Assembly: GCA_029975295.1 (NCBI GenBank)
Contig: JARKPK010000081.1
Location: forward strand, 1-58,782
Length of the DNA: 58,782 nt
Reading direction: 5' to 3'
Source of the DNA: Thermoguttaceae bacterium
Lineage (GTDB): Bacteria; Planctomycetota; Planctomycetia; Pirellulales; Thermoguttaceae
Both the position numbers and the translations under genes were made by a program. This document shows, piece by piece, positions 1-58,782 of this stretch (position 1 is its first letter; every line of letters begins with the position of its first letter). The notes under the pieces are model-generated. The model made no database searches and was not told the DNA's origin. It was given only the letters and a program-made list of their open reading frames with translations.

Positions 1-473
1 CCGGTGGCGTTCAGGGGAACCTGCACCGACAAACAACCGAATCCGGCTTCTTCCACGGTGGCTGAAAACGCTTGGATTTCGGCGGCATGCGAGCGGTCGT
101 CCTCTCCCGTCATTGCGGCAAAGCGACGGAACCCCCGCGACAGAAGATGCTCCGCCCGCAACCGCCCGATGGCGAAGAAATCGGGAAACACGCCCGGAAG
201 CGACCGCCACACCGGCGAGCTGAACCAGACGTTGACCAAAGGCACTTGCAGCCGGGCCGCCCGACGGGCAAGCTTCCGCGTGGCGCGCGCGATGATTCCG
301 TCGTACGGGACGGCATCTTCGCCCGCCCGGGCAATCGTATCGTCGGCGTACTCGTCGATGATCGAATCCCAACCATGCTCCTGGGCATACTGCTGCGATC
401 CGGCAAAGATGCCGGCATGCCGCTTGTACGGCCAATCCAAATCCAGCATGATCGCCACGCGCGGTCTCGACAT
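1..473 (-). CDS. XylR-like AraC-family transcriptional regulator, N-terminal sensor part (cut by window edge)
   Basis: Reading leftwards from ATG at 473, 157 codons run off the window edge without a stop. The product begins MSRPRVAIMLDLDWPYKRH and continues with AGIFAGSQQYAQEHGW and PYDGIIARATRKLARRAAR, then VPLVNVWFSS. This is the LacI/periplasmic-binding-protein-like sensor domain of XylR-type regulators (xylose operon regulators), which bind a sugar and carry an AraC-type helix-turn-helix at the C-terminus. That DNA-binding end lies outside the window, so it is inferred from the family. The gene is divergent from the POT transporter/GH2 pair starting at 856, which makes those genes its likely targets. 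The sugar ligand cannot be read from sequence. Confidence 0.8.
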   Translation of the reverse strand, partial: MSRPRVAIMLDLDWPYKRHAGIFAGSQQYAQEHGWDSIIDEYADDTIARAGEDAVPYDGIIARATRKLARRAARLQVPLVNVWFSSPVWRSLPGVFPDFFAIGRLRAEHLLSRGFRRFAAMTGEDDRSHAAEIQAFSATVEEAGFGCLSVQVPLNAT

Positions 474-855
474 GGATGGCTCTGTCGCTAGAACAATGGA
501 GTTTTTCGGGAAATCGCTCTTTTCCTTCCCCTCGTTCCAGCGTAAATAAGATCGTTCCTCGCAGCAAGTCGCGTTTCCAACGAACCAAGCGTCCAAAGGA
601 AGGCCGGCTCGGACCGATGCGACAGAGAGCCCAGCGGCCGCCCGACGATGCTCACCCCAGACAACATGGCCGGCGACAGAGCCCATGCCATCGTTGACGC
701 CTCCGTTAGCGCGTGTCATTATTGATCCGGCCCGGCGCCGGCGATCAACGGCGCGGCTCGCCATCGAGCGGCGTTCGTGCCGCAGACCGCGCCCATGCGA
801 AACGCCGGCGCCGTTGTGAGGATGCCGTTGATCGACTGCCCAGGGGGGAAGAGCG
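474..855. other. Divergent intergenic region, regulator / POT transporter
   Basis: About 380 bp between the divergent XylR-like gene and the transporter gene. Short open frames here resemble no known protein and lack ribosome-binding sites. It holds the possible promoter at 694-722 and a purine-rich ribosome-binding site at 842-853, and would be the natural location for operators of the regulator. No clear long palindrome was found. Confidence 0.5.
694..722 (+). promoter_or_regulatory. Putative sigma70-type promoter for the transporter/GH2 genes
   Basis: TTGACG at 694-699, a 17-base spacer and CATTAT at 717-722. The -35 box matches consensus at five of six positions and the -10 at four of six. 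It would start transcription near 729, about 125 bases before the GTG at 856. Found by eye only. Confidence 0.4.
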
Positions 856-2418
856 GTGCCCATCTCGAGCGAATCTCCTCCAACGCGGCGGCGTTTCGGC
901 CGAACGTTCTGGACGCTCAACGCGATTGAGATGTGGGAGCGGCTGGCATTCTACAACCTGCGGGTGATGGCGCCGATCTACATCATGCAGGCAGACAACC
1001 CGGGCGGGCTGCATCTTAGCGCCGCCGACAAAGGCGCCATCTATGCTTGGTGGGCCGTCTTCCAATCGTTGTTGCCGATGGTCACCGGCGGACTGGCCGA
1101 CCGTTACGGCTACAAACGGACCCTTGGCTTTGCGTTGAGCCTGATGCTGACGGGCTACGTGATGATGGCGGTTGTGCGGGACGTGCCGTGGATTAGCAAC
1201 TACTGGGCCTTCTTCCTTTCGATCATGACTTTGGCCACGGGCACGGCGTTCTTCAAGCCGAGCCTTCAGGGCTCGCTCGCCCACCAGTTGACCAAGGAAA
1301 CTTCGTCGGTTGGCTGGGGCATATTCTACTGGGTGGTCAACGTGGGCGCTTTTATCGGGCCCTTCATGCCCTCGTTGTTGCAAACACTGGGCAGCGCTTT
1401 TCCCGCAATGTTCGGCGCCGAACCCCATTCGAAGGACGCATGGCGCAACCTGTTTCTCGTATCTGCGGCGGTCACGTGTTTCAACTTCCCGCTGCTGTTG
1501 ACGATCCGCGATTCGCCCTCGGGCGCTTCCAAGACCGAATCGGTCGTGAGCGTGCTGCGCCGGACGTTCGCCAATTTCTTTGAGCCGCGGTTGCTCTGCT
1601 GGATTCTGATCATGTCCTGCTTCTGGCTGATGATGTACCAGTTGTGGGACCTTCAGCCGAACTTCATCGCCGATTGGGTCGATAGCCGACCGATGGCGCA
1701 AGCGTTGCATTGGTTGCCGCCGGTGCTGCGCGATGCGCTGGTGGAACAGACCGATCGCGGCCCGATGATTCCACAGCAATTGCTGCTCAACTTCAACGCC
1801 TTCTTCATCATCGTCGGAGTGGTGGGCGTTTCTTGGCTGACGCGACGAATGCGGACGTTGGCCGCCATGCTGATCGGCATGGTGGTCGTGACGACGGGCT
1901 TGCTGGTGGCCGGTTGGACGCAAAACGCTTGGATACTTGTGGCCGGCATTCTCTGCTTCTCGGTTGGCGAGATGATGACCGGGCCGAAGAACAACGAATA
2001 CCTGGCGCTGATCGCGCCGCCGGGCAAAACGGGCCTGTATTTGGGATACGCCAATATTCCCATGGGCCTGGGTGTTTTCGTCGGTTCGTGGCTTGCCGGA
2101 ATCATCTACGGCCGGTTCGGTGAGAAGGCCGTGCTCGCCCTTCGCTACTTGGCGGAGCAGACGCCTTTGGGCGATGGCATAAGCTGGAGCGGCGATCCAG
2201 CCGCCCTGGAAACAGTCCTGGGAGTAAAACGCACCGAAGCGATGCAGAAACTTCAGGAAGTCACTGGTTTGGACCCGACAGCGGCCACGCAGTTGCTTTG
2301 GGACACCTACGCGCCGCACCACCTCTGGATTCCTTTCGCCCTGATCGGCATCGCCGCGACGATCGCCTTGTGGATCTTCAACCAGCGGGCGAAGCGCTGG
2401 AGCGACATGAACGCCTGA
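856..2418 (+). CDS. POT/PTR-family proton-coupled MFS transporter
   Basis: A 520-residue inner-membrane transporter starting at GTG 856, behind a strong purine-rich ribosome-binding site (AGGGGGGAAGAG, 842-853). The N-terminus carries NAIEMWERLAFYNLR, matching the ExxER motif of proton-dependent oligopeptide transporters. GGLADRYGYKRT is the MFS loop 2-3 signature, and FFKPSLQGSLA recalls the POT FKPN region. About twelve or more hydrophobic segments are visible, with a hydrophilic stretch before the last one. POT transporters move di/tripeptides or nitrate/glucosides with protons; the substrate here is unknown. The next gene, a GH2 glycosidase, starts 21 bases downstream, so the two are probably co-transcribed and the substrate might be a saccharide or glycoside. 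Confidence 0.85.
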   Translation: MPISSESPPTRRRFGRTFWTLNAIEMWERLAFYNLRVMAPIYIMQADNPGGLHLSAADKGAIYAWWAVFQSLLPMVTGGLADRYGYKRTLGFALSLMLTGYVMMAVVRDVPWISNYWAFFLSIMTLATGTAFFKPSLQGSLAHQLTKETSSVGWGIFYWVVNVGAFIGPFMPSLLQTLGSAFPAMFGAEPHSKDAWRNLFLVSAAVTCFNFPLLLTIRDSPSGASKTESVVSVLRRTFANFFEPRLLCWILIMSCFWLMMYQLWDLQPNFIADWVDSRPMAQALHWLPPVLRDALVEQTDRGPMIPQQLLLNFNAFFIIVGVVGVSWLTRRMRTLAAMLIGMVVVTTGLLVAGWTQNAWILVAGILCFSVGEMMTGPKNNEYLALIAPPGKTGLYLGYANIPMGLGVFVGSWLAGIIYGRFGEKAVLALRYLAEQTPLGDGISWSGDPAALETVLGVKRTEAMQKLQEVTGLDPTAATQLLWDTYAPHHLWIPFALIGIAATIALWIFNQRAKRWSDMNA

Positions 2419-2439
2419 CGAACTGCTGGAGACCGAAAT

Positions 2440-5394
2440 ATGAACCGTCGCTGTTGCAATCTCATCGAGGTCAATCGAACTCGGGTCGATCGGGGAATCT
2501 GTCGAATCGGACGGGTTGCCGCGCTCGCGGCTGCACTAGCAATCATTTGCACATGCCGGCCCGGCGACGCGGAAGGAGCAGAAGCGACATCACCAGCCAC
2601 GATTTCGCTGGAGGGAACCTGGCGATTTCGCCTCGACCCGGAAGACGTCGGCGTGGCGCAGCGATGGTTCGCCGCCCAGCTCGACGATTCCGTTCGCCTG
2701 CCCGGCACCACCGACGAAAATCATAAGGGCATCAAGAAGGATGAACAGTGCATCGACCGCCTTTCGCGCGTGTGGTTCTGGAAAGGGCCGGCTTGGTATC
2801 AGCGACGGGTGACCATTCCCGATAGTTGGAAGGGAAAACGGATTACCTTGCTCTTGGAGCGATCGAAGCACACGCGCGTTTGGGTCGATGAAACATTTTG
2901 CGGGGGGGAAGACACGCTCAGCGCCCCTCAGTTTTTCGACGTCACCCGCGCGATGTCGCCGGGCGAACATACGATCACCGTGCTTGTGGACAACGCCCGG
3001 TTGCCGCCCGTGGGCCCGTCGCATGCCGTGGATGAACGAACGCAAACCAACTGGAACGGCATCGTCGGGCGCATCGAACTGCTCGCCACCGCTCCGATTT
3101 GGCTCGACGACGTGCAGGTGTACCCCAGCGCCGCAAAGAAACAGGCAGTCGTTCGGGCAGTGGTCGGCAACATCACCGGTCAACCCGCGACGGGAACGAT
3201 CGCCGTGCGGTGCGAAAGCTACAACTGCCCTCATCCTTCGCAACTGAAGACGCAGTCGGTTCAGGTTAAGGCGACGGCCCGCGAAAATGCCGTCGAATTC
3301 GTCTACGAACCCGGCGAAGACGTGCCGCTCTGGGACGAATTTCAACCGGCCATGCTCCGGCTGACGATCGAGTTGGAGGCGACAGCCGACGGCGAACTCT
3401 TTCGCGATGTGCGGACCGTCAGTTTCGGAATGCGCGATTTCGCCACCAGCCGCGGCCAATTCCACATCAACGGCCGCCCTGTCTTTCTTCGCGGCAAGCT
3501 CGATTGCTGTTTCTTTCCGTTAACCGGTTATCCGCCCATGGACAAGGCCGGCTGGCTGCGCGTGTTCTCGATTGCCAAGTCCTACGGCATCAATCACTAC
3601 CGCTTCCATTCCTGGTGCCCGCCCAAGGCGGCCTTCGAGGCGGCCGACGAGCTGGGCGTGTACCTTCAGCCCGAAATACCGAATAAGCGCAGCGGGTTCG
3701 CCGCTCCGGAGAGCCGCGAAGCGGCCCACCACAACATCGACAACATCGAAGTCGAGAGCACTCTCAAAGAGAAGTCGCTCTACGAATACACCGAGCGCGA
3801 AGGCGACCTGATTTTTAAGGCGTTCGGCAACCATCCGTCGTTTGTGATGTTCACGCTGGGCAACGAGTTGGGCCGAAACGAAGGCATGTTCGCGCTGGTG
3901 GCTCGATTCAAGCGGATCGATCCGCGTCATCTTTACGCCCAAGGTTCGAACAACATGCACTGGAATCCGAGCCTTGCCGAGGGCGACGACTTCTGGGTAA
4001 CCGCCAAGACGGCCCGCAACCTGCCGGTTCGCGGCGCGTTCGCCGTTCTCGATCCGATCATACCTCACATCGAATACCGATCGCCCTCGACGCTGGTCGA
4101 TTACAGTCCGTCGATCGCGGGCATTCCTGTTCCCGTGGTTGCTCACGAAATCGGCAGTTTTCAGGTGTCGCCCGACTTTCGCGAAATCCCGCTCTACAAA
4201 GGTGTTGTCCGAGCGAGGAACCTCGATATCTTTCGGCAGCGATTGGCCGACGCCAAGATGCTCGATCAGTCCCACGATTTCGTCCGCGCCTCCGGCGCGC
4301 TGGCGGTCCTCTGTTATCGCGAAGACATCGAGGCTGCTTTGCGCACGCCGCACTTTGGGGGATTCCAATTGCTCGATCTTCAGGACTTCCCCGGGCAAAG
4401 CACGGCTTTGGTCGGCATCCTCAACGTCTTTCTCGAATCGAAAGGGTTGATCACGCCCGAAGCTTGGAGGCGGTTCTGCTGCGAGACCGTGCCGTTGTTG
4501 CGGATGAAGAAGTACGCCTGGACAACCGACGAGACGTTCATCGGGCGGGTGCAGATCGCCCACTACGGCCCGGCCGATTTGAATGACGCAAAGGTTGCAT
4601 GGACGGTTGCCGACAGCGCCGGCGGCGCAATCGGCGGTGGCGCATTCGAACGGATGACGATTGAACAAGGCAAGATTGTTGAAGTCGACATGTTTGCGTT
4701 GCCGCTCAAAGGCCTCTCCGCGCCGCAAAAGCTGACGATCACCCTAACCATCGAAGGCACGCAGTATTCCAATGAGTATCCGGTTTGGGTCTATCCGCCT
4801 AAAGTTGAGACCAGCCCCCCGCCGGGCGTTCTGCTCGCCGAGCGATTCGACGCCGCCGCGACTCAAGAGCGTCTTTCCGCAGGAGGCAAGGTATTGCTCT
4901 TGCCGAAGCTGGAGCGGTTGCCGCACAGCGTCGAGGGCGCGTTCCACCCCGACTACTGGTCTCCGATGTTTGCCGAGGCGGCCAAGAAGCGCGGCAGCCG
5001 AATGCCGCCCGGCACGCTGGGGATTTTATGTGATCCGGCTGCGCCGGCGTTGGCCGCGTTTCCAACCGAGTTCCACAGTAATTGGCAATGGTGGCATTTG
5101 GTGAAGAACTCGCGTCCGATTATTCTCGACGAAACGCCCGCAAACTATCGTCCGATTGTGCAGGTGATCGACAACTTCGCTCGAAATCACAAACTCGGAC
5201 TGCTTTTCGAAACGAAGGTCGGTCGGGGCGCGATGCTGGTTTGTTCGATCGACCTTTGGAGCATCCAAGACAGGCCCGAGGGGCGACAGATGCTGCACAG
5301 TTTGCTGCGATACATGAGTTCGCCCGCCTTCGCGCCCCAGGCACGGCTGGACGAAGCCCTGCTTCGCAAGCTGCTGGGCGGCGACGGGGCGTAA
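2440..5394 (+). CDS. Exported glycoside hydrolase family 2 protein (beta-galactosidase/glucuronidase-like)
   Basis: A 984-residue protein with GGAGA at 2428-2432 in front of ATG 2440. Residues about 20-50 form a signal peptide (VAALAAALAIICTCRPGDA). Then comes a jelly-roll sugar-binding domain (SLEGTWRFRLDPEDVG, PGTTDENHKG), an Ig-like domain and a TIM barrel. FTLGNELG contains the likely acid/base Glu476, and VAHEIGSF the likely nucleophile Glu570. Cys-rich or carbohydrate-binding additions are not evident; the C-terminal roughly 200 residues have no clear assignment. GH2 enzymes remove beta-linked Gal, GlcA, Man or related sugars. Position behind the transporter and opposite a sugar regulator suggests a small sugar-utilisation locus. 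The exact substrate is not inferable. Confidence 0.88.
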   Translation: MNRRCCNLIEVNRTRVDRGICRIGRVAALAAALAIICTCRPGDAEGAEATSPATISLEGTWRFRLDPEDVGVAQRWFAAQLDDSVRLPGTTDENHKGIKKDEQCIDRLSRVWFWKGPAWYQRRVTIPDSWKGKRITLLLERSKHTRVWVDETFCGGEDTLSAPQFFDVTRAMSPGEHTITVLVDNARLPPVGPSHAVDERTQTNWNGIVGRIELLATAPIWLDDVQVYPSAAKKQAVVRAVVGNITGQPATGTIAVRCESYNCPHPSQLKTQSVQVKATARENAVEFVYEPGEDVPLWDEFQPAMLRLTIELEATADGELFRDVRTVSFGMRDFATSRGQFHINGRPVFLRGKLDCCFFPLTGYPPMDKAGWLRVFSIAKSYGINHYRFHSWCPPKAAFEAADELGVYLQPEIPNKRSGFAAPESREAAHHNIDNIEVESTLKEKSLYEYTEREGDLIFKAFGNHPSFVMFTLGNELGRNEGMFALVARFKRIDPRHLYAQGSNNMHWNPSLAEGDDFWVTAKTARNLPVRGAFAVLDPIIPHIEYRSPSTLVDYSPSIAGIPVPVVAHEIGSFQVSPDFREIPLYKGVVRARNLDIFRQRLADAKMLDQSHDFVRASGALAVLCYREDIEAALRTPHFGGFQLLDLQDFPGQSTALVGILNVFLESKGLITPEAWRRFCCETVPLLRMKKYAWTTDETFIGRVQIAHYGPADLNDAKVAWTVADSAGGAIGGGAFERMTIEQGKIVEVDMFALPLKGLSAPQKLTITLTIEGTQYSNEYPVWVYPPKVETSPPPGVLLAERFDAAATQERLSAGGKVLLLPKLERLPHSVEGAFHPDYWSPMFAEAAKKRGSRMPPGTLGILCDPAAPALAAFPTEFHSNWQWWHLVKNSRPIILDETPANYRPIVQVIDNFARNHKLGLLFETKVGRGAMLVCSIDLWSIQDRPEGRQMLHSLLRYMSSPAFAPQARLDEALLRKLLGGDGA

Positions 5395-5510
5395 CCGCCG
5401 CGCCCGGCCCACGCCAATCGCCGCAACACGTTTTGCTGCAATACCTTAGCGCGTTGCAAGCAGCCGCGTTCGCCGGACCGTGACCAATCGAGCAAATCCA
5501 CAAAGACGCC

Positions 5511-5540
5511 TTGGCTTGCGGCCTGCAATCCGGGTACAAT
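5511..5540 (+). promoter_or_regulatory. Putative sigma70-type promoter of the lipoprotein gene
   Basis: TTGGCT at 5511-5516, an 18-base spacer and TACAAT at 5535-5540. It lies about 125 bases upstream of the chosen ATG at 5666, in the 270-base gap after the GH2 gene. Confidence 0.45.
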
Positions 5541-5665
5541 CCGCGCCGCTTTGAGGGCTGCGCCTGTGCCTCGATGATTGCACCGACATGGAACTTGCCC
5601 TGTCCACACGCAAACCATGGCCCGGCGCAGCGAAGTTGATTGAGCAAAACCATAAGGAAATGGTT

Positions 5666-6379
5666 ATGCAGGGCTTGCTGCACGGTCGGAAGCTTTGGTC
5701 TCTGCCGCGGGGGCTTTACGGATGGGCCGGCCGGTTCGGGCAACGGTGTGCCGAAGTCGGAATCGCGTCGCTGACGCTTGGGTTGGTGATGGCTGCCGGA
5801 TGCGCTTCGCCCTACCGCTCCGATCAGGGCGCATTGCTTGGCGGGCTTCTCGGAGCGGGGACCGGCGCTTTGGTCGGCAGCGCTGTGGGCAACGCCGGGG
5901 CCGGAGCTGCCATCGGGGCGGGTGTCGGTGCGATCAGCGGGGCAGCCATCGGCAGTGAATTGGACGAAATCGAGGCCCGCAATCGCGCCGAGATTGCGCA
6001 GCACTTGGGCCGCCCTGTGCCGGCCCAGCCGGTTGCCATCGACGACGTGATTGCAATGAGCAAGGCCGGCGTGGACGAGAGCCTAATTGTCAACCACGTC
6101 CGCGCTCATGGCGTTGCCGCGCCTCCGAACGCTTCCGACCTGATCTTATTGCAGCGCGAAGGCGTAAGCGCTCGCGTTGTTGCCGCCATGCAGGAACCGC
6201 CGGCGCCGCGGGCGGCCGGCGCGCCGGTTTACGGCGTGCCTGTCTATGCCGCGCCGCCTGTTTATGCGCAGCCTGTTTATGTTCAGGAAATCTATTACGG
6301 CCCGCATTGGCGTCCGTATCGCTGCGGGCCGCCCTGCCGGACAGGCGTGTCGTGGGGCGTTTCGGTCAGCGGCCGCTAG
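5666..6379 (+). CDS. Glycine-zipper envelope lipoprotein
   Basis: A 237-residue protein. ATG 5666 is preferred over in-frame ATGs at 5588 and 5660 because AAGGAA (5654-5659) sits six bases before it. The hydrophobic stretch IASLTLGLVMAAGC ends in a lipobox-like Cys46, the presumed lipidated residue after signal peptidase II cleavage. A glycine-zipper follows (GALLGGLLGAGTGALVG and repeats), as in Rcp/YMGG/OsmB-type outer-membrane proteins. A short helical domain (VIAMSKAGVDESLIVNHVR) and a tail of repeated PVY/PPVYAQPVY units follow. The -3 residue is Ala rather than Leu, so lipidation is likely but not certain. It may be structural or stress-related; specific function is unknown. Confidence 0.7.
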   Translation: MQGLLHGRKLWSLPRGLYGWAGRFGQRCAEVGIASLTLGLVMAAGCASPYRSDQGALLGGLLGAGTGALVGSAVGNAGAGAAIGAGVGAISGAAIGSELDEIEARNRAEIAQHLGRPVPAQPVAIDDVIAMSKAGVDESLIVNHVRAHGVAAPPNASDLILLQREGVSARVVAAMQEPPAPRAAGAPVYGVPVYAAPPVYAQPVYVQEIYYGPHWRPYRCGPPCRTGVSWGVSVSGR

Positions 6380-6620
6380 TCGCGTAGTCGATTCCGAGAG
6401 AGCCCGGCACGAAGTCGGCCGCTATGCTATCATGGTTGGCGGTGCTCGGTTTCCTCGAGGGTCGCGTTCGGCTGGCACGAACTCGGCCGCTGTTTCATCT
6501 TTGCCCGATGCGGCCGTTTGGGCGCAATTCGTCCTCCATCTCTCCAAGCGATCGTTCCCTGGCGTTCCGGCGGGCGATCTCCCTTGCCGTGAGCGGGTCC
6601 GGTGGGTACAACGACGCTGC

Positions 6621-8099
6621 ATGAGCCATGTCCGGTGTTGCCCATCGATCACTCCCGTTTCGCCCCAAGGCGACTGCGCGGTTGAATTGCCCTGGTGCGA
6701 TCCCTGCGATTTGTTCTTGCAGTTGTGCCGGTTGCCTCACTGCGTTTTTCTCGACAGTGCAGCCGCTCATCCATCGCTGGGGCGATACAGTTATCTGGCG
6801 GCCGCCCCATGGCGTTGGATCGAAACGCCTGTCGCCGGCCCGAACTGCCTCGATGAGTTGAGGCGAACGCTCAATGCAATTCATTCGCCCACGTTGCCCG
6901 GCCTGCCGCCATTTCAAGGCGGGGCCGCCGGATTGCTGAGTTTCGAACTGCGTCATGCCTTTGAAACATTGCCCAAGGCCCGATTCGACGAATTGGCGAT
7001 GCCGGCCGTCGCTATGGGCGTGTACGACGTGGTGTTCGCTTTCGATCATTGGAATCGCCGTGCGTGGGGAGTCTCGCGCGGCTGGCCGGCCGAAAGCCCG
7101 GCGCAACGCAGGGCCGTTGCCTTCGACCGGTGGGAGTTTTTCCGCCAATTCATCGCCGCCGCGCAACAGGACGGCCAAGGCGGGCGGCTCGGCGGCTCAG
7201 TTTCGCCGACAGAGCCCGGATCGAGCGGCCGAGCGGCGTTGAAGGCGCAACGATATCCCTGCGACACCCGCCCGGAAGTGCAAAGCACCTTCTCGCGGGC
7301 CGGCTACTTGGCGGCCGTTCAGAAGGCCATCGATTACGTCCACGCGGGCGATATTTTCCAGGTCAATCTTGCCCAAGAGCTGATCGTCCCGGCGCGATGC
7401 CGTGCGGATGAGCTTTATCTCAGTGTGCGCAAGTGCGACGGCGCGCCTTTCGGAGGCTATTTCGATTTGGATCAGTACCAGATTGTCAGCGCCTCGCCCG
7501 AGTTGTTCCTGAAAGTGGACGACGGCATCGTGCAGACGCGGCCCATCAAAGGAACGCGCAGGCGATCTGGCAATGCCGAGACGGACGCGGAAGCCGGACG
7601 GTCGTTGCTGGCAAGCGAAAAGGATCGGGCTGAGAACATCATGATCGTCGATTTGCTGCGCAACGACCTATCGCGGGTTTGCAAGCCCGAAAGCATTCGC
7701 ATTCGGCAGCTTTGCCAGATGGAAGAATACCGTCACGTAATTCATTTAGTGTCGGCTGTCGAGGGCCGATTGGCGGCCGAGGCGGACATTGGCGATTTGA
7801 TTGCGGCCGTGTTTCCCGGCGGATCGGTCACCGGCGCGCCGAAGATCAGAGCAACGGAAATCATTTCGGAGCTGGAACCGACGGCGCGCGGGGCCTATTG
7901 CGGATCACTCGGGTTCATCGGCGCCGACGGGCGAGCGGAACTGAATCTTTTGATTCGAACGATCACGGCAGGCGGTGGATGGTGGCGGTTCTCCGTTGGC
8001 GGCGGGATTGTAGCTCAATCGGATCCCGAGCGAGAACTGCAAGAAACCTTCGATAAGGCGGCCGGCTTGCTCGCTGCGATCGACGCGGTCGGCCGGTGA
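6621..8099 (+). CDS. pabB: Aminodeoxychorismate synthase component I (PabB)
   Basis: A 492-residue chorismate-binding enzyme that aminates chorismate to 4-amino-4-deoxychorismate in folate synthesis, normally with a PabA/TrpG glutaminase. The frame stays open upstream to 6177, but that part overlaps the lipoprotein gene, so ATG 6621 is used although no good ribosome-binding site precedes it. The N-terminal domain has LPPFQGGAAGLLSFELRHA. The catalytic domain has GDIFQVNLAQE, PIKGTRRR, ENIMIVDLLRNDLSRV, FPGGSVTGAPKIRA and FSVGGGIVAQSDP. The Lys in PIKGT is the PabB-type nucleophile; TrpE has Ala there (PIAGT), so PabB is favoured. No glutaminase or aminodeoxychorismate lyase is in the window. 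Confidence 0.88.
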   Translation: MSHVRCCPSITPVSPQGDCAVELPWCDPCDLFLQLCRLPHCVFLDSAAAHPSLGRYSYLAAAPWRWIETPVAGPNCLDELRRTLNAIHSPTLPGLPPFQGGAAGLLSFELRHAFETLPKARFDELAMPAVAMGVYDVVFAFDHWNRRAWGVSRGWPAESPAQRRAVAFDRWEFFRQFIAAAQQDGQGGRLGGSVSPTEPGSSGRAALKAQRYPCDTRPEVQSTFSRAGYLAAVQKAIDYVHAGDIFQVNLAQELIVPARCRADELYLSVRKCDGAPFGGYFDLDQYQIVSASPELFLKVDDGIVQTRPIKGTRRRSGNAETDAEAGRSLLASEKDRAENIMIVDLLRNDLSRVCKPESIRIRQLCQMEEYRHVIHLVSAVEGRLAAEADIGDLIAAVFPGGSVTGAPKIRATEIISELEPTARGAYCGSLGFIGADGRAELNLLIRTITAGGGWWRFSVGGGIVAQSDPERELQETFDKAAGLLAAIDAVGR

Positions 8100-8181
8100 G
8101 CACCGCCGTGCGGTCGCGCCGTTGGCCGAACGTCACCACCGCGCACAAACCGCCGCCTCAATTTTCACGATGGTCGCCGCC

Positions 8182-8916
8182 TCAATCCGCCTCGCGGCTG
8201 CCCTTTCGGCCTACGTACAATGTGGCGATGCCCCCTGAAAACGGATGACGCTGGAGACGCTCGAGCCCGGCGGCCGTCATCCGATCGAGAAACGCTTGGC
8301 CCTGCGGGAAACTCTGAACGGTTTGCGGGAGATATTGATACGCCTGCTGATCGTTGTCCGCAAGCGACTGCCCGATCCGCGGCAGCAAGTGACGGAAATA
8401 GAACCGGTAGAGCGCCCCAAACGGCCAGCGATGCGGCATGGAGAATTCAAGCACGGCCACGCGGCCGCCGGGCCGACAAACCCTGGCCATTTCGGCCAAT
8501 CCCCGGTCCGGGTCGCTGACATTTCGCAAACCAAAGGCCACGCAAACCAACTGGAACGATGCATCGGCGAACGGCAAGGCCAGGGCGTCGCCCTCGAAAA
8601 GCCTGACCCGATGCGAGGCGCCCAGTCGAAAGAGCTTCTCCGCACCAAACTGAAGCATCGGCCGGCAAAAATCGACCCCGAAAATCGGAGTCCGCTCGTT
8701 GCTGGCCCGCCAGTACGCAATCGCCAGATCGGCCGTGCCGGTACAAACGTCGAGAATCGGAGCATCGCCTTCGGGAGGAGTCAGGCGGACGACCCGACGC
8801 CGCCATGCGCGATCAATGCCGAGCGAAAGAACGTGATTGAGCAGGTCGTACCGCCGGGCGATCTGCCCAAACATTGAGCGCACTCGCCGGGCGGATTTGT
8901 CGATTGTGTCAGTCAT
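8182..8916 (-). CDS. menG: Demethylmenaquinone C-methyltransferase (UbiE/MenG family)
   Basis: A 244-residue SAM-dependent methyltransferase adding the last methyl group of menaquinone. It starts MTDTIDKSARRVRSMFGQIA, then RRYDLLNHVLSLGID, typical of UbiE/MenG. Motif I is LDVCTGTADLA, and the later family blocks are GDALALPFADASFQLV, FGLRNVSDPDRGLAEM and GGRVAVLEFSMP. Length matches the family. The start ATG at 8916 has no Shine-Dalgarno, and a good promoter lies directly upstream (8924-8953), so the message may be leaderless. Menaquinone, rather than ubiquinone, is inferred because mqnD of the futalosine pathway lies at 19281. Confidence 0.88.
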   Translation of the reverse strand: MTDTIDKSARRVRSMFGQIARRYDLLNHVLSLGIDRAWRRRVVRLTPPEGDAPILDVCTGTADLAIAYWRASNERTPIFGVDFCRPMLQFGAEKLFRLGASHRVRLFEGDALALPFADASFQLVCVAFGLRNVSDPDRGLAEMARVCRPGGRVAVLEFSMPHRWPFGALYRFYFRHLLPRIGQSLADNDQQAYQYLPQTVQSFPQGQAFLDRMTAAGLERLQRHPFSGGIATLYVGRKGSREAD

Positions 8917-9269
8917 ACCCGTTATTCTATGCCCTTAGGCCGCCCAGGGCCAAGCGGTCTGGTTCGGGCGAGAGGGCGTTTGGCCCGTTCTCGCAACACC
9001 AGGAACGAATGCGCGAGGCCGCCCCGACGCGTTTAAGGCCCGTTGCACAGCGACCCGATGAACACTCAATGCCCGCTTATGGCAACACTTCGGCCCGGCG
9101 GCCGGTCTTGATTTGCCGCAAGCCGATCGTCCGTTCGCCGCGTTGATTCGCCTACGAAGAGGGAATGAAGCCGCGGCTTTGCGCCATCGGAATCATACCC
9201 GACCTTGGTCAGAAAGCCTTATTGTATCGCGCCACTGTTTGACAATTCGATTCCTGAAGGGGTGGATCG
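8917..9269. other. Divergent intergenic region menG / comB
   Basis: About 350 bp. It contains the putative menG promoter at its left end. A TTGACA at 9239-9244 lies too near the comB start to be its -35 with normal spacing. No convincing gene was found; the open frames are compositional. Confidence 0.45.
8924..8953 (-). promoter_or_regulatory. Putative promoter of menG giving a leaderless mRNA
   Basis: On the minus strand: TTGGCC (8953-8948), an 18-base spacer and TAGAAT (8929-8924). The expected start point, near 8917, is practically the A of the ATG at 8916, which has no ribosome-binding site. Confidence 0.45.
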
Positions 9270-10058
9270 ATGACGCTCAGATGCGATGTGTTCGCCCTGC
9301 CTCAGTTGGCCGACGCTGACGATTTGCGCGGGGCCACGGCGGTGGTGATCGACGTACTCCGCGCCTCGACGACGATCATTCATGCGCTCGATGCGGGGGC
9401 CGAGGCCGTCGTTGCCTGCCGAGAGATTGAACAGGCGCGGAGTTGGCTCGCCAAGGCGGGCGAGGCTGAAGCGGTTCTCGGCGGGGAACGCGGCGGACTG
9501 CCCATCGAGGGATTCGATTTGGGCAATTCCCCCGATGAATACTCGCCCGACCGCGTCGGCGGCCGCACGGTCGTGTTGACCACCACCAATGGAACAGCGG
9601 CCATCGAACATGCCGGGAAGGCCGATCACATCCTCATCGGGGCCTTCGTCAACGCCACGGCCGTGTTCCGGCATCTTCTACGAGCGGAACGCATTGCCTT
9701 AGTCTGCGCCGGAACGGATGGCCAATACAGCCTCGACGATCTGTTGGCGGCAGGCTACTGGGTGAATCGTCTGCAACGGGAAAGCGGTTTGACGTTCGCC
9801 TACAACGCCCAGGCGATCACTGCGCAGGAGGCTTGGCGAACCCGGTTTCCGCTTCCACATGCCGCCGGTGACAGCGCGATTGATCCCGACCGATTGGCCG
9901 CCGAACTGCGCAACACGCCGGGCGGTGTGAATCTGATTCGTGTCGGTCTGGCCGACGACATTTTGACCGCCGCCCGAATCGACCGTTTCTCGCTGGTGCC
10001 CATGCTCGACCCGGTCGACGGGCAGATTCGGCCCGCGCCCTCGTTGGAAGCGGATTGA
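9270..10058 (+). CDS. comB: Probable 2-phosphosulfolactate phosphatase (ComB family)
   Basis: A 262-residue ComB-family protein. ComB removes phosphate from 2-phospho-3-sulfolactate, known from archaeal coenzyme M synthesis and bacterial sulfolactate formation. Family blocks are AVVIDVLRASTTI near the N-terminus, LGGERGGLPIEGFDLGNSP, VVLTTTNGTAAI, and VCAGTDGQYSLDDLLAAG. GAAGGGG at 9256-9262 serves as ribosome-binding site for ATG 9270. Length is normal. No ComA (phosphosulfolactate synthase) or ComC is nearby, so the substrate in this organism is not established. Confidence 0.85.
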   Translation: MTLRCDVFALPQLADADDLRGATAVVIDVLRASTTIIHALDAGAEAVVACREIEQARSWLAKAGEAEAVLGGERGGLPIEGFDLGNSPDEYSPDRVGGRTVVLTTTNGTAAIEHAGKADHILIGAFVNATAVFRHLLRAERIALVCAGTDGQYSLDDLLAAGYWVNRLQRESGLTFAYNAQAITAQEAWRTRFPLPHAAGDSAIDPDRLAAELRNTPGGVNLIRVGLADDILTAARIDRFSLVPMLDPVDGQIRPAPSLEAD

Positions 10059-10532
10059 TTCCGGCAAATCGGCCGACACAATCGAATCGGCCGCTGCGAT
10101 CGATTCAAGCAGACTCTCGACAATCGGCTCCCGGCCTCGGGGGCCGTCCCCGGCGACAACTCGAGAGGGGCGCCCCGGATTGCCCAAAGCCCGCCCATGC
10201 CGAGGGCGGTCGAGCGCCGCCATGAGCCCTAGGACTGGGCCATTCGACCGCATTTCTGCCGCAGCTCAGGGCGATTGCTGTTTCCTCGGGCATCGCTCGC
10301 TCGATGCTCGGCCGGTTTGCCAATGGTCGATCCATAACCTAGCTTTTTCATAGAGGGTTGGTAGGCTTGGACAAAACCGTGGATTTCGTTCTTCGACGAA
10401 AGCTGCATTTTCCGGCTTGCTTTCCCTTCGCTTTTCGTTGGTCTATTCACCGCCGAATCGCGTACGACAGGGGCCCGCCCGTTTTCTGGGGCGTGATTGC
10501 TGGTCGTACCGGAACTCTGTGGAGGCGTCGTT
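10059..10532 (+). other. Intergenic region and leader upstream of the TadG-like gene
   Basis: About 470 bp without a supported gene. A small hairpin (TTTCGT 10384-10389 with ACGAAA 10396-10401) is visible, of uncertain meaning. The ribosome-binding site GGAGG at 10521-10525 belongs to the following gene. No convincing sigma70 promoter was found. Confidence 0.4.
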
Positions 10533-12269
10533 ATGATTCTTCGAGACAAGCGCACCGGCCGAAGGCCGGGCAACCGTCGCGGTGCGGTGGTGGTGTTAGC
10601 CGCCTTCTTCATGGTGGTCGTGTTCTTGATGCTGGCCTTCGCCGTCGATGTGGGATACATCGTTCTGGCGCGCACACAGCTTCAGACGTCGGCCGATTCG
10701 GCTGCCATGGCGGCCGCGTCGGTGATGGCGCTCACCCGAGAAGAGATGGAAGCCGAGGCCAGGCAGTATGCCTCAGCCAACACATTCAGCGGGAACCGAG
10801 CCGTGCAACTTCAATCGTCCGACATCCAATATGGCATGTGGGACACCGGCAGCCGCACCTTCACTCCAACGGCTGCCGTCGGCAACGCTGTCCGCGTAAC
10901 GGCCCGTGCCGACGATCAGCACGGCGGGAACATCGCGTTGTTTTTCGGACGCATGTTCGGCGTGGCGAATTTCGCGCAAAACGCCAGTGCGGTCGCCATG
11001 TGCAATCCGCGCGACATTGTGTTCGTGGTGGACTGCTCGGGCTCGATGAACTACGACACCCGCCCCGACAAGACCGATTCGCTCAACAGCATGTACGCGC
11101 CGTTGGGCTATCCCAATGTCGGCACGGAATTGATGCAGAAGGTGTACGACGACTTCGGCTTCGGCACATGGCCCGGCGCAAGCCAATGGGTGGGCCAGCC
11201 GTTGGGTGTGCCGCAATCGAACGCCTACTCGGAACTGACCAAGAATGGCGGTCCACTCACTCTAGCCAGCATTCCAACGAAGTATCGAATTCTCTCGTCG
11301 GACAGCACATCCGTGCGCAAGACGAAAGCGTACTCTTGGATCATGGACGTGCAGATCCCGGCCCTGATGCCGGCGGCCAAGCCCGTGCCAAACAGCTCGA
11401 GCAATTACAACTATTGGGCCAAGTACATTGACGGCAATCAAGGCGCCTTGGGCTATCGCAGCTACACTCAGTTCATGATGTATTATGGCCGCGACGGCAA
11501 GCCGGACGGCGTGACTTTGACGCCGCTTTCGTTGCAAAGCCCGCATTGTCCGATCCATGCTGAGGTGACGCCTGCGGGCGTGTTCAATTTCCCGCCGCGA
11601 GAACAACCGAGTCATGCCTGCCGTCGCGGCGTGATTGCGGCGATCAATATCGTCAAACAGCGGAACGAAGGCATCAATGATCCGTCGCAGCGCGACTGGG
11701 TGTCGATCGTCACATTCGACAAGACTTCGCCCGGCCCGGTAGTCCGACAATCTCTGACGGGCAACTACGACGCTGCGATGCAGGTTGCGACCACGTTTCA
11801 GGCCGTCGCCAGCGGTTCTTCGAGCACGGCCACGGAAAACGGGCTGATCGTCGGCGCGAATCACATCCGAAGGCAAAGCCTTGGCGGCCAGGGCCGTGAA
11901 ACGGCCAACAAGGTAGTGGTGCTGCTGACCGACGGAATGCCCAATCTGTATCAGAGCTCGACCACCACAATCAACAACTATGTTTCGGCCAACCCAAGCC
12001 CGAACTTCTACCCCAGCGGAACGAAGTACGCCGGTCAGGCGGCATTGATGCAGACAATGATGATGCAGTTGCAGCGATGGCAGGTGTTCCCGGTGGGAAT
12101 CGGGCTAGAGACGGACTACGATTTCATGGACCGCTTGGCTCGCCTCGGCAACACGGCGAAAGATGGCCAGTCGCCGAGAGGCAGCGGCAACCCGGCCGAA
12201 TACGAGCAACGGCTGATCGACATCTTCGAAGAGATCATTCTCAGCCCGCGCGTACGGCTCGTGCAATAG
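10533..12269 (+). CDS. TadG-like membrane-anchored protein with von Willebrand A domain
   Basis: A 578-residue protein; ATG 10533 is chosen because GGAGG sits seven bases upstream (an open frame extends to TTG 10497). Arg-rich residues 1-16 precede a transmembrane segment at about 17-40 (VVVLAAFFMVVVFLMLAFAV). This is followed by QLQTSADSAAMAAAS, the hallmark of TadE/TadG-like pilus-assembly proteins (Flp/Tad minor pseudopilins). A vWA domain starts near residue 160, with MIDAS residues in VDCSGSM (Asp167, Ser169, Ser171) and later VVLLTDGMPN. The vWA domain has a roughly 130-residue insertion after the MIDAS. It probably acts at the cell surface in adhesion or pilus assembly. No other tad gene is present, so it is an orphan here. 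Confidence 0.82.
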   Translation: MILRDKRTGRRPGNRRGAVVVLAAFFMVVVFLMLAFAVDVGYIVLARTQLQTSADSAAMAAASVMALTREEMEAEARQYASANTFSGNRAVQLQSSDIQYGMWDTGSRTFTPTAAVGNAVRVTARADDQHGGNIALFFGRMFGVANFAQNASAVAMCNPRDIVFVVDCSGSMNYDTRPDKTDSLNSMYAPLGYPNVGTELMQKVYDDFGFGTWPGASQWVGQPLGVPQSNAYSELTKNGGPLTLASIPTKYRILSSDSTSVRKTKAYSWIMDVQIPALMPAAKPVPNSSSNYNYWAKYIDGNQGALGYRSYTQFMMYYGRDGKPDGVTLTPLSLQSPHCPIHAEVTPAGVFNFPPREQPSHACRRGVIAAINIVKQRNEGINDPSQRDWVSIVTFDKTSPGPVVRQSLTGNYDAAMQVATTFQAVASGSSSTATENGLIVGANHIRRQSLGGQGRETANKVVVLLTDGMPNLYQSSTTTINNYVSANPSPNFYPSGTKYAGQAALMQTMMMQLQRWQVFPVGIGLETDYDFMDRLARLGNTAKDGQSPRGSGNPAEYEQRLIDIFEEIILSPRVRLVQ

Positions 12270-12299
12270 GCGCACATTTCTCGAACCCGCGCCCAGCCG

Positions 12300-12347
12300 A
12301 CGGCATCTCGGAGCGCGTAAAAAGCCCCGAGATGCCGTTGTGTGTTT
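12300..12347 (+). terminator. Rho-independent terminator after the TadG-like gene
   Basis: A perfect 12-bp stem (ACGGCATCTCGG at 12300-12311 with its complement at 12327-12338), a 15-base loop and a T-rich tail (TTGTGTGTTTT region to 12347). It begins 30 bases after the stop codon and lies between convergent genes. On the other strand no T tract follows, so it acts mainly on the plus strand. Confidence 0.85.
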
Positions 12348-12421
12348 TGCGCCCTCGACTAACCCGAGATTGCCAATTCGGGCGACTTCGACCGACACAA
12401 GCCGCGGGCTGTTTCTACCGC

Positions 12422-13753
12422 CTAAAGCGTCGCGGCGTAGGGGGCCCGTTGTGGCCGGACCAACAAGGCCGAGGCCTGCTCATCGCCGATGAAGTCCTCT
12501 TTTTTCGGGTCCCACTTGAGCTTTCGCTTCAGCAGCATGGCGATGTTGCACAAATGGCACGACGAGAGGATGCGATGGTGCGAGGCGACATCGGAAACCG
12601 GTTCCGCCCGTTCACGTACGCAGTCGAAAAAGTTCTGCATGTGCCCGGTGGGCGTGCGGTTCTTGTAGAGCTTGCGGATGTCCGCGTCGAGTTGAGCCTT
12701 ATCCTGCTCGGTCAAGTCCTCAATCGGCTTTCCGGTCAAGCGCGCCCGATTGACGAAGATCGCGCCGTTCTCGCCTTCGAACCGCACTCCGTTCTCCGGT
12801 CCGGGCTGAACGATGATCTTTGATCCGTTGGCGAAACTCAGTTCGATGCGGAATTGGGTGGCGGTGTTGTAGGCGTTGGGCAGCTTCACTTTGCCGGCGA
12901 AAAAGGCCACGGGATCGAAGTTCTCGGGAATCGTGGGAAAATCGCCCTGCCCTTGCAGTTCGATCGGCCCGCTGTCCTCGCAGCCAATCCCCCATTGGGC
13001 AATATCGACATGATGAGCGCCCCAGTCGGTGAGCTTTCCGCCCGAATACTCGAGCCACCACCGAAACGTGCCGTGACACCGTTCTTTCGTGTAGGGCACC
13101 TTCGGAGCCTGGCCAAGCCACATGTCCCAATCCAAGTGCTTCGGCGGGTCCGAAGACGGAAACACTTTGCTGCTCGGTCCCGCGCCGATCATGCAGGTTA
13201 CGGTCAGCGTTTTTCCTAGCCGGCCCGAGCGCGCCAGAGCCACCGCGGTAAGGAACTTGCGATCGCTGCGTTGCTGGGTGCCGACCTGAAACACCCGTTT
13301 GGTCTGCCGCACCGCTCGGCAAAGCAATTTCCCCTCGTCGACGGTCAACGTGAGGGGCTTCTCGCAATAAACGTCTTTCCCGGCCAGCATCGCGTCGATG
13401 GCGATTTTCGTGTGCCAATGGTCGGGCGTGCCGATGGTGACAACCTGCACGTCTTTCCGTTCAAGCAACTTGCGATAATCGGTGAATATCTCGCACTTGT
13501 CAAACTTCCCGGCAAATCGTTCGGCATGCGAACGATCGACGTCGGCGCAGGCGACCATTCTTCCCCGCCCTCCTGCGTCGTTGGCAATTCCCGAACCGCG
13601 ACCGCCCACGCCGATCGCGCCCACGCCCAAACGTTCCCCGGCGCTAGACGCCGGCTTCTCGGCCGCCGAAATCCACAAGTAAGGAAACAGCGCGCCGGCC
13701 GCCGGAATTGCGGACAGGGGCAAGAATTGGCGACGAGTGATTGTGGTGGGCAT
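12422..13753 (-). CDS. Tat-exported Gfo/Idh/MocA family oxidoreductase
   Basis: A 443-residue NAD(P)-dependent sugar oxidoreductase-like protein. Start ATG 13753 is preferred over the longer frame because GAGGAAG precedes it and the twin-arginine signal then begins at residue 1 (ITRRQFLPLSA, hydrophobic core to about residue 30). The Rossmann motif is VGAIGVGGRGSG (about 44-55), and the catalytic-family motif CEKPL includes Lys132. HWHTK and WLEYSGGKLTDWGAHHVD are typical of the planctomycete subfamily. It is expected to act outside the cytoplasmic membrane, with the cofactor loaded before Tat export, as in glucose-fructose oxidoreductase. Substrate unknown. It is monocistronic with its own promoter, and unrelated in position to the second copy at 50746. 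Confidence 0.88.
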   Translation of the reverse strand: MPTTITRRQFLPLSAIPAAGALFPYLWISAAEKPASSAGERLGVGAIGVGGRGSGIANDAGGRGRMVACADVDRSHAERFAGKFDKCEIFTDYRKLLERKDVQVVTIGTPDHWHTKIAIDAMLAGKDVYCEKPLTLTVDEGKLLCRAVRQTKRVFQVGTQQRSDRKFLTAVALARSGRLGKTLTVTCMIGAGPSSKVFPSSDPPKHLDWDMWLGQAPKVPYTKERCHGTFRWWLEYSGGKLTDWGAHHVDIAQWGIGCEDSGPIELQGQGDFPTIPENFDPVAFFAGKVKLPNAYNTATQFRIELSFANGSKIIVQPGPENGVRFEGENGAIFVNRARLTGKPIEDLTEQDKAQLDADIRKLYKNRTPTGHMQNFFDCVRERAEPVSDVASHHRILSSCHLCNIAMLLKRKLKWDPKKEDFIGDEQASALLVRPQRAPYAATL

Positions 13754-13831
13754 AACGGTCTTCCTCGGTTGCCGGGTGGAATGGAGGCCGCCGCGAACAC
13801 GCCAGACGGCCGGCAGGTGCACTGGCTTTTA

Positions 13832-13860
13832 CTGTAAACAAGCCGAAGCCGTTTTTCAAT
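13832..13860 (-). promoter_or_regulatory. Putative promoter of the Gfo/Idh/MocA gene
   Basis: On the minus strand: TTGAAA (13860-13855), a 17-base spacer and TACAGT (13837-13832). It would start transcription near 13825, about 72 bases before the ATG at 13753. Confidence 0.5.
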
Positions 13861-14051
13861 GCACAAGGCGGCCGTTCGCGTCGTCGCCTCGGGCATAGCC
13901 GAATGCGGCTCTCCAGCCCCCCAAGGCCGATTCGCTCGGGAGTGCCAGTCCGCCGCAGACGCCGCTCGGGCCCGTGCAAGCGGCACGCTCTTCAGGAGAA
14001 CGCCGCCAACGGTCTGCGGCAGCGCGGCAGCGCAGAATTGACCAAGATGGT

Positions 14052-14080
14052 TTGTCAGTCCGGGGCGAAAACGCTACAAT
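14052..14080 (+). promoter_or_regulatory. Putative sigma70-type promoter of the LuxR-type gene
   Basis: TTGTCA at 14052-14057, a 17-base spacer and TACAAT at 14075-14080, five of six matches in each box. It is among the best promoter matches seen in the window. It implies a roughly 210-base leader before the ATG at 14298. The stretch 13861-14051 upstream holds no supported gene. Confidence 0.6.
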
Positions 14081-14143
14081 CGGCCATGGTTATCGACCGT
14101 CAAGATGCCCCTTGCTGATCTGCTGATCCTCATCGACTCAAAC

Positions 14144-14240
14144 GGCCCGGCGCCTCCGAGGGCGGCGGACGTGTGCTGCCGAAATTGGCGAGGATCAATC
14201 GGCTCCGAAGCGGCGCACAAGTCGTTCCCGGGCCTTTTTT
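14144..14240 (+). promoter_or_regulatory. Possible transcription attenuator in the leader of the LuxR-type gene
   Basis: GGCCCGG at 14144-14150 can pair with CCGGGCC at 14228-14234, which is followed directly by six T residues (14235-14240). If formed, this would end transcription 57 bases before the ATG. The loop is long (77 bases), with room for alternative pairings, so it might be regulated. This is a by-eye prediction without folding energies. Confidence 0.3.
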
Positions 14241-14297
14241 GGGCGGCGATCACCGGCGGATCGCATCAATTCGACTCGTTTGCGGAGGCCATCTGTC

Positions 14298-14564
14298 ATG
14301 CGCATTGTGCTTTCCGAGCGTGAACGTCAGGTGGTGCGGTTGATTTCGTTGGGTTGCACTGTGGAGGAGTCCGCCAAGATCCTCGGTTTGTCGCCCAACA
14401 CGGTGGACAACCACAAGTCGCGCGCCATGTCCAAGCTGGGCGTCGACAAAACTGCTCTTCTCGTGCGCCGCGCGATCAAGCAGCGAATCTCACCGCTGAA
14501 CGATCGCCTGACGACGGCAGAGAAACGCAAACGCGGCAAGAAACGCGATGGTTGGAATGATTGA
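14298..14564 (+). CDS. Stand-alone LuxR/NarL-type helix-turn-helix regulator
   Basis: Only 88 residues, starting at ATG 14298 with GGAGG (14284-14288) nine bases before. Residues 4-65 are a complete LuxR C-terminal helix-turn-helix (LSERERQVVRLISLGCTVEE, LGLSPNTVDNHKSRAMSKL, ending LLVRRAIKQ). It lacks a receiver or ligand-binding domain, so activity may be set by transcription or by a partner. The tail is lysine/arginine-rich (TTAEKRKRGKKRD) and may add DNA contacts. The hpnE-like gene begins about 50 bases downstream in the same direction, suggesting co-transcription. The target genes are unknown. Confidence 0.83.
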   Translation: MRIVLSERERQVVRLISLGCTVEESAKILGLSPNTVDNHKSRAMSKLGVDKTALLVRRAIKQRISPLNDRLTTAEKRKRGKKRDGWND

Positions 14565-14614
14565 CGGCGGCGCTTGGCCGAATCCGTTCCATTCGGACCA
14601 AGTCCCACGCTGCG

Positions 14615-16582
14615 ATGAACTCCTTCGACGACGCACCGATTTCTGAGACCATTCCTCCCGAGCTGCGGGAAGAGATCGACGAATTGCTCGACGTCTTCGA
14701 GCGCGACCGCCAAGCAGGCGGCGCGGCGCCGATCACCGCCTTTCTCGACACCATTCCCCCTGCGTTGCGGTCGGCCGTCTTTCGCATTCTGCTTCGGGCC
14801 GAGTGCGAGTACCTAGCCGATACGGATCGCCTTCCCGACGTGTCCTCTTATTTCGATCGGTATGGCGAGTTTAGCGCGGTGTTGCGAGAGGAGTTTCGCT
14901 GCGAAGACGAGCCGCAAGGCCCGCGTTCGCGTTCAGCCGCGGCGTTGCGCACCGAGTTCACCCCCGATGGGTCGTTGGAGGCAGAGTCGCACCAGCCGCG
15001 CCGCGTTGCTGCAAAAGCTACCGAATCGCTTGATGGGAAGTCGCAATCGGGGCCACTCGCTCAACGGGCGCCGATTCGGCGCCTACGAGAATCGCTCCGA
15101 GTAGCCATCATTGGCGGTGGGTGGGCCGGATTGGCCGCTGCCGTCGCCGCCGTCGACCAAGGGCTTGATGTCGAGTTGTTTGAAGCACGAAGCCGATGCG
15201 GTGGGCGCGCCGGGCTGTCGCTCACGCTTCCCGACGGCCGCGAAGCCGACTTCTGCCGGCACTTGTCGTTGGGCTGTTGCGTCAACTGGCTCGACGTGAT
15301 CGAGCGCACCGGTTGCGCAGAACTGCTGCTGCCGCCCGACGGAACCTATCGGTTCGTTTCGCGCGATGGTCGGCCCCACAATTTTTGCGCCGGACGGATG
15401 CCGTCACCGCTCCACCTGGCGCCGGCTCTATGGGCCCGAACCGACCTCCCGCTTTCGAGTCGCTGGAAAATCGGCACGGCAATCATGCGGCTGGCCCGAA
15501 GCGGCGGCAACACCGAGCAATCATTCGCCGCTTGGCTCGCCGAACACGGCCAAGATTCGCAAACCATCGCCGGCTTCTGGGCGCCCGTGGTTCTCAGCGC
15601 GCTTGGCGACGACGCAGAGCATGTTTCGCAAGCGGCGGCCCGTCAGGTGTTTGTCGATGGTTTGCTGGTTTCTGCTGAAGCGGGCCGGATGATCTTCGTC
15701 CGGCGAACCATGGGCGATGCGATCGGGGCCGTAGTGCGCTGGCTCGAGGCGAAAAAGGTCGTTGTTCGTCAAAGAACCGTCGTGCAATCGATCTGGCCGA
15801 ACGGAAACGGGGTCTCCGTGGCAACCGGAGCCGGCATCGGGCATTTCGATTATGCCGTCTCGGCGGTGCCGTGGTGGCAAGCCGAACGATTGATTCGTCT
15901 CCCTGATCCCTCGTCCGCGCACGAAGGGGCCCGAGCGATTCTCCGACGGGCGACTGAACTGCCGGTCGGGACGATCGCCGCTGTTCATTTGCTCTATCGC
16001 CGCCGCTGGACAAAGTCAGCCCACGCCGTGCTAATCGACCGAGTGGGGCAATGGTTCTTTGCCGAAGCCGATGATCGGGCCATTCCGCCCGGTCCGACAA
16101 CTGTTGCGCCGCCGACAGATAACGGCAACGTGGCTCTGCCGCCCTCAAGCATCAATGGCGGCGAGGGGCGAAGCGACGGACGTGATGGAACGGGACACTA
16201 CCAAGTCGTTATCAGCGGCTTGCATCGGTTGCCGACGCTGACGGATGCGGAACTCATTGCCAAAGTCCGCGGCGAGTTGGCCGCCATTTGGCCCGACGAG
16301 GCCCAATCCGGCTTCATTTTCGGCCGCGTCGCGCGCCACCAACGAGCAATCTTCGTGAGCGGCCCGGGCGTCGATCAGAGGCGTCCTTCGGCCAAGGCAT
16401 TCAGCGATCGCCTTCTGTTGGCCGGTGATTGGACCGCCAGCGGCTGGCCCGCAACGATGGAAGGCGCTGTCCGCAGCGGACGCCTGGCCGTCGAAGCCAT
16501 CTTGGAACATCTTGGACGTCCCGCATCGCTGTTGTCGCCGCAGTTGCCCCGAAGTTGGTTGTTTCGCCTTTTGTTCGGCTGA
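14615..16582 (+). CDS. hpnE: HpnE-like hydroxysqualene dehydroxylase with planctomycete kinase-associated N-terminal module
   Basis: A 655-residue protein from ATG 14615; TTG 14561 would add 18 residues overlapping the luxR-type gene. Residues about 17-94 (ELREEIDELLDVFERDRQ, ITAFLDTIPPALRS, ILLRAECEYLADTDRLPDV, YFDRYGEF) resemble the acidic helical module that precedes Ser/Thr kinase domains in planctomycetes. A low-complexity linker follows, then an amine-oxidase-type FAD domain from residue 162 (VAIIGGGWAGLAAAV, ARSRCGGRAGLSL), ending with LLAGDWTASGWPATMEGAV. The latter two blocks match HpnE, which converts hydroxysqualene to squalene in the HpnCDE route. HpnC and HpnD are not in the window. 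The fusion is unusual; the N-terminal assignment is from memory of the family pattern. Confidence 0.78.
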   Translation: MNSFDDAPISETIPPELREEIDELLDVFERDRQAGGAAPITAFLDTIPPALRSAVFRILLRAECEYLADTDRLPDVSSYFDRYGEFSAVLREEFRCEDEPQGPRSRSAAALRTEFTPDGSLEAESHQPRRVAAKATESLDGKSQSGPLAQRAPIRRLRESLRVAIIGGGWAGLAAAVAAVDQGLDVELFEARSRCGGRAGLSLTLPDGREADFCRHLSLGCCVNWLDVIERTGCAELLLPPDGTYRFVSRDGRPHNFCAGRMPSPLHLAPALWARTDLPLSSRWKIGTAIMRLARSGGNTEQSFAAWLAEHGQDSQTIAGFWAPVVLSALGDDAEHVSQAAARQVFVDGLLVSAEAGRMIFVRRTMGDAIGAVVRWLEAKKVVVRQRTVVQSIWPNGNGVSVATGAGIGHFDYAVSAVPWWQAERLIRLPDPSSAHEGARAILRRATELPVGTIAAVHLLYRRRWTKSAHAVLIDRVGQWFFAEADDRAIPPGPTTVAPPTDNGNVALPPSSINGGEGRSDGRDGTGHYQVVISGLHRLPTLTDAELIAKVRGELAAIWPDEAQSGFIFGRVARHQRAIFVSGPGVDQRRPSAKAFSDRLLLAGDWTASGWPATMEGAVRSGRLAVEAILEHLGRPASLLSPQLPRSWLFRLLFG

Positions 16583-16894
16583 CGCATCGATTCTACTGGG
16601 AACCCTCGCGACAGCGGAAACGCCAACGCCGCTCCAAGGGCGGACAAAGCGGCAGGGCCGCCGGACGGTGGACAGGCTTCTCAGAGAGACATCCATTTGT
16701 TCAGGGAGACATGATGCGGCGAGCACTTTCCGTTGATGCGTCGATACTCGTTGCCTGAAGCGACTTTGCGACGATCGCGGCAAAACGGGCTTCGCCGGTC
16801 GCCGGAAAGCGCGTTTCCCGCCTGGGCCCCCTTTGACCGGAGGTCGGCCAGAGGCCACAATGACAGAGTTGTGCGGCCTGCGGAATCGGCGACG
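16583..16894. other. Intergenic region between hpnE-like gene and SRP RNA
   Basis: About 310 bp; no protein-coding frame can be supported. It contains the putative ffs promoter near its right end. No terminator for hpnE was recognised. Confidence 0.5.
16833..16861 (+). promoter_or_regulatory. Putative promoter of the SRP RNA
   Basis: TTGACC at 16833-16838, a 17-base spacer and CACAAT at 16856-16861. Transcription would begin near 16868, about 27 bases before the mature-looking 5' end of the RNA. Confidence 0.55.
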
Positions 16895-16990
16895 AATGAG
16901 GGGTCCCTGCGATGGAGGCCTGTGAACCTGGTCAGGGGCGAAAGTCAGCAGCCATAAGCAGTTCCCTTCAGGTGCAGTGGGCCTCTCATT
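16895..16990 (+). ncRNA. ffs: Small bacterial signal recognition particle RNA (4.5S)
   Basis: A 96-base hairpin RNA that scaffolds Ffh for co-translational targeting. The ends pair over about 16 bp (from AATGAGGGGTCC at 16895 with GGGCCTCTCATT ending at 16990, with G-U pairs and one bulged U). The apical part holds the conserved SRP domain IV: CCTGGTCAGG, then GCGAAAGT, then CAGCAGCCATAAGCAG. These match the E. coli blocks GGTCAGG and AGCAGCC. The tetraloop is GAAA rather than the common GGAA, still a GNRA loop. There is no Alu domain. Location just upstream of dnaX is a known neighbourhood of bacterial SRP RNA genes. Confidence 0.9.
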
Positions 16991-17045
16991 CGCCGCCGTT
17001 TCCGCGTCTTCCGATTGTCGCACCTTGCCGGCCATCGCTTCGCCC

Positions 17046-18968
17046 ATGACCGACGCTCAACACTTCAACACGCGTTCGGACGCAACGGAGTCGGGGCATT
17101 ACACGGTCATCGCCCGGCGCTATCGCCCCCAAGGGTTCGACGAACTCGTCGGGCAGCAGCATGTCGCTCAAGCTCTGTCCAATGCCATCGCCTCTGGGCG
17201 GGTGGGGCATGCCTACCTTTTCACCGGGGCCCGCGGCGTCGGCAAGACTTCTTCGGCACGGATTTTCGCCAAGGCCCTGAATTGCATCGCCGGCCCCACC
17301 GCGCAGCCGTGCAATCAATGCGATATCTGTCGGGCGATCAGCTCAGGCGACGATGTTGACGTGCTTGAAATCGATGGGGCGAGCAATCGTGGAATCGAAG
17401 AGATTCGCCAACTGCGGCAGAATGTGAATGTGCGGCCGAGCCGCGCACGAAACAAAATCTATATCATTGACGAAGTCCACATGCTCACCCGCGAGGCGTT
17501 CAACGCTTTGCTGAAGACGCTCGAAGAACCGCCGGAACACGTCAAGTTCATCTTCTGCACCACCGAGCCAAGCAAGATCCCAATCACGATCCTCTCGCGA
17601 TGCCAGCGGTTCGATTTCGCGGGGATTCGCAGCGATTCGATCGCCGAACGATTGGCGGCGATCTGCCGCGATGAAGGCGTCGAAGCTGATCCCGAGGCTT
17701 TGCGTCTTCTGGCACGCCGAGCGGCCGGTTCGATGCGCGACAGCCAGTCGCTCTTGGAACAACTGCTTTCCTTCTCCGCCGGAAAGATTTCGGCCGCCGA
17801 TGTTCACTCGATGCTCGGCATTGCCGACTACGGGCGACTGGCAGCCCTTTTGGCCGCCGTGGCCGACCGCAATGCGGCCGCAGCGTTCGCCGAACTCGAT
17901 GCGGCCGTTTTGGCCGGCGTCGATTCCGGTCAGTTGCTCGAACAACTGTTCGGCTGCTTCCGCGATTGCATGGCGGCAGCCGTGGGCTGCCCAGCGGAGC
18001 AGGCCAGCGCAGTGCCGGCCGAAGACTGGGAGACCATTCGCCGAATCGGCAACACAATCGGCATCGACGGCCTGACCGTGGCCATGCAAATCATCGATCA
18101 CTGCCTGGCGAGAATGAGGTTGAGCACACAGGGCCGAGCGCTGGCGGAATTAGCCCTCGTTCAACTGTGTCGGTTGGATCAGTTGTCCGCCATCGAAGAT
18201 GTCATCGCCCGCTTCAGCAGTTCGCCAATCGCAACGGCGGGCGCCGCAGCGCCCGTGACAGCCCCCGGTGCCTCGCGCCCGCCCGAGGCCCCCCGCGCAT
18301 CGGCCCCACCGCGCACGACGGCCGATCGCGGCCCCGTGGAATCGATGGGTCGGCCGCAATCCGGCGGCGATGAATCGCGAGCCGACCGCGCCCGCGTTGC
18401 CGATGGCGTTCCTGCCGCCGCAACGGGCGGCGCCGGCCCTCCGAATCGTTCGGAGACTGGCGCGACAGGGATTGCTTTGCCCGCGGCCAACCCTGATCCG
18501 CCGGCTCCAATTGCCTCGCTCGACGCCCAATCGCTTTGGGAGGCGATTACGGCTCGAGCCTCGGCGTTGACGGCGGCTCAGGCGCGACTAGCCCACCGTA
18601 TCGCGTTCGAGGGCAACGATCGGCTGGTCGCCTATTTTTCGTCTGACTATTCGATGGCCCGATCGGTTTGCGAGCGCGCCGAAACACTGGCGGCTTTCCG
18701 ACAATCGGCGAGGGAACTCGCAGGCCGTCCGATTCAGATCGAAATCCGCGCGGAACAGACCTCCTCCCCTGACACAGTGAACGACGCCCCCTCGGTTGCG
18801 TCGCCGCAGCGGCGGCTATATGAACTGGCCGATCACCCTCTGGTGGTCGAGGCCGGCAAGCTGTTCGGCGCTACTCCGGTTCGCTGGGAACCGGCCCGGG
18901 CGACCGCCAAAGGCCGCAGCAAAGGAATGGAGGCCGCCGATGAGGATTCGGGCGAGCTGGTTCCCTGA
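17046..18968 (+). CDS. dnaX: DNA polymerase III subunit gamma/tau
   Basis: A 640-residue clamp-loader ATPase. ATG 17046 is used because the upstream GTG at 16977 lies inside the SRP RNA. It has VIARRYRPQGFDELVGQ, Walker A GARGVGKT (61-68), a zinc-binding set Cys80, Cys89, Cys92, Cys95 (CNQCDIC), Walker B with DEVH (142-145) and the SRC motif (184-186). Domain III extends to about residue 390. A Pro/Ala-rich linker follows (about 405-490), then a C-terminal domain that would bind the polymerase. No obvious A-rich slippery site for making a short gamma form was found. The usual neighbours ybaB and recR are absent. Confidence 0.95.
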   Translation: MTDAQHFNTRSDATESGHYTVIARRYRPQGFDELVGQQHVAQALSNAIASGRVGHAYLFTGARGVGKTSSARIFAKALNCIAGPTAQPCNQCDICRAISSGDDVDVLEIDGASNRGIEEIRQLRQNVNVRPSRARNKIYIIDEVHMLTREAFNALLKTLEEPPEHVKFIFCTTEPSKIPITILSRCQRFDFAGIRSDSIAERLAAICRDEGVEADPEALRLLARRAAGSMRDSQSLLEQLLSFSAGKISAADVHSMLGIADYGRLAALLAAVADRNAAAAFAELDAAVLAGVDSGQLLEQLFGCFRDCMAAAVGCPAEQASAVPAEDWETIRRIGNTIGIDGLTVAMQIIDHCLARMRLSTQGRALAELALVQLCRLDQLSAIEDVIARFSSSPIATAGAAAPVTAPGASRPPEAPRASAPPRTTADRGPVESMGRPQSGGDESRADRARVADGVPAAATGGAGPPNRSETGATGIALPAANPDPPAPIASLDAQSLWEAITARASALTAAQARLAHRIAFEGNDRLVAYFSSDYSMARSVCERAETLAAFRQSARELAGRPIQIEIRAEQTSSPDTVNDAPSVASPQRRLYELADHPLVVEAGKLFGATPVRWEPARATAKGRSKGMEAADEDSGELVP

Positions 18969-19280
18969 CAAAGCGGGCGGCCGCGGTTGACGCCATCGGC
19001 TAATCGCGGCCAACGGCAAACGAAGCGTTGGCCTTGCCGGTGGTTCAGGAGCAGCCCGAGCGTTTCGCAGCTTTGCGGCCGGCTTCCGTATCGATGCACC
19101 GTCGAGTTGCCGCGGACGACCAAGCGCAAAAGGCACTTAGGCTCGCTGAAGCCGACTTCGAGTCGGCAGCGGCGGGCCGCAGATTGATCGATCGCCGATC
19201 GGAAACCGGCGAGCACCGGCGCCGGATTGTTCCGCCGAGGCCGCAGGCGACTTGATTCCCTTGAACGAGGTTCATTCATC
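18969..19280 (+). other. Intergenic region dnaX / mqnD with a short perfect hairpin
   Basis: About 310 bp. GCCGACT (19151-19157) and AGTCGGC (19161-19167) form a 7-bp stem with a three-base loop, without a T tract. A 75-codon frame at 19028-19255 has no recognisable domain and is not called. AACGAGG near 19264-19270 serves as the ribosome-binding site of mqnD. Confidence 0.4.
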
Positions 19281-20144
19281 GTGGCTGAAAAGACACTCAT
19301 TCGCGTTGGTCACAGTCCTGATCCGGACGACGCCTTCATGTTCTTCGCGCTCGCAGCGAATCGCATCGATACCGGTCCGTATCAGTTCGTTCACGAACTT
19401 TGCGACATAGAAACCCTCAATCAGCGCGCCTTGACGGGCGAGCTTGAATTGACTGCCGTAAGCGTCCATGCCTACGCCTATCTGACCGACAAATACGTGC
19501 TTTGCCGGTGCGGAGCAAGCATGGGCGACCGCTACGGCCCGATGGTCGTAACTCGCGCCCGAGAAACGGTCGATCTAAGAACGGCCTCCATCGCTGTGCC
19601 GGGACGCATGACGACGGCATTCCTTGTGCTCGAACTCTACTTGCAACAGGAAGGCCCGCGCGTTACGGCGCCGTTCGATCAGATTATCGCAGCCGTTCTC
19701 GCGGGACGGCATGGCGACAGCCCCGTTGACGCCGGCCTGCTGATCCACGAAGGGCAGTTGACCTACCGAGAGTCCGGATTGGAGCTGGCTGTCGACCTTG
19801 GCCGCTGGTGGTACGAACAAACCGGGCTGCCGCTGCCCTTGGGCGGCAACGCATTGCGGAAAGATCTCGGGCCGAAAGCGATTGCCGACGTGCATCGCTT
19901 GTTGTTAGAGAGCATTCGCTACGGCTTAGACCATCGCGACGAAGCCCTGGATTATGCGATGAAATTCGGGCGCGATCTCGATCGCCGGAAGACCGATCGA
20001 TTCGTTGGGATGTATGTGAACGAATGGACGCTCGACTTCGGACGCCGCGGAATCGACGCCGTGGCAGCGCTGCTGGCCCGAGGCCACGCGGCCGGGTTGC
20101 TCCCCCGGCTGGTTGTGCCCGAGTTCGTGCCCATCGAGGAGTAG
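19281..20144 (+). CDS. mqnD: 1,4-dihydroxy-6-naphthoate synthase (futalosine menaquinone pathway)
   Basis: A 287-residue MqnA/MqnD-fold enzyme that converts cyclic dehypoxanthine futalosine to 1,4-dihydroxy-6-naphthoate. Start is GTG 19281 giving AEKTLIRVGHSPDPDDAF after the initiator; AACGAGG lies about ten bases before. The block HSPDPDDAFMFFALAANRID distinguishes MqnD from MqnA. Further blocks are HELCDIETLNQRALTGELEL, TAVSVHAYAYL, GPMVVTRA and DAGLLIHEGQLTY. Length is normal. No other mqn gene is in the window. It indicates that this organism makes menaquinone by the futalosine route. Confidence 0.92.
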   Translation: MAEKTLIRVGHSPDPDDAFMFFALAANRIDTGPYQFVHELCDIETLNQRALTGELELTAVSVHAYAYLTDKYVLCRCGASMGDRYGPMVVTRARETVDLRTASIAVPGRMTTAFLVLELYLQQEGPRVTAPFDQIIAAVLAGRHGDSPVDAGLLIHEGQLTYRESGLELAVDLGRWWYEQTGLPLPLGGNALRKDLGPKAIADVHRLLLESIRYGLDHRDEALDYAMKFGRDLDRRKTDRFVGMYVNEWTLDFGRRGIDAVAALLARGHAAGLLPRLVVPEFVPIEE

Positions 20145-20219
20145 CCGCGCGCAATCGCGCGATCATCAACGCGGGCAACCATTCTGCGCGCGATTTCTCG
20201 CACTACGGCCGGTCGCCGA

Positions 20220-20798
20220 TCACTGGAAGTAGTCGGGTTCGTTGCCCGGCTTCCACTTGATGTTGCATCCCATGCTGGGCCGCTGGTCGGCGGGCGGTTG
20301 CCGGCCGGCAAGCACGGCATCGAGCGCTGCCCGCAAATCGGCGCCGGTCACCGGCTTGCCGTTGCTCGGTCGGCTGTCGTCGAGTTGACCGCGATAAACG
20401 AGCCGGCGATCGCGATCAAACACGTAGAAGTCCGGGGTGCAAGCGGCGCGATAAGCCTTGGCGACCTCTTGCGTTTCATCGAAAAGGTACGGAAACGCGT
20501 AGCCTCGGGCCGCAGCTTCAGCCGCCATTTTGGCCGGAGCGTCGTCGGGATAGCCGACGACATCGTTCGAATTGACCGCAACAACTGCCACGCCTTTCCC
20601 CTGATATTCGGCGCAAAGCCGGGCCAACGGATCGGCGATGTGCTTGACGTAGGGACAGTGGTTGCAAATGAACATCACCAACAAGGCCGGCGAATCCCGA
20701 AAGTCGTTGAGCGAAACAATCGAGCCATCGATGTTCGGCAACGCAAAGTCGGGGGCAGGCGTGCCCAGCGGAAGCATTGTGCTCAGTGTTCGCACCAT
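20220..20798 (-). CDS. Thioredoxin-fold (AhpC/TSA-like) redoxin
   Basis: A 192-residue cytosolic protein; GGGAGG lies about seven bases before ATG 20798. It begins LPLGTPAPDFALPNIDGSIV, as in AhpC/TSA and TlpA-like proteins, then LLVMFICNHCPYVKHI. The Cys45-x2-Cys48 pair (CNHC) is the presumed redox centre of the subfamily of putative thiol peroxidases or reductases. A later block, TPDFYVFDRDRRLVYRGQLD, is typical. There is no signal peptide. The physiological substrate is unknown. TatD follows upstream on the same strand at 21006, 200 bases away. Confidence 0.85.
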   Translation of the reverse strand: MVRTLSTMLPLGTPAPDFALPNIDGSIVSLNDFRDSPALLVMFICNHCPYVKHIADPLARLCAEYQGKGVAVVAVNSNDVVGYPDDAPAKMAAEAAARGYAFPYLFDETQEVAKAYRAACTPDFYVFDRDRRLVYRGQLDDSRPSNGKPVTGADLRAALDAVLAGRQPPADQRPSMGCNIKWKPGNEPDYFQ

Positions 20799-21005
20799 GA
20801 TTGAACCTCCCGGGGCGACAACGGCCCTCGGCTAGATTGTTGATCGCGAGACAATTCACCTATTCATTGCTGAATCTCGGCAGTTCTCCGAGCGGACCGC
20901 CGACTGCTCGGCTCAGGCCGACGGAGAACCGCCCTTCGTCGCCGTTCGCACACGCGAAGCCGGGCCGGCACGCAACGGTTCCGACCGATCCGTCTCCGGT
21001 GTGAA

Positions 21006-21842
21006 TTATAGCGGCGCGTCAACTTGCAACGCTCCATCGTGCCGATCGGCCAAAAAAAGCCGCCGAGCGTTCTTCGTCGTAATCGCAGCGATTTCCTCGC
21101 TCTCAACGCCGCGCAGCGCCGCCACCCGCTCGACGATGTGAACAATGCAGGCCGGTTCGTTTCGGCTCTGTCGCCCGCGCAGCGGTTCCGGCGAGAGGTA
21201 GGGGCTGTCCGTCTCGACCAACAGGCGATCGGCCGGCGTTTGCCGAACGGCTTCGTGCAATGGGGCGAACTTCTTGTTCTTATAGGTGGCTGATCCGGAA
21301 AAGCTGATGTGGAGCCCCAATCCCACGCATGCGGCCGCGAATGCGCCGTCGCCGCTAAACGAATGCATGACGCCGCGAAACAATGAACGATCGGCGCACG
21401 ATGCGATGACTTCGAGCACTTCTTCTTGCGCATCGCGGCAATGAATCACCAGCGGCAAACCAGCCCGTTGAGCAAGCTCAATGTGCCTCGCGAACCATTC
21501 CCGCTGCAAGGCCAGGGGCGCATAGTCCCAATGCCGATCGAGGCCGGTTTCACCGATCGCCACGACGCGAGGTGCAGTTGCAAGCTGCTCGATGGCCGTC
21601 CAGTCCTCCGAACCGGCCTCGCGGCAACAGTTCGGATGAATTCCCACGGCCGCCCACAGCCCGCAGTCCACAGCTATTGACGCGGCAGATCGGCTTGAAG
21701 CCAATGTCGTGCCCACACACAGAATATCGCCGACGCCCGCGCCCCGGGCGCGCGCAATCACTTCGGCAAGATCGGCCCGAAACTCGTCCTGATCTAAGTG
21801 GGCGTGCGTGTCGAAAATCGGCGTGTTGAAAAAAGCAGTCAT
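21006..21842 (-). CDS. tatD: TatD family metal-dependent deoxyribonuclease
   Basis: A 278-residue TIM-barrel hydrolase with the metal ligands of the family: FDTHAHLD (His13, His15), VAIGETGLDRHWD, PLVIHCRDAQEE, MHSFSGD and LLVETDSPYLSPEPLRGR. TatD enzymes are 3'-5' exonucleases or DNases acting in DNA repair or degradation. The length is typical. ATG 21842 is the first sensible start; no strong Shine-Dalgarno was seen. The next gene upstream on this strand ends 122 bases away. Confidence 0.92.
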   Translation of the reverse strand: MTAFFNTPIFDTHAHLDQDEFRADLAEVIARARGAGVGDILCVGTTLASSRSAASIAVDCGLWAAVGIHPNCCREAGSEDWTAIEQLATAPRVVAIGETGLDRHWDYAPLALQREWFARHIELAQRAGLPLVIHCRDAQEEVLEVIASCADRSLFRGVMHSFSGDGAFAAACVGLGLHISFSGSATYKNKKFAPLHEAVRQTPADRLLVETDSPYLSPEPLRGRQSRNEPACIVHIVERVAALRGVESEEIAAITTKNARRLFLADRHDGALQVDAPL

Positions 21843-21964
21843 CTCAAAGCGGCAAGGCTGTTGCCATCGAAACCTTCGCAGCGCACCGGGCCGCTGCGAC
21901 GTTCACCGTGCCCCTCTCATCCGGCCCGCGCCGCCCTCTTTCGGCGATGCGAGCAGGATCCTGC

Positions 21965-22441
21965 CTACGATGCCGCGTGGCTCGACGCGGCGCCGAGAAG
22001 TTCGGCATGGGCCTTGGCATTGCCGAGAACCTCCAGGGCTAAGTCGCGTGCCTCGCGGTCGGTATTGAGCAACTCGACAATTCGCTCGATCGCGGCAATG
22101 TCGCGGCGGTGATGTTCCAACACCCGCGGCATGGCGAACGACAGCCCCGCGTCGTTCAGCGACATCCACTCCAAGGGAAATGTTCCGCGGTCGGGCCGAG
22201 CGCCTCGGACGGCCAGCAGTTCGGCCGTTCTCTTGGCGTAGTGTCGCTGGTCTGCCGCCAGATCGTTCACCGCCCTAAGCGCCTTCTCCTGCTCCGGAGA
22301 CGCCCAGGGTCTCGCTTGTGCCACGTATTGCGCCAGCGAACAGCTCAGAATCTGCAAAAGCCGAATGATCGCGGGCAATGTTTCGCTCGAACGCGTCTCG
22401 CCCGATTCGATTGCAACACCAAGCTCGCCCATTGATCTCAT
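21965..22441 (-). CDS. Small helical protein of unknown function downstream of nuoN
   Basis: About 158 residues if started at ATG 22441; the frame stays open further upstream, and an ATG at 22546, just after the nuoN stop, would give 193 residues. The predicted protein is almost entirely helical: LPAIIRLLQILSCSLAQYVA, then LAADQRHYAKRTAELL, FAMPRVLEHHRRDIAAIERI and ELLNTDREARDLALEVL. The His/Glu-bearing helices (RHYAKR, EHHRRD) are reminiscent of ferritin-like four-helix bundles, but no motif can be assigned. It has no signal peptide. It is probably the last gene of the complex I operon; a role there is only suggested by position. Confidence 0.65.
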   Translation of the reverse strand: MRSMGELGVAIESGETRSSETLPAIIRLLQILSCSLAQYVAQARPWASPEQEKALRAVNDLAADQRHYAKRTAELLAVRGARPDRGTFPLEWMSLNDAGLSFAMPRVLEHHRRDIAAIERIVELLNTDREARDLALEVLGNAKAHAELLGAASSHAAS

Positions 22442-22547
22442 CCGTTCGAACGCGACAAACCGATCGAAATTTGCAAACGACGCGAAGAAACCAAACTCAC
22501 ACACGCTTTTTGGAAAACCGCGAACTCCGCCGCAAGCCGCGTGCATC

Positions 22548-24311
22548 TCACACCAAGGCCATCGCAGCAGCCTCGGCCCAGGCCAGCAGTCCGTCCCACC
22601 ACACGAAAAACAGCAGCAGGGGCGCGGCAAAGGCCGCGATGTAGGCGCCGGCGGTCGAAAACACGGGAACGACCAGCGGTTTGGCCCCAGCGTCGGCTTC
22701 ACGGAGAAACATCAACCGGACAACGCGAAGATAGTAGAACAAGCTGACGACCGTGTTCAGCCCGCCGATGGCAAGCAACAGATAGAGATCCGTGCGGACC
22801 AGTGAACCGAAAATGACAAACTTGGCGGCAAACCCGGCCAGCGGAGGAATGCCCACCAAACTGAACAACATTGCCGCAAAACACACGGCAACGCCCGGCG
22901 ACCGTCTTCCCAGGCCGGCCAGACTCTCGATGCGCTCGTCGCCTCCGGCTTGGCGCACTGCGGCCACCACGGCAAAGGCGCCGAAGTTCATAAAGAAATA
23001 GATCATCAAGTAATACAGCATCGCGGCAACGGCACTGCGCGCGGCTGACGGATCGTTTCCTACCGCAACGACCGCAGCGCAAACCGGCATCAGCAGGTAT
23101 CCCGCATGGGCAATCGTCGAATAGGCCAAGAGTCGTTTGATGTTGGCCTGCCCATAAGCAGCCAAATTGCCCAGGGTGCACGTCGCAGCTGCCAGAAGCG
23201 CCAGCAGCGAATAAAGGAACTTCCGCGCCGGGGCAAGCGACGCTTGCAGCCACGCGCGATCGTGCAAGGCCGGACGATCAGTGCCCGCGTGCGCCTCCAA
23301 AGCGGCGTTCTCGCCCCCGGCGGTCCGCTCGCGGTCGATCATCACACGCTCACGGCCGTCGCTCCCGGCCGGCGACGCGGCACGGCTGGCGATCTGTTCT
23401 CCCACCCCTGCCGCCATTGGCAGCGACGACGGCTCGGCGCCGCCGCCGGCCAAGCAGACGGCCAACCGCATCGTCAGCCCCAACGCGGCCGCTTTTGAAG
23501 CCACGGAGAGGAACGCGCCGATCTCCGCCGGAGCGCCTTCGAAAACGTCGGGCGCCCAGTAATGAAAGGGGAACGCCGACAACTTGAACGCCAGTCCGAC
23601 GGCCAGCATCAAGCCGGCAACGATCAACAACGTCGCTTCTCCGGCGGCCGCCGGAGAGGCCAGCAACTCGGCCAGCCGATGCGCCATCGTCGGCAGGTGC
23701 AACGAACCCGTCGCTCCGCCGAACAGCGAGATGCCATAGAGCATCACGCCCGACGCAGCCGCGCCGTACACGGCGTACTTCAGCGCCGCCTCGGAACCGG
23801 GCCGACGCCGGCGGAGAATCCCAGCCAACACGTAACAGGGCACGCTGGCCATCTCGATGCCGAGGAAAACCATCAACAGATGATTGGCCGACACCATGAC
23901 GCACATGCCCAACACGGCGCTGAGCGCCAACACCGACAGTTCCGTGGCATCGGCATCGTCGTCGAGCAGCTTCGACGCTTGAACGAACGCGATGAATACC
24001 AAGGCGAACGCCAGAAAAAATGCGCGCAACACAGTCGCATAGCCGTCGGCAATCAGCATGCCCGTGAAGATCTCGCCGCCGGACAACTCGCCCAAGGCCG
24101 TTCGCGTCAAGTCGGGCAAGATCAGCCAAAGCGCGGCCGCAGCGCCTGCCATGGCGACATACCAAACCGCCACAGGAAGGCGCGGCAGAACCACCCGGAC
24201 CAGCAATACGCAGACAATCGCGCCGCACAGCGCCAGTTCCGGGGCAAAGGCGCGCAGCGACTGCGGCCAAAGATCATACAGCGTTCCGGCCATCAGCTCG
24301 TAAATGCTCAC
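22548..24311 (-). CDS. nuoN: NADH-quinone oxidoreductase subunit N
   Basis: A 587-residue antiporter-like membrane subunit of complex I. GTG 24311 overlaps the nuoM stop by four bases (GTGA), with GGAGG nine bases before it; the longer frame runs inside nuoM. About 14 hydrophobic segments are seen. Family blocks include FLGIEMASVPCYVLAGI, LKYAVYGAAASGVMLYG, FPFHYWAPDVFEGAP with the key Lys in AFKLSAFPFH, and IKRLLAYSTIAHAGYLLM. A roughly 65-residue hydrophilic insert separates the two halves (about 310-375). It contributes one proton channel. Confidence 0.93.
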   Translation of the reverse strand: MSIYELMAGTLYDLWPQSLRAFAPELALCGAIVCVLLVRVVLPRLPVAVWYVAMAGAAAALWLILPDLTRTALGELSGGEIFTGMLIADGYATVLRAFFLAFALVFIAFVQASKLLDDDADATELSVLALSAVLGMCVMVSANHLLMVFLGIEMASVPCYVLAGILRRRRPGSEAALKYAVYGAAASGVMLYGISLFGGATGSLHLPTMAHRLAELLASPAAAGEATLLIVAGLMLAVGLAFKLSAFPFHYWAPDVFEGAPAEIGAFLSVASKAAALGLTMRLAVCLAGGGAEPSSLPMAAGVGEQIASRAASPAGSDGRERVMIDRERTAGGENAALEAHAGTDRPALHDRAWLQASLAPARKFLYSLLALLAAATCTLGNLAAYGQANIKRLLAYSTIAHAGYLLMPVCAAVVAVGNDPSAARSAVAAMLYYLMIYFFMNFGAFAVVAAVRQAGGDERIESLAGLGRRSPGVAVCFAAMLFSLVGIPPLAGFAAKFVIFGSLVRTDLYLLLAIGGLNTVVSLFYYLRVVRLMFLREADAGAKPLVVPVFSTAGAYIAAFAAPLLLFFVWWDGLLAWAEAAAMALV

Positions 24312-26203
24312 GGTCGGCGGCCTCCGATCTCGGCCGGAGCGTCGTTCTCTTTTTGGAGCGAATGCAGCACGGCAGTTTTCAGGGGCGAATTCGGTTCGAC
24401 AGCGACAACCGGCGGCCATTGGCGACGGTCGTCGCGAGAGACGCCTTTTTCACCTGATTCGTCAGGAGTTGTCGCTGAAGAACTCGGCGAAACACTCAGC
24501 GAGGCGGTCTGATCGCGGGTCTTCGTCCAATCGGTCAACTGTTCCACGTGGCGTTTGACGCTCGGCGACATGACATCGATCGCCGCCCGCGGATACACAC
24601 CCAAGACAACCGCCAAAACGACCAGCGGCAGGATGATCGCCCATTCCCGCAGCGAGAGCGGGCCGAGCGCATCGCCGTGCGGTCCTTTATACTCAGGCCC
24701 CAGATACACCCGTTGAATCGTCCAAAGGATATAGCCGGCCGTAAGGATCACCACGCCGGCCGCCACCACCGCCATCACCGCGCTGTACTGCCAACTGGCG
24801 ATGACGACGAAGAACTCGCCGATGAAACCACAAAGCCCCGGCAGGCCCAACGCGGCGAAGAAAATAATCATCGACAGCCCGCTGTATGCGGGCATCTTCT
24901 GGAACAGTCCGCCGAACTGATTCAGATCGCGATGATGCACGCGATCATAAACTACGCCCACAAGGAAGAACATCCCGGCCGAACTGATGCCGTGAGCGAT
25001 CATCTGAAACATCGCTCCGGTGACCCCCATTTGCCAACCCGCTGTCGAATATTGCGTGCCCGCGACGGCGCTCCATGCGCCCAGCCCCAGCAGAACGTAG
25101 CCCATGTGGCTCACCGAACTGTAGGCCACTAAACGCTTGAAATCGGTTTGGGCCATCGCGGCGAAAGCGCCGTAAACCATGCTCAGCACCCCGAGGCCGC
25201 AAACGAACCAAGCCAGATCATAAGCCGCGCCCGGGCAGATCGGATAACAGATCCGCACAATTCCGTATCCGCCCATCTTCAGCAACACCCCGGCAAGGAT
25301 CATCGAGATGGGGGTGGGCGCCTCGACGTGCGCGTCGGGCAACCATGTATGGACCGGCACCGCCGGCAGCTTGATCGCAAAGCCGATGAACAAGAGCAGG
25401 AAGGCCCACCACTCCAACGATTGCCCCAGCCATTGGCGCTGGGCGAACGGGGAATTCGGCAGCCGTCCCATCTCCGACAGGGCCGGCAAACTGAACGTGT
25501 GCAACGGGCCGGTCGTATGAACCGACGCGACAGCCTCGGCCGTCTCCGGCGCGATGTGCGACGCAATAAGCTGCTCCGGCGAAAGTCGCGTCAGATCTCC
25601 GGCGAAATACAGCATGAGCATCGCGATCAACATCAGAACTCCGCCCACCAGCGTGAACAGGAAGAACTTGATCCCCGCATACTCGCGCCGCGGTCCGCCC
25701 CAAATGCCGATCAAGAAGTACATCGGCAGAAGCATGACCTCCCAAAACACATAGAACAGGAAAAAGTCGAGCGCCATGAAAACGCCCAACATGCCGGTCT
25801 CCAGCAACAGGAACAACACGCAATACGCTTTCACCGCCTTTTCGATTTTCCAACTGGCCGCCAGGGCCAATACCGAAAGAAACGTGGTCAGCAGAACCAA
25901 TGGATAGCTGATGCCGTCCAGCCCGAGGTAGTATTCGATGTTGAAGCTGGGAATCCAAGCCAGCTTGACAACCTGCTGAAAGCCGCCGTCGTGCAGGGAA
26001 AAACTGACCGGGTTGCCGCCGGCCGCACACGCCGGGATCAGGCTCGCCGCGCAAACGGCCACGGTCGCGGCCAGCGCGGTCAGTTTGATCAAAGCCGCGT
26101 GCCTGCCGGGAATGACGCAGAGCAACAGCGCCGCAGCGGCGGGAAAAAAGATGATGGTGCTCAGCAGTACTGTTGGATCGCGCAAGTATTCGAACATGCT
26201 CAT
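24308..26203 (-). CDS. nuoM: NADH-quinone oxidoreductase subunit M
   Basis: A 631-residue antiporter-like complex I subunit, overlapping nuoN by four bases. Core blocks are YYLGLDGISYPLVLLTTF, FYVFWEVMLLPMYFLIG (with the conserved Glu), IKLPAVPVHTWLPDAHVEAP, DFKRLVAYSSVSHMGYVLLG, and FVVIASW. The last 75 or so residues, after VKRHVEQLTDWTKT, are a hydrophilic, Ser/Pro-rich tail not found in the E. coli protein (509 residues). A hydrophilic loop around residues 200-240 is also larger than usual. ATG 26203 is the first start; a second Met is two codons further. Confidence 0.95.
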   Translation of the reverse strand: MSMFEYLRDPTVLLSTIIFFPAAAALLLCVIPGRHAALIKLTALAATVAVCAASLIPACAAGGNPVSFSLHDGGFQQVVKLAWIPSFNIEYYLGLDGISYPLVLLTTFLSVLALAASWKIEKAVKAYCVLFLLLETGMLGVFMALDFFLFYVFWEVMLLPMYFLIGIWGGPRREYAGIKFFLFTLVGGVLMLIAMLMLYFAGDLTRLSPEQLIASHIAPETAEAVASVHTTGPLHTFSLPALSEMGRLPNSPFAQRQWLGQSLEWWAFLLLFIGFAIKLPAVPVHTWLPDAHVEAPTPISMILAGVLLKMGGYGIVRICYPICPGAAYDLAWFVCGLGVLSMVYGAFAAMAQTDFKRLVAYSSVSHMGYVLLGLGAWSAVAGTQYSTAGWQMGVTGAMFQMIAHGISSAGMFFLVGVVYDRVHHRDLNQFGGLFQKMPAYSGLSMIIFFAALGLPGLCGFIGEFFVVIASWQYSAVMAVVAAGVVILTAGYILWTIQRVYLGPEYKGPHGDALGPLSLREWAIILPLVVLAVVLGVYPRAAIDVMSPSVKRHVEQLTDWTKTRDQTASLSVSPSSSATTPDESGEKGVSRDDRRQWPPVVAVEPNSPLKTAVLHSLQKENDAPAEIGGRRP

Positions 26204-26241
26204 TCCGATTCGTATTCTTCAGCTTCGAGCGACGACCGGCA

Positions 26242-28689
26242 TTACCAGCCTGCCGATGCGTTGCTCCAATATAGACTCATCACGACAACCAGCGCAACCA
26301 ATCCGACAGCTATCGCCAGCACATAATGCCGAACATAGCCCGATTGAAGCCCTCGCGCCCGAATCGCCAACCGATAGACTGCATCAGCAATACGATCGAG
26401 CGCACGATCGACCATGCGACGATCGACCCAGTCGTCAAGTCGGGCGATCATCGTCACGCCGCGCGCGGCCGAATCCCATACGTAGTCGATCACGCGCTGG
26501 TCAAGCTGCGCGGTCCACCGCGACAGCGCCATCGTGGGACGAACCCAAAGGAAATGGTAGAGTTCGTCGAACCACCACTTGTTCAACAGAAAACGGTAGG
26601 CCCGGGGGAACTGCCCCGCCACGTCGGCCGGATCGAGTTTTCTTGCGGCGTACATCACGGCCGCCAGCAACACCCCGGCGGCCCCCATCGCAAAGGCAAG
26701 CAGCGCGGCCGAGGTGTGAACGGAGGCGTCGTGGCTGAGGTGCTCTCCGGGAATGGTCGTTGAGGCCAGCATCAGGCCGCGAAACTCCGGCTGATCGATT
26801 CCCAGGGGCCGCGCCTGGCTAAGCAAAGGCTCCAAGCCCCAGTGGGTCAAGGGAACATGCCACGCAACCGCCACGGCCAGAACCGCCAACAAGACGAGCG
26901 GCCCGGTCATCACCGGCGGCGACTCGTGAACATGGTCGAACACATGAGCATCGCGAGGTTTGCCGACGAACGCGAGAAACCACAATCGGAACATGTAGAA
27001 GGCGGTCATCGCCGCGCCGATGGCCGCGGCGTAAAACATCCAGCCCAGGTGCGGATTGGCCGCCGCGAACACATACTGTTGGGCCAGAATCGCGTCTTTC
27101 GAATAGTAGCCGCTCAAGCCGCCCACCAGGGGTATTCCGGCGCCGATGATCGCCAAGCAACCGACGAGCATGGTAACCGCGGTCCACGGCATCTTGCGGG
27201 CCAGACCGCCCATTTGCGTCAGCTCGTTCGTGCGGCACGCATGAATGACCGAGCCGGAGCACAAGAAGAGCAACGACTTGAAGAAGGCGTGCGTGAAGAG
27301 ATGAAGCACGCCGGCCACCCAGCCGCCGCTGCCCAGAGCCAGCATCATGTATCCGAGCTGGCTGACTGTCGAATAGGCCAACACCCGTTTGATGTCCGTG
27401 GCCGTCAGCGCAATCGTCGCCGCCAACAACAAGGTGATGCAGCCGACCACCGCAATCGTCAGAAGCACCTCGGGAACGAAGATGGGAAAGCATCGGGCGG
27501 TCAGATACACTCCGGCCGCCACCATCGTGGCGGAGTGGACCAGCGCGCTTACGGGCGTCGGTCCCTCCATCGCATCGGGCAACCATACGTGCAGCGGGAA
27601 TTGCGCGCTCTTGCCGATACAACCGCAAAACAGCCCCAGGCCGCCCAGCACCAACAGACCGTATCCCCAACCGCTGCTCCGCCACTGCTCGATCCGCTCA
27701 GCCGGCAATGCTGCGGCCGGGACGCCGGCGGCCGCCTGCGCGCGGGCGAACTGCGAAATCTCTCCGCGCGCCGACCAGCGCACCAGCCCCTCCGGGATGA
27801 CAAGATCGTGATCCGCTTTCTCGGGCCGGACAAGCGAAAACACCCCTTGCTCGACCACCTCGCCGGCGCCGTTGCGAATATCGCCGAACGACAACGTGCC
27901 CAAGCCGGCCCAGAACACCATCAAGCCCACAATCATCCCAAAATCGCCGACGCGGTTGACGATAAAGGCCTTGTTGGCGGCGTTCGAGGCAGCCGACCGT
28001 TCGATGTAGAAGCCGATCAACAGATACGAACAAATCCCCACCAATTCCCAGAAGCAGAACACCATCGCCAAGTTGCCGGCGACGATCAATCCCAACATGC
28101 TGAACGAGAAAAGCGAAAGATGCTGGAAGAACCGATGAAAACGGCCGGGCCGCCGCAGTCGGCGTCCGTCGGCCAAGCGAACGGCTTCGTCAGTCACCTC
28201 ATCCAGTTCTTCGTGCATATAACCAATCGAGTACACGTGGATGCACGAGGCGATAAGGCTGACCATTACGAACATCGCCACCGTTAGGCCGTCGATGTAG
28301 TAACTGATGGCCACCCGCGACGACCCGAACTCGCCAAGCGTGTACCAAATGCCGCAGAGCGGCTGCGCGGTCGGGCTGCCGGGAGATTTGTGCAACGACG
28401 ACTCCGCTGGGCGTTCGCGGGAATGTTCGGGGGCGGAAGAAACCGATGCGTGGGCCGGCCCGTGATGGGCATGGTCGGCGGGCGGGGCAAGCGGATTGAT
28501 CCACAACCAGCCCGCAAGGGCGATCGTCGATAGACAGAACGACCCGACAATGGCGCCACAGGCGATCCACGCGGCGCCGCGACCCGCTCGGCCGAGTTTG
28601 CGGCCGCCGACAAGAATGATCACAAACGACGCCAACGGCAAGAGCCAGGCGCACGCCAGAAGCGTCGGTATCTTCGAGGCCCAATCCAC
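26242..28689 (-). CDS. nuoL: NADH-quinone oxidoreductase subunit L (enlarged)
   Basis: An 815-residue antiporter-like subunit, long for NuoL (about 610-670 in most bacteria). GTG 28689 lies eight bases after the nuoK stop; the reading frame upstream lies inside nuoK. Conserved parts are YYIDGLTVAMFVMVSLIASC, VYSIGYMHEE, FWELVGICSYLLIGF, AFIVNRVGDFGM, FPLHVWLPDAMEGPTPVSAL and IKRVLAYSTVSQLGYM. Extra length comes from a His-rich insert after the first helices (HAHHGPAHASVSS), a loop around residues 325-380, and a long C-terminal part with the lateral helix. It forms the distal proton channel. Confidence 0.95.
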   Translation of the reverse strand: MDWASKIPTLLACAWLLPLASFVIILVGGRKLGRAGRGAAWIACGAIVGSFCLSTIALAGWLWINPLAPPADHAHHGPAHASVSSAPEHSRERPAESSLHKSPGSPTAQPLCGIWYTLGEFGSSRVAISYYIDGLTVAMFVMVSLIASCIHVYSIGYMHEELDEVTDEAVRLADGRRLRRPGRFHRFFQHLSLFSFSMLGLIVAGNLAMVFCFWELVGICSYLLIGFYIERSAASNAANKAFIVNRVGDFGMIVGLMVFWAGLGTLSFGDIRNGAGEVVEQGVFSLVRPEKADHDLVIPEGLVRWSARGEISQFARAQAAAGVPAAALPAERIEQWRSSGWGYGLLVLGGLGLFCGCIGKSAQFPLHVWLPDAMEGPTPVSALVHSATMVAAGVYLTARCFPIFVPEVLLTIAVVGCITLLLAATIALTATDIKRVLAYSTVSQLGYMMLALGSGGWVAGVLHLFTHAFFKSLLFLCSGSVIHACRTNELTQMGGLARKMPWTAVTMLVGCLAIIGAGIPLVGGLSGYYSKDAILAQQYVFAAANPHLGWMFYAAAIGAAMTAFYMFRLWFLAFVGKPRDAHVFDHVHESPPVMTGPLVLLAVLAVAVAWHVPLTHWGLEPLLSQARPLGIDQPEFRGLMLASTTIPGEHLSHDASVHTSAALLAFAMGAAGVLLAAVMYAARKLDPADVAGQFPRAYRFLLNKWWFDELYHFLWVRPTMALSRWTAQLDQRVIDYVWDSAARGVTMIARLDDWVDRRMVDRALDRIADAVYRLAIRARGLQSGYVRHYVLAIAVGLVALVVVMSLYWSNASAGW

Positions 28690-28697
28690 GGCCGGGG

Positions 28698-29042
28698 TTA
28701 TCCTTTCAACTGACTTGCTTGGTCGACGTCGATCGTGGCCATGGTGCGGTAGTAGCTCAAAACAATGGCCAAAGCGACCGCCGCCTCCGCTGCGGCAAGC
28801 ACGATCACAAAGGCGGCTGTCAGCGGACCGTCCAGGCCCAGCGGCGCAACTCCATTGGAATACAGCGCAGGACTGCCCAAGGCCACCAAGTTCACGTTGG
28901 CGCCGTTGAGGACGAGTTCGACTCCCATCAGCACGCCAACCGCATTGCGTTTCGTCGTCATACAAAGAATGCCGCAGACGAACAGCACCGCACCGACGAG
29001 CAAGTAATGCGGCAGTCCGACGGGATCGGAAAACGGATTCAT
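28698..29042 (-). CDS. nuoK: NADH-quinone oxidoreductase subunit K
   Basis: A 114-residue membrane subunit with three hydrophobic helices, starting at ATG 29042 behind GGAGTGAGG. It shows LFVCGILCMTTKRNAVGVLM, then GVELVLNGANVNLVAL, with the conserved Glu of the membrane arm. FVIVLAAAEAAVALAIVLS carries the second conserved Glu. It is about 14 residues longer than E. coli NuoK at the ends. NuoL follows eight bases downstream. The gene is separated from nuoJ by 357 bases, unusual inside a nuo operon. Confidence 0.95.
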   Translation of the reverse strand: MNPFSDPVGLPHYLLVGAVLFVCGILCMTTKRNAVGVLMGVELVLNGANVNLVALGSPALYSNGVAPLGLDGPLTAAFVIVLAAAEAAVALAIVLSYYRTMATIDVDQASQLKG

Positions 29043-29399
29043 CGCCTCACTCCATCTCTATCGCTCAGGCGCCATCGCGGGCGGGCCGCCCAGCGCCGCC
29101 AGACGACCTTGCGCACAAACGACAAATCTCCGAACAATCATCAAGTCTTTGATTGACAGCAGAACCGCGGAGAACAGGCAACGGCCCGAACAATCGCAAC
29201 GCTCACTCCAGCCGCTCACTCGACCAGCGGACGCTTTCCCCTTTTGCCTGGCCCTTCTTTGCCGATGTTCAAGATGACAATCCAACGCGGCCGAACAACA
29301 GGCAGCCGTCTTCGGCAGGTTTCAGAGGGTTTCGATGCCGCATTGCTTCTCTGACGATCCGATCCCTTTCCCTGAAAACAATGCACATTCCCAAAATTG
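29043..29399 (-). other. Long non-coding gap inside the nuo operon (nuoJ-nuoK)
   Basis: 357 bases between the nuoJ stop and the nuoK start. A 75-codon minus-strand frame (29285-29058) has no recognisable features. It might hold an internal promoter or processing site, but no consensus promoter or strong hairpin was seen. Confidence 0.4.
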
Positions 29400-30029
29400 C
29401 TAATCCCTTTTGTGATCGTTCTGCCGCGAGTTCCACCGCGACCTCGCCAAGTAAGCCGCGCCCACCAGCGCCGCCAATAGATGCAGGGAAATCAACTCGA
29501 ACGGAAGCAAGTAGCCTTGCCCGGCAACGGGGGCGCCCCCGTTCGGTCGCGCCGCATCGGTGCGAACGCCGAGCAAAGCCAAGCCGAACTCCGTCGTCGT
29601 CCGGCCGGCGTGGTCGGCCCTCGCGGCAGAGTGTTCCTTGGCGTCCGCTCGCGCGCAAACCGCCGCCAGGCCGCGGCACGCTTGCCAACAGACTGCCAAC
29701 AGGGCAGCGCCGACAATGATGGCGGCAACCCATTGACCGGCATTGGTGCGCATCGAAGACGATGGCAACCGCGCCGTCAGCATCACTCCGAAGACCAGCA
29801 GCACCATCGTGCCGCCCACGTAAACCAAAATCTGAATCGCGCCGAGAAACGGAGCGTCGGCCAAGAAGAATAGTCCCGCCACAGCCGCCAGCGACATCAC
29901 CAGGCAAACCGCCATGCGCACGATATTCGTCGAGACGACCACCCCGATCGCCAACGCCGACGCAGTCAGCCCGAAGCCCCAGAAGAGAAGATTCTGCCAA
30001 ACGACCGCAGCTATCATGATGAAACTCAC
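29400..30029 (-). CDS. nuoJ: NADH-quinone oxidoreductase subunit J
   Basis: A 209-residue membrane subunit; GTG 30029 overlaps the nuoH stop by four bases (GTGA), and ATG 30017 is an alternative. It has five hydrophobic segments, with NLLFWGFGLTASALAIGVVV at the start, FLGAIQILVYVGGTMVLLVF (the conserved NuoJ block), VAAIIVGAALLAV, and YLLPFELISLHLLAALVGAA near the end. A roughly 50-residue hydrophilic loop between the last two helices (RADAKEHSAARAD) is longer than usual. It forms part of the proton path near the quinone site. Confidence 0.92.
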   Translation of the reverse strand: MSFIMIAAVVWQNLLFWGFGLTASALAIGVVVSTNIVRMAVCLVMSLAAVAGLFFLADAPFLGAIQILVYVGGTMVLLVFGVMLTARLPSSSMRTNAGQWVAAIIVGAALLAVCWQACRGLAAVCARADAKEHSAARADHAGRTTTEFGLALLGVRTDAARPNGGAPVAGQGYLLPFELISLHLLAALVGAAYLARSRWNSRQNDHKRD

Positions 30030-31192
30030 TCCCGCTCGCCGCCGTTGGTCCACGAGGTCGCAACCGCGGGTGATGGCGACCACTGGCCGCCAACTCCGCG
30101 AATCACGCCGCCTGGGAACACATAGAGCCAAAGCGTCGCGCCCATCAGCATCACCGCCGCCAAAGGCACGCAGTATTTCCAACACATCGCCATCACTTGA
30201 TCAATCCGCAACCGGGGCAACGTCCAGCGGAGGGCCATGATGAAGATCACTCCGCCAAACGCCTTCGCCGTCACATTGACAAAGCCGACGCAATCGCCCA
30301 CGAAGCCGAGCAGCGGATGCACGCTGTGGCTCAAGCCGAGCCAGCCCGTCCACGGAATCGGACCGTTCCATCCACCTAAGAAGGCGATCGAAGCAATCAG
30401 GCAAACGGCCAACATCGAGGTGTATTCGGCCATGAAGAATACAGTCCACCGGAACCCGCTGTATTCCGTCATAAAACCGGCCACCAGTTCACTTTCCGCC
30501 TCCGGCAAGTCGAACGGAGCGCGATTGGTGTTTGCCGTGGCGCAAACGATGAACACCCAGAAGGCCGCGAAGCTGAAGGGATTGTGAAAAAGGAACCACT
30601 GCGTAAACCAGCCCGCCTGGGCCTGGGCGATGGTCGTCAGGTCCATGCTGCCCGCCAACATGACGGGAATCACCAAGCAAAGGGCCAAGGGGGCCTCGTA
30701 GCTGACGACTTGAGCCGCCTCACGCATGGCGCCGAACAGCGAGTATTTCGAACCCGAGGCATAGCCGGCCAAGATCACACCGAACACCTCCATTCCCGCG
30801 ACGGCAAGAACGAATAGCGCCGCTATATCCAATCGCAATACGACCCATCCCTCGGCCAAGGGAATCGCTGCAAACGCGGCAAAAGCGGGGCAGAAACAAA
30901 GATAGGGTGCAAGGCGAAAGAGAACTCGGTCGGCCGCGGCTGGAATAATGTCTTCTTTGCAGAGCAGCTTCAGTCCGTCCGCTGGCGACTGGAGCCAGCC
31001 GAAACGGCCTCCGACGCGAGTCGGCCCGAGCCGGTCTTGAATCCGTGCCGAAACCTTCCGCTCGAGCCAGACGAAAAACGCCACCGAGATGAGCACGAAA
31101 CAGAGCACCAGCGCAACGTGGATCAATGCGGTCGCGGCCCAAGCCGCTCCCGACCAACTTTCCGGCAGCAACGACGCGATGCGATCGCTCAT
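30026..31192 (-). CDS. nuoH: NADH-quinone oxidoreductase subunit H
   Basis: A 388-residue membrane subunit that forms the quinone-binding chamber with NuoB and NuoD. ATG 31192 overlaps the nuoD stop by one base (TAATG). The signature ERKVSARIQDRLGPTRVGG is present, followed by LADGLKLLCKEDIIPA-type sequence (SPADGLKLLCKEDI). Later blocks are GYASGSKYSLFGAMREAAQV, SYEAPLALCLV and NRAPFDLPEAESELVAGF, with MTEYSGFRWTVFFMAEY next. Eight or more transmembrane segments. The C-terminal tail after the last helix is short and Pro/Ser-rich. Confidence 0.95.
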   Translation of the reverse strand: MSDRIASLLPESWSGAAWAATALIHVALVLCFVLISVAFFVWLERKVSARIQDRLGPTRVGGRFGWLQSPADGLKLLCKEDIIPAAADRVLFRLAPYLCFCPAFAAFAAIPLAEGWVVLRLDIAALFVLAVAGMEVFGVILAGYASGSKYSLFGAMREAAQVVSYEAPLALCLVIPVMLAGSMDLTTIAQAQAGWFTQWFLFHNPFSFAAFWVFIVCATANTNRAPFDLPEAESELVAGFMTEYSGFRWTVFFMAEYTSMLAVCLIASIAFLGGWNGPIPWTGWLGLSHSVHPLLGFVGDCVGFVNVTAKAFGGVIFIMALRWTLPRLRIDQVMAMCWKYCVPLAAVMLMGATLWLYVFPGGVIRGVGGQWSPSPAVATSWTNGGERE

Positions 31193-32391
31193 TATCGGTC
31201 GATCTCCCCGAGAACGATGTCGAGCGAGGCGACAATCGCGGCGACATCGGCCAACATCACGCCCCGGCACAGCTTCTCGACCACCGAGAGATTGCAAAAA
31301 CTGCTGCTTCGGATGCGCAACCGCCACGGCACGGCGCTGCCATCGGAAACCAAGTAGAAGCCCATTTGGCCCTTCGGGGCCTCCGTTTCCAGGTAGGCCT
31401 CGCCCGGCGGCAGCTTCTGTTTGACCTGCCAAGGCGCATCCACCGTACCGGACGCTTGGCGGTACTTCTTGATCGCCTGCCGAACCAGACCGATCGACTG
31501 CACCACTTCGAGCATCCGCACATAGAAACGGTGCCACGAATCGCCCACCACGGCCTGGGGCGGCACGGGCGGATAGTCGTGATCTTGCGGATAACAGCCG
31601 TTCACCGGTGCGACAACCTCAAAACGATAGTCGTCGTACATGCTGCGATAGATCGGCTCACCATGCCGGCGCAAATCCCACGCCACGCCGCTGCCGCGCA
31701 AAACCGGGCCCGAGCATCCGTGCGCCACCGCATCAGCGGCCGAGAGAACTCCCACACCGGCCATTCGATGAACGAAGATGCCGTTGCTCGTCAGCACGGC
31801 ATGCAATTCGTCGATCACCGGCTCGAACTGATCGAGAAACGCCTCGCACCGTTCCAGCCAGCCTTCCGGCGCGTCGGCTGTCACGCCGCCGGGCGTGATA
31901 TAGCTATAGGTGAGCCGGGCGCCGCACAATTCTTCGAACAGCAGTTGAATCTTCTCCCGTTCGCGGAACGACCACATAAACGGCGTGAAACTGCCCAAAT
32001 CGAGCCCGGTCGAACAGGCGGCCACCAAATGGCTGGCGATGCGGCACAACTCGACGGCCAGCACGCGCAAATGCCGCGTCTTTTCCGAGGGCGCGTAACC
32101 GGCCAGTTTCTCCACGGCCAGGGTCAGCCCAAGGTTCATGTTCATGCCGGCCAAGTAGTCCAAGCGGTCGGTAAACGGAATGAACTGCCGAGGCGTCAGA
32201 TTCTCGCCAATCTTCTCCGCCGAGCGGTGAAGATAGCCGACATGGGCAACGCACTCAGTAACCACTTCGCCATCGGTGCGCAAAGTCAAACGCAACACGC
32301 CGTGAGTCGCCGGGTGTTGCGGCCCCATGTTCAGCACCCATTGATCGGTGCCGACATCGTACTCCATCGCACTATCCGATTTGGGGTCCAT
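31192..32391 (-). CDS. nuoD: NADH-quinone oxidoreductase subunit D
   Basis: A 399-residue peripheral-arm subunit (49 kDa homologue) carrying quinone-site residues. Family blocks are NMGPQHPATHGVLRLTLRTD, HVGYLHRSAEKIGENLTP, FTDRLDYLAGMNMNLG, LFEELCGARLTYSYITPGG and GVGVLSAADAVAHGCSGP. The C-terminus IVLGEIDR is the usual DxxxGExDR end. It starts at ATG 32391, 12 bases after nuoC, and is a separate gene rather than a nuoCD fusion. Confidence 0.96.
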   Translation of the reverse strand: MDPKSDSAMEYDVGTDQWVLNMGPQHPATHGVLRLTLRTDGEVVTECVAHVGYLHRSAEKIGENLTPRQFIPFTDRLDYLAGMNMNLGLTLAVEKLAGYAPSEKTRHLRVLAVELCRIASHLVAACSTGLDLGSFTPFMWSFREREKIQLLFEELCGARLTYSYITPGGVTADAPEGWLERCEAFLDQFEPVIDELHAVLTSNGIFVHRMAGVGVLSAADAVAHGCSGPVLRGSGVAWDLRRHGEPIYRSMYDDYRFEVVAPVNGCYPQDHDYPPVPPQAVVGDSWHRFYVRMLEVVQSIGLVRQAIKKYRQASGTVDAPWQVKQKLPPGEAYLETEAPKGQMGFYLVSDGSAVPWRLRIRSSSFCNLSVVEKLCRGVMLADVAAIVASLDIVLGEIDR

Positions 32392-32403
32392 GCGCTGCCT
32401 TGT

Positions 32404-32934
32404 TTATTGGGCGCGAATGCCGTGGTACTCGGTGGGCATGACGTAATCCTTGCGGAGCGGATGCCCTTGCCAGTCGTCCGGACAGAGGATCCGTCGCAAA
32501 TCGGGATGGCCCGAGAAACGCACCCCGCTCAGGTCGAACACCTCGCGCTCGTGCCACAACGCCGTGGGCCAAAGACGGCCGACGCTGTCGATCTCGGGCA
32601 GGCGATCGTCGGCCTGATCGACCCAACGCGGAAGCGTTGTCTTGAGAACCAGGCGATGACCATGCACCATGCTCGACAGATGGTAAACCAACTCCAAGTG
32701 CGGCTGCCAGTCGGTTTTCGCCGCCAACTTGGGGTCGGGCTGAAAATAATCAACAGCGGTGATCAAATGCAGGAAGTCGAACGCCAGGCTTGGTTCGTCT
32801 TTCAGCGTGCCGCACACTTGCAGCAATCCGCTGGGCAAGATCTCGATCCATGGATCGATCGCGTCGAGCTTGGCATCGATCACCAAGTGCGGCCAAAGTT
32901 GCCGAAGCATCGAATGGATTTCCGACGGTGTCAT
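32404..32934 (-). CDS. nuoC: NADH-quinone oxidoreductase subunit C
   Basis: A 176-residue peripheral-arm subunit (30 kDa homologue). It contains [33 protein letters not shown] and the signature [20 protein letters not shown] followed by [20 protein letters not shown]. NuoC packs on NuoD in the quinone-reducing module. It starts at ATG 32934, 18 bases after nuoA; nuoB, which normally lies between A and C, is absent from this place. Confidence 0.95.
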
Positions 32935-32952
32935 GCTTAGCTCCCGCGGTTC

Positions 32953-33549
32953 TCACCTTCGGATGGCCGGTGACGAGGGCGCATTCAACGCATTCACCAC
33001 CGACAGCGGTTGCGGCCCGCCCTGCCCCGGCGCCGCTTTGACCCACTCCAGATCGCCTCTCGACCAAACGTAGGCGAATCCGACCAACAGCACTCCGAAG
33101 AAGACGGCAATGTCGGCCATCGCCGCCAAGGCGAACTTTCGCCCGATGCTCTGGTTCCCTTGATCCTCCAAAACCAATTCCAACGCCTTTGTCGCCTCCG
33201 GTATTTGGCCGCGATCGGAACGTCCCGTTCCTTGCAACTCGGCCGCTGCCTGCGTTGCCGCGGTCAGAGCTCGACCTTGGGCTACCTTGCCGAAAACGTC
33301 GGCCCAGGGGAAGAAGAAGGCCAACTCAACCTCGAAGATGATGAAAACCAACGCAACGACGTAGAACCGCAAGTCGAACTGAATGTCGGCTGATCCCACG
33401 GCCGGCTCGCCGCATTCATATGGTGCAAGCTTCGCGTTTTCGGGCCTGTGCGGCCGCAACAACCGCCCCAACAGAAGACTCCCGAAAACCAGCGCAAAAG
33501 CCGCCCCCGCAAAGAGCAGCAGATACGCAGCAATGGACCAGTCAGCCAT
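32953..33549 (-). CDS. nuoA: NADH-quinone oxidoreductase subunit A
   Basis: A 198-residue membrane subunit. The conserved core is LLRPHRPENAKLAPYECGEP, then FDLRFYVVALVFIIFEVELAFFFPW (given here in two parts: FDLRFYVVALVFII and FEVELAFFFPW). Three transmembrane helices are present, at about residues 6-28, 62-85 and 142-162. E. coli NuoA has 147 residues; here the loop between helices 2 and 3 (about 95-138) is enlarged and polar. The start is ATG 33549. It is the second gene of the operon after nuoI. Confidence 0.93.
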   Translation of the reverse strand: MADWSIAAYLLLFAGAAFALVFGSLLLGRLLRPHRPENAKLAPYECGEPAVGSADIQFDLRFYVVALVFIIFEVELAFFFPWADVFGKVAQGRALTAATQAAAELQGTGRSDRGQIPEATKALELVLEDQGNQSIGRKFALAAMADIAVFFGVLLVGFAYVWSRGDLEWVKAAPGQGGPQPLSVVNALNAPSSPAIRR

Positions 33550-33731
33550 GGGCGAGTGTTCCCAGCAGGTTCAACGAGAACTCCCTAACAAACGCTTTCG
33601 GCAACGGCTTCGCCACCCGTCCCGATATCGAATCGCATCCTCGCGGTCCCCGAATCGGCCTTGTCTCGGCCGCCTCGCTACGCGGTTTGCCCGACTCACC
33701 TTTGCCGCCCAACCAGTCTCCCGTTTTCTCG

Positions 33732-34259
33732 TTACAAACTGGGGCCGGGATGAACAGGTCGAACGATTGATTTGGAATGCGCCACGGCCGTCGGGTTGAG
33801 CGTCGCTCGCCCCCAGGCTATCTCCAGCGGGAGCCGAGAGAAATCTACCAAACAACCATCGCGGCTATAGCAGCTCAGGTCGTGCGTTGCCCCCATGAAA
33901 ATGCAATCCACCGGGCAATTCTCGGTGCAGATTCCGCAAACGAGGCATTTTCCGTAATCGATGGTGAACTCGGTAACCTGAAACCCTTTGCGGCCGACGG
34001 CCCGCTGCTTGCCGATATAGATGCAGCCGGCCGGACAGTCTCGAGCGCATCGTTCGCAGGCAATGCACGAGGTCAGGTCGTAGCGATGGAATCCGCGGAA
34101 CCGCGGCTTCACCGGAACCGGCAACTCGGGATACTCGAAGTGTTCGGTGAAGGTACGACGATCGCGATCATAAGTGCGCCCCCAGTACCGCAATCCAATC
34201 CACAGCGCATAACCCGTAGTGGCAATGGCCCCGAACAGGTTGCGAAACCAGAGTCTCAT
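33732..34259 (-). CDS. nuoI: NADH-quinone oxidoreductase subunit I
   Basis: A 175-residue two-[4Fe-4S] ferredoxin subunit conducting electrons towards the quinone. Cluster ligands are Cys65, 68, 71, 75 (CIACERCARDC) and Cys105, 108, 111, 115 (CLVCGICTENC). FRNLFGAIATTGYALWIGLRY is the membrane-facing N-terminal helix (written here as it spans residues 5-24 approximately). ATG 34259 is chosen: an upstream in-frame ATG at 34322 lies inside the -10 box of the promoter. It is the first gene of this nuo operon, a non-standard position, and is followed by a 182-base gap before nuoA. Confidence 0.93.
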   Translation of the reverse strand: MRLWFRNLFGAIATTGYALWIGLRYWGRTYDRDRRTFTEHFEYPELPVPVKPRFRGFHRYDLTSCIACERCARDCPAGCIYIGKQRAVGRKGFQVTEFTIDYGKCLVCGICTENCPVDCIFMGATHDLSCYSRDGCLVDFSRLPLEIAWGRATLNPTAVAHSKSIVRPVHPGPSL

Positions 34260-34320
34260 CGTCCAGCTCTTTCGGGCGGATATCGGGTCGGCAGCCCCAT
34301 TTCCGGCTTGAAAGGCTGAC

Positions 34321-34349
34321 ATTATAGCGACCCGGGCGGTTGGCGGTAA
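34321..34349 (-). promoter_or_regulatory. Promoter of the nuo operon
   Basis: On the minus strand a perfect -10 box TATAAT occupies 34326-34321. The -35 region 17 bases upstream (TTACCG, 34349-34344) is weak, so it may depend on an activator. The transcript would start near 34314, about 55 bases before the nuoI ATG. Confidence 0.55.
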
Positions 34350-34636
34350 GCCCGGTCGGCCCAAGCCCCGTCGCGCCGTCGGGCCCTCGGGTACACGAGA
34401 CTCCCCCAAATGCCCCGCTTCCCAGTAAACATTTAAAAGGCAGCCGACAAACCAGGTCGCTCCAAGTCGAGGGGCGAAGGGCGGCGGGGCGCGCCAATCG
34501 GGGCCGAGCATCGGCCAGCGGACGGCCACGGTGCGGCCAGCCGCTGGCGGCCCATGGAGCTGTAGTCACTGGCCGTGGGGGACTTCTCGTCCCAACTCGG
34601 CCATGGCCAACCAACAACAGCCCCGCGCAAGGCGCT

Positions 34637-34664
34637 TTGACGAATGCGGACAATCATCTATACT
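34637..34664 (+). promoter_or_regulatory. Putative pyrB promoter
   Basis: TTGACG at 34637-34642, a 16-base spacer and TATACT at 34659-34664. It implies a leader of about 250 bases before the ATG at 34923. Confidence 0.55.
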
Positions 34665-34769
34665 CTGCAACGGGCCGGGCGAAAGAGCCTCGGGCAACGG
34701 GACGGAGCTGCCCGCTCTTAACGAACCGGGCAGGCCCTCGACCCTTCCGAGTTGCACCGACCGCGAATG

Positions 34770-34791
34770 GGCAAAGCCGCTTGCCTTTTTT
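34770..34791 (+). terminator. Possible attenuator hairpin in the pyrB leader
   Basis: GGCAA (34770-34774), loop AGCCGC, TTGCC (34781-34785) and then six T residues (34786-34791). It sits between the pyrB promoter and start, so termination here would lower pyrB expression. The 3' arm can also pair as GCCT with AGGC at 34794-34797. The stem is only 5 bp. No PyrR-binding consensus was recognised. Confidence 0.35.
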
Positions 34792-34922
34792 GACAGGCGT
34801 TTGTTGCCCCTCGGGCGATTGCAGCGCCGAAGGCAGCCCACAGCCCTCCGCTTTGCCTGAAGGACCGCTTGCCCGCCATTGCACCGCCAAACTGAAGACT
34901 TCTCTTGTTGCAGGTTCCGAAC

Positions 34923-35879
34923 ATGTTGGCCGAAACACTCGACCTGGGAACGATCCCCGACTTTTGGACCCGGCGGCACTTGTTGGGGTTGCAAGATCTT
35001 TCCGCCGAAGAAATAAAGCTCGTACTCGACAAGGCCGACGTGTTCCGCAAGGCTTTGGACCGTCGTCAAACGCGCGTGCCGCTGCTCAACGGCCGAACAT
35101 GCGTGACGCTCTTTTTTGAAAACTCGACTCGCACGAGAACGAGCTTTTCGCTTGCCGCCCGGCGTTTGGGGGCCGATACGGTTGATTTCTCGGCTTCGAC
35201 CAGCAGCTTGTCGAAGGGCGAAACGTTCATCGATACAGCCAAGAACATCGAGGCCATGGGCGTCGATGCCGTTATTGTGCGTCATCGCACGCCGGGCACG
35301 CCTCAACTTCTGGCGCAAAACTTGCGATGCGCGGTGATCAATGCGGGCGATGGGGCGCACGAGCATCCCACGCAAGGATTGCTCGACATTATGACGATCC
35401 GTCGCCGCAAAGGCCGCATCGAAGGCCTGACCGTGGCCCTGGTGGGCGACATCGCCCATAGCCGAACGGCGCGATCGAACATTTGGGGGCTCAAGAAACT
35501 CGGTGCGCACGTCATCGTGTGCGGTCCGTCAACACTGGTTTCGCCCCGCTGGCAGGAATTGGGCGTCGAGTATTCGTACTCTCTAGACGCCATCCTTGAT
35601 CGTGTTGACGTGCTGAACTTGCTTCGCATTCAATTCGAGCGGCAGGCGACGCGCCCCTTTCCGTCGGTCCGGGAGTACGCCCATCTGTATGCGATGGACA
35701 TGCAGCGGATGCGCAAGACGAAGCCCGACATCTTGATCTTGGCCCCCGGTCCGATCAACCGCGGGGTGGAGATTACGCCCGATGTCGCCGATGGTCCGCA
35801 ATCGGCCATTCTCGACCAGGTGACCAACGGCGTTGCCGTGCGGATGGCCGTGCTTTGGCTGCTTCTGTCGCAACGCTGA
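34923..35879 (+). CDS. pyrB: Aspartate carbamoyltransferase catalytic subunit
   Basis: A 318-residue enzyme that condenses carbamoyl phosphate with aspartate, the first committed step of pyrimidine synthesis. ATG 34923 is preferred over TTG 34905. The carbamoyl-phosphate motif [12 protein letters not shown] (Ser68-Thr69-Arg70-Thr71) is present, plus [40 protein letters not shown] and [12 protein letters not shown]. Length fits the catalytic chain. No pyrI or pyrC follows; the downstream gene is convergent. Confidence 0.95.
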
Positions 35880-35940
35880 CCCGAACCGCGACCAGCGACG
35901 GGAACGAGGTCCGACGGGCCGACCATTCGGAAGCTCGCCG

Positions 35941-35977
35941 CGTTGCCGGGCGGGCGATTGCGCGCCCATCGGCAACG
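35941..35977. terminator. Hairpin between convergent pyrB and decarboxylase genes
   Basis: CGTTGCCG (35941-35948) pairs with CGGCAACG (35970-35977), and an inner GGGCG/CGCCC can extend it. It lies 62 bases after the pyrB stop and 70 bases from the stop of the convergent gene. There is no T tract, so termination is only suggested by position and symmetry. Confidence 0.4.
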
Positions 35978-36047
35978 CAAGGCAAGCTTGGGCGCAAGCG
36001 GCGGATTCGCTTGGGCCGTTGGTTGCGTTCGTAAGGACGGCATCGGT

Positions 36048-37460
36048 TCACGGAACCGGCGGCGCAAACTCTTGTATTAGCTTCCAGGCCGCGCGAACAT
36101 GCTCGATGGTCGTGCGCGTTTGCCCGATCGACATGCGCAATACAAACCGATCGCCAAGACGCGTATGGCTGAGAAAAATCCGACCGTCGCGCTGAAGCAT
36201 CTCGAGCAGACGTTGATTGGTCGCGTCGTCAGAGCGATGACGAAAACACACGAGACTCAACCTGGGCGGAGCCGCCAGCTCGAAACGAGAATCGGCTTGC
36301 ACCCATTCGGCGAATTGACGGGCGCAGTCGATATGCGATCGGATGCGCCGCCGCAGTTCCTCGATCCCAAATGACCGCAGGACGAACCACAGCTTCAACG
36401 CCCGAAAACGCCGCCCCAATGGAATCTGCCAATCCCGATAATCGAACACCTCGCCGCCGGCGCTCGCGCGGTTCCGCAGATACTCGGGCGTAACGCTCAT
36501 CGCATCGATAAGCGAGGAGCGGTCGGCCACGAAAAAGCAATCGCAGTCGAAGTTGGTGAACATCCACTTATGCGGATTGAAGCAGTAGCTGTCGGCCGCG
36601 TCGAGGTGTTGGTTCAAATGCCGATACTCCGGGCAAAGGGTTGCCGTGCCCGCCATCGCCGCATCGACATGCAGCCAAACGCCCTGGCGGCGGCTCACCG
36701 CGCCGATTTCGGCAAGCGGGTCAATTGCCATCGACGACGTTGTTCCGATCGTGGCGGCGACGAAGGCCGGCGTCTTACCCGCCGCGCGATCCGCTGAAAT
36801 CGCTGCGTCAAGCGCGTCGGGTCGCATGGCGAAATCGGCATCAACGTCGATCAGTCGCAGGTTCTCCTCGCCCAGCCCGGTCAGCCGCGCAGCCTTGATG
36901 ATCGATGAATGCGCTTGTGACGAAGCGTAGGCCGTCAGCCGGCGGTCCATGCCTTCGCGGGCCGCCCGGCCCCCGGTGGCTCGATGGCAGGCGGCGATCA
37001 GCGCGCAGACGGCCGACGAAGACGCACTGTCTTGAATCACGCCTCCACCGGCACTCGACGAGTGAAATCGCCGTGGCAACCCCAGCAAATCCACAAGCCA
37101 ATCGAGAACGTGGGTTTCCAGTTCGGTGCATGCCGGACTGGTTGCCCAGAGCATCCCTTGCACGCCCAAACCCGCCGAGAGCAATTCTCCCAGAATGGAC
37201 GGAAACGAATTGTTCGAGGGAAAATACCCGAAGAAATTCGGCGATTGCCAATGCATTACCCCGGGGAACAATACCTGCTCGAAGTCTGCGAAGATCTCAG
37301 CGAATTTTTCGCCCGCCTCGGGCGGCGACGGCGGCAGTTGCGCGCGGATTTCGCCTGGCGAAACCCGCGGAGCAACCGGGTAATTCTCGGCATGATCCAG
37401 GTACTCGGCAATCCAATCGATCACAGCGGCCGCCGAGCGGCGAAACTCTTCCGAACGCAT
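36048..37460 (-). CDS. Group II pyridoxal-dependent amino acid decarboxylase (aromatic-L-amino-acid decarboxylase-like)
   Basis: A 470-residue PLP enzyme. ATG 37460 has AGGAGA about ten bases upstream. It opens MRSEEFRRSAAAVIDWIAEY like aromatic decarboxylases, then MHWQSPNFFGYFPSNNSFPS and SPACTELETHVLDW. The PLP pocket includes HVDAAMAG (Asp266) and the Schiff-base lysine Lys298 in NPHKWM. The C-terminal block FGIEELRRRIRSHIDCARQF and RFVLRMSIGQTRTT also matches. Likely substrates are Trp, Phe or Tyr, giving biogenic amines; glutamate decarboxylase is less likely from the N-terminal blocks. No neighbour explains the role. Confidence 0.88.
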   Translation of the reverse strand: MRSEEFRRSAAAVIDWIAEYLDHAENYPVAPRVSPGEIRAQLPPSPPEAGEKFAEIFADFEQVLFPGVMHWQSPNFFGYFPSNNSFPSILGELLSAGLGVQGMLWATSPACTELETHVLDWLVDLLGLPRRFHSSSAGGGVIQDSASSSAVCALIAACHRATGGRAAREGMDRRLTAYASSQAHSSIIKAARLTGLGEENLRLIDVDADFAMRPDALDAAISADRAAGKTPAFVAATIGTTSSMAIDPLAEIGAVSRRQGVWLHVDAAMAGTATLCPEYRHLNQHLDAADSYCFNPHKWMFTNFDCDCFFVADRSSLIDAMSVTPEYLRNRASAGGEVFDYRDWQIPLGRRFRALKLWFVLRSFGIEELRRRIRSHIDCARQFAEWVQADSRFELAAPPRLSLVCFRHRSDDATNQRLLEMLQRDGRIFLSHTRLGDRFVLRMSIGQTRTTIEHVRAAWKLIQEFAPPVP

Positions 37461-37786
37461 GTGCTTTTCGTCTCCTGATCGCCCCGCTTGTCCAGTCCCG
37501 CCAATCTCTGTTCGCACAATCGGACACCACCGCAAGCGCCGGCGGCAAGCGGTTCGGACCATGATAGTCCGCGTCGTTGAACCCGACAATCAACCACCGG
37601 CTCTCCCTTTGGCGTCGGCGCCGCTTTGCGTTGGCCGAGAATGCTCGTATGATGGAGTAGCCTGCCTGACTGTTTTGACACTCGGAGCGGCCGTTCGACC
37701 AGGTCGCCCAGCGAGAAGCCCGTTCTTGCCGACAGAAGGCGAATTTCGGATGGATGGCTCGTTTGGGCATCAATAGGCCGGCCCCC
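37461..37786. other. Divergent intergenic region decarboxylase / release-factor-like gene
   Basis: About 325 bp. A possible weak promoter for the rightward gene is TTTGCG (37625-37630), 17 bases, TATGAT (37648-37653). A TTGACA at 37675-37680 has no good -10 partner. No gene can be supported. Confidence 0.35.
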
Positions 37787-38290
37787 ATGACACACCCCGC
37801 CGCTTTGCCCGTGGCCGAACTCGAACGGCAGTGCGTCTGCCGCTTTCTGCGGCGCGGCGGCCCAGGCGGGCAGCACCGCAACAAGGTTTCGACGGCGGTC
37901 GTCCTTTTGCACGAACCGACCGGGCTTGTTGCCGAGGCCAATGAGCGCCGCAGCCAGCGAGAGAACCGAGTCGCCGCGTTGCGGCGATTGCGTCTGCTGC
38001 TGGCCATCGAGTTTCGCCGCGATTGGCCGGCCGACCGGCTGCCCTCCGACCTCTGGCAACGGCGATGCGTCGGCAGTAAGATCATCGTGAGCACGGAGCA
38101 CGATGATTTTCCCGCACTGCTCGCTGAGGCGCTCGACGCCTTGGCCGGAAGCTCGGCCGACGTTCGTGCGGCGGCCGACCGCCTCGGCTGCACGCCGACC
38201 CAGTTGATTCGCTTCGTTCAGCGAGAGCCGAAAGCCTTTGCTCTGGTGCAACGATGGCGAGCCTCGCACGACCTACCTCCTTTGCGCTAG
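37787..38290 (+). CDS. GGQ-domain peptide chain release factor-like protein
   Basis: A 167-residue protein. ATG 37787 gives MTHPAALPVAELERQC; ATG 37754 would add 11 residues. The class I release-factor catalytic loop RRGGPGGQHRNKVSTAV is intact (GGQ at 27-29), followed by the basic helix NERRSQRENRVAALRRLRLL. No codon-recognition domain exists, so it would act without stop-codon reading, perhaps in ribosome rescue. It lacks the Lys/Arg-rich tail of ArfB. Instead, the last 60 or so residues form a helix-turn-helix-like segment (DVRAAADRLGCTPTQLIRF). The zinc dehydrogenase gene starts 37 bases downstream. Confidence 0.82.
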   Translation: MTHPAALPVAELERQCVCRFLRRGGPGGQHRNKVSTAVVLLHEPTGLVAEANERRSQRENRVAALRRLRLLLAIEFRRDWPADRLPSDLWQRRCVGSKIIVSTEHDDFPALLAEALDALAGSSADVRAAADRLGCTPTQLIRFVQREPKAFALVQRWRASHDLPPLR

Positions 38291-38327
38291 GCGGCCTGTG
38301 CTGCCCTTGCAACGACGGAAGGGATAG

Positions 38328-39368
38328 ATGAAGGCTTTAGTGCTGGTTGAATACAATCGATTTGAATTGCAGGACGTGCCGATCCCGACAATCGCGGACA
38401 ACGAGGTGCTGATCGCGGTTTGCGCGTGCAGCATCTGCGGCAGCGACGTCCACGGCATGGACGGCAGCACCGGCCGACGTCGTCCCCCGATTATCATGGG
38501 CCACGAGGCGGCCGGCGTCGTGGCCGACTGCGGATCGGCGGTCGGCGACCTGAACGTGGGCGACGCCGTTGCCTTCGATTCCATGCTGCCTTGCGGACGC
38601 TGTTGGTTTTGCGTTCGCGGCCGACCGAATCTCTGCGATTCTCGCAAGGTCTTAGGGGTGTCGTGTGAAGAATTCCGTTGTCAGGGGGCGTTGGCCGATT
38701 ATGTGGCGGTGCCCCGGCGGATTGTGTTTCGCCTGCCCTCCGCGTTGCCGTTCGAACACGCCGCTATGGCCGAGCCCGTTTCGGTCGGACTGCACGCCCT
38801 GGGACGAGCAACTCCGCGGTTGGGTGATGCGGCCGTGGTGATCGGCGCCGGCGCCATTGGCCAAGTGATGGCGCAGGCGCTGCGGCGGGCCGGATGCCTG
38901 CCGGTTTTCACAGTCGATCCGGACGACCATCGCCGACGACTGGCAGTTAGCTTGGGAGCGACTGCCGCATTTCCGCCCGATTCGCCTGATTTGAGAATTG
39001 CAGTGGACAACGCCACCGCCGGAAGGGGTGCCGATGTCGCTGTTGATGCAGTCGGCCTGCCCACCACAGTTGATTCGGCCGTAAGTCTGGTGCGCAAGGG
39101 CGGAACCGTTGCCCTGATCGGCAATCTGGCGCCTCAGACGCCGCTCGCCCTGCAACGGGTTGTTACTCGGGAGATTGCATTGCTCGGCTGCTGTGCGTCG
39201 GCCACTGAGTATCCCGAGGCGCTTCGCCTAATCGCCGAGGGCAGCATTCAGGTTGCGCCGCTGATCAGCGCCCTGGCGCCGTTGCACGAGGCCCCGCAGT
39301 GGTTTGAACGACTTCGCTCGGGCGATCAGGGGCTGCTCAAGGTTGTGATCAAACCCAATCCTTCTTGA
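38328..39368 (+). CDS. Zinc-dependent medium-chain alcohol/polyol dehydrogenase
   Basis: A 346-residue MDR-family enzyme; GGAAGGG precedes ATG 38328. Catalytic zinc ligands are visible as Cys37 (CSICGSDVHG) and His59-Glu60 (MGHEAAGVV). The structural zinc set is Cys89, 92, 95 and 103 (CGRCWFCVRGRPNLC). The nucleotide-binding motif is AVVIGAGAIGQVMAQAL, and the following Asp (VDPDD) favours NAD. It resembles sorbitol or threonine dehydrogenases and related sugar-alcohol oxidases. The substrate is not determinable. It probably shares a transcript with the upstream gene. Confidence 0.85.
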   Translation: MKALVLVEYNRFELQDVPIPTIADNEVLIAVCACSICGSDVHGMDGSTGRRRPPIIMGHEAAGVVADCGSAVGDLNVGDAVAFDSMLPCGRCWFCVRGRPNLCDSRKVLGVSCEEFRCQGALADYVAVPRRIVFRLPSALPFEHAAMAEPVSVGLHALGRATPRLGDAAVVIGAGAIGQVMAQALRRAGCLPVFTVDPDDHRRRLAVSLGATAAFPPDSPDLRIAVDNATAGRGADVAVDAVGLPTTVDSAVSLVRKGGTVALIGNLAPQTPLALQRVVTREIALLGCCASATEYPEALRLIAEGSIQVAPLISALAPLHEAPQWFERLRSGDQGLLKVVIKPNPS

Positions 39369-39410
39369 TTTGTCGCCTTGATCCGTTGCTGTGGACCATC
39401 GCGTTTGCCC

Positions 39411-40130
39411 ATGCGTTCTCCGCCACGCCACCCGCAACTCGAAGTCTTGTACGAAGACAACCATCTTCTCGTGGTTAATAAGCCCGCCGGTCTAGCCACC
39501 ATGGGTTTGCCCCAAGGTCAACCCACGCTGTTGAGCGTCGCGAAGGACTATGTCGCCGGCAAGTACGGGAAGACGGGGAACGTTTACCTTGGCATCACCA
39601 GCAGGCTCGACGCCCCGGTGACGGGCATCGTCGTGTTGGCGCGCACCTCGAAAGCGGCCGCGCGGCTAACGGAACAATTTCGGACGCAGGTTGTTGAAAA
39701 GGTGTATTGGGCGATTGTTGAAGGGCGTCCGCAACCCGACCAAGCGGTTTGGAGCGACTATTTGGCCGATGCTCCGCGTTATCGATCGGTCGTCGTCGTG
39801 CCGGCCGACACTGCGGGCGCACAGTTGGCCGAGCTTGAGTACCGCCGCCTGGGCCGGTCGGGCATCGATTCGATGGTCGAGGTGCGACCGCGCACCGGCC
39901 GCAAACACCAGATCCGCGTCCAGTTCGCGCATCGGGGCCATCCGCTCGTCGGCGACATCAAGTACGGCAGCAAGAGGAATTTCCCCCACGTTGCCCTGCA
40001 TGCGCGGATGCTGGTGGTTGCGCACCCAACCCGCGACGAAACAATGACCTTCGTCGCTGCGGCGCCCGAATCGTGGAAGACCCTCGATTTGCCGCCCGAG
40101 TTGCGACGGACGGCCTTCTCGATCGGCTAA
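39411..40130 (+). CDS. RluA-family pseudouridine synthase
   Basis: A 239-residue enzyme isomerising uridine in rRNA or tRNA. It starts at ATG 39411 (upstream TTG 39378 is possible). It has LEVLYEDNHLLVVNKPAGLA and the catalytic block GITSRLDAPVTGIVVLART with Asp67. VEVRPRTGRKHQIRVQFAHR and GHPLVGDIKYG complete the RluA pattern. There is no S4 RNA-binding domain, as in RluA/RluC-short forms such as TruC/RluA. Which RNA site it modifies is unknown. Confidence 0.88.
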   Translation: MRSPPRHPQLEVLYEDNHLLVVNKPAGLATMGLPQGQPTLLSVAKDYVAGKYGKTGNVYLGITSRLDAPVTGIVVLARTSKAAARLTEQFRTQVVEKVYWAIVEGRPQPDQAVWSDYLADAPRYRSVVVVPADTAGAQLAELEYRRLGRSGIDSMVEVRPRTGRKHQIRVQFAHRGHPLVGDIKYGSKRNFPHVALHARMLVVAHPTRDETMTFVAAAPESWKTLDLPPELRRTAFSIG

Positions 40131-40356
40131 ATCAAGCCACGTGCGCCAGGCGGCGGGGCGGATTGCCGGCATACCTAAAGATCGAAAGCCCGAAAGCCCC
40201 AGTCGGCCGACTCGGCCTTCCGCCGCTGGTGATCAATCGTTATGCTAATTTTCTCTGCGTGGGGGCCGGCGCCGTCCCAATGCCCAACACCTTCGCGGCG
40301 CCCGCACCGGTTCGTCCGCCCATTTGCAAGCACTAAATCGATACGCAGTCAGCCTC

Positions 40357-41541
40357 ATGACCGATTTGATTCGCCAAGAGATCGCCGCATCGGCATCAAC
40401 GATCGTTGTCAAAGTGGGCAGCCGCGCGTTGACCCACCCCGATGGCCGTTTGGACGAAGACCAGATTGCCAATCTTGCCCGACAGATTCACAGTGTTCGT
40501 GCAACCGGCCGCAAGGTCGTGTTCGTCAGTTCGGGCGCGGTTGCCTCGGGCATGGGCCGCTTAGGACTGAAGCAGCGGCCCCGCGACTTGGCCCACTTGC
40601 AGGCAGTGGCCGCCATTGGCCAGAGTGTTTTGGTCGAAGCCTACGAACGTTGCTTGGCCGACTACGGTTACCATGCCGCCCAAGTGCTGCTTACCGCCGA
40701 AGACTTGGACCACCGCGTGCGCTATCTCAACGCCCGCAACACGCTGCTGGCGCTGCTCGAGTTGGGCGCCGTGCCGATCATCAACGAGAACGACACGGTT
40801 GCCGTGGACGAGCTGCAAACAACCTTCGGCGACAACGACCGGTTGGCCGCGCTGGTGACGAATCTGATCCAAGCGCCGTTGCTGGTTCTCTTGAGCGACG
40901 TGGACGGGCTGTACGACGGCGATCCTGCGCTGCCGAACAGCCGCATCATTGAGACGGTAACGCGGTTGGATCAAAGCGTCTTTGATCTGGTGCGCGACAA
41001 GGCCAGCGGTTTGAGCAAGGGAGGAATGGCCAGCAAGCTCAAGGCAGCACACATGTGCACTGCCGCAGGCGAGAATGTGATTATCGCCAAGGGGCGAGCC
41101 GACGAGGTTCTTGCGCGGATCATCGCCGGCGAGGTGGTCGGCACGCTCTTCCTCGCCCAAGGCGAGTTTTGGGGGGCCCGAAAACGCTGGCTGGCCTTCA
41201 GCGTTCATCCGCGGGGCCGCCTGATCCTCGACGCCGGGGCCAGGCAAGCGGTCGAGCGGCGCGGCCGCAGCGTCCTCGCGGCGGGAATTCGCGACGTACA
41301 GGGCCATTTTGAAAAAGGCGATGTGGTCGCACTTGTCGATCTTTCCGGCGAGGAATTCGCCCGCGGCCTGAGCAACTACAACGATGCCGAGGTTCGCCGC
41401 ATCAAAGGCTTGAAAAGCTGCGACATCGCTGGCGTTCTCGGGTCGTGCCCGTATCAAGAGGTCATTCACCGCGACAACATGGTCGTGGTCAGCCCAACCA
41501 ACGGCAATGCGCCGGGCCTCGCCGAACACGGATCGGCCTGA
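40357..41541 (+). CDS. proB: Glutamate 5-kinase with PUA domain
   Basis: A 394-residue enzyme phosphorylating glutamate in the first step of proline synthesis. ATG 40357 is chosen (the frame opens at 40324). The kinase domain shows VVKVGSRALTHPDGRLDE, VFVSSGAVASGMGRLGL, PIINENDTVAVDEL and FGDNDRLAALVTNLI, then LLSDVDGLYDGDP and SKGGMASKLKAA. The PUA domain covers about residues 285-370, with RGRLILDAGARQAV. proA is not adjacent. A weak upstream promoter (TTCCGC, 17, TATGCT at 40218-40246) is possible. Confidence 0.94.
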   Translation: MTDLIRQEIAASASTIVVKVGSRALTHPDGRLDEDQIANLARQIHSVRATGRKVVFVSSGAVASGMGRLGLKQRPRDLAHLQAVAAIGQSVLVEAYERCLADYGYHAAQVLLTAEDLDHRVRYLNARNTLLALLELGAVPIINENDTVAVDELQTTFGDNDRLAALVTNLIQAPLLVLLSDVDGLYDGDPALPNSRIIETVTRLDQSVFDLVRDKASGLSKGGMASKLKAAHMCTAAGENVIIAKGRADEVLARIIAGEVVGTLFLAQGEFWGARKRWLAFSVHPRGRLILDAGARQAVERRGRSVLAAGIRDVQGHFEKGDVVALVDLSGEEFARGLSNYNDAEVRRIKGLKSCDIAGVLGSCPYQEVIHRDNMVVVSPTNGNAPGLAEHGSA

Positions 41542-41676
41542 TCGGTGCCGCGGCGGCTTATCGACATCCGGCTTGCCAGTCAGAGAAGCAACGCTGATGC
41601 CGCCAGCGGCGTTGCCAAGGCAGAGCATGAGCGCGATGAGGCCTTTGGCAATCGCCGCCAGGTCGCGCGTGCTGAT

Positions 41677-43239
41677 CTATGGCTCCTCGCCCGTATAAGA
41701 AACCTTTATTGCGACCTCCTCGGCGCGCGGTCGAGAATCCTTGTTGGTTTGCCGACGAGCTTGCTTCGCTTGGGTAGCTGAGGCGGCTTTGTGGGCAGGA
41801 TTCAGTTTCGGAATCACAGCTTCGGTGTCTTCGAGGAAGCCGGTGATCAGCGCGTTCAACTCGCGGGCGAGTTCGGGCTTCTCCGTGGCGAGGTTCTTCG
41901 TTTCACCGACGTCCTCTCGGAGGTTGTAGAGTTCAAGCCGATCGGTGCCGTCGTCGTTGCCTGCGAAGAAGCGGATCAGTTTCCAGTCGCCGCGGCGCAC
42001 CCACGTCCCTGGTCGAAAGCCATCGATATCGCTGCGTCCACTGTGTGGGAAGTGGCTGAAAATGGTGTCGCGAGCAAGCGGCTCGCCGCGCAGCGCGGGA
42101 GCGAAACTTTCGCCATCGAATTTCACCCCGGCGGGGCGTGGAAGCTGTGCGAGATCAAGCAGCGTCGGAAAGAAATCCGTGCTTTGAACGACAGCGTCGC
42201 TCGTCGCGCCGGCGGCGATTTTTCCCGGCCATACAGCGATCAGCGGGACACGCGTGCCGCCTTCGTAGTTGCTCGCCTTGCCGCTGCGAAAGGGCGTGTT
42301 GCTCGTCACCGGCACACCGGCATAGCTGGCATTGTTTGTGGCCTCCTTGGCAACGTTGTGCCAAGCCCCGTTGTCGCTGGTGAACACAATCAGCGTTCTG
42401 TCCGCAATGCCGTTCTTCTCCAGGGCGGCGACGATTCGGCCCACCGCGTCGTCGAGGCTGCGGATCATGCCGGCATACACCGGATTGCGCTGCGGCGAGT
42501 TTGGACGAGCCTGCTTCGCGGCGTCTGCGATGTACTGGTCCTTTGCCATCCAGGGCGAGTGAACGCTGAATGCCCAGTAGTTGAGAAAGAACGGCCGGTC
42601 CTTGTTTGCTGCAATGAACTTCTCCGCCTCCAGCGCCATGCGGTCTTCGATGTGGTCGCCGGGCTGTCCTTCGCCCGGCCAGAACTGCCAGGGGGCAAAA
42701 TAACCGTTGCCGCCGCCCGGCCCGGGCGCAGGCGTGTGCGGCAAGTCACTCTCGAATCCGTGCTGGAGTGGCGAGAAAGGTTCCCGCCCAAGATGCCATT
42801 TGCCGAGATGTCCAGTGCGCCAGCCCGCGTCGCGCAGGACTTCGGCAATAGTCAAATAATCCGTCTTGAGTCGCGTGATGCTGTCCGCCACGAGCACGCG
42901 GCCGCGTCCCATGACGAGCCTTTTTTCTAGCTGCACGGGCGCGAGGTGGCAGTTTGGCGCGGTGATGCCGATGCGCGCAGGATGCAGGCCGGTGAGAATG
43001 CTCGCGCGAGTCGGCGAGCACAGCGGGCTGGCGGAATACGCTTGGCGGAAAAGCATGCCGCGCCGGGCCAGCGCGTCGATATTTGGAGTCTGGTGAAAGG
43101 TGCTGCCGTAACACCCAAGATCGCGCCCGCCGAGGTCGTCGGCAAGGATGAAGACGATGTTGGGTTTTTCGGCGGCAATCAGTTGGCCGCAAAGGAACGC
43201 AAGGAACGCAAAGAGGGCGAAACGAAGGGTTGGAGCCAT
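41677..43239 (-). CDS. Exported type I sulfatase (arylsulfatase family)
   Basis: A 520-residue sulfate-ester hydrolase. Residues 1-23 are a Sec signal peptide (LRFALFAFLAFLCGQLIAAE). Metal ligands appear in FILADDLGGRDLGCYG. The formylglycine motif is SPLCSPTRASILTG, where Cys74 would be converted by a formylglycine-generating enzyme. Further family blocks: GHLGKWHLG, FLNYWAFSVHSPW, VFTSDNGAWH and NYEGGTRVPLIAVWPG. The C-terminal tail (about 475-520) is Lys/Arg/Ala-rich. It acts on sulfated glycans or sterols in the envelope; the subfamily cannot be fixed. The beta-propeller gene upstream ends 195 bases away on the same strand. Confidence 0.94.
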   Translation of the reverse strand: MAPTLRFALFAFLAFLCGQLIAAEKPNIVFILADDLGGRDLGCYGSTFHQTPNIDALARRGMLFRQAYSASPLCSPTRASILTGLHPARIGITAPNCHLAPVQLEKRLVMGRGRVLVADSITRLKTDYLTIAEVLRDAGWRTGHLGKWHLGREPFSPLQHGFESDLPHTPAPGPGGGNGYFAPWQFWPGEGQPGDHIEDRMALEAEKFIAANKDRPFFLNYWAFSVHSPWMAKDQYIADAAKQARPNSPQRNPVYAGMIRSLDDAVGRIVAALEKNGIADRTLIVFTSDNGAWHNVAKEATNNASYAGVPVTSNTPFRSGKASNYEGGTRVPLIAVWPGKIAAGATSDAVVQSTDFFPTLLDLAQLPRPAGVKFDGESFAPALRGEPLARDTIFSHFPHSGRSDIDGFRPGTWVRRGDWKLIRFFAGNDDGTDRLELYNLREDVGETKNLATEKPELARELNALITGFLEDTEAVIPKLNPAHKAASATQAKQARRQTNKDSRPRAEEVAIKVSYTGEEP

Positions 43240-43434
43240 GATTCGGCAAATGATCGAATGAGGATGTCACCTTGTCATTCAAAAACGCGATTCCCCAGAA
43301 GATTATCAGACAACTCTTCGTTTCTCGTCAAGCCTTTGCTTCCGGGGCGCGGCAGCCCGGCTTCACATGCGCATTTATCCGCGAGCCGCAGCGTTTCTGG
43401 TCTTCGGAGTGGTCGCCGCCGTTTGGGTCGGTCG

Positions 43435-45657
43435 TTAGCGGGGCCGCCACCGATAAAGAACGTTCTTCGTGTAGCCATCGTCCTCGATGAACACCAAGTA
43501 TTCACCATCGGGACGGCGATAGACGTTGATGCTATGAACGATGTCTTGCAGAGCGTCCATCGGCACTGCGCCGGTGCGCGTTCCCGTCGGTTGCATGTGC
43601 CCCAAATACTCGCGGCTGCGTTTATCGAACACCATCACTGTGCCTGTAGGAAGACTGCGCGAGGGCAATCGGCCGGCGTACACCACGAAGATATAATCCC
43701 CTTCGACAGCAAAATCGAACGGTTCAAACGATTCGTGCCCGCCCTTGCCGCTTTCGTGCGGCAATACGATTTCCCAACGCAGTTGCCACGGTTGCGTTCG
43801 CCGATCGTAGCACAGCAAGTTCGGACCCATCGGCTTCCAATGCTGGGCCTTGGCTTCCTTAGTCGAGCCGGCCAAGTAAACAAGCCCGTCATCTCGCAAG
43901 TGTTGCACGCGACGGATTTCAGTCAGCGGAGCGGGCATGGGGTGAGCAACCCGATTGGCGAGACGATACACCGTCGTTCCTCGCGGTAATCGCTGCTCCA
44001 GTGGGTGTTCGAAGAGGCCGCCTCGCAACGCCGCCTGCCACACCGTGCCGTTCGGTTCGACATACCACCCCCGACACTCACCCATGGCGACCGCCTCCGA
44101 CTCGCCCGCATCCTTCATGCCGTTTTCGTTAGCATCAACCCAGATCTCCTTCGTGCTGAATTGGGCGCAAAAGACGGCTGCCTCGCCCTCGCGTTCGGGA
44201 TCGAACCGAAACACGTACAGATTCCCGCCGTTCATGTCGGGCACGAACAGATAGGAGCGCTCTCCCAACCGTCGGTGCCATACGCCGCCGATGGCCGCGG
44301 AGCTCAGACGCGGATCGGCGGGAAAGCGATCGGGATTGACCGTCAGAGCCTCGACCGCCCATTGAACCCCGGCCGGGCGAGTCAAGTCGAGGGAGTAGCG
44401 GTGGCGGCATCCGAATAGAACGCTGCCCGCGCTCCCCCGGTCGAAATCGACCGTGTCCAACCATTGAGTGCTCATCACGCGCCAGTTCAGCCGCCCATCC
44501 GGTGCGAAAGATCGGATGATCGTTGTGCCGCCGTGAGTTTTGGCGTATGGCCCGCAAGCAATATAGATGTTGCCCTGTCCGTCGGCCCCAACGCCGATCG
44601 GCGAGACGAAGCGATCGTCGCCGAACCTGCCCGGTAGCGGCCCGGCGAACGCCCCGCCTTCGACGCCGATGGCCCGATCGAGCGTCAGGCCCTGCGCCGT
44701 CTGCCGAAACACGTAAACCTGCCGCCGCCGACCGCCATCGGCCACGAGCAATCGATCGTCGCCGGTCACCGCCACGTCCGTGGGAATCGCCCCGGAGGGC
44801 AACGCCACCTGCACAGGCAGGGGCCTGCCGTCGCTCTCGTAGCAGCGCACCGCCGATTGCGCCGTGTCGATCACCCAAACCCGGCCGCGCGAGTCGGCGG
44901 CGAGTTCGCCGGGAGAAGGGGCTTCCCATTGCCCCAACGGCCGAAGCGATTCATCGAACACGCGCACCCGATTGTCCTCGCACGCCGCGAACACCCGATC
45001 ACGGTGGACGGTCAGCCCGCGGATGCGAACATCGGCCGCAGCGCGAAGCTCGTTCTTGCGTTGGGCGACATTGGCCCGGTCGCGCCGAGCGAGCGTTGTC
45101 CCCAGCACCTTCCCATCGTGTCCGTTGGGCGTCCCCGTCGCAAAGAACACGTATTTTTCGTTGGCCGTGATCGTATCGCCCACCAAGCGATCGATTCCGC
45201 CGCTCTTCCAATGGGCTGACTGCTGGACGATCCGACCGTCTTTGATGACTGCCAGATTGCCGCGATGCTCTTCCCAGCCGACCGTCGTGAACACTGTGCC
45301 GTCGGCAGCAACGAAGATGTCTTGAACATCTTGCGGCACCCAACCGGCATCGCCGCCGGAGAATGTATTGCCGATCCACGAAACAGAGTAGCCCGCCAAC
45401 TCGCCGCGCGGCGCAATGCCCTGCTCAGCGGCAATCGAGCTCACGGCAAACCCGACGGCCAGAACGAACACCAACGCACGGCACCCGGCCCATAAGAGCC
45501 GAGTAGGCCCGTGGGCGTCGTTCCCAGCGATTGGCCGGTCAAATGGGCGACATCCCCGCGACCACACCGACAACGCCGCGCCTAATAGCGCCGCACCGCA
45601 ACGAGGCTCCGAATCAACATCCCAAGCGGCCCATCTTCTCGACGAACAATGCAGCAT
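43435..45657 (-). CDS. Exported beta-propeller (NHL/SMP-30-like) protein with a calcium-binding-type loop
   Basis: A 740-residue protein. ATG 45657 is preferred because GGGGGAGG lies five bases upstream. The signal peptide comes late (LVFVLAVGFAVSSIAAE, about residues 63-80), so a downstream start such as GTG 45567 is possible. The body shows repeated propeller blades (DVRIRGLTVHRDRVFAACED, ELAADSRGRVWVIDT, PTDVAVTGDDRLLVADGG, GVGADGQGNIYIACG). DANENGMKDAGE is a DxNxNGxxDxG calcium-binding-type loop near residue 500. Typical planctomycete secreted propeller; ligand or enzymatic activity unknown. Confidence 0.75.
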   Translation of the reverse strand: MLHCSSRRWAAWDVDSEPRCGAALLGAALSVWSRGCRPFDRPIAGNDAHGPTRLLWAGCRALVFVLAVGFAVSSIAAEQGIAPRGELAGYSVSWIGNTFSGGDAGWVPQDVQDIFVAADGTVFTTVGWEEHRGNLAVIKDGRIVQQSAHWKSGGIDRLVGDTITANEKYVFFATGTPNGHDGKVLGTTLARRDRANVAQRKNELRAAADVRIRGLTVHRDRVFAACEDNRVRVFDESLRPLGQWEAPSPGELAADSRGRVWVIDTAQSAVRCYESDGRPLPVQVALPSGAIPTDVAVTGDDRLLVADGGRRRQVYVFRQTAQGLTLDRAIGVEGGAFAGPLPGRFGDDRFVSPIGVGADGQGNIYIACGPYAKTHGGTTIIRSFAPDGRLNWRVMSTQWLDTVDFDRGSAGSVLFGCRHRYSLDLTRPAGVQWAVEALTVNPDRFPADPRLSSAAIGGVWHRRLGERSYLFVPDMNGGNLYVFRFDPEREGEAAVFCAQFSTKEIWVDANENGMKDAGESEAVAMGECRGWYVEPNGTVWQAALRGGLFEHPLEQRLPRGTTVYRLANRVAHPMPAPLTEIRRVQHLRDDGLVYLAGSTKEAKAQHWKPMGPNLLCYDRRTQPWQLRWEIVLPHESGKGGHESFEPFDFAVEGDYIFVVYAGRLPSRSLPTGTVMVFDKRSREYLGHMQPTGTRTGAVPMDALQDIVHSINVYRRPDGEYLVFIEDDGYTKNVLYRWRPR

Positions 45658-46084
45658 CGCAACCTCCCCCAGTTCCAAATGCCGAACAATCGCCCCCCAC
45701 TCAAGAGGCAATCGACGCCCATTATGCTACCCGGAAATCATCGCCGTTGGTACAAGAGCCAGATATCGATCGCCGCGAGAAAGTCCAACAGGAATCGCCC
45801 AAGCCTTTCGAGCGAGATGCGAAATGTTTTGTCGTCCTGCTTCCAAGTCTGCCGGCCGCCGGGCCGAAACACCGGGTTCTGTGCTGGTCGTGGCGAGGCG
45901 GCACGGACGGCAATGCAATGCAAACGCTCTTTTCGAGGGGCAGCTTCTGGGCAACGGCCTTCGAGCCGGCAGGAGACCGTCGGGAAGCTTTCTTCACGGC
46001 TGAGCCAGATCGATCCCCGCCGTCTTCACGGAACCGATCAGCAACCAATCGCTCGTCCAACGAATCGGTTTGCGTCCGGCGGGC
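45658..46084 (-). other. Intergenic region with possible gene remnant
   Basis: About 425 bp between two minus-strand genes. A 61-codon frame ending at 45738 (minus) contains a protein-like stretch (SLERLGRFLLDFLAAIDIWL), which might be the end of a decayed membrane protein gene, but there is no matching upstream part. No promoter was recognised with confidence. Confidence 0.3.
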
Positions 46085-47161
46085 CTATTGCGACCGCCCC
46101 AACCAATTGCGAATGCCGCTCAGGATGCGATTGACCCGATGGGCGGGCTTGCGCAGCCACGACGAGCGAAGCCAATCGCGCGTGCGAAGCCATCCGCGCC
46201 ACAAAGCCGCTCTGCCCAGTCGAAAATCGACCGCGCCTTCAGCGACGGCGCATGAGCCGTTGGCCAGCTTCGTCTTGTACGCAGATTCTCCCTTGCCCAT
46301 GTCGATCCGTTTCAGGCCGACCGATTCGCCCCGGTCGATCAGCTCGTAATAGAGCATCAAACCGGGCGAGTAACGGGCGAAGTCGGTGTCGTACACCGGG
46401 AACATCGAGTGCAACACTTGCCCCGATCGCAACCCGTAATGGATCGCGGCAACGCGATCGCCGAAGTAAACCACCGACATCAATGCCCGAAAAACATCAT
46501 CTGCTGGTTCCAACAACCGCTTCAGCAGCGGCTCGACCCACGGCAACTGAAACACACTGGCGACGCCTGTCCGGCGGCATTGCTGGTCTTTCCAGCGGAT
46601 CAGAAGATCGAGTACGGCCGGATCCCGGCAATCCATATCGAAACGGGGAGCGGCAATCTCGCGGGTCACTCGGCGGGTCCGGCGCTGCGTTTCGCTAAGC
46701 TGATGCGTGGCGGCCTTATCGAGGCGGCAGCGATACGATTCGATTCCGCCCGAAACGTCGATCCAAGGCGATTCGGCGCGAAGCAAAACGTACGGTTCAA
46801 ACCCGCGCTGCGTGGTCGGAAGATGATCGAACCGCCATGCGAGCAGGCCGCAGCCGCGAATCAACTCGCCCATGTCCCAAGCAACACCGGAGCGAGAAAC
46901 GAGTCCCTCGAAGCCGCTCAGTTGCAGCCCCAAGGGAACAGCAAGGCGAGCGCCGGTGCGATGATACGGAAAGAACCCCAGCGGCTGTCCATCCTCTTCG
47001 AGAACGCCCACTTCAACATCGCCCCGAACCGCGTCCATGGCTAGGGCGAACTCGGGACGAAAGAAGGGGCTGTCCAACGAGGGCTCAGTCTCTTGGATGG
47101 CCGCCCAGGCCGACAGAAGCTCGCGGCTCAGCTCGGCGGGACGCACGACTCGAACTTGCAT
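46085..47161 (-). CDS. GNAT-type acyltransferase (CelD/BioF2-like)
   Basis: A 358-residue cytosolic protein of the CelD/BioF2 (PF13480-type) GNAT group. It starts at ATG 47161. The N-terminal half has SLDSPFFRPEFALAMDAVRG and the GFFPYHR strand. The C-terminal acetyltransferase half has VYFGDRVAAIHYGLRSGQVL, MFPVYDTDFARYSPGLMLYY and IDMGKGESAYKTKLANGSC. These proteins attach acyl or aminoacyl groups, often in exopolysaccharide or cell-wall synthesis. No glycosyltransferases are nearby, so the role is open. Confidence 0.82.
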   Translation of the reverse strand: MQVRVVRPAELSRELLSAWAAIQETEPSLDSPFFRPEFALAMDAVRGDVEVGVLEEDGQPLGFFPYHRTGARLAVPLGLQLSGFEGLVSRSGVAWDMGELIRGCGLLAWRFDHLPTTQRGFEPYVLLRAESPWIDVSGGIESYRCRLDKAATHQLSETQRRTRRVTREIAAPRFDMDCRDPAVLDLLIRWKDQQCRRTGVASVFQLPWVEPLLKRLLEPADDVFRALMSVVYFGDRVAAIHYGLRSGQVLHSMFPVYDTDFARYSPGLMLYYELIDRGESVGLKRIDMGKGESAYKTKLANGSCAVAEGAVDFRLGRAALWRGWLRTRDWLRSSWLRKPAHRVNRILSGIRNWLGRSQ

Positions 47162-47725
47162 AAGCTGCGAACTGCTGGCAACACGCCTCGCTGCGGACGC
47201 TCTCCGCAGCGCCCCACTCGCTCGGCAAACATGAAACGAACAACTGCGAACGCGTCTGCGAACTGACCAACGAACTCGCGCACCGCGATGCCCGACAGAA
47301 CTTCGGCCGGAAGCGAAAACGCCGTCCTCCTATAGAACGAGCGTAAACCCGCAACTCGGGGCAGTCAAGCCGTTTGGCCGCCGCCTCGCTCAAGGCGAAT
47401 CGAGCCTGCAAGCGAGCGGACGAACCAGGCTGACGCAGAAACAACTCGGGCAGAGCAGAAATATTGCGGGCGGAAAAAATGCGATGGGCCGCCAATTCAA
47501 AGGCCGCAGTTCGGCCGAGAATCGACTGCCGCCTGCGCCAAACCGCGATCAGGGCCGGACGGAGACTGGCGCGACCGCGCATCCGGGTTCCGCGTTGCCG
47601 ACAAGCGTCTGGTCAAACTGAAAAAAACGATTGACCAAGCGCCGCGAGCCCGCTAGCTTCATGGTTGTTCAATCGGTGCGAAGGGACGGCAACGCCGGCT
47701 TTCTATCGGTAAGAAAGGGATTGCC
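47162..47725 (+). other. Intergenic region with a hairpin/operator-like repeat before the ceramidase-like gene
   Basis: About 560 bp without a supported gene. An inverted repeat pairs 47605-47616 (GCGTCTGGTCAA) with 47631-47642 (TTGACCAAGCGC), 11 of 12 positions, around an A-rich 14-base loop. The right arm contains TTGACC (47631-47636), which with TAGCTT at 47654-47659 (17-base spacer) could be a weak promoter overlapping an operator. AAAGGGA before 47726 is the ribosome-binding site of the next gene. Confidence 0.35.
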
Positions 47726-49102
47726 ATGAGCCGAATCATGGGTTGTCGGTATTTGATTGTTGCTATGTTGCTGATTGCCGGTGGAGTTGCTTCGGCAACC
47801 CACGCGGCCGACGGATTGAAGGTGGGCGTCGGCCGCACGGTCATCACGCCGAAAGAACCGATTTGGATGTCGGGCTACGCCTCGCGCAACCGGCCTTCTG
47901 AAGGAGTGCTGCACGATCTTTGGGCAAAGGCGTTGGCGTTTGAGGATGCCCAGGGCGGCCGCGCGGTGATCGTCACGACCGACATCATCGGCCTGCCCCG
48001 CGAACTGGCCGAAGAGGTGGCCGCGAAACTGAACGCCAAGCACGGGCTGGCGCGGTCGCAGATTGTGCTGAACTCATCGCACACGCACTCCGGTCCGGTC
48101 GTTTGGCCGAACTTGAAAACCATGTTCTTCTTCGGGCCCGAAGACAACGACCGGCTCGAACGGTACGGCAAGAAATTGGCCGAGGACTTGATTCGGACTG
48201 TTGACGCGGCGCTGGCCGATCTTGCGCCGGCCAAGGTTTCTTTGGGCCGCGGCGCCGTCAAGTTTGCCGTCAACCGCCGCGAGCCCACGCCGCAAGGAGT
48301 CCGCTTGGGCGTGAACCCGGACGGGCCCGTCGATCACAATGTGCCGGTAATCAAAGTGGCTTCGCCCGAGGGAACGCTGCGGGCCGTGCTTTTCGCTTAC
48401 GCTTGCCACAACACGACTCTTGGCGGCGACATCTACCAGATCAACGGCGACTATGCGGGTTTCGCCGCGATCGAATTGGAAAAGGCCCTGCCCGGCGCCA
48501 CGGCCATGTTCGCCAGCCTATGCGGCGCCGATCAGAACCCGCATCCGCGGGGCAAGATCGAATGGGCGGAGCAGCATGGTCGAACGCTGGCCGACGAAGT
48601 CCGCCGAGTCCTCGGCGGCGAGATGCGCCCGGTTGGCGGCCCGATCCGTTCCGCCTTCGAGACGACCGAATTGCAGTTCGCGCCGCACGATCGCGCCACG
48701 TTCGAGAAAGACTCCGAAAGCCCGGACAAATACCGCCAGGCGCGCGCCAAGCTCATGCTGGCCGCCTACGACGCGGGCAAGCCGGTCCGCTCGATGACCT
48801 ATCCGGTGCAAGCCGTCCGTTTCGGCAGCGATTTGACGTTGGTGGCCCTGGCCGGCGAGGTCACCGTCGAATACGCCCTGCGGCTGAAGCGCGAGTACCC
48901 CAACGAGAACCTGGTTGTGATGGGTTTCTGCAACGAAGTGCCGTGCTATATTCCGTCGCTAAACGTACTCAAGGGCGGCGGCTACGAACCGGTTGCCAGC
49001 ATGATCTACTACGGCAAACCCGGGCCGCTGGCCGAGAACGTGGAAGAAACCATCGTCGCCGCATGCCGCAAGGCGCTGAAGGTCACCGGCGCCGAGCCGT
49101 AA
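47726..49102 (+). CDS. Exported neutral/alkaline non-lysosomal ceramidase-like protein
   Basis: A 458-residue exported protein with a signal peptide (YLIVAMLLIAGGVASATHAA, to about residue 28). It matches the N-terminal catalytic domain of neutral ceramidases: VGVGRTVITPKEPIWMSGYA, VIVTTDIIGLPRELAEEV, and the zinc-binding block SSHTHSGPVVW. Further: FAYACHNTTLGGDIYQINGD and SLCGADQNPHPRG. It lacks the C-terminal Ig-like domain of the Pseudomonas and human enzymes and is shorter (about 650-760 there). In planctomycetes such proteins are frequent and their substrates are untested, so hydrolysis of ceramide is not assured. Confidence 0.85.
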   Translation: MSRIMGCRYLIVAMLLIAGGVASATHAADGLKVGVGRTVITPKEPIWMSGYASRNRPSEGVLHDLWAKALAFEDAQGGRAVIVTTDIIGLPRELAEEVAAKLNAKHGLARSQIVLNSSHTHSGPVVWPNLKTMFFFGPEDNDRLERYGKKLAEDLIRTVDAALADLAPAKVSLGRGAVKFAVNRREPTPQGVRLGVNPDGPVDHNVPVIKVASPEGTLRAVLFAYACHNTTLGGDIYQINGDYAGFAAIELEKALPGATAMFASLCGADQNPHPRGKIEWAEQHGRTLADEVRRVLGGEMRPVGGPIRSAFETTELQFAPHDRATFEKDSESPDKYRQARAKLMLAAYDAGKPVRSMTYPVQAVRFGSDLTLVALAGEVTVEYALRLKREYPNENLVVMGFCNEVPCYIPSLNVLKGGGYEPVASMIYYGKPGPLAENVEETIVAACRKALKVTGAEP

Positions 49103-49256
49103 GAGGGCGTGGCCGATTCCGAGCGGGTGGCGCGAACGCAGCCGAGGGGCGGCCGCGTTCGCGCCGGCAAGCGCCGCGCCATGGTCTTCCTGCCGACAAA
49201 ATCGCCGCAACTGCGAGAACGCCGTTGATATGGCGATTCAACCGCGATCAGCGAGG

Positions 49257-50501
49257 CTACTTCTCCACGCCAACAGCAATCATGTCCATGGTGATCGTCC
49301 GGCCGGCTTGGCCCACGCCGTGCACAGTGACCTTTGAGGCCGCAGGCGGGCGAGCGGGGTCGAAGAACTCGGGGCGCACCTTGTTCAGCGCATGGCCGGC
49401 GTTATCGGCCGATACGTAATAGGTCGCCTTGGCCAGATGTCCCATATCGCTTCCTGCCGCGGTCAAAATCTCTTGCAATTGGCGAAACACATCTCGCGTT
49501 TGCGCGCCGATCGTCCCTTCGATTCGCGGCGACAGGCCCGCGATAAACACCTGCCGCGGCGCACGCACCAGCGCCACGCGGCTGAAGCCCGGCGACGGCC
49601 GGAAACCTTCTGGGGTGAAGTATTCCAGATGCCCGCCGGGCTTGGCTTCGGGCGGCAACTGCGCAACCAGTTCGATTTCCACCGGCACCGAGGCGATCCA
49701 CTCGACAAACACGACCGGCGGCGCAAGCCGGTTCGGAAAAACCTTCTTGATCTCGCGGAGAACCGCATCGGCAGACGAGGCGGGCGAGAGAAAGACCTTG
49801 ATCTGCACGACGTCGGCCGGCGAGAGCCCCAGTTGTGCAAGTGTTTGCGAGAGGACAGCGAGCGCGTTTTCGACGGCCGACGTGGTGAGTCCGCCTGCCG
49901 CCGGCACGCCCGAAAGATAAGCAACGCTGCCGGGCGGCAAAACGGCCGCGTCGGCGCAAGGCTGCTCGCCGGGCGCAACCGGGAAGTCCCCGGCGACCCG
50001 CGATTTCAGAAGGGCGACAGCCGGGCCCTTGTCTGCCGCCAGGGCGATGGCATCGACGGCCGCCAACGCCTTGCGGTGCGGCAGCGGTGTCAGGACGATA
50101 GTGACCGCAGGCCGCACCGCCGGATCGACGCGCCCGCGCAACTGCTCAACGACACAACCGGCAGTCTCATGCGACAGCGCGTAGATGTGCAACCGAACCA
50201 ACTTGTCGAGGCCCGAACCTGCTGCCCCCAACACCGTTTCCAGGTTGGTCAAAAGCTGCTCCGATTGCTTCTCGGCGGAGCCTTCGCCAACCAGTGATCC
50301 ATCGCTGTCCGTCGGAAAAAGCTGCCGTGTGAACACCAACGGCGCTCGCTCGACAACGACCGCCTGTGACAACCCCGCCGGGGCGCCGAGCGGCAGATAG
50401 CGAATCGAGGCCCCGGCCGCGCCTTCTGCGCCCCAGGCCGCTGCCGCCCCAAACACACTCAATGTTAACAGGGCAGCCCCCGCCATAGCTCGCCGTGTCA
50501 T
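49257..50501 (-). CDS. Exported protein with three RidA (YjgF/YER057c/UK114) domains
   Basis: A 414-residue protein; AGGAGG seven bases upstream supports ATG 50501. MTRRAMAGAALLTLSVFGAA gives a signal peptide (Tat-like RR, or Sec). Three RidA-like repeats follow: about 33-155 (VVVERAPLVFTRQLFPTDSD, TNLETVLGAAGSGLDKLVRL, RPAVTIVLTPLPHR), 165-300 (GSVAYLSGVPAAGG, VVQIKVFLSP) and 310-414 (QVFIAGLSPRIEG, VFRQLQEILTAAGSDMGHLA). RidA hydrolyses reactive enamine/imine intermediates released by PLP enzymes. Only the first repeat keeps an Arg at the catalytic position (Arg130). It is the last gene of a row of exported proteins including two PLP aminotransferases. Confidence 0.82.
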   Translation of the reverse strand: MTRRAMAGAALLTLSVFGAAAAWGAEGAAGASIRYLPLGAPAGLSQAVVVERAPLVFTRQLFPTDSDGSLVGEGSAEKQSEQLLTNLETVLGAAGSGLDKLVRLHIYALSHETAGCVVEQLRGRVDPAVRPAVTIVLTPLPHRKALAAVDAIALAADKGPAVALLKSRVAGDFPVAPGEQPCADAAVLPPGSVAYLSGVPAAGGLTTSAVENALAVLSQTLAQLGLSPADVVQIKVFLSPASSADAVLREIKKVFPNRLAPPVVFVEWIASVPVEIELVAQLPPEAKPGGHLEYFTPEGFRPSPGFSRVALVRAPRQVFIAGLSPRIEGTIGAQTRDVFRQLQEILTAAGSDMGHLAKATYYVSADNAGHALNKVRPEFFDPARPPAASKVTVHGVGQAGRTITMDMIAVGVEK

Positions 50502-50745
50502 GGATGTCCTCCTGCTTGGAATACGCGGTGGGGTGGCCATTTCTCGATCACAAAAACAGAACCATGCCATTCCGCAGCGCGCATCTGCGCGCAAGAGCCG
50601 GTCTCCGGCTCATCGGCCATATTGCATTCGGATCAGGCTCCCGCTAACGGAATCGCCGTGAAACGGGCGGCCGTCCCGTCGCTGGCAACGCGCCATCGGT
50701 TGCCTCGCTATGCTGTCCGCTGTTCTCGCTATTGCACGGATACAG

Positions 50746-52176
50746 TCAGAGCGACTCAGGCACTTCGTAGCCTTTGCGTTTCGGGCAGTCGAGATGCTCA
50801 TTGGCTTCGTCGTCGCCCGGAAAGAATTCTTTGACCGGATCCCAGCGGAGACGGCGTCCGAGCCTGCGAGCGATGTTTCCCAAGTGGCACAAACTCGCTA
50901 TGCGGTGGCCGCTCTCGACCGTCATGATCGGATCTTTCCGCGACCGGACGCACGCAAAGAAGTTGGCCATGTGATCGTCGCTCTCGTACACTCGTACCGC
51001 ATGGGCCGGAAGCGGATCTTCGTCGAGTCCCTTCGGCTCGCAAACATATCCTTCGCGAAAGATCGTGATGCGCCCCTTATCGCCGATGAACATCCCGCCG
51101 CCGCCCAGCCGGTCGTCGATGCCCGCAAGTTTCAACACCACTCCGTTGGCAAACCGGTAGTGGATGATCGTCTTGCTGCACGCGGCATCGCCGCGGTCGC
51201 GGGTTTCGGGGCGGTCGTAAACCACCGTGGGGAGTTTCTCCGCGGGCTCGACCCAGATTTCAACCGGGCCCGTGTCGTCCGTGTCCAAAGCCCATTGCAC
51301 CATGCTCAGGCCGTGGCAGCCCCAGTTGGGCAACTCGCCTCCGGAATAGGGCCGAAACGACATCCAGCCCGGTCCGACGGCGTAGCGCTCGGCCGGCTCG
51401 GCCGGATAGTCTTCGCGGTTGTAGGGAATCCGCGACAGGTAAAGATCCGTATGGTAGGGAACGATCTCATTCGGGCCGCACCAGCGGTCCCAATCGAGTC
51501 CGTCGGGAATAGGTTGGGCCGGAAAGTCGCACTCGAAGGCGCTGGGATAGTTGTACCCGATGACCGTATGCACCTTGCCGATTCGCCCGTTGCGGATCAG
51601 TTCGACGGCTTTTCGCGTGGCCGGATGCGATCGCTGCTGCTCGCCCGTTTGAAACACGCGTTTGTACTTGCGCACGGCCGCAACCATCGCCTGTCCCTCC
51701 CGAATCGTATGGCTGAGCGGTTGTTCGCCGTAGATGTCTTTGCCGGCCTGTGCGGCATGAATGCACGGCAGGTAGTGCCAGTGCTCGGGGGTGGCGTAGA
51801 TGACCGCGTCGACGTCCTTGCGGTCCAGTAGCCGCCGATAGTCTTGGAAGGCGGGACACTTGTATCGCTCGCCCCATTGCTCGGCCCGTTTCCGGTAGAG
51901 GTCGGCCACGGCGACGATGCGGACATCGTTGGGCAAGTTGCCTTGGCCTCCCTTGCCGGTAACAAGCTGTCCGTTCCGCCTTCCGCAGCCGATGATGCCC
52001 ACGGTGATTTGGTCGTTCGGCCCCGGAATCCGCCCGGCCGATTGCGGCGCGCGGCCGATGTTGTCCGGTTGCGCCGTTGCTCGCCGCGATGAGATGAAGA
52101 TCGGCAGGCTCAGCCCTGCCGCAGCGCTCAGCCCCCGTCCGAGCAGATGCCGTCGCGAAATTCTCTTGGCGGTCAT
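50746..52176 (-). CDS. Tat-exported Gfo/Idh/MocA family protein with EQP in place of EKP
   Basis: A 476-residue protein with a twin-arginine signal (ISRRHLLGRGLSAAAGLSLP). The Rossmann fold has ITVGIIGCGRRNGQLV (57-72). The family motif reads YGEQPLSHT: Glu151-Gln152-Pro153, where the usual lysine (EKP), which takes part in hydride-transfer chemistry, is replaced by Gln. The codon is CAA, one base from AAA. The C-terminal domain has YSGGELPNWGCHGLSMVQWA and HRIASLCHLGNIARRLGRRL. Located between DegT and RidA genes of the same strand (gaps 101 and 244 bases). It may bind a sugar and NAD without normal dehydrogenase activity, or use another residue. Confidence 0.87.
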   Translation of the reverse strand: MTAKRISRRHLLGRGLSAAAGLSLPIFISSRRATAQPDNIGRAPQSAGRIPGPNDQITVGIIGCGRRNGQLVTGKGGQGNLPNDVRIVAVADLYRKRAEQWGERYKCPAFQDYRRLLDRKDVDAVIYATPEHWHYLPCIHAAQAGKDIYGEQPLSHTIREGQAMVAAVRKYKRVFQTGEQQRSHPATRKAVELIRNGRIGKVHTVIGYNYPSAFECDFPAQPIPDGLDWDRWCGPNEIVPYHTDLYLSRIPYNREDYPAEPAERYAVGPGWMSFRPYSGGELPNWGCHGLSMVQWALDTDDTGPVEIWVEPAEKLPTVVYDRPETRDRGDAACSKTIIHYRFANGVVLKLAGIDDRLGGGGMFIGDKGRITIFREGYVCEPKGLDEDPLPAHAVRVYESDDHMANFFACVRSRKDPIMTVESGHRIASLCHLGNIARRLGRRLRWDPVKEFFPGDDEANEHLDCPKRKGYEVPESL

Positions 52177-52277
52177 TCGGCCCTACTCCGTTGATCGTGT
52201 GTCCCAGAAAAGCAAAGTTGGATGGCCGGCCAAAGCGAGGCCGGGGTTCGCCGGGGCCCGATGAGCCGCGCTCGGCA

Positions 52278-53633
52278 TTATGAATCCAAGTATCGATAAA
52301 CCTTGCGAATCGCCCGCACGATGTCTTTCAGGTCGCTCTCGCTGTACTTCGGATCGACAACCACCCCCCCGGTGCGGCCGAGGATTTCGATCGTCCGCGG
52401 GCAGCTTTCAGCACCGTAGCGAATGGCTTTGCCCTGAGGCGTGTTGAACGAAGGCCATTCGGGATGAATGGTGACTTTGTTGGCGATCCGCGGGTCGGCC
52501 GGCAGAACAATCGACCCGCCGGGCGCGGCGCCGGGCACGCCCTCGGCCGCCATCGCGCGGAGGAACCGGTCGCGGCGTTTCCTCGTCCCCAAGTCGATAA
52601 ATACGACCGAACCCAAGTCGCCCTCGGGATCGGCCGTTTTTCGCAACTTCACGCCGGGCAAGTCCGCGATCCCCTCGCGGATCACCGCGGCGTTCTTCCG
52701 CAGAGCTGCGCAGATCGTCTCCAGCTTTTGCAGTTGCCCCTTCAGCACCGCGCCGGTGAACTCGTTCATGCGGAAGTTGCAGGCGGCAAACGCGGCCAGC
52801 AGCCCGTTGTTCAGTTGTTGAGTGTAAGGCGCGCGGAGCGAACCCACGTCGTGGAATCTCATGGCTCGCTCGAAAAGCGTCGCGTCGTTGGTGACAACGG
52901 CGCCGCCTTCGCCCGAAGTGATTGTTTTGCTGAGCTGGAAACTGTTGATGCCGATGTCGCCGATCGCACCGACATACTTCCCCTTATAGCGCCCGCCGGC
53001 GCATTGGGCGCAATCTTCGACAACGCGGAGGTTGTGTTTGCGAGCGATGGCCATGATACGGTCCATGTCCGCCACGCCGCCCTGCAAGTGGCTGGGCACG
53101 ATCGCCTTGGTGCGCGGCGTGATCCGCGTCTCGATGTCGTCGGGGGCGATAGCCAACGATTCGTCGATTTCGGCGAAGACCGGCAGCGCGCCGCAGAGAA
53201 CCACCGCGTCGTAGTCGGCGTACCAGGTCCATGCAGGCAGAATCACCTCGTCGCCCGGCCCGATCTCCAAGGCAGCCATCGCGGTGAACAGGGCCGTGGT
53301 GCCGGAAGTGACTGCCAGAGCATGCTTCACGCCAATATGTGCTGCGTAGGCCCGCTCGAATTGCAGCACTTTCGAATCGCCGCCCCACCAGCGGAAGGGG
53401 TATTTCGAATCGAGCACGTCGAGCAGTTCTTTCCTTTCGACCTCGTCGTAGAATTGCGGTCCGTAAGGGCGAGATCGCAACGGAGAACTCCTCACAGGTG
53501 CTCCGCCGTCGATGGCCGGCTTCTCGGAATCAGCCGCCTCGGCCCCCGGGGCCGTCCGTGCATTGAGCGACGCTGCGCCCAACGCGCCAATTGTCGCCAG
53601 AAACTCCCGCCGCGAAGTCGTTGGGACGGTCAT
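52278..53633 (-). CDS. Tat-exported DegT/DnrJ/EryC1/StrS-family aminotransferase, copy 1
   Basis: A 451-residue fold-type I PLP protein. ATG 53633 follows GGGGAAG; a longer frame starts at 53651. The first 30 residues are a Tat signal (TSRREFLATIGALGAASLNA). PLP-site residues are VTSGTTALFTAMAAL (phosphate and ring contacts), VVEDCAQCAGG (Asp207) and SFQLSKTITSGEGG (Lys236, the Schiff base), and NFRMNEFTGAVLKGQL follows. Cytosolic relatives transaminate keto-sugars on nucleotides. Export by Tat would carry the folded enzyme with PLP bound. It retains the residues needed for activity. Confidence 0.88.
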   Translation of the reverse strand: MTVPTTSRREFLATIGALGAASLNARTAPGAEAADSEKPAIDGGAPVRSSPLRSRPYGPQFYDEVERKELLDVLDSKYPFRWWGGDSKVLQFERAYAAHIGVKHALAVTSGTTALFTAMAALEIGPGDEVILPAWTWYADYDAVVLCGALPVFAEIDESLAIAPDDIETRITPRTKAIVPSHLQGGVADMDRIMAIARKHNLRVVEDCAQCAGGRYKGKYVGAIGDIGINSFQLSKTITSGEGGAVVTNDATLFERAMRFHDVGSLRAPYTQQLNNGLLAAFAACNFRMNEFTGAVLKGQLQKLETICAALRKNAAVIREGIADLPGVKLRKTADPEGDLGSVVFIDLGTRKRRDRFLRAMAAEGVPGAAPGGSIVLPADPRIANKVTIHPEWPSFNTPQGKAIRYGAESCPRTIEILGRTGGVVVDPKYSESDLKDIVRAIRKVYRYLDS

Positions 53634-53795
53634 GGCTTCCCCTTTCCGCACTCGCGTGTTGATTATCAGAATGGGAATACAATGGCGAGACGATCTTTTC
53701 GTTGCGACAACCGGCTTGTTGTTCGTCGGCCTTTCTCGCCGCTCGATTTCACAGGACGGAAGCGCCGGCAGTATAAGCCCACGGCGCGCAGGCCG

Positions 53796-55115
53796 TCAAT
53801 TGACCAAAGCAGCGGCGTGGGCGCGGATCTTCCGCATGGCGGCGGCGATTTCGTCCATGTCGCTCCGCGGGCCTAGAAGCAGGTTTTGCATGAACCATAC
53901 GGCCTCGTCGCACAACTTGTCGTTTTCGGGGCAGCGGTTTCGCTCGGCCCAAGACTCGATGGTCTTGCGGCCGTAAACGCTGACGTAGTGTCGAGAGTGC
54001 AGCGCGTCGCGAATGAATAAAGCCTCGTTCAATCGTTCGTAACCGGGAGAACAGGGAATGCCTTCGGCACGGAGCGCGCGGATGAACTTATTCCGCGGCA
54101 GGCCGGCAAACTCCTCCGCTTGGTAGCGGAACATATAGATGTGATAAGCGTTCTGTGTTGCGCCCTTGCAGGGGCGAGCGGGCACGATGCCGGGAATGTC
54201 GCGCAACAGGCTGTCGAGGTATTCGGCGTTGCTGCTGCGGGTTTGCGCGCGCGCTTCAAGGCCGTCGAGCTGCGCAAGCAGCAACGCGCCTTGGAACTCC
54301 GTCATGCGGTAGTTCGAGTTGCGGCCGAGCCGATACTCGCTGCGGCCTCCGGGGCGTTTCCGGCCGCAGTTGTGGAAGGCATAGCAATCGTCAGCCATTT
54401 GCGAGTTGTTGGTTATGATGGCCCCGCCTTCGCCGGACGGCAGGTTCTTGCTCACCTGAAAGCTGAAACAGCCGGCCGCACCCCATGTGCCCGCCTTGCG
54501 GTTCTGTATCGCGGCCAGATGCGCCTGGCAGGCGTCTTCAACGACCGGAATGCTGCGATTATCGGCGATGGACAAGATTCGAGGCATGTCGCACGGCGCG
54601 CCGCCGATATGCACCGGAAGAATCGCCGCGGTGCGCGGCGTGATGGCCGCGTCGAGCTTGCCGGGATCCATGAGAAACGTCTCTCGGTCGATGTCGACGA
54701 AGACCGGCAAAGCGTAGTGCATCAGAACGACGCTGACGGTGGCCAAAAAGGTGTACGGCGGAACGATTACCTCATCACCCGGCCCAACGCCAATCGCCCC
54801 AAGCGCCGCGGAAAGTGCAGCCGTGCCGCTGGAAACAGCGATGCAATGCTTCGCACCGTTGAGCTTGGCGAAGGCGTCTTCGAACTGCTCGACGGATCGG
54901 CTGCGATACCAGCGGCCGGTGCGGACGGCGTCGAGCACGGCGTTTTCCTCGGCCGCGGTCGGCGCCGGCCACGCGGGGCGTGCCCCGCCGCGCACCGGTT
55001 TCCCGCCCAGTATCGCCGGTTTGTCATCGGCGACTGTAGGCGCGCTCCAGGCGGCGCTGGCGCCGGTCGCGGCGGCAACGGCGATGAACTGCCGACGGTC
55101 GATTCCTCGTCGCAT
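53796..55115 (-). CDS. Tat-exported DegT/DnrJ/EryC1/StrS-family aminotransferase, copy 2
   Basis: A 439-residue paralogue of the preceding product. GGAGG eight bases upstream supports ATG 55115. The signal is MRRGIDRRQFIAVAAATGAS, a twin-arginine type. PLP-site blocks are AVSSGTAALSAALGAIGVGP, VVEDACQAHLAA (Asp194), FSFQVSKNLPSGEGG (Lys223) and NYRMTEFQGALLLAQLDGLE. The two copies differ clearly, with different lengths between blocks, so they are old paralogues rather than a recent duplication. 162 bases separate them. Probable role: transamination of a keto-sugar or related carbonyl outside the cytoplasm. Confidence 0.88.
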   Translation of the reverse strand: MRRGIDRRQFIAVAAATGASAAWSAPTVADDKPAILGGKPVRGGARPAWPAPTAAEENAVLDAVRTGRWYRSRSVEQFEDAFAKLNGAKHCIAVSSGTAALSAALGAIGVGPGDEVIVPPYTFLATVSVVLMHYALPVFVDIDRETFLMDPGKLDAAITPRTAAILPVHIGGAPCDMPRILSIADNRSIPVVEDACQAHLAAIQNRKAGTWGAAGCFSFQVSKNLPSGEGGAIITNNSQMADDCYAFHNCGRKRPGGRSEYRLGRNSNYRMTEFQGALLLAQLDGLEARAQTRSSNAEYLDSLLRDIPGIVPARPCKGATQNAYHIYMFRYQAEEFAGLPRNKFIRALRAEGIPCSPGYERLNEALFIRDALHSRHYVSVYGRKTIESWAERNRCPENDKLCDEAVWFMQNLLLGPRSDMDEIAAAMRKIRAHAAALVN

Positions 55116-55292
55116 GGCAAGAACCTCCAATCAATGCCGCAGGCAGCAATAGTTGCGGCAGCCTTTCGAGCAGCATTTCGGCGAGGCGATTCCCCACCTT
55201 CGTTTTCTCCACGGCAACGAGTCGGCGGCGATCGGACACGCAACTCGGCCGGAATGCGCACATGCCCAGCGTCCAACGCCGACATCGCTCGC

Positions 55293-58151
55293 TCAATGGC
55301 TTTCGATCGCGCCGGCGTCTCGGGCTCGGCCCAAAGGTTTGATTCCGCGCATGTCTCGCAGCGCCGGTCCATCGAATTGCCAAGCGTACAACTCTTCAAT
55401 TGTGGTGTGGGCGTCAGCCAATGTTCCCTGAGCAATGCGGAGGAAATCGATCGCGCCGTCAAGATGCTCGCCCGAAGGCGAGCCCCCGACGAACAGATCG
55501 CCGTCGTTGGCGAGCGATACGGGGCCCAGTCCGCCGCCCTGGGCATCGAGTTTGCCGTCAACGTACAGAGCCATGGTCTTGGCTTGCCGGTCCGCCTCGA
55601 CGATCACATGGCGCCAGCGCCCGTCGGCCACGTCGGTCTTCGAGCGGAGAGATGCCTGTTGGCCTTCGCCGGAAAGCGCGAACTCGACCTTGCCGCCGGC
55701 GATTCGCAGCCGGTAGCCGGCCTTGTCCATTTTTGCTGCCAGCAGCCCGTCGGCAGCCGCCTTGAAATAGACCTCGATGAGCAGATTGCTCCTGAAGATC
55801 TGTGCCGTTTTCAGGGCTTCGCCTTCGATGGTGAACTCTCGATACGCGGCATCTTGACCATGGCGCGGCTGCGTGGCCAGCTTGATCTTATGCGGCTTCA
55901 TGAGGTCGGCATTCGTCGCGACCGCATACGTCTTCTTCGAAGGCGAGAACCGCAGCGCACCCCGGGCAAAGTTCTCTAACGGCCCTTCGAAGTAATCCTC
56001 TTCCGCAACGCCCACCGCTTTGAGCGGATAGGTCGGCCGCAAGTGGTAGTTGTCGCGATCGGTCATAAAATCTTTGGCGTACCAATGCTCGTCGATAATC
56101 TCGGACGGCCGCCCGGCGGGATGATAGAAATTCCACTCAGCCACCACGCCCGAAAGGGCCCAAGGAACAAAAACGACGGCCCCGCGGTCAACGGCCGGAG
56201 AATTCGCATTCAGTCGGAAGTCGCCTTGGGCCGGGTTGCGCAGGATCGACGCTTCGGCCTGTTCGCCCGTTTCATCGGCGATTGCACCACGTTTTTTTAG
56301 CGCGTCGCGAAAGTCGTCGAGCCGGTCGAGCCAGCGGCCCGAAGCCTCGAACACACCCATCTGGGCGACATCATGGAACACGTTCCGCGCGTAGGCATTC
56401 GACCCATAGTCGTAGAATTCCCTCGGCGGACCGGCGTCTGCGGCATTGCCGTCGGCGGCGGTTTTGGCGGGATCGGCATGCCGGAACGCTCGCTCGCTGA
56501 TCGATTGCCACACGTTGCCCAAATATTTGTTGCGGCCCGCATGAGGCGCTTGCCTTCGTGAGCCGGTGTAGAAGTTGTATGCGGTGTTGTTGAAGAACAC
56601 ATTTTGGTAACTGATGATTTCTTGAAATGCCGAACAGTTCACCAGCGGACTGGTCGGATCGTTCGAGAGCCCCCAAGCGATATTGTTGAACACGTAATGT
56701 TTGAATCCGCCGTCGAGATAGTAGGCATGACCGAAGCCCGGGCTGCTGCCGTGGAAGGTGCGGCGGTCTTCCCATTGTCCGCGCGCGTCGAAGCTGAGGT
56801 TGTTGAAGATATAGACCGGTCCGTGCTGCCAGCTCTCGATCCCGCCGAAGTCGTTGGCGTTCTGCATGGTTCTCCAAGCTTTGTTCTGGTGGATCAGCAC
56901 GCGGATCAGCGGCACGTCGCCGCGATACGCGCTTTTGCCGCCGACAACATTGATTGCTTGCGCCCCGCACCGTTCGACGACATTTCCGGCAATGTGCGCA
57001 CGTTGCGGATGTGAGAGGTCGAAGGCGGAACCTCGTTGGTAGCGAAAACCGCGAAAGCCGATATTTTCCGCGCGATTACGGTAGATTCGCACGTCGTCGA
57101 GCACTCCCACCGGTTCAGCGAATCCCCATCCGGCCCCGTCGCGAAAATGCGCCGCCCCGACGTCGGCGTTCCGGAACACGTTGTCTTCGATGGCGATGTC
57201 GCAAATCCGCGACCCATCGCCGACGGCCTGCATGTGGATCGGCATCACCACGTCTTCAAACGTGCAATGAGCAATGCGCAAATGCTCGCCGCTTCCCCAC
57301 ACGCGAATGCAGCCAGGGTGAGTGTCGGGGCGAAAACCGAACGGCTTGGTGCGAAAGTCCCAGGCGGGCAAATCCAACTCCCACGTCGGCGTCGTCCAGC
57401 GGAACGTCAGGCCGCTGATCTCCCAATGAGCTGCGTTTTCGGCGACGACCAAGTCGGAGAACCGTCCGACCTCGATGGCCGCCGCATTGGGGTCGGCCCC
57501 CGGGGGCAACCGAAGATAGAGAATGCCGCCAACGCCCTTCTTGTCGAACCAGAACTCGCCTTGAGGATCGTCGAGGTATTGCGGCTTGTCTTCCAGGTAG
57601 TAGCGCATTCCGCGGAAGATGACCGACGCGTTTCCACCACCGGTCCATCCTTCGAATCGAACCGAGCCGTCTTGCGGGTCGAAGGCGCGGACTTTGGTCG
57701 GGTAGGGCGTTCCCATCACCCAACCGAACTCGGAATAGATCAGCGCCCCATCGACGAAATCCTTGTCCCGTCCTTTGAGGTTCTTCGAATCGTTCGCCGT
57801 GAAGCCGTTTCTTGGGCGGAACGGGTGCGGATCGTTCGTCCAGCGGAACCATTGCTGCTTGTGGTCTTCCGGTTGACTGGTCCAGTTCGGGTGCCGGGCC
57901 AAGGGGATGCGACGAGAACGGCCGTCGGGTTCGACTAGCCACAGAGATCGCGGCGCAAAATCGACCGCGGCTCGCCATACCGTTTGCGGATCGGGGATTT
58001 TCGGATGGTCGGCGCCGCGGATCCAACCGGTGACGCGATCGGAACCCGCAAGAACGGCAGGCCCCCGCCCCCACGCCGGATCGCGGGTCAATCGGATCGG
58101 GTTGCCGGCGCGCCCGTTCTGCTTCGCCCGGAGCTGACCGCGATAGACCAC
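55293..58151 (-). CDS. Exported right-handed parallel beta-helix protein with C-terminal LamG domain, main part of a gene interrupted by TAA
   Basis: A 952-residue frame beginning at an internal GTG (58151). It continues, in the same frame and without any base lost, the N-terminal piece at 58167-58574; the two are separated only by a TAA at 58169-58167. Residues about 230-640 form a parallel beta-helix with coil repeats (CTFEDVVMPIHMQ, IAIEDNVFRNADVG, VRIYRNRAENIGFRGF), like pectate-lyase-type polysaccharide lyases or glycosidases. Residues about 790-920 are a LamG/concanavalin-like fold (ADGRWRHVIVEADRQAKTMA, LYVDGKLDAQGGG, LDGAIDFLRIAQG). Without its signal peptide the fragment could not be exported. 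A carbohydrate substrate is probable. Confidence 0.75.
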   Translation of the reverse strand: MVYRGQLRAKQNGRAGNPIRLTRDPAWGRGPAVLAGSDRVTGWIRGADHPKIPDPQTVWRAAVDFAPRSLWLVEPDGRSRRIPLARHPNWTSQPEDHKQQWFRWTNDPHPFRPRNGFTANDSKNLKGRDKDFVDGALIYSEFGWVMGTPYPTKVRAFDPQDGSVRFEGWTGGGNASVIFRGMRYYLEDKPQYLDDPQGEFWFDKKGVGGILYLRLPPGADPNAAAIEVGRFSDLVVAENAAHWEISGLTFRWTTPTWELDLPAWDFRTKPFGFRPDTHPGCIRVWGSGEHLRIAHCTFEDVVMPIHMQAVGDGSRICDIAIEDNVFRNADVGAAHFRDGAGWGFAEPVGVLDDVRIYRNRAENIGFRGFRYQRGSAFDLSHPQRAHIAGNVVERCGAQAINVVGGKSAYRGDVPLIRVLIHQNKAWRTMQNANDFGGIESWQHGPVYIFNNLSFDARGQWEDRRTFHGSSPGFGHAYYLDGGFKHYVFNNIAWGLSNDPTSPLVNCSAFQEIISYQNVFFNNTAYNFYTGSRRQAPHAGRNKYLGNVWQSISERAFRHADPAKTAADGNAADAGPPREFYDYGSNAYARNVFHDVAQMGVFEASGRWLDRLDDFRDALKKRGAIADETGEQAEASILRNPAQGDFRLNANSPAVDRGAVVFVPWALSGVVAEWNFYHPAGRPSEIIDEHWYAKDFMTDRDNYHLRPTYPLKAVGVAEEDYFEGPLENFARGALRFSPSKKTYAVATNADLMKPHKIKLATQPRHGQDAAYREFTIEGEALKTAQIFRSNLLIEVYFKAAADGLLAAKMDKAGYRLRIAGGKVEFALSGEGQQASLRSKTDVADGRWRHVIVEADRQAKTMALYVDGKLDAQGGGLGPVSLANDGDLFVGGSPSGEHLDGAIDFLRIAQGTLADAHTTIEELYAWQFDGPALRDMRGIKPLGRARDAGAIESH

Positions 58152-58166
58152 GCCTCCTTTGAAGAC

Positions 58167-58574
58167 TTAGGTGTCGGCCTCCGACTCGCCGGCCGCGCTC
58201 TTCGAGGCGTTCTTGTCCCAGGGGTGATGCTTCCAAGGAAGCTGGGGAGTAGTGCCGTCGTTGGCGTCGTCGCCCTTTTCAAAGTCGATATAGCGCACGT
58301 TTCGCCCTTGGGAAAATCGGAACTCCTCGGGCCGCCAAACGATAACGCCGCTTTCCGACACCTGAGCATAGTCTCGCTGCCACGCGAACGGCTCGGCGCC
58401 CTCGGTCGCAACGCCAAGAAACATCACGGCGCCCCAACAGGTCGCAATCAATGCTTGCCGAGAACAAACGCCGCGCAATGCAGCCGCAATCGCTCGGCCT
58501 CCCGCCGAAATCTCCTTGCGTGTTGGAGAGAAGACTGTCGGGACATTTCGGAAGAGCACGTGCGGTCCAGACAT
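58167..58574 (-). pseudogene. N-terminal fragment (signal peptide and leader region) of the interrupted beta-helix gene
   Basis: 135 codons from ATG 58574 (ACGAGG eight bases upstream) to TAA at 58169-58167. It has a signal peptide (ALIATCWGAVMFLGVATEGA) and the entry segment GRNVRYIDFEKGDDANDGTT followed by PWKHHPWDKN. This leads directly into VFKGGVVYRGQL of the downstream frame. In relatives of this family the position of the stop is expected to be tyrosine in a T-Y-V-F-K sequence, and TAC or TAT differs from TAA by one base. The gene is therefore probably a recent nonsense pseudogene, or the base is a sequencing error. Confidence 0.7.
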
Positions 58575-58718
58575 CGGATAAACCTCGTTGCAAGGCCGGA
58601 AACGCATGGGAATTCGGAACAACGACGCGGCGATTTGGAAGGCTCGCACTTCTCAGTGATCGCGGTCGAAATCCATGCGGCGAGGGCGGAGGGCAATGTG
58701 GCGACGCTCTCTGCCGAC

Positions 58719-58747
58719 ATTTCAGACGATCGACAACTCGCTGTCAA
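58719..58747 (-). promoter_or_regulatory. Putative promoter of the exported-protein gene row
   Basis: On the minus strand: a consensus TTGACA (58747-58742), a 17-base spacer and TGAAAT (58724-58719). Transcription would begin near 58712, about 138 bases before the ATG at 58574, and could extend through the five genes down to 49257. Confidence 0.45.
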
Positions 58748-58782
58748 GCAATTCTGCCCGATGGTGATGCAATCGATCGTTG

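Follow-up and report, generated by a model that had tools for sequence, protein, structure and literature searches.

The window, that is, the whole stretch of 58,782 nucleotides analysed here, is an entire contig (JARKPK010000081.1) of a 5.0 Mb Thermoguttaceae genome, assembled in 190 contigs and rated 99.99% complete. It carries a gene in which an N-terminal helical module, of the type found ahead of Ser/Thr kinase domains in planctomycetes, is joined through a linker to a complete HpnE hydroxysqualene dehydroxylase domain (Table 1). One single reading frame spans both halves and each of them matches its own profile, as the initial annotation had claimed when it placed HpnE and a kinase-type module in one frame. 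The frame is open upstream of the preferred ATG as far as a TTG codon, which is the less likely start, and the Met-Asn beginning that the ATG provides is also present in several kinase modules. The gene that precedes the fused gene is predicted to encode a LuxR/GerE-type DNA-binding protein and has a sigma-70-like promoter match ahead of it; its stop codon overlaps the possible TTG start (TTGA), a pattern of translationally coupled genes. On the downstream side lies dnaX, beyond a bacterial small SRP RNA (window 16897-16991) situated between the two genes. A conserved place of hpnE beside dnaX was considered and rejected, none of 29 other dnaX loci having HpnE in the flank, which covered at most about 1.5 kb.

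Table 1. Features of the fused gene and its upstream region in the window, with the HpnD-HpnE fusions of other Pirellulales loci.
Feature	Position	Strand	Remarks
Sigma-70-like promoter match, upstream of the GerE-type gene	14052..14080	+	consensus match only
LuxR/GerE-type DNA-binding gene, 88 aa	14298..14564	+	50 bases separate its end from the ATG
Possible upstream TTG start, 673 aa	14561..14614	+	stop of the preceding gene overlapped by four bases
Whole fused gene	14615..16582	+	ATG 14615, stop ends 16582, 655 aa; the ATG is the preferred start
N-terminal helical module, residues 1-103, pre-kinase type	14615..14923	+	kinase-only HMM; predicted helices
Linker, about residues 104-161	14924..15097	+	no family match, no in-frame ATG; boundaries approximate
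HpnE hydroxysqualene dehydroxylase domain, residues 163-631	15101..16507	+	TIGR03467; 48/54 strongly conserved positions kept
HpnD-HpnE fusion	L175:433-2934	+	one open frame
HpnD-HpnE fusion	L178:1489-3948	-	one open frame
HpnD-HpnE fusion	L182:1489-3900	-	one open frame
HpnD-HpnE fusion	L183:883-3786	+	one open frame
HpnD-HpnE fusion	L185:1292-3661	-	one open frame
HpnD-HpnE fusion	L188:1689-4472	+	one open frame

The C-terminal half matches TIGR03467 over the whole profile (E=9.5e-98; 328.3 bits against a curated cut-off of 283.05; residues 163-631, profile positions 1-430 of 430), in agreement with the earlier proposal of an FAD enzyme of hydroxysqualene dehydroxylation. In an alignment with 75 relatives, where conservation reaches 95% or more in 54 columns, this half keeps 48 of these positions, with all positions of the FAD motif retained and the C-terminal block intact, and alters the other six (P362, L366, W460, D462, V579 and T609). 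Among the relatives the median number of altered positions is one and the maximum is six, reached by a locus (L053) that is doubtful as HpnE, followed by five. The fused HpnE is the sole one found in the genome, the other homologue being a distant one, a protoporphyrinogen oxidase. Judged from sequence, the fused protein is most likely the hydroxysqualene dehydroxylase of this cell, and the chemistry of HpnE is likely to be kept.

The N-terminal half was assigned with an HMM built from the 24 kinase modules of the second genome scan, the window copy being left out. This kinase-only HMM scores the N-terminus of the fused protein at 31.1 bits, whereas the best of 10,000 shuffles reached 10.5, and the fused ORF alone stands out when all 815 six-frame ORFs of the window are scored (E=2.5e-7; next 2.2). 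The shuffles and the scoring of the six-frame ORFs rule out a chance similarity, and the initial annotation, which recognised here the segment that precedes planctomycete Ser/Thr kinases, was thus borne out. With a pooled profile of 40 kinase modules, scored by leave-one-out, the window module obtained 47.7 bits, with two kinase copies below it and 38 above; therefore it is a member of the family, but a diverged one. It lacks five of the nine columns conserved at 90% or more (C25, W32, P38, L55 and R67) and keeps four (F28, E29, L59 and Y79), in an alignment (A5) that includes the window row itself. No Pfam-A or NCBIfam family scored above cut-off for the window module, nor did any Pfam-A family for four kinase copies of it, and no solved relative was found by sequence. 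Helices are predicted at residues 15-33, 40-44, 49-69, 76-82 and 84-93, and the AlphaFold2 model of the module is all-helical (mean pLDDT 81; pTM 0.69). When compared with the PDB, this model gave a best E of 2.4 in Foldseek and a best Z of 5.6 in VIA-align 2 (rmsd 4.3, 85 aligned). Such a Z is usual for common arrangements of helices, and there is no convincing fold match, a result that speaks against no family. As to the kinase domain, neither Pfam-A nor NCBIfam revealed a kinase family in the fused protein, and the part of the ORF covered holds no catalytic motif; the protein is not classed as a kinase.

The module is frequent in planctomycete kinases. Comparison of the fused protein with 60 genomes, its own included, gave three module-only matches (query 8-102, 17-106 and 7-114), all of them in kinase ORFs. 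A profile of the module (A1), built with the window copy among its members, matched in 29 of the 61 family genomes searched (own included), with 62 rows in all; once the window and three rows that repeat a place already counted are set aside, there are 58 module places, every one of which was read. Fifty-six belong to kinase genes, the other two (L202 and L217) being cut by contig ends. A kinase catalytic motif lies behind the module in the same ORF at 30 places and at 23 of the remaining 28; also counted among the 56 are L215 and L218, where the contig ends inside an apparent kinase N-lobe (judged by eye), and L213, where the kinase lies in the next frame downstream of the module. These calls rely on a loose motif, and Pfam confirmed the kinase domain in the two that were tested. 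At L213:413-979 (+), with the next frame from 723, the module-kinase gene is split by a frameshift, either genomic or of the assembly. Four kinase modules, used as queries against genome contigs, yielded 24 loci, a set that overlaps in part with the 58 places; the titles of all these records name planctomycetes, and 23 have the motif while one is cut by the contig end. In its own genome the module occurs in one kinase, on contig C82 (E=7.3e-5 in the profile search); two weak matches from the search with the single module sequence were not recognised as kinases and were taken as chance. Tandem double copies of the pre-kinase module occur at L202:2-730 (-) and also at L219, L220 and L222. An ECF-like gene ends within 500 bases upstream in 13 of 27 module kinases (flanks read by eye, of 31), four out of four of these genes tested matched Pfam Sigma70_ECF, and in the second module set a pattern search placed such a gene within 600 bases in 8 of 24. 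Ser/Thr kinases are named among the modes of ECF sigma factor regulation in a review (PMC8103513). The regulator gene upstream of the fused gene parallels these ECF genes, a likeness that is suggestive only. No known function of the module in kinases was found.

The remaining genes of the squalene route lie elsewhere in the genome. The search for hpnC and hpnD that the initial annotation had advised recovered both, side by side on contig C102 and separate from the fused gene. HpnC is above its curated cut-off, as is a squalene-hopene cyclase on contig C64; for the hpnD ORF, taken stop-to-stop, no family scores better than HpnD, whose 252.9 bits nevertheless lie under the cut-off of 278.6. The genome also encodes, besides the C64 cyclase, a 697 aa protein with cyclase-like repeats (G000:C40:14691-16541; PF13243 matches over the cut-off). 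Behind the hpnC-hpnD pair no hpnE or remnant of one was seen on C102; comparison of 12 kb of this contig with the HpnE of eight relatives and that of the window returned weak matches only, the best (E 0.006) inside an oxidoreductase gene that follows hpnD. At 1e-20, 48 of 119 family genomes gave a match, and at 1e-30 the figure for the order was 196 of 396 genomes, the own genome being counted in both. We read 78 non-window HpnE loci of Pirellulales, a selection formed mainly by best matches with some unusually long frames. In none of them does the HpnE ORF carry the module, and no such ORF is cut by the locus edge, so that the count of HpnE fusions which had been recommended produced no second case at these loci. 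A weak module match at L053 (E 0.05-0.2) lies in a separate 70-residue ORF. In 68 of the 78 loci hpnD ends within 700 bases upstream of hpnE on the same strand, nine have hpnD not adjacent and one has insufficient flank. Therefore, hpnE stands apart now and then, and the kinase module was seen joined to it only here; of the genomes listed, none is kin to this one at genus level. Searched with the full fused protein, neither genome contigs nor viral contigs yielded a relative.

It is very improbable that the fused protein does not exist, owing either to an assembly join or to translation from a TTG codon behind the module. The genome is a draft and TTG codons do occur at residues 111 and 121, but a random join would keep the frame one time in three, the GC content of the module by codon position (0.68/0.43/0.73) is that of a coding frame, and the module lies at the ORF start, as in kinases. 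The initial annotation had allowed for translation truly beginning near residue 140; any start behind the module was rejected, for no in-frame ATG lies between residues 2 and 261, and TTG or GTG codons of the front region occur only at residues 24, 51, 76, 89, 90, 111 and 121. An in-frame ATG precedes the FAD motif by 6-38 residues in 63 of the 78 other loci, and the 15 loci without one within 60 residues include four of the six HpnD-HpnE fusions. Since the HpnE half, unlike that of the 63 loci, has no ATG in front, it seems to have lost its own start, as expected for a settled fusion. The module-HpnE gene fusion looks real and lineage-restricted. A different objection is that, since the move, the HpnE half acts on a new substrate or is inactive, squalene being made otherwise or absent. 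In a tree of 59 HpnE domains (the window and 58 of the 78 other loci), the end branch of the fused HpnE is the longest of all rows, 1.7 against a median of 0.43, while its position is without support, the bootstrap having not settled. Its mean identity to 11 relatives is 0.38, the lowest of 12, the others averaging 0.49; for HpnC and HpnD of the same genome the values against the same relatives are 0.56 (others 0.60) and 0.47 (others 0.48), so that of the three genes only the fused one is unusually diverged. In addition, the altered W460 and D462 belong to a motif that at least 95% of the 75 relatives retain. Against a change of enzyme, the protein is still 45 bits above the HpnE cut-off, every FAD-motif position is kept, and HpnC, HpnD and the cyclase are present while the genome has no other HpnE that could be found; we regard such a change as unlikely. 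The HpnE may have been transferred from another phylum. A closer HpnE elsewhere in its own phylum, as a sign of transfer, was looked for among 392 genomes (own included), and the one other match at 1e-55 (5.7e-61, 36% identity) was weaker than the best matches within the order.

We consider it probable that this gene arose by relocation of hpnE and capture of the 5' end of a kinase gene, and that its product is a squalene-making enzyme with a module that likely binds protein. According to this proposal, hpnE would have moved out of the hpnC-hpnD-hpnE cluster, still present in most of the relatives read, and landed behind the 5' end of a Ser/Thr kinase gene, so that the fused gene would now use the start codon and the N-terminal helical module of that gene. 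The FAD domain would convert hydroxysqualene to squalene, from which the C64 cyclase could make hopene, and the module, as a small protein-binding domain, could place the enzyme on a partner also bound by such kinases. The single frame, the identity of both halves, the distance from hpnC-hpnD, the occurrence of hpnC, hpnD and the cyclase and the divergence peculiar to HpnE are observed; squalene synthesis by the fused protein and relocation plus capture as its route are inferred, and docking by the module is a guess. The proposal is weakened by the occurrence of the fusion in one genome only, by the divergence of module and HpnE and by an HpnD below its cut-off. It is quite conceivable, although we would not favour it, that the module is a passive relic, hpnE having taken over both promoter and start from a kinase gene in decay, so that a plain HpnE carries a functionless leader. 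The unusual divergence of both halves fits this as well: most of the strongly conserved module columns are lost (5/9), the window copy ranks low among module copies, HpnE is changing faster than HpnC and HpnD, and the 78 loci hold no second genome with the fusion. Nevertheless, the helical pattern and F28, E29, L59 and Y79 are retained and two kinase copies score even lower; this is weak evidence against a relic, since an in-frame leader would be shielded from stops and frameshifts anyway. More doubtful is the stronger form of the relocation and capture proposal, in which the module acts as it does in kinases and attaches HpnE to a partner in signalling, perhaps a kinase or a helix-turn-helix regulator, so that the planctomycete kinase network positions or switches the making of squalene and hopanoids. 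The tie of a hopanoid precursor enzyme to a signalling or docking module that the initial annotation had suggested is likewise conjectural, the module having no family name, no solved relative by sequence and no convincing fold match. Since both halves have diverged, the evidence leans to relaxed constraint or a changed role.

In this genome, the final step towards squalene has a new location, new company and a new evolutionary rate, which is not so for the two steps before it. That the module also occurs on an enzyme other than a kinase suggests that it can move as a unit, and the fusion is a way to ask what the module binds without a kinase in the way; if docking were true, it would be a natural bait revealing the module as a transferable docking domain. 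The catalytic family, HpnE, is already known; what is new is its fusion with a kinase-associated module, seen in one genome, and we found no published description of it among the titles and abstract openings listed, with few subscription journals covered. Squalene and C30 carotenoids of planctomycetes have reportedly been the subject of a study. The fused protein is like the HpnE (TIGR03467) of the HpnC-HpnD-HpnE route in its full-length match and FAD motifs, and its genome in having hpnC, hpnD and a squalene-hopene cyclase; it differs by about 160 additional residues at the N-terminus, module and linker together, by a gene apart from hpnC-hpnD and by being the fastest-changing of the HpnE compared. 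With planctomycete Ser/Thr kinases that carry the pre-kinase module, often behind an ECF sigma factor gene, it shares this module at the protein start and a DNA-binding regulator gene just upstream, but it is without a kinase domain, its partner is a lipid enzyme and the upstream gene is GerE-type, not ECF. Fusions of hpnC and hpnD are reported in some Acidobacteria and other bacteria (PMC5462960). The fused gene resembles these, and the HpnD-HpnE fusions, in that an enzyme of the squalene route is joined in one frame; there, however, the partner is an enzyme of the same pathway, and here it is a kinase-associated module. HpnD and HpnE share one open frame at 6 of the 78 Pirellulales loci, and the L178 frame matches both profiles, with HpnE passing its cut-off and HpnD falling short of it.
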